From Sphingobium sp. (GTDB taxonomy: Bacteria; Pseudomonadota; Alphaproteobacteria; Sphingomonadales; Sphingomonadaceae), in contig JASBTC010000237.1 in the NCBI GenBank assembly GCA_030148625.1, positions 1-17,812 of the forward strand: 17,812 nt of DNA, in the 5' to 3' direction. Made by a program: the position numbers and the translations under genes. Below are positions 1-17,812 of this stretch, piece after piece. The notes beneath the pieces are model-generated. The model saw only the letters and a list, made by a program, of their open reading frames with translations, was not told the origin of the DNA and ran no database searches. How positions within the stretch are numbered: the first letter of the stretch is position 1; each line of letters opens with the position of its first letter.

Positions 1-1041
1 CTTTTCCGGCGCCTTTTCCGCCAGTGCGGCATTGCGGGTCATGGTGGGGGCGATCGTTCGCGGGGCCCCGCGCTCGTTCGCCCCGCTGCGCACGATCATG
101 CGCACGACACGCCGCGCATTCTCGTCGATCTGTGCCGTGCCGACCTCACCCTTGTCGACCGCGGCCTTCAGCTTCGCGCCGAAATGGGTGGGCGGCCCGG
201 GCATCTCGATATCGAGGCCGGCATTGGCCGCGGCGACGGTCGAGCGGGTCGCGCCCCAGTCGGACACCACCGCGCCCTTATACCCCCATTCGGTTTTGAG
301 CAGGTCGGTCAGCAGCCAGCGATTCTCCGACGCATGCGCGCCGTTGACCTTGTTATAGGCGGCCATCACCGACCAGGGATCGGCGTCCTTCACGATCGCC
401 TCGAACGCCGGAAGATAGATTTCGCGCATCGTCCGCGGATCGACGACCGAGTCGACGATGAAGCGATTGGTTTCGGAATTGTTGGCCGCGAAATGCTTGA
501 GCGAGACGCCGATGCCCGTGCCCTGCGCGCCCTTCACATAGCCGCTTCCCATCCGTGCGGTCAGATAGGGATCTTCCGAATAGGTCTCGAAATTGCGGCC
601 CCAGCGCGGGGTGCGCACGATATTGACGGTCGGCGCGAGCAGCATGTCCGCGCCATGCGCCAGCGTCTCCCGCCCGATCGCAGCGCCGACCTCCGCCGCG
701 AGATCGGGGTTCCAGGTCGCGGCCAGCGCGACCGCGACCGGGAAGACGGTCGCAGGCCGTCCCTCGGGCGAGCGGACCCCGGTCGGGCCGTCGGTCATGC
801 GGAAGGGCGGAATGCCGAGGCGCGGGATCGGATTGAGCGTCATCGACGTTTCCCCCGCGAGCAGCAGGATCTTCTCGTCGAGCGTCAGCCGCCCCATCAG
901 ATCGTCGACCCGCGCCTCGAGCGACGCCGACCTGTTCTTGTAGACCGTGTTCTGGGCATGCGCGCCGGACAGCGCCGTCGTCGACGCAAGTAGCATCGCC
1001 GCAAGCAGCATCGCCGCAAGATGGGCCGTCCGGCGTGCCAT
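1..1041 (-). CDS. GH3 family beta-glucosidase-like exported glycoside hydrolase (C-terminal part outside window)
   Basis: The visible 347 codons cover a signal peptide (residues 1 to about 29, probable cleavage after AHA) and most of a GH3 N-terminal TIM-barrel domain. Recognisable GH3 landmarks are RMTDGPTGVR near residue 81, LKHFAANNSETNR near 181 (the KHF substrate-binding segment) and VVSDWGAT, whose Asp261 is the expected catalytic nucleophile. The reading frame is still open at base 1, so the C-terminal GH3 domain lies outside. The ATG at 1041 overlaps the TGA of the upstream gene (TGATG), indicating translational coupling. As the last visible gene of a rhamnosidase operon, it probably removes beta-linked glucose (or another beta-sugar) from the aglycone or oligosaccharide after rhamnose is taken off. 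Family is certain; substrate is inferred, since GH3 also includes xylosidases and other activities. Confidence 0.93.
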   Translation of the reverse strand, partial: MARRTAHLAAMLLAAMLLASTTALSGAHAQNTVYKNRSASLEARVDDLMGRLTLDEKILLLAGETSMTLNPIPRLGIPPFRMTDGPTGVRSPEGRPATVFPVAVALAATWNPDLAAEVGAAIGRETLAHGADMLLAPTVNIVRTPRWGRNFETYSEDPYLTARMGSGYVKGAQGTGIGVSLKHFAANNSETNRFIVDSVVDPRTMREIYLPAFEAIVKDADPWSVMAAYNKVNGAHASENRWLLTDLLKTEWGYKGAVVSDWGATRSTVAAANAGLDIEMPGPPTHFGAKLKAAVDKGEVGTAQIDENARRVVRMIVRSGANERGAPRTIAPTMTRNAALAEKAPEK

Positions 1042-1364
1042 CACTTGATCTGCGCCAGATCCGCCGCGGTTGCGGCCAACATCTCGTCGGTGATCTTGCC
1101 ATTGGCATAGGGCTTGAGCTGATTGAGGCCGATCGCCTTGAACATCTCATATTCGGGCATGGCGATCATGCCGGGGAAATGCTTCTCGATCACCGCCTTG
1201 CCTTTTTCGTCGGCGACGATGTCCTGCAGCGGCGTATCGAGCGTGAACTTGCCTTCGGCAGCGGGTGCCTTTTCGGTCGCGGGCTTCGCCTGGCTGGCGT
1301 CCTGCGCATATGCTGCGGGCGCCGCGACCATCGCTGCCGCGATCAGCATCATCATCGTCTTCAT
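1041..1364 (-). CDS. Small secreted protein with a DUF1858-like helical domain (function unknown)
   Basis: This encodes 107 residues: a clear signal peptide (residues 1 to about 20, ending AAYAQ), a low-complexity Ala/Lys/Pro/Glu linker (about 21-38), and a compact domain with the pattern TPLQDIVAD..AKAVIEKHFPG, then a segment around LNQLKPYANGKITDEML and a last helix ADLAQIK. The ATG at 1364 is chosen because an AGGA lies about 10 bases upstream and the signal peptide follows at once. Its TGA overlaps the GH3 start, so the two are probably translated together. From memory, this domain resembles DUF1858-like modules and C-terminal appendages on some sphingomonad and Caulobacter glycoside hydrolases; here it stands alone. 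No catalytic residues are evident. A role as an accessory to the periplasmic glycosidases is inference only. Confidence 0.82.
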   Translation of the reverse strand: MKTMMMLIAAAMVAAPAAYAQDASQAKPATEKAPAAEGKFTLDTPLQDIVADEKGKAVIEKHFPGMIAMPEYEMFKAIGLNQLKPYANGKITDEMLAATAADLAQIK

Positions 1365-1410
1365 GTCTTTTTCCTTTCTGGAGTCGGTGGGAATCATCGC
1401 TCGGTTCATA

Positions 1411-3006
1411 TCATCGATCGGGCGCTTCGCAGGTGAAGCTCGCGGCATCGTCGGTCGATCCCTTGCCGTCCCATTTCGCGGTCCTGGGAAAGGGGCAGAG
1501 CGGACGCGTCCGCCCGGCCTTTGCCGGCAGGCCGAGATAGGCAAAGAGATCATTGTCATATTTGGTCGCGACGATCCGCTCGGGCGCCGGGCCGCCTTGC
1601 CGCCACGCATCCATCGTGCCCAGCGCATCGAAGATGTTGGGCCCCGGCCCGGCGAAGCAGTGCGACATGCCCGGCACCATGAACAGGCGCACCGAATTGC
1701 CGGCAGCGCGCGGCTGCGCGGCCACGAGGCGCTGGTAATAATCGATCGTGTTGCCCGGCGGAATCGCCGCATCCTGCCAGCCATGATAAAGGAGCAGCTT
1801 GCCCCCGCGCTTGAAGAAGGGCGCAAGATCGGTCCTGTCGGCGTCGAGATCGCCGCCGACCCGCTGCTTCGCCAGCGCGTAATCGCGCTCCATGTCGAAT
1901 TGCGAGAGCTGCCAGTCCGGATTGGCATGGACGAAGTAGCGGAAGAACGACGTCGAGAATTTCGCGTGCTGCGAATTGGCGCCCGTCAGCCACATACCCC
2001 AGGTGCCGGCCTCGGCCTCCGCCCCCGGTACGAAGCCCGGATAGAAGCTGCTGCCGTCGGCGCGCTTCGGCCCCTCATAGAGTTGCCTGGCGGTCGCGAC
2101 CTCGGCATTGGTCAGGCAGTCGGCGCCGCCGTCGCCCTTGCAGGCCAGCTTGGCCGGTTCGAAACGGCAGAGGCGCGGATTCTCGATCACGCCGTCCTTC
2201 ACCCCGTCCAGCATGTCGCACTGGCCGAGCGAAGCCGCCTGCAACAGCTTCAGCTTGGCAAGCGGCAGGTCTCCTCCGGGCTTCGAGACCGCGACCGCGT
2301 TGCTGGCGAAAGCACTCGCCATGCGCGTCCAGGGCATCGCCGGGGCGCCCGCGATGATCGCGTCATAATCGGCGGGATAACGCTGCGCGAGCGTCAGCGC
2401 CTGCCGCCCGCCGTCGGAACAGCCGTGGAAATAGCTCGCCGCGAGCTGCCCGTCATAATAGGCCGCGATCACCTGTTTCGCGGTTTCGGCGCCGACATGA
2501 TTGGCGCGCCAGCCATAATCGCGGATCTTCTCGGGCGCATTCAGCGCCCACTGCGCATCGACGTCGCTTTCGGCGACATGACCCATATCGGTGCCGACCG
2601 TGGCATAGCCCTTTTGCACCGCGCCGCGCATCAGCAGCGAGGGGAGCAGCATGTTCGCGCCGAAACCGCCATTGCCGGCGCCCATCAGCTTGCCGTTCCA
2701 GCTCGCCCTTTCGGGCAGCCAGACCTCGACCTTGATCGACGAGCCCGCCACCGGCGACAGCGTCGCCTGCACACGGCAGAAGGCGGCGGGCGCCGGCAGG
2801 CCGGGCTGTCCGGCCTGCAGATTGACCACCGCGCCGCTCGCCAGCGTCGATGCCGCGTCGATCCGGCCATGTTTCAGCGCAAGGCCGGTCAGCGCCTCGC
2901 AGCTATCGGCTTTCCGGGCGACAGGCGCCGGTGCTGCGGGACCATCGCCGGTCGCGCAGGCGGCGAGCAGCGACGTCGCGATCGGCAGGAGCAATAGGGC
3001 CCTCAT
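1411..3006 (-). CDS. Tannase/feruloyl esterase family lipoprotein
   Basis: A 531-residue alpha/beta hydrolase of the tannase family, which hydrolyses esters of aromatic acids such as feruloyl, caffeoyl or galloyl groups. The N-terminus has a lipoprotein signal with lipobox LLAAC (Cys17), so the enzyme should be membrane-anchored. The family CS-D-HC arrangement is visible: GCSDGG with Cys196-Ser197 (nucleophile), GWQD with Asp412, and MSHC with His449-Cys450; the two cysteines next to Ser and His form the typical disulfide. Further Cys pairs (about residues 263-297) lie in the lid region. The ATG at 3006 overlaps the previous TGA (ATGA); the longer open frame upstream runs into the preceding gene and is not used. 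Its place beside a rhamnosidase and two other esterases suggests de-acylation of a plant phenolic glycoside or decorated polysaccharide. Confidence 0.95.
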   Translation of the reverse strand: MRALLLLPIATSLLAACATGDGPAAPAPVARKADSCEALTGLALKHGRIDAASTLASGAVVNLQAGQPGLPAPAAFCRVQATLSPVAGSSIKVEVWLPERASWNGKLMGAGNGGFGANMLLPSLLMRGAVQKGYATVGTDMGHVAESDVDAQWALNAPEKIRDYGWRANHVGAETAKQVIAAYYDGQLAASYFHGCSDGGRQALTLAQRYPADYDAIIAGAPAMPWTRMASAFASNAVAVSKPGGDLPLAKLKLLQAASLGQCDMLDGVKDGVIENPRLCRFEPAKLACKGDGGADCLTNAEVATARQLYEGPKRADGSSFYPGFVPGAEAEAGTWGMWLTGANSQHAKFSTSFFRYFVHANPDWQLSQFDMERDYALAKQRVGGDLDADRTDLAPFFKRGGKLLLYHGWQDAAIPPGNTIDYYQRLVAAQPRAAGNSVRLFMVPGMSHCFAGPGPNIFDALGTMDAWRQGGPAPERIVATKYDNDLFAYLGLPAKAGRTRPLCPFPRTAKWDGKGSTDDAASFTCEAPDR

Positions 3007-3875
3007 TTGCCGAGCAGTCCCTGGGCGCGCATCCAGCCCGCCATGGCTTCCGGCCAGGCGTCGCTCGGCTTGCCGCTCTTCGTCATGCCGAAGCCATGGC
3101 CCCCGCTGGGATAGGTGACGAGCCGCGTCGCCGCGCCCGATTTCTGCCACGCCTCTGCCAGCCGGACACTGTCGTCATGCGCAAGCTTGTCGTCGTCGGC
3201 GACCGCGACGAAAAGCGGCGGGGCCGATTTCGGTGCCGTGATCGCGTCGGGCAACAGGCCCGGATAGATGGCGACCGCGAAATCGGGCCGGCTTTCGGGC
3301 TTGCCGGCGAGCAGGGCCCACACCGTCACCGCGCCGCCGGCCGAAAACCCCATCAGGCCGATACGATCGCGCTTGATCCCGTAGCGCGCGGCGTTGGCGC
3401 GCACCCATGTCACCGCTTCTTCGCCATCGGCGGTCGCGAGCGGGCGCAACGGCTCGACGGCGGTGCGCAGCGCCGGAAGATCGTTGAGATAGCGCATCAG
3501 GCTGAGCGGAAAATCGGCGCCGGTTTCGAGCAGCCGATATTTGAGCACGAAGACCGTGACACCCTGGCCGTTCAGCCATCTGGCGACGGCGGCGCCCTCA
3601 TTCTCGATCGACAGCATGTGAAAGGCACCGCCGGGCGCGACGATCACCGCCGTGCCGTTGGCCTTGCCCTTTTCGGGCACATAGGCGGTCAGCGTCGCGT
3701 CCGACACGTTGCGCACGATCGTGCCGAACGCACCGGATTCGGTCACTTCCGCCGATTTCGCGGGCTCCGGCTTCGACCAGAGCCTGATCACCTGCTGCGC
3801 GCACGCCGGAATCGCCGCGATGGCGAGCGCACCGGCGAACAGGCCGGCGATCGGGATGAGGAAACGCCTCGCCAT
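3003..3875 (-). CDS. Exported alpha/beta-hydrolase, esterase/lipase type (acetyl or feruloyl esterase-like)
   Basis: A 290-residue alpha/beta hydrolase with a signal peptide (residues 1 to about 26, ending ACAQQ). The oxyanion region is APGGAFHMLS (about 80-89), the nucleophile elbow is GFSAGG with Ser178, the acid is probably among Asp227-Asp229 in VADDDK, and His260 lies in GGHGFG. This layout matches the small polysaccharide-esterase group (BD-FAE or acetylxylan-esterase-like) often found beside glycosidases. The ATG at 3875 is preferred to an in-frame GTG at 3884: GGAAG lies 8 bases before the ATG, while the GTG has the Shine-Dalgarno directly against it. It begins 5 bases after the preceding stop, and its own stop overlaps the tannase start. 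Removal of acetyl or similar groups from the imported glycoside is inferred. Confidence 0.93.
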   Translation of the reverse strand: MARRFLIPIAGLFAGALAIAAIPACAQQVIRLWSKPEPAKSAEVTESGAFGTIVRNVSDATLTAYVPEKGKANGTAVIVAPGGAFHMLSIENEGAAVARWLNGQGVTVFVLKYRLLETGADFPLSLMRYLNDLPALRTAVEPLRPLATADGEEAVTWVRANAARYGIKRDRIGLMGFSAGGAVTVWALLAGKPESRPDFAVAIYPGLLPDAITAPKSAPPLFVAVADDDKLAHDDSVRLAEAWQKSGAATRLVTYPSGGHGFGMTKSGKPSDAWPEAMAGWMRAQGLLGK

Positions 3876-3880
3876 GTCCT

Positions 3881-5353
3881 TCACTTCCTTCCTTCTTGCG
3901 CGGCCGCGATCGCGGTCAGTGCCGGGCTCGTCGCCGGCTCCATCGCCGCTCCGCCGATGCCGATCGACAGCAGCCGGGCGGCACCGGGGTCGAGCCGAGA
4001 CCAGGCGGGCAGGCCCTTTCCATTGGGATCGCCCGTCTTCGCGAAATTGGTCCAGTAATCGCCGATCAGCCTGGCCGCGGCGCGGTCTTCGGCGGTGGCG
4101 TCCGCTGGCAGGTTGCCGAACTGGAAGACCACGTCGGATGCATGGACGGCACCCTGATCCTTCTTGCGCTGGCCCTCCGCGACATAGCCGAAGCGATAGA
4201 GGAAGGCCGGCGCGCCGGCCCGCGCCTGCAACAGGCCGAAGGCCAATGCCGGTTCGCCGAACATGATGTCCGCCGCGACGCGGCGGTTCGCCTCGTCCTT
4301 GTCGGCATAGGCGGCCATCACCGCGTCGGCCCCCGCCCCGAGCCCTTCGAGCGCGGGCTTGTTCACCATGCCCCGGAAAGCGCCGGGCACGAAGCCCAGC
4401 TCGTCGTCGTTGCTGCCGACGATATAGGGGATTTTCGCCTGTTTGCCCGCGGCGAAGATCGCATCGGCATTGGCGGGCACGATGACGCCATCGGTGATCG
4501 GCCCCGAATAGCGATCATCCTCCTTGTTCAGCAGGTTGATGCCGCCCAGGACCCGGTCGGCCGGCAGCGCACGCAGCGCCGCCGCGTCGCCCGCCTTTGC
4601 GCGTGTGCCAAAGGCCTGCCCCTTCGCCTGCGCCTCGGCGAGCGTCGGCCAGCGGTTGCGACTTCCGCCCGAGGCGACGATCGCGCGCACGAACAGCCCC
4701 TTCGCCGCGGGTGACGCCATCAGCCGCGTGACCGACTCGCCCCCGGCGCTCTCGCCGAAAACCGTCACGCTGGCCGGATCCCCGCCAAGCGCCGCGACAT
4801 TGCGCTGCACCCATTTGAGCGCCGCGATCTGGTCCATCAGCCCCCAATTGCCGCCGCCGTCGATCGCGGGATGCGCGAAGAAGCCGAAACGGCCGAGCCG
4901 GTAGTTGAAGCTGACGACGACGAAGCCGCGCCGCGCGAGCGCCGCGCCGTCGGTTTCGGGGAGCGAGCCCGACCCGCCGACGAAACCCCCGCCATGGATC
5001 CAGACCATGACCGGCAGCTTCGCGCCCTTTTCCGGTCGCGGCGTCCAGACATTGAGGAACAGGCAATCCTCGTTCATCGGCCGCTCGCCCGCCTTGGCGC
5101 CGGGCATCGGATTCTGCATGCAATCCGCACCATAAGCGGTGGCATCGCGTGGCGCGGTCCAGGGCGGGACGGGCGCGGGATCGCGCCAGCGCCCGTCCCC
5201 GACCGGCGCCGCCGCATAGGGGACGCCCTTGAAGGCGGCGACACCCTCGGCGGTCGCACCCGCGACCGGCCCGCTGTCGATCGTCACCTGCTGCGCGGCG
5301 GCGGGCGCCGCGATCGCACAGGCTATTGCGAACAGGGTTACGCTACGCATCAT
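3881..5353 (-). CDS. Type-B carboxylesterase (para-nitrobenzyl-esterase family), exported
   Basis: A 490-residue carboxylesterase type B. A signal peptide ends near AAPAAAQQ (residues 15-22). Family marks are NEDCLFLNVWTP (94-105), the oxyanion motif IHGGGFVGG (119-127), the nucleophile elbow FGESAGG (Ser202), a probable acid in SNDDELGF (about 314-321) and AVHASDV with His404. The length is typical. The ATG at 5353 overlaps the TGA of the rhamnosidase gene (ATGA); a second ATG follows at 5350. The family hydrolyses carboxylic esters of many kinds, so the substrate is not fixed by sequence. As one of three unrelated esterases in this operon it probably removes a different acyl group from the same glycoside, in the periplasm. 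Confidence 0.96.
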   Translation of the reverse strand: MMRSVTLFAIACAIAAPAAAQQVTIDSGPVAGATAEGVAAFKGVPYAAAPVGDGRWRDPAPVPPWTAPRDATAYGADCMQNPMPGAKAGERPMNEDCLFLNVWTPRPEKGAKLPVMVWIHGGGFVGGSGSLPETDGAALARRGFVVVSFNYRLGRFGFFAHPAIDGGGNWGLMDQIAALKWVQRNVAALGGDPASVTVFGESAGGESVTRLMASPAAKGLFVRAIVASGGSRNRWPTLAEAQAKGQAFGTRAKAGDAAALRALPADRVLGGINLLNKEDDRYSGPITDGVIVPANADAIFAAGKQAKIPYIVGSNDDELGFVPGAFRGMVNKPALEGLGAGADAVMAAYADKDEANRRVAADIMFGEPALAFGLLQARAGAPAFLYRFGYVAEGQRKKDQGAVHASDVVFQFGNLPADATAEDRAAARLIGDYWTNFAKTGDPNGKGLPAWSRLDPGAARLLSIGIGGAAMEPATSPALTAIAAAQEGRK

Positions 5354-8300
5354 CGGTCGGCTCCGGTGGTGAAGGTGAACTGGCCTGGCCCGGTACGATA
5401 GACGGAATAGCCCGCCTCCTGCCGCAGGGGTTCGGCTCCGGCGGGCGCGTGCACCGCGCCGAAACGGGCCGGAACCCAGATCTCGCCGGTCGTGTTCGGC
5501 GGAACCTCGGCGGTCAGCGTCAGCCTGCCGCCTGCGACCGTCCAGCCGGAAAAGGCGCGCCCATGGATCGTCTCCATCGTCGCCTCCGCACTGGCAAGAC
5601 CATCGGGAATCGCCGGCTTGACCAGGACCGTCTTGTAGCCCGGCGCGCCGGGGCGCAGGCCGGCGAGGCGCTGGCGCAACCCGTCGGCGATCGACCCGAA
5701 ATAATGATGATCGCGCGACCGGCTGTTCAGGCTCCAGGTCTCGAACATGGTGGAATGGCCGTTGGCGATCCACCAGCCCCAGCTCGGTTCGTCGGTGCGC
5801 GTCGCGACGCGATAGGCGAGGTCGGCATGGCCGTAGTCGCTCAATATCTCGAGCAGATAGCGCGCACCGAACACGCCGGTGCGCAGCCCCTGTTTGTCGA
5901 CGTCGCGCGCGATCGCGTCCGCGACCCCCTGCTCGCCGCCCTTCGGCGCCATGCCGAAGGCCAGCGGCAGCACATTCTGGACCTGGGTCGGCGGCCCGGC
6001 GACACCCTTGGCATCGACGGTGCGATACCAGCCATTCGCCGCATCCCAGTAGCGCGCATTATAGGCGCCACGGATATCCGCCGCGAGCCGGGCGTAGCGC
6101 GCGGCATCCTCCGCCTTGCCGACGACGGCGGAGGATCGGGCGAGCAGATCGGCCTGATGGAAGAAATAGGCGGTGGTCACGGCATCGATGCCGCCGCCGC
6201 GCGCATTGCTATAGTCCATGCCGCCCGCCGATGCCCATTCGGACAGGCCCGCCGCGCGCCGATAATCGGGCGCCTTGATGAAGGTCGCGGTATAATCGAC
6301 CAGCCGGCGCTGCATCGCCTGATTGTCGGCAAGCACGTGCGTATCGCCATAGGTGGTGTAGAGTTCCCAGGGCAGGATCATCGCCGCGACGTCCCAGGGC
6401 GTGGTCGGCCCCCAGATGACGTTCCAGCCCGGCGTATCCTCATAGCCATAATAGGGCGTCGTCGGCGCGATCTCGGGCAATTCGCCCTTTTCCGACTGCG
6501 CATCGCGGAAATCGGCGAGCCATTTGGTCCAGACGCGCGCGACGTCGAGGCTGCGTGCCGCGGCGCCCGCCGACGCCTGTGCATCGCCGGTCCAGCCATT
6601 CTTCTCATAGGTCGGCGTGTCGGTCTGGAAGCCGTGCATATTGTTGAGGATCGTCGCGATCGCCGCGGCGTCGATCCGGTTGAGCAGCGGATTGGCGCTC
6701 GTGAAACTGCCGGTGCGCGCAACCGCGGAATGGGCGATGCGTGCCGTCAGCACCCCGTCCGCCGGCGTTCCGGGAAAACCCTCGACCTGGACATAGCGGA
6801 AACCGCGATAGCCGAAGCGCGGCGCCCATTGCTCCTCGCCCTTGCCGGCGAGCGTGTAGCGGTCGGTCTGGAGTTGCGCATCGATCAGCCCTGCGGCCGG
6901 CACCACCCGGCCATTCTCGGCAATGCGCTCGCTCGCGATCATCGACACGGTCGTCCCGGCCGGGCCGCGCAGCCTGAGCACCGGCCAGCCCGAGACGATC
7001 CGTCCGAAATCATAGACGTGCACACCGGGCGCCGCCTGTTTGACCGCAACCGGGGCGATCGTCTCCACCGGCTCGATCATTTCGGAATTCACCGCCACCA
7101 GCCGGCCCGCAGGGCCGGTGACGAGCGTTGCCGCCGACCATTTACCGTCCCGGAAACCGGGCCGGTCCCAGCCGGCCGGAACGAGACGGGCGTCGAAACG
7201 CTCGCCGCGATGCACCGAATCGTTCAGCGTCGGCCCCGATATCGTCCGCCAGCCGGCATCGGTCGCGATCGTCTCGCGCGTGCCGTCGGCATAGGTGATC
7301 TCGAGCTGCGCCCTGATCGCGGGCTCGCCATGCCAGAGGGCTGCGTGGAAATACCATTCATTGGGATCGGTCAGCCCGTACCAGCCGCGCCCCAGCTCCG
7401 CGCCGACGACATTCTCGCCCCGGCCGAGCAAGGCGGTCACATCATAGGCATAGGTCAGCACCCGCTTGTCATAAGCGGTGAAGCCCGCACCCAGCGACGA
7501 TCCGACGATCTGGCCATTGACCGACAGCCGCGGCATGCCCGCGCCCGCGACATAGAGGCGCGCCTGTGCGACGGGCCTGGTCAGTCGAAAGGCGCGGCGA
7601 ACGAGCGGCGCGGGCGCCTCGATCGGCAGCATCAGATCGACGCCCGGCACGCCGCTCGCGACGACCAGCCCGTCCCCGGTCACGGCGCCGCCGCTGAAGG
7701 GATTGTCGCCACCGGCAAAATCGATGCCGACGTCCGGGCCCCGGCCGCCCGTCACGCGCACATGGTGCACGATCGCCGCCGCGGCTTCCTTCGCCGAAAA
7801 GCCGATCGTGCCATGGGCATGCGCGTCATTCTCGATCGTCGCGACGATCGTGCCGTCGATGCTGGTAACGATGCGCCGGCCTTCGGCGCGAATCTGGAGG
7901 CGGATGCGGCGCCCCTTGATCGGACCGGCCAGCGTCACCTGCCCCAGCCTTTCGGTCTTCACCGCGGAGCTGGTGCCGCCGGGATAGCGGCGGACCGACT
8001 GGATCAGCTCGGGTCCGTTCCTGTCCTCGGCCAAAGTCCAGACATAGGCGTCGCCATAGGTCTTGCCGTTGGGGAGCGCGCGGAACAGGATATCGACGGC
8101 CTTGCCCGTCAAGGTCAGTTCTGTGTCGAGCGTCAGGTCGCTCCAGTCATGGTCGCGCCGCTGCGGGCCGGCGATCCACCGCGCCTGCCAGTCGGACGTA
8201 TCGAGCAATCCCATTTCCCACCAGGCGGGCGCACTCCAGCCGCTGGCCTTGCCCTCCGCATCCCAAACCTGCACCTGCCACCAGTAACGCCGGCGCGACG

Positions 8301-8589
8301 ACAATGCCGGCCCGGCATAGGCGATCTGGACATTGTCGGCCGATACCATTTTGCCGCTGTCCCATAAAGGTGCGCGATCGAGAGCATCGACCTCCGTCGC
8401 CACGCGGATGCGATAGGCCGACTGGCGCGCGACGGGCGAGCGCCAGGCCAGGCGCGGCGCCGCGACATCGAGGCCCAGCGGCGCCGGCGCATATTCGGTG
8501 CGCAGAGCCGTTGGCGCCTCCTGCGCCGCAGGCGCCGGCGTCGCGGCTGCCAGGACAGCCGCCAGCGCACCCAGGACCAGGCCCCGCAA
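5350..8589 (-). CDS. GH78 alpha-L-rhamnosidase, exported, multidomain
   Basis: About 1079 residues if read from the TTG at 8589. Domains in order: signal peptide (1 to about 22), an N-terminal beta-sandwich (about 40-130, with YWWQVQVWD), a laminin-G/concanavalin-like insert (about 145-282), the Bac_rhamnosid_N sandwich (about 330-500), a further beta domain (about 520-620), the (alpha/alpha)6 catalytic barrel (about 625-970) and a C-terminal beta domain. The family acid motif is DTPTYEKNGWTGDAQ with Asp657 and Glu662; the second Glu is Glu950 in STMFETWS. These match the inverting GH78 mechanism that releases terminal alpha-L-rhamnose. The start is uncertain: no in-frame ATG lies between the signal peptide and an ATG at 8694 inside the receptor gene. 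The TTG gives a normal signal peptide; CTG at 8601 is an alternative. Confidence 0.95.
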   Translation of the reverse strand: MRGLVLGALAAVLAAATPAPAAQEAPTALRTEYAPAPLGLDVAAPRLAWRSPVARQSAYRIRVATEVDALDRAPLWDSGKMVSADNVQIAYAGPALSSRRRYWWQVQVWDAEGKASGWSAPAWWEMGLLDTSDWQARWIAGPQRRDHDWSDLTLDTELTLTGKAVDILFRALPNGKTYGDAYVWTLAEDRNGPELIQSVRRYPGGTSSAVKTERLGQVTLAGPIKGRRIRLQIRAEGRRIVTSIDGTIVATIENDAHAHGTIGFSAKEAAAAIVHHVRVTGGRGPDVGIDFAGGDNPFSGGAVTGDGLVVASGVPGVDLMLPIEAPAPLVRRAFRLTRPVAQARLYVAGAGMPRLSVNGQIVGSSLGAGFTAYDKRVLTYAYDVTALLGRGENVVGAELGRGWYGLTDPNEWYFHAALWHGEPAIRAQLEITYADGTRETIATDAGWRTISGPTLNDSVHRGERFDARLVPAGWDRPGFRDGKWSAATLVTGPAGRLVAVNSEMIEPVETIAPVAVKQAAPGVHVYDFGRIVSGWPVLRLRGPAGTTVSMIASERIAENGRVVPAAGLIDAQLQTDRYTLAGKGEEQWAPRFGYRGFRYVQVEGFPGTPADGVLTARIAHSAVARTGSFTSANPLLNRIDAAAIATILNNMHGFQTDTPTYEKNGWTGDAQASAGAAARSLDVARVWTKWLADFRDAQSEKGELPEIAPTTPYYGYEDTPGWNVIWGPTTPWDVAAMILPWELYTTYGDTHVLADNQAMQRRLVDYTATFIKAPDYRRAAGLSEWASAGGMDYSNARGGGIDAVTTAYFFHQADLLARSSAVVGKAEDAARYARLAADIRGAYNARYWDAANGWYRTVDAKGVAGPPTQVQNVLPLAFGMAPKGGEQGVADAIARDVDKQGLRTGVFGARYLLEILSDYGHADLAYRVATRTDEPSWGWWIANGHSTMFETWSLNSRSRDHHYFGSIADGLRQRLAGLRPGAPGYKTVLVKPAIPDGLASAEATMETIHGRAFSGWTVAGGRLTLTAEVPPNTTGEIWVPARFGAVHAPAGAEPLRQEAGYSVYRTGPGQFTFTTGADR

Positions 8590-8597
8590 GCTTCCGA

Positions 8598-8624
8598 TCA
8601 GCGGCAGCGCCTCCTCCTCATCAT
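8598..8624 (-). other. Eight-codon mini-ORF (MMRRRRCR) at the receptor/rhamnosidase junction
   Basis: An ATG-ATG pair starts on the last base of the receptor stop codon (TGATG), just as coupled genes do elsewhere in this operon, then runs six codons (Arg4, Cys, Arg) to a TGA at 8600-8598. That TGA overlaps a CTG in the rhamnosidase frame and lies 8 bases before its TTG. Its AGGAGGAGG could also act as a Shine-Dalgarno for the CTG 8 bases on. It may be a coupling leader peptide, or the true basic N-terminus of the rhamnosidase signal peptide split by a one-base indel. The sequence alone does not decide. Confidence 0.4.
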
Positions 8625-11281
8625 CAGAATTTGGTGCGGATACCGAAGGACACTGTCCGTCCCAGCGTGCTGCCATTGGTATAGCCGGCGGCATTGTTCA
8701 GGAACGGCGGATCCTCGTCCAGCACATTGTCGACGTTCAGCGTCAGCATGGTGTTGGCGAACAGATCGTCGAGATCGTAGCTGAAGAAGAGATCGACCGT
8801 GTTGAAGGACGAGACGCGCTTCTGCGGCGCCACGCCGAGCAGCGGGTAGCCGCCACGATGGTTGAGCGTCGCGCGTGCGGTCAGGTCGCCCACCGTACCG
8901 CCGAGCGACGCGGTGGCGAAGAAGCGGCCGGTGCCGTTTTTGAGATCGTCGCTGAAGACCGCGCCCTGCACCACCTGCGTCTTGCGGTTGAGCAGATAGG
9001 TGCCGGCGACGCTGGCGTTCAGCGAACCGAAGCCGGTCGGGCGGGTATAGGCGAGATTGAAGTCGATGCCGTCGACGTTCACCGCGCCCAGATTGGCGCG
9101 CTGCGCGAAGAACAGCACATAGGGCGAGCTGATCGCGTAGAGCGTCGCCAGATTGGGCACGCCGTCGATGCGCAGGGTTCCGGCCGCGGCCTGAGCCTGC
9201 GCCAGCGTGGGATTCAGGACGTAGAAGCTCGAATAGGCCGGGTTGGAAAAGAGCACCGGCGACGTCACCGGCGGAACCGCGATGGCGTTCTTGAACTTCA
9301 CGTTGAAATAGGTCGCGCTGACGACGAGCCCCGAAACCGCGGCGGGCTTGAAGTCGAAGCCCAGCGACCAGGTATCGGCGGTCTCGGGTTTCAGATTGGC
9401 GTTGCCGCCCGCGATCACCAATGTCGGCCGCAGCGCGTCGAAGGGCGAGCCGCCCGGCGCGCGGAACGGACTGAACGGCAGCACCTGCACGCGCGAGTCG
9501 ACCGAGTTGCCGAGATCGACAAGGCTCGGCGCGTGGAAGGACGTGCCGTAATTGCCGCGGATCGTCAGCGCCTCGAACGGCCGCCAGGTCAGGCCGACCT
9601 TCGGATTGGTGGTACCGCCGGTATCGCTATAATCGTCGTAGCGGATCGAGCCGGAGAGCTCGAGACTGTGGAAGCCCGGCGTCGCATTGTCCGCGCCGAA
9701 GATCGGCACCAGCACCTCGCCGAACAGCGATTTCACCGTACGCGACGTATAGGCGCTGCCCCCAGTGATCGCGTTTCGCGGGCCGCTGCCGGTGAAGGAG
9801 TCGATATTCTCGTAATGATATTCGGCGCCGACGGCCAGGCGGACGTCCCCGCCCGACATCCTGAAGAGCGGCCCGTCGAGCACGAGGCGCCCCTCGGCCA
9901 GTTCCTGCGTCGCCTGGCCATAATTGACGAAGTCGTTGATCGTCGCGAGCACCGCCGGCGAGGTCGCCGACAGATTATAGGGATTGAGTGCCGTGGCCGT
10001 CGTTGTCCCGGCAAGCGCCATCGTCACCGCGGTCGCATTGATCGAATCCTCGGTCGATTCATTCTCGCTGCGTCCGAAATTGGCGAGCGCGCGAAGCTGC
10101 CAGCCGCCGCCCAGTTCGAAATCGATGCTCGGCGTGACGCCATAGGATGTGAAGCGCGACGGGCTGATATTGGCCGGTCCGAAGACATTGTCGAAAGCGA
10201 AGGCGACATTGTGCGACGTCTCCGTCCCGATCCGCGAGAAGAAGGGATTGAGCGCGGTGATCGTGCCGCTCTGGCTGCTCTGCGCGGTGCGGTGGACCGT
10301 GTCGCGCTTCGACCAATAGGCCGTCATGTTGAAATGGACGGCGTCGCTGAGGTCCTGGGTCAGGCCGGCGAAGACGCTGTGCCGCTCCTCGCGCGGATAG
10401 ATGGCGGCATAGTCGGTCTGGTCGCAGCGGTTGAGCGTGCCGGGTGCCCGGCCCGGGAGCGCATAGGTGGTCGCGCCGATGGTGATGTTCGCCAGCGGAC
10501 AGGCCGTGCTGCGGAAATCGCCGCCACCGCGCGCGGTCTGGTCGGCCGTGGCATAACCGCGGTCGAGGCCGATCAGATCGTCGTGCCAGGCATAGGCGTA
10601 GGAGATGAAGATCGAGCCCGAACCCCAGTCCTTGCCGGCGATCACGCTGGCGTCGATCGTCTGGTAATCCTTGGCGAAGCCGTAGCGCGCATTGACGCCG
10701 ATGCCGTCATAACGATCACGCGTGATGAAGTTGATGACGCCGCCGATCGCGTCGGAACCATAGATGGAAGAACCGCCATCGGGGATGATGTCGACGCGCC
10801 TGATCACGTCGGGCGGAATCACCGAGGGATCGAAGCTGGTCTGGAGGATGCCGGCGCCGATCATGCGGTGACCGTTCATCAGGACGAGCGTCGTCGAACC
10901 GCCGCTGCCGCCAAGATTGCGGATATTGGGGCGCACGATCGGATTGCCGTAATTGCCGACGCCCGCCGGGATCGTTCCGAAATTGCCGACCTGCGGAATC
11001 GAGGCGAGCAAGTCGTTGGCCGAAGCGGCGCCGGAGGCGATGACGTCCTTCTCGGTGACGCCGATGACATTGGTGCCGACCGGTGCCACGCCGCGCAGCA
11101 GCGTGCCGGTCACCACGATCGTCGCATCCTCGGACTCAGCTTCGGTGGCGTCCCCGCTCCTGTCCTGAGCCTGGGCGATACTCGCGGCCATCAGCGCGCC
11201 GGCACAGGCCAGGGCGGACACACCCCAGCGCATGCCGCGCCGCGCAAGAAAAGCCGAATTGGTTGCAGTCATCCCCGTCAT
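8624..11281 (-). CDS. TonB-dependent outer-membrane receptor, presumed rhamnoside importer
   Basis: An 885-residue TonB-dependent receptor. A signal peptide (about 1-39, ending SIAQAQ) is followed by an acidic linker with a TonB-box-like DATIVVTG (about 52-59), then a plug domain (about 60-190) containing VLMNGHRM and RRVDIIPDGGSSIYGSDAIGG, and a beta-barrel ending in the classic terminal Phe (FGIRTKF). The ATG at 11281 is preferred because TTGGAGG lies 6 bases before it; an in-frame ATG at 11287 would have that site directly against it. No SusD, FecR or sigma gene is nearby, as is usual for sphingomonad receptors. It is the first gene of the operon that continues into the GH78 rhamnosidase, so it likely carries rhamnose-containing glycosides across the outer membrane. 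The ligand is inferred from context only. Confidence 0.96.
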   Translation of the reverse strand: MTGMTATNSAFLARRGMRWGVSALACAGALMAASIAQAQDRSGDATEAESEDATIVVTGTLLRGVAPVGTNVIGVTEKDVIASGAASANDLLASIPQVGNFGTIPAGVGNYGNPIVRPNIRNLGGSGGSTTLVLMNGHRMIGAGILQTSFDPSVIPPDVIRRVDIIPDGGSSIYGSDAIGGVINFITRDRYDGIGVNARYGFAKDYQTIDASVIAGKDWGSGSIFISYAYAWHDDLIGLDRGYATADQTARGGGDFRSTACPLANITIGATTYALPGRAPGTLNRCDQTDYAAIYPREERHSVFAGLTQDLSDAVHFNMTAYWSKRDTVHRTAQSSQSGTITALNPFFSRIGTETSHNVAFAFDNVFGPANISPSRFTSYGVTPSIDFELGGGWQLRALANFGRSENESTEDSINATAVTMALAGTTTATALNPYNLSATSPAVLATINDFVNYGQATQELAEGRLVLDGPLFRMSGGDVRLAVGAEYHYENIDSFTGSGPRNAITGGSAYTSRTVKSLFGEVLVPIFGADNATPGFHSLELSGSIRYDDYSDTGGTTNPKVGLTWRPFEALTIRGNYGTSFHAPSLVDLGNSVDSRVQVLPFSPFRAPGGSPFDALRPTLVIAGGNANLKPETADTWSLGFDFKPAAVSGLVVSATYFNVKFKNAIAVPPVTSPVLFSNPAYSSFYVLNPTLAQAQAAAGTLRIDGVPNLATLYAISSPYVLFFAQRANLGAVNVDGIDFNLAYTRPTGFGSLNASVAGTYLLNRKTQVVQGAVFSDDLKNGTGRFFATASLGGTVGDLTARATLNHRGGYPLLGVAPQKRVSSFNTVDLFFSYDLDDLFANTMLTLNVDNVLDEDPPFLNNAAGYTNGSTLGRTVSFGIRTKF

Positions 11282-11396
11282 CGCCATCCTCCAACTGCTT
11301 CCGCATCATCGGCGGAAATCTGGTTCGGCGGAGGAAACGTGAATCTCTCCAGGCCCCTCCTGCAAGGCGCCTCTATGAGCGCTTTTGCAGATTTGC

Positions 11397-11425
11397 TCAT
11401 TATTTATCTTTACCGATCACGTCAA
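11397..11425 (-). promoter_or_regulatory. Candidate sigma70-type promoter of the receptor/esterase operon
   Basis: On the minus strand TTGACG (11425-11420) is followed after 17 bases by TAATGA (11402-11397). The -35 is close to consensus and the spacing ideal; the -10 is weaker. It sits about 116 bases before the receptor start, in the most AT-rich part of the gap. Not proven; other AT-rich hexamers occur nearby. Confidence 0.35.
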
Positions 11426-11445
11426 TGATCAAATTCAATCATATA
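11426..11445. promoter_or_regulatory. Operator-like motif upstream of the receptor operon
   Basis: Two 10-base units, TGATCAAATT and CAATCATATA, lie in tandem directly upstream of the candidate -35. They match the third and fourth units of the rhaD/rhaB region (16181-16200) at 14 of 20 positions, including ATCAAATTCA-R-TC. A shared regulator, most simply the DeoR-family protein encoded next door, is the inferred reader. Confidence 0.45.
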
Positions 11446-11489
11446 GGGTAAAAGGCGCAGAGTCTCGCCGATCGCGGACGGCCACCATA

Positions 11490-11577
11490 GTCACCCTGAA
11501 CTTGTTTCAGGGTCCATGTTGAAACCGCCGCAATGGTGTGGGTTGCAGCATGGATGCTGAAACGAGTTCAGCATGAC
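11490..11577. repeat. Inverted pair of REP-like hairpins (BIME-like)
   Basis: Hairpin 1 has arms 11493-11500 and 11506-11513 (ACCCTGAA/TTCAGGGT, 5-base loop). Hairpin 2 has arms 11554-11561 and 11567-11574 (ATGCTGAA/TTCAGCAT, 5-base loop). Hairpin 2 with its flanks, read in reverse complement, aligns to hairpin 1 over 28 bases with 23 identities, and four of the five differences are compensatory stem changes. Similar sequences are common between genes in sphingomonads. No T-run follows, so they are not simple intrinsic terminators, though they could stabilise the 3' end of the regulator mRNA. Confidence 0.75.
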
Positions 11578-11608
11578 GATGCGGTACACGGCACAACCAC
11601 CAAATGCG

Positions 11609-12388
11609 TCAGGCGATGACGACGCGGATGCCCGCTGCCTCCATCATCAGCCGGTGGCGCGGGTCGATGCCGGCATCGGTGATGACGACGTCGATCTCGT
11701 CGAGCGCGCAGACGACATTGCCCGAGGGGCCGGAGAATTTCGAACTGTCGACCAGAACGATGATTTCGTCGGCACGCTCGATCAGCCGGCGCTCCGCGGC
11801 GACCAGGATGATGTCGGCCTGCATCAGCCCGGCCGGCCCCATCGAGGCCGCCCCCATGAACAGCTTGGGCGCATGGAAGCGCGGCATCCCGTCGTCGCCG
11901 GCGGCGGACAGTACGATATTCTGCTCGCGGAACACCTGCCCCGACGGCAGGAGGATACGCGTCGTCGACTGCGGCAGCAGGGCGCTGACGATGTGCAACG
12001 AATTGGTAAGCACCTGCAGCCCCAGCCCGTCGAGATGCGGGCACATCTGCAGCGTCGTCGAACCGCCGTCGATCATCACGCCTTCGCCAGGCTCGCAAAG
12101 CTGCGCCGCGGTTCGGCCGATCGCTTCCTTGGCGGCGCGGTTGCGGCCGATATTCTCGTGGAAGGGAATGCCCGACAGGCCTTCTTCGACCACCGGCGCC
12201 GCGGCCGGCCCGACGCGCTTTGCACCGCCACGAACGCGCGTGATCTGCCCGGCCGCCTCCAGCCGGTCGAGATCGCGGCGGATCGTCGCAGGCGATGCCG
12301 CGATGCGAATCTCGAGATCCCGGAACGACACGAAACCGCGCTCGGCCAGGCTGTCGAGAATCATCTTTTCGCGTTCGGCTGCGTGCAT
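11609..12388 (-). CDS. DeoR-family transcriptional regulator, probable rhamnose-pathway repressor
   Basis: A 259-residue DeoR-family protein of usual length. The N-terminal helix-turn-helix covers about residues 6-55, with SPATIRRDLDRLEAAGQITRVRGG the characteristic recognition-helix and wing segment. The C-terminal sugar-phosphate sensor domain includes VMIDGGSTT (104-112), LTNSLHIV (127-134) and VLVDSSKF (211-218). The ATG at 12388 is preceded by a GGGCGGA-type ribosome site. It lies 70 bases after rhaI on the same strand and is probably cotranscribed with it. Rhizobial rhamnose loci use a DeoR-type regulator (RhaR) in a similar setting, so control of this locus with a phosphorylated rhamnose intermediate as inducer is a reasonable inference. 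The tandem repeats at 16161-16200 and 11426-11445 are candidate binding sites. Confidence 0.93.
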   Translation of the reverse strand: MHAAEREKMILDSLAERGFVSFRDLEIRIAASPATIRRDLDRLEAAGQITRVRGGAKRVGPAAAPVVEEGLSGIPFHENIGRNRAAKEAIGRTAAQLCEPGEGVMIDGGSTTLQMCPHLDGLGLQVLTNSLHIVSALLPQSTTRILLPSGQVFREQNIVLSAAGDDGMPRFHAPKLFMGAASMGPAGLMQADIILVAAERRLIERADEIIVLVDSSKFSGPSGNVVCALDEIDVVITDAGIDPRHRLMMEAAGIRVVIA

Positions 12389-12433
12389 GTCCGCCCTTGT
12401 CCAATGCGGCTATTTGACCGGAGCTGCGCCAAG

Positions 12434-12447
12434 TTGCAATCGAATGA
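12434..12447. promoter_or_regulatory. Weak operator-like element upstream of the regulator gene
   Basis: TTGCAATC (12434-12441) followed by GAATG repeats the octamer that begins the tandem-repeat array at 16158. It lies in the 70-base gap between rhaI and the DeoR-family gene and could mediate autoregulation. One octamer match is weak evidence. Confidence 0.2.
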
Positions 12448-12458
12448 TGGGATCGATC

Positions 12459-13754
12459 CTAAACGATGCCTGCGGCCGTTCCGGCCGCTCGCCGCTCCTG
12501 CGCCTTGCGATCGCGCCAGCCGCTGGCACGATAGGCGGCGATCATGTCGATCGCCCCACCCGCGTCCGCGCGTGCCTTTGCCAGGATCGGCGATACGTCG
12601 GTGCGATAGGCGTTTCGCAGCGCCTGGAACGCCATCATCGCGTCATTGGCGTCCTGCGCCGCGTGCAGCGCATTGCGATCGACGAGCAAAGCCTTGGCAT
12701 AGGCGCCCGCGATCGCCTCTGCCGACGCCATCATGCTTTCGATGGGATCGGTCACATTGTGCGACTGGTCGATCATGTAAGCGGGGCGGAAACCGCCCAG
12801 GGGATTGCGCTCCGCCTCGACCAGTTCGTTGAAGACGAGGAACAGCTGATGCGGATTGATCGCCCCGGAATCCAGATCGTCGTCGCCATATTTGCTGTCG
12901 TTGAAGTGGAAGCCGCCGAGCTTGCCGAAGCGATGGAGCCGCGCGACGATCTGTTCGATGTTCACGGTGGGGGCATGATGGCCGAGATCGACGAGGCATT
13001 GCGCCTTGTCACCCAGTTCCTGGGCAACGAGGATCGAGCTGCCCCAGTCGGAAATGACGGTCGAATAGAAGGCGGGTTCGTACAGCTTGTGCTCGATCAG
13101 CATCCGCCAGCCATGAGGCAGCGCGGCATAGACCTGCGACGCCGCATCGACATAGCGGTCGAGCGAACGGCCGAGATCCTGCTGCCCCGGAAGATTGGTG
13201 CCGTCGCCGACCCACACCGTCAGGTCGGAAACGCCCAATTGCACGCCGATCTCGATACACTCGATATTGTGCGCGATCGCCTGCTCGCGCACGTCGGCGC
13301 GAGTGGAGGAAAGCGAGCCGGTGGCATAGCTGAACGCCTGGCCCGGCTGATCCTGGAAACTGTTGCTGTTGACCGCGTCGAAGCCGAGGCCGAGCGCCGC
13401 CGCCTCCTCGCGCAGCGCGCGATAGTCGCTCACCCGGTCCCAGGGAAAATGCGGGCTCACGCGCGGCGTGACGCGGCAAAGCTGCTGCACCACCGCGCAA
13501 TCCTCCAGTTTCTCATGGATGCTGGTGGGCTCGCCCGGAATCGGGAATTTGGCGAAACGCGTGCCGCCGCGCCCCGCGCCCCAGCTCGGCACCGCCACCG
13601 AGAAATCCGCGACCTTCGCGGTCACGGCCTCGATAGAGATGCCGCGACGGTCGAGCTGGCGACCAAGACTGTCATAATCGTCGTCGAGCGCATCGCGGAG
13701 GCCCGCATTCAGGCGCTCGACGACATCCCGCGCCACCGGCGTATCGTCCACCAT
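12459..13754 (-). CDS. rhaI: L-rhamnose isomerase, Pseudomonas stutzeri/rhizobial type
   Basis: A 431-residue TIM-barrel metal-dependent isomerase that converts L-rhamnose to L-rhamnulose in the cytoplasm. The whole metal-binding set known from the P. stutzeri enzyme can be assigned with a constant +2 offset: Glu221 (IEHK), Asp256 and His259 (LVDLGHH), His283 (GGFHFND), Asp291 and Asp293 (YGDDD) and Asp329 (MIDQSHN). This is the RhaI type, distinct from E. coli RhaA. The ATG at 13754 is chosen because GGGAGG lies 6 bases upstream; the in-frame ATG at 13760 would abut that site. The gene follows rhaD on the same strand, but a 222-bp palindrome cluster sits between them. Downstream is the DeoR-family gene. 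Confidence 0.97.
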   Translation of the reverse strand: MVDDTPVARDVVERLNAGLRDALDDDYDSLGRQLDRRGISIEAVTAKVADFSVAVPSWGAGRGGTRFAKFPIPGEPTSIHEKLEDCAVVQQLCRVTPRVSPHFPWDRVSDYRALREEAAALGLGFDAVNSNSFQDQPGQAFSYATGSLSSTRADVREQAIAHNIECIEIGVQLGVSDLTVWVGDGTNLPGQQDLGRSLDRYVDAASQVYAALPHGWRMLIEHKLYEPAFYSTVISDWGSSILVAQELGDKAQCLVDLGHHAPTVNIEQIVARLHRFGKLGGFHFNDSKYGDDDLDSGAINPHQLFLVFNELVEAERNPLGGFRPAYMIDQSHNVTDPIESMMASAEAIAGAYAKALLVDRNALHAAQDANDAMMAFQALRNAYRTDVSPILAKARADAGGAIDMIAAYRASGWRDRKAQERRAAGTAAGIV

Positions 13755-13773
13755 GCCCATCCTCTCCCGTTTC

Positions 13774-13817
13774 TTAGAGCGGTTTATGATCTGATTGAAT
13801 CAGATCGACCACTCTAA
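13774..13817. repeat. Palindrome 1 of the rhaD-rhaI intergenic cluster
   Basis: Outer arms TTAGAG/CTCTAA (13774-13779, 13812-13817) enclose a perfect inner palindrome, GATCTGATT (13788-13796), one base, AATCAGATC (13798-13806). The left TAGAGCG (13775-13781) can also pair with CGCTCTA at 13873-13879, linking this element to palindrome 2. It lies about 8 bases upstream of the rhaI ribosome site. Confidence 0.8.
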
Positions 13818-13833
13818 GCTTTTGTTTCGCCGT

Positions 13834-13873
13834 GATTTCCGAGTCGTCAGATGAAGCCATCTGACTGGAAATC
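13834..13873. repeat. Palindrome 2 of the rhaD-rhaI intergenic cluster
   Basis: GATTTCC (13834-13840) pairs with GGAAATC (13867-13873), and GTCAGATG (13846-13853) with CATCTGAC (13858-13865) around a 4-base loop, leaving a 5:1 internal bulge. The combination with palindrome 1 resembles a repeat seen between genes in sphingomonad genomes (from memory). Confidence 0.75.
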
Positions 13874-13877
13874 GCTC

Positions 13878-13931
13878 TAGTGGATCGTATCTGACAAAAG
13901 CATCCGCTTTTGTCAGAGGCCCGATCCACTA
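13878..13931. repeat. Palindrome 3 of the rhaD-rhaI intergenic cluster
   Basis: TAGTGGATCG (13878-13887) pairs with CGATCCACTA (13922-13931). Inside, CTGACAAAAGC (13891-13901) pairs with GCTTTTGTCAG (13906-13916) around the loop ATCC. Both the terminal TAGTGG/CCACTA and the tip GCATCCGC are the same as in palindrome 4, so 3 and 4 belong to one family with different stems. Confidence 0.85.
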
Positions 13932-13939
13932 AGCTATTG

Positions 13940-13995
13940 GCTAGTGGTCTGCTCCAAACGGATGCATCCGCATCCGTTTGGAGCAGACCACTAGC
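13940..13995. repeat. Palindrome 4: perfect 26-bp stem containing the rhaD stop codon
   Basis: Arms 13940-13965 and 13970-13995 are perfectly complementary over 26 bases around the 4-base loop ATCC. The rhaD stop codon (TAG, 13993-13991 on the minus strand) and the last base pairs of its final sense codon fall inside the right arm. No T-run follows, so an intrinsic terminator is not indicated. Any transcript crossing it, in either direction, would form a very stable hairpin. Confidence 0.92.
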
Positions 13996-16105
13996 GCGTA
14001 AAGGCCTGCGCGTTGCCCGCGTCGACATTGATCATGTTGCCGGTCGACTTTGCCGACATGTCGCTCGCCAGGAAATAGACGGCTTCGGCCACATCCTCCG
14101 GCAACACGTCGCGCTTCAGCAGCGAGCGGTTGCGATAATGTTCCTCGAGCGCGTTGCCGGCGTCGATGCCGTGCGCGCCGGCGCGCTCGCGACGCCAGTC
14201 GCCATCCCAGATGCGCGATCCCTTGATCACCGCATCGGGATTGACGGTGTTGACGCGGATGCCATGCGGCGCGCCTTCGAGCGCCAGGCAGCGCGCCAGA
14301 TGGAGCGCCGCGGCCTTGGCCGAGGCATAGGCAGCGGCATTGGTCGCCGCCGCGATGCCGTTCTTCGATCCGATGAAGACGATCGCGCCGCCGCCCTGCT
14401 GCCGCATCAGCGGAAAGGCCGCCCGCGCGGTGAGGAAATAGCCCTTGGCGAGCACGTCGTAATTGCGTTGCCACAGATCGATGTCGGTATCCTCGATCGG
14501 CGCCGAAGACGCGATGCCCGCATTGGCGATAAAAATGTCCAGCCCGCCGAATTCGCGCGCGCAGGCGGCGAAAGCGGCAGCGACCTGCGCCTCGTCGGTG
14601 ACGTCGCACACGGACGAACGGATCCTGTCCTTTCCGAACCGGGCTTCGAGGCGCTCCGCGGCATCGGTCAGCGCGTCGGAGTCGCGATCGACCAGCATCA
14701 CGCACGCATCGTCGGCCGCCAGCCGGTCGGCGGTCGCCGCACCGATGCCACCCGCAGCGCCGGTGACGAGCGCGATACGCCCGGCGAGCCGCTTCGGCTT
14801 CGGCATGCGCCGCAGCTTGGCTTCTTCGAGCAGCCAATATTCGATGTCGAACGCCTCCTGCTCGTCGAGGCCGACATAGGAACCGATCGCTTCCGCGCCG
14901 CGCATCACGTTGATGGCATTGGCGTAGAATTCGCCGGCCAGCCGCGCCGTCATCTTGTCGGCCGCGAAGGTCATGCGCCCGATGCCGGGAACGAGCACGA
15001 CCACGGGATTGGGATCGCGCATCGCCGGCGAATCCGGCCGGGCGCAGCGCCGGTAATAGGCCGCATAGTCCTGGCGATAGGCCTCGATCCGCTCACCGAG
15101 ATAGGCCGCATCGCCGATCCGCGCAGGATCGAGCACGAGCGGCGCGATCTTGGTTCGCAGGAAATGATCGGGACAGGAGGTGCCCGTCGCAGCCAGCCGC
15201 TCGAAATCGCGGCTACCGACGAACTCCAGCGTTTCGGCATCGTCGGCGAAATGCCCGACGCGGCCACGATCGCCACCCATCAGGCCGCGCAGCAATGGCA
15301 TCAGGGCAGCCGCGGCGGCGACACGCTCGGCCGGCACGCGCGGCGGCGAAACCTCTCCACCGAACGCCGCCATATCGGCCAGCTTGTCGTTCAGATAATC
15401 GGCCGCGTCGGCGATCAGGCCGATCGTGTTGGCGTAGCAAGCCTGGGCGCTGTCGCCCCAGCAGATGATGCCGTGCCCCGCCAGCATCACGCCGCGCAGC
15501 CCCGGATTCGCGGCGACATGGTCGCGCAGCTTCAGCCCCAGATCGAATCCGGGCCGCTGCCATGGCAGCCAGCCGACCGCACCGCCCCAGATGGCACGAG
15601 TCGCCGCCTCACCCTCACTCGACGCCGCAAGCGCGATGATCGCATCGGGATGGACATGGTCGACATGATCGAACGGTAGATAGGCATGGAGCGGCGTGTC
15701 GATCGACGCCGCGCGCGGATTGAGCGCGAAGGTGCAGTGCGGCAGATAGCCGACCATCTCGTCCTCATGCGCAAGGCCGCGATACAGCGCCTCCAGCCCG
15801 AGCAGCTTGTCGAGATAGAGCGTCGCGAAACCTTCGCGCTTCATCGATCCGATATCGCCGCCCGACCCCTTCACCCACAGCACGCGCACCGCGTCACCGG
15901 TCAGCGGATCGCGCCCGTCGAGCTTCGCCGAGGTGTTGCCGCCGCCGAAATTGGTCACCGTCAGGTCCGAACCCAGAAGGTTGGAGCGATAAAGCAACAG
16001 CTCTTCCGGCCCCTTCCCCGCCGCCTCCGCGTCGGACCAACGGCTCGACGGAACCGCAAAGCGCAGCGCAACTCGGGATTTGGGCATGGCATCCATTTCG
16101 GACAT
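13991..16105 (-). CDS. rhaD: Bifunctional rhamnulose-1-phosphate aldolase / L-lactaldehyde dehydrogenase
   Basis: A 704-residue fusion. The N-terminal class-II aldolase domain (about 35-430) shows NFGGGNTSAK (52-61), the metal-binding HVDHVH (His147, His150, His152) and AGHG (His211). The C-terminal short-chain dehydrogenase (about 440-704) shows TGAAGGIG (448-455), NAG (528-530), Ser580 and the YASAK pair Tyr593/Lys597. The enzyme cleaves L-rhamnulose-1-phosphate to DHAP and L-lactaldehyde and oxidises the latter to L-lactate with NAD. Length is as expected for the family. The start is uncertain: ATGs at 16105, 16096 and 16087 are all in frame with weak ribosome sites, and longer starts would run through the rhaB control region. 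It is divergent from rhaB and ends inside a perfect palindrome. Confidence 0.96.
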   Translation of the reverse strand: MSEMDAMPKSRVALRFAVPSSRWSDAEAAGKGPEELLLYRSNLLGSDLTVTNFGGGNTSAKLDGRDPLTGDAVRVLWVKGSGGDIGSMKREGFATLYLDKLLGLEALYRGLAHEDEMVGYLPHCTFALNPRAASIDTPLHAYLPFDHVDHVHPDAIIALAASSEGEAATRAIWGGAVGWLPWQRPGFDLGLKLRDHVAANPGLRGVMLAGHGIICWGDSAQACYANTIGLIADAADYLNDKLADMAAFGGEVSPPRVPAERVAAAAALMPLLRGLMGGDRGRVGHFADDAETLEFVGSRDFERLAATGTSCPDHFLRTKIAPLVLDPARIGDAAYLGERIEAYRQDYAAYYRRCARPDSPAMRDPNPVVVLVPGIGRMTFAADKMTARLAGEFYANAINVMRGAEAIGSYVGLDEQEAFDIEYWLLEEAKLRRMPKPKRLAGRIALVTGAAGGIGAATADRLAADDACVMLVDRDSDALTDAAERLEARFGKDRIRSSVCDVTDEAQVAAAFAACAREFGGLDIFIANAGIASSAPIEDTDIDLWQRNYDVLAKGYFLTARAAFPLMRQQGGGAIVFIGSKNGIAAATNAAAYASAKAAALHLARCLALEGAPHGIRVNTVNPDAVIKGSRIWDGDWRRERAGAHGIDAGNALEEHYRNRSLLKRDVLPEDVAEAVYFLASDMSAKSTGNMINVDAGNAQAFTR

Positions 16106-16138
16106 GAAGGAAATCCGTTGTTTGATTGGCGGCATCTC

Positions 16139-16175
16139 TATCGAAATCGCTGGCATGTTGCAATCAGTTTCGATA
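16139..16175. promoter_or_regulatory. Inverted repeat TATCGAAA...TTTCGATA in the rhaD/rhaB divergent region
   Basis: TATCGAAA (16139-16146) and TTTCGATA (16168-16175) are perfect 8-base inverted half-sites, start to start 29 bases apart. TTTCGA/TCGAAA half-sites are typical of several DeoR- and other HTH-family operators. The right half overlaps the tandem 10-base repeats, so the two signals may be parts of one operator. Confidence 0.4.
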
Positions 16176-16200
16176 AAGTTCAATCAAATTCAGTCGAAAA
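16161..16200. promoter_or_regulatory. Four tandem 10-bp near-repeats, candidate operator for rhaD and rhaB
   Basis: Four consecutive units share a C-purine-purine-T start and exact 10-base spacing: CAATCAGTTT, CGATAAAGTT, CAATCAAATT, CAGTCGAAAA. One helical turn per unit would place protein contacts on one face of the DNA. They lie 21 to 60 bases before the rhaB ATG and 56 to 95 bases before the chosen rhaD start. Some DeoR-family regulators, such as B. subtilis IolR, bind tandem direct repeats, which makes the neighbouring regulator the natural candidate. Confidence 0.55.
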
Positions 16201-16220
16201 GAAGCAAGGGCAGGAAACAG

Positions 16221-17639
16221 ATGAAAGGCCGCTCGACCATCGTCCTCGATGTCGGAAAGACGCTGGCCAAGCTGAGCCTCTGGTCGCCCGAGGGCGCGCT
16301 CATCGTACGGCGCACCCGCGCCAATGCGCGCGTCGAGACGGGCGCCTATGTCGCGCTCGATGCCGGGGGCATCGAGATCTGGGTGACCGAAGCGTTGCGC
16401 GATTTCGCCACGCTCGCTTATGTCGGCGCGATCATTCCGGTCGGCCATGGCGCCGGGGCGGCGATCATCCGCGACGATCGTCTCGCCTGCCCGCCGATCG
16501 ATTATGAGGTGCCGATGCCCGCGGCGCTGCGCGCACGCTACGATGCGGAGCGCGGCGCCTTCGCCGAAACGGGCTCGCCCGCGCTGCCCGACGGGCTCAA
16601 TCTCGGCGCGCAGATCTTCAGGCTGGAAACGATCGATCCGGACCTGAGCCGGGGCACCCGGATCCTGCCATGGGCCCAATATTGGAGTTGGCTGTTCAGC
16701 GGCATCGCGGCCTCGGAGGTCACGAGCCTGGGCTGCCATACCGACCTCTGGAATCCGCTCTCGGGGCGCCCCTCCAAACTGGCGGAGCGGCGTGGCTGGG
16801 CAGAGCGGCTGGCGCCGCTGCGCGGCGCGGGCGAGATCCTCGGCACGCTGACGCCCGGCTGGGTGGCGCGCACCGGCCTGCCCGCCGATACCGAGGTCCA
16901 TTGCGGCCTCCATGATTCGAACGCCGCATTACTCGCCGCGTGCAGCCATGGCGAGATCGCCGGTCATGAATCGACGATCATGTCGACCGGAACCTGGTTC
17001 GTCGCGATGCGCTCCCCCGGAGATGCGTCATCGATCGACATGGACAGTCTCGACGCGTCGCGCGACTGCCTGATCAATGTCGACGCATTCGGCCGGCCAA
17101 TTCCCTCGGCGCGCTTCATGGGCGGGCGGGAGATCGAGACACTGATCGGCCCCGATATGCAACGCATCGACTTCAGGCCGGACCAGCCCGCAATGATCGC
17201 GGCATTGCCGCAGCTGCTGGAACGGGGCGCGATGATATTGCCGGGCTTCGCGCCTGGCTTCGGCCCCTTCCCGCGAGCACGCGGGCGCCGGGTTTCGATG
17301 CCGGGCGACCATATCGCCCACCGCGCGACGGTGGCGCTCTATGCCGCGCTGGTCGCCGACGTCTCGCTCGATCTGATCGGCGCACAGGACAAGCTGCTGA
17401 TCGAGGGCCGCTTCACCGAAAGCCAGGTCTTCGTCCGCGCTCTGGCCACGCTGCGTCCCGACATGCACGTCTATGTCGGAAAGGCGCATAACGACGTTTC
17501 CTATGGCGCGCTCCGCCTGATCGACGCCGCTCCGCCCCCCGCCGAACCACTCGAACGCGTGACGCCGCTCGACATCGACCTTGCACCCTATCGCGACCGC
17601 TGGCGCCTCGCGGCCGAACGGATGGAGGCGGCGGCGTGA
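16221..17639 (+). CDS. rhaB: FGGY-family L-rhamnulokinase
   Basis: A 472-residue FGGY carbohydrate kinase that would phosphorylate L-rhamnulose to L-rhamnulose-1-phosphate. Visible marks are the N-terminal phosphate-binding VLDVGKT (8-14), CGLHDSNAA with the likely catalytic base Asp232, the second-domain STGTW (255-259), [10 protein letters not shown] (301-310) and the C-terminal ADP-domain segment LIEGRFTES (393-401). The ATG at 16221 has AGGA 6 bases upstream. Its TGA overlaps the GTG of the next gene (GTGA). The assignment as rhamnulokinase, rather than fuculokinase or another FGGY kinase, rests on being flanked by rhaD and rhaI; the same role is filled by the kinase called RhaK in rhizobia. 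Confidence 0.92.
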
Positions 17640-17812
17640 AGGCGGCATCGATCGACGATTATCGGGAAGCCGCGCGGCGGCGCCTGCCGCGCTTCCTGTT
17701 CGACTATTTCGATGGCGGTTCCTACGCCGAACAGACGCTACGCGCGAACCTCACCGACCTGCAGGCCGTCGCGCTGCGCCAGCGCGTCCTGCACGACGTC
17801 TCCGCGATCGAC
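17636..17812 (+). CDS. lldD: FMN-dependent L-lactate dehydrogenase, N-terminal part
   Basis: The 59 visible codons match the start of LldD/FMN-dependent alpha-hydroxy-acid dehydrogenases: [34 protein letters not shown] and [11 protein letters not shown]. The GTG start at 17636 overlaps the rhaB stop (GTGA), and the frame remains open at the window edge. LldD oxidises L-lactate to pyruvate at the membrane, feeding electrons to the respiratory chain. Its coupling to rhaB makes sense because RhaD converts half of each rhamnose to L-lactate. The active-site residues lie beyond the window, so another member of the family cannot be excluded. Confidence 0.9.

Follow-up and report, generated by a model that had tools for sequence, protein, structure and literature searches.

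The gap between rhaD and rhaI in the window (the whole 17,812-nt stretch analyzed here, deposited as Sphingobium sp.) is very probably occupied by two different non-autonomous two-armed repeats, A and B, that inserted next to each other into the rhaD stop codon. The window carries a gene cluster for rhamnose use from a bacterium resembling Sphingopyxis. The RhaI encoded there shares 90% identity with that of Sphingopyxis sp. PET50 (locus L001) and 86-87% with those of L002-L007, and five of these six loci are named Sphingopyxis. The rhaD and rhaI genes were named by NCBIfam models, and the operon runs on the minus strand (Table 1). The cluster also includes an alpha-L-rhamnosidase-like open reading frame (5350-8694) and a TonB-dependent receptor-like one (8624-11287), both under the curated cut-offs of the models shown.

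A preliminary description of the window had reported four palindromes packed between the two genes. The palindromes are present and lie far beyond chance. The block folds to about -138 kcal/mol on either strand compared with -65 for dinucleotide shuffles, with z scores of -15.6 and -15.0 for the two strands and none of 200 shuffles equaling it in each. In a scan of the window and 111 loci (810 kb; loops of up to 8, score taken as matches minus twice mismatches), the element 4 palindrome scores 26 and the runner-up 20. The block extends into rhaD, whose stop codon is the TAG triplet at 13993-13991 on the minus strand. Searching the window against Rfam gave no matches at gathering scores. It had also been observed correctly that elements 3 and 4 have common ends and a common tip, and that elements 1 and 2 can pair through TAGAGCG/CGCTCTA. 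The latter pairing is explained by elements 1 and 2 forming both arms of a single repeat whose ends are inverted; the same holds for elements 3 and 4. The count of four elements should therefore be replaced by two repeats, A (elements 1 and 2) and B (elements 3 and 4). They overlap by one TA, and the gap reads TA-B-TA-A-TA.

Table 1. Positions of the rhaD and rhaI genes, the two repeats and their parts in the window
Feature	Position	Strand	Basis
rhaI, L-rhamnose catabolism isomerase	12459..13760	-	TIGR02629 above cut-off
rhaD, bifunctional rhamnulose-1-phosphate aldolase/short-chain dehydrogenase	13991..16183	-	NF006189 and TIGR02632 above cut-offs; ORF as listed, start unchecked
Repeat A, 105-bp two-armed repeat of CIR type, ends TAGAGCG...CGCTCTA	13775..13879	+	blastn relatives; covariance-model match 1-105, 104.3 bits
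Repeat B, 116-bp two-armed repeat, ends TAGTGG...CCACTA, no GANTC	13878..13993	+	blastn relatives G097, G335, G303; model match 1-120, 124.9 bits
TA on the rhaI side of repeat A, outer copy of the target TA	13775..13776	.	L002, L003, L005, L007 read CGC-TAA-G at the rhaD end
TA common to A (last two bases) and B (first two)	13878..13879	.	R1 and R2 model matches overlap by exactly two bases
rhaD stop codon TAG, made up of TA and the opening G of repeat B	13991..13993	-	sequence, ORF end; L001-L007 have TAA
Element 1	arms 13773-13783/13808-13818; inner palindrome 13788-13806		
Element 2	13846-13865		outer GATTTCC/GGAAATC pairing visible in fold
Element 3	arms 13878-13887/13922-13931; inner palindrome 13890-13917		
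Element 4	13940-13965/13970-13995		perfect 26-bp inverted repeat

Repeat A is common in Sphingopyxis and also occurs in other Alphaproteobacteria. A blastn search with the block gave matches in 4 of 13 genomes and then in 21 of 80 genomes of PET50's genus (Sphingopyxis). All listed matches fall within the part made up of elements 1 and 2 (positions 10-127 of the query of 239), and many span both elements. Two covariance models were used, R1 for A (19 copies) and R2 for B (4 copies); both include the window copies, so that the window scores are not independent, while the blastn results are. Repeat A was found by R1 in at most 45 of the 80 Sphingopyxis-genus genomes at E ≤ 1e-4, an upper figure because R1 matches of 51.4 bits over 115 nt, which recur in many genomes, may be a different conserved structure. 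Among the matches listed, one genome has at least 34. Relatives of A are also found on plasmids of Bartonella, Ochrobactrum, Asticcacaulis, Novosphingobium and Sphingobium, and in part (36-39% of the query) on those of Rhizobium. Across copies the ends read TAGAGYG and CRCTCTA. The idea that the stem is free while ends and loop are conserved, drawn in the preliminary description from elements 3 and 4, is right in kind for repeat A: among 19 aligned copies, 20 of the 35 arm pairs have changed on both sides and 94.3% of the cells are paired. The covariation score is 0.321 compared with 0.139 in shuffles, none of 500 being as high. Four measures of pairing were reached by none of 500 shuffles, and a fifth, the number of further pair types, by 8 of 500. 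GANTC is located at the tip of arm 1 in 32 of 46 copies, the window included, and is absent altogether from 4 of the 46; its density is 20.3 per kb in A versus 1.4 in the flanks. The window copy has GANTC at its positions 23 (the arm-1 tip) and 67. A TA is present at the left end in 30 of 39 copies and at the right end in 30 of 40, and the window copy has it; the 40 fetched copies are among the best model matches and not a random draw.

Repeat B, 116-120 bp in length, shares this design but belongs to a rarer family. Elements 3 and 4 occur as a single unit in the family genomes G097, G335 and G303; a count over the family, scoring no more than two candidates from each genome, gave B in 3 of 397 genomes at E ≤ 1e-5. 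The preliminary description had proposed a search for the pattern TAGTGG...CCACTA. With gaps widened to 8-38 and both strands searched, this pattern is present in none of the 80 Sphingopyxis-genus genomes and in 2 of the 397 family genomes, the matches being few because the pattern fits the rare repeat B. None of the five full B copies has a GANTC, and B is therefore not filed as CIR. Against plasmids, elements 3 and 4 gave four short matches (E 0.09 to 4) that were judged to be chance. A search for an autonomous partner of B with exact TAGTGGTCTG in three genomes gave 7 places and no transposase with matching ends. Where another B-like piece lies about 2 kb off (G097, contig C13), the enclosed genes are ordinary-looking and no transposase was recognised by eye.

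Several B copies show unusual forms. In the window, the two halves of one B arm (13940-13995) match perfectly over 26 bp; the B copies of other genomes retain a bulge there (ATTTTCC on one side), and the perfect arm looks like the outcome of palindrome correction by template switching. At L122, L123, L124 (same place as L113) and L278, B copies lack one arm or nearly everything, with the short ends left joined, as if hairpins were cut out. At L112/L228 (G097, contig C24), the stop codon of a gene that resembles recA by eye seems to come from a one-armed B copy.

Comparison with relatives places the two repeats in the rhaD stop codon. The rhaD end lies directly upstream in 55 of 80 rhaI loci. 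Counted up to where the RhaI match starts, the gaps are 13-222 nt long: 39 fall short of 60 nt, and the other 16 span 65-222 nt. Searches for A and B in these 55 gaps found neither. In the 80 loci as a whole (705 kb, E ≤ 0.01), R1 has a single match, at L062 and away from the gap, and R2 has none. The seven loci closest by RhaI (L001-L007) have short gaps, TAA stops and no block. On the coding strand, four of them (L002, L003, L005 and L007) read CGC-TAA-G, and the window reads CGC-TA-[B]-TA-[A]-TA-AG. The RhaD protein of the window ends in AQAFTR, as do those of L001-L007. A second B-A junction with a common TA is found at L227 (R1 28.1 bits). By eye, L195 and L222 show an apparent truncated neighbor repeat. 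The gap had been suggested to be a spot where small non-autonomous repeats nest. This suggestion held up, since both repeats occur elsewhere, were not found in the relatives' gap and abut with one shared TA. At the level of sequence comparison, a mobile-repeat reading of the block is supported, and repeats A and B are probably mobile.

Empty sites provided information on the target. The joined flanks of 15 of the 40 fetched A copies were searched against the 80 genomes, keeping best matches only. Among the 30 listed places that were fetched, one is a filled copy (L267), one does not span the junction (L257), and 28 span it without the repeat. A single (C/T)TA is found at the junction in 23 of these 28, and at the filled site the repeat lies between two. 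The 23 clean places cover six of the 15 copies (L182, L183, L188, L197, L215 and L218). The other five (L261-L265) are not cleanly single TA; those of copy L201 have a TGA stop and that of copy L189 has no TA. The base after the right-hand TA of A is G in 17, A in 8, T in 3 and C in 1 of the 29 copies (out of 40) that read CTAN, whereas G follows the left-hand TA position in 38 of 39. The variable right base against the fixed left G means that the G belongs to the repeat and that the duplication is best read as TA (2 bp), not CTAG. These comparisons indicate that A inserts at (C/T)TA and duplicates the TA. At individual sites, the empty state may instead reflect exact removal of a repeat. For B, G303 and G258 differ at one site: a copy is present in the former and missing from the latter; G419 has a shortened copy there. 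The G303 copy at this site has mutated TG/CG ends, and the site shows gain or loss, not duplication. Some B copies are flanked by TA; from these and from the window we infer that B also duplicates TA.

The ends of repeat A coincide with stop codons. At 61 of 80 A ends, the sequence reads as a stop triplet for a gene entering from outside, and 42 of these 61 close an open frame of at least 100 codons. By comparison, other stops in the same flanks close such frames in 63 of 433 cases for TAG (p = 4e-18), 27 of 219 for TAA and 155 of 1381 for TGA. Reading the same 80 ends in the two remaining frames gives 8 and 25 that stay open for at least 100 codons. These frames are stop-to-stop readings in 1-kb flanks, not annotation. 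Counted by copy, 30 of 40 close a neighboring ORF of at least 100 codons on at least one side, and 12 of 40 on both. Of the five plasmid loci with A that were fetched, four are annotated, and all four have a CDS that terminates in the TAG of the repeat. We also surveyed YTAR sites outside gene interiors, with genes called by ORF length; stop codons make up 7 of 10 such sites in eight loci (L001-L007 and L043) and 31 of 132 in 51 sphingomonad and related loci. The rate of 30 of 40 A copies differs from 31 of 132 but not from 7 of 10. Target choice plus selection may therefore be enough for the stop-codon placement, with no special preference needed. Since the first base of each repeat is G, insertion into a TAA or TAG stop codon regenerates TAG, and in the window B supplies the rhaD stop. 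Each insertion recreates CTAG, which would explain the end-to-end packing. Judged by titles and the beginnings of abstracts, no report of stop-codon placement of such repeats was found, although one may still be in print.

As judged from its build, repeat A is probably a sphingomonad form of the alphaproteobacterial CIR repeats, the Caulobacter CcrM-associated intergenic repeats CIR1-4 (Chen and Shapiro, 2003; as reviewed in PMC2229807 and PMC10969869). The CIR are described as about 110 bp long, with two arms and a linker, TA ends and GANTC at the arm loop (PMC2229807). Matched by description, they share with A a length of ~105-110 bp, two long arms with a linker, TA ends, GANTC at or in the arm loop, location at gene ends or in intergenic regions, and occurrence in several Alphaproteobacteria. 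The nearest sequence proxy for the published CIR is the A copy on a plasmid of Asticcacaulis (Caulobacteraceae). In its account of CIR, the 2007 review leaves the mechanism of mobility open and marks target duplication with '?' (PMC2229807), whereas TA duplication and stop-codon placement are seen for A. The same account gives repeats other than CIR one stem over the whole repeat, not two arms (PMC2229807). Repeat B has the CIR design but no GANTC. The features of a MITE, inverted ends and target duplication, are found in A (TAGAGYG...CRCTCTA, with the single (C/T)TA in 23 of 28 empty places); B has inverted ends (TAGTGG...CCACTA) and one empty site only, where the ends of the copy are mutated.

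Other known elements resemble the block in part. RIME of Rhizobium is like A in size and palindromic make-up, and A has partial relatives on Rhizobium plasmids. IS711, a member of the IS5 family, reportedly follows the same target and TA-duplication rule as A, but is an 842-bp element with its own genes. In Brucella, IS711 is described as targeting YTAR, duplicating the TA and preferring Bru-RS palindromes (PMC2266754). These palindromes, Bru-RS1/2, are 103-105 bp repeats (PMC2267715), similar to A in size and palindromic make-up by description; A has relatives on plasmids of Ochrobactrum. Also by description, the small repeats, nested clusters and gene-end placement of the block have counterparts in BOX/RUP/SPRITE of pneumococcus, which form clusters with repeats inserted in one another (PMC10969869), and in QMITE2 of Coxiella, already known to sit at gene ends, most often in 3' untranslated regions (PMC10969869). 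RUP inserts at TA (PMC2229807). In the Sphingopyxis granuli genome paper, the sole 'palindromic' is in a CRISPRFinder reference.

The stability of the fold raises the question of an RNA function. The block could be a selected RNA device of the operon, with hairpins that stop 3'-5' decay or are cut by RNase III/E, making RhaD and RhaI unequal; we consider this unlikely. The gap z of -13.5 lies beyond all 85 control gaps (60-250 nt, loci L001-L059; lowest -6.9) and the other rha gaps (lowest -8.6, L034). Moreover, z ≤ -2 is reached in 11 of 16 other rhaD-rhaI gaps of at least 60 nt compared with 9 of 36 other same-direction gaps (p = 0.005), but counting the Novosphingobium group (L025-L028, L032) a single time raises p to 0.07. 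Among the control gaps, 6 of 26 convergent and 5 of 23 divergent ones also have z ≤ -2, which weakens but keeps the hairpin signal at the rha gap. The hairpins in this gap differ by lineage, as might suit such a device, and different hairpins or repeats are seen there in L017, L019, L025-L028, L032, L034, L035, L067 and L070. The hairpin excess at the junction is thus a lead, at sequence level, for a role of hairpins there, not proof. Against a device selected in this operon, the block is absent from L001-L007, most rhaD-rhaI gaps (39 of 55) are too short to reach 60 nt, and A and B adjoin other genes elsewhere. The earlier proposal that the block sets relative RhaD and RhaI levels likewise did not find support, as the seven closest loci do without it and the transcribed strand is without a terminator-like site.

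That last observation also bears on the possibility that A and B act at gene ends, chiefly between convergent genes, as transcription terminators or insulators and are retained for this reason. The 12 copies of A that close ORFs on both sides would fit such a role. However, the only terminator-like site (a stem followed by a T run) is on the plus strand, not on the transcribed minus strand, and since rhaD and rhaI run in the same direction, a terminator between them would deprive rhaI of transcription. Many YTAR sites outside genes are stop codons in any case. We regard this role as quite unlikely. No promoter-like site was found. That the palindromes originated on the spot, through template switching or local duplication and with no mobile repeat involved, is highly improbable: homologous copies of A and B with matching ends are found at other places in other genomes. 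The perfect B arm, compared with the bulged copies elsewhere, does carry a mark of palindrome correction, and correction in place may account for the perfection of that one arm.

Insertion of two mobile repeats could proceed as follows. A transposase acting in trans would insert a repeat at (C/T)TA(A/G) and duplicate the TA, a step supported for A by the filled and empty sites and presumed for B. With G as its first base and C as its last, a repeat inserted into a TAA or TAG stop would leave the gene ending in TAG and the protein unchanged. Each repeat end would again read like a target, allowing a second repeat to land beside the first and produce TA-B-TA-A-TA. Any effect on the rhaD-rhaI mRNA, such as a stabilised rhaD 3' end or loosened translational coupling, would be a by-product. 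A wider proposal, which we offer tentatively and which may well not hold, is that a single transposase system that duplicates TA moves several unrelated two-armed repeat families of Alphaproteobacteria, and that its target, YTAR, coincides with a stop codon preceded by a pyrimidine. The repeat ends would restore both stop and target, so that gene ends would become docking sites where repeats stack without harming proteins, and landings of CIR-type repeats would also plant CcrM sites (GANTC) at a gene end or inside an operon.

The block suggests how repeats can pile up at gene ends without gene damage. The empty sites point to TA duplication at YTAR, which would simply explain the gene-end and tandem placement of CIR-type repeats. 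Annotation of genes and operons should expect stop codons supplied by such repeats. Family B has the same design without the methylation site, and a comparison of A and B can therefore ask what GANTC adds.
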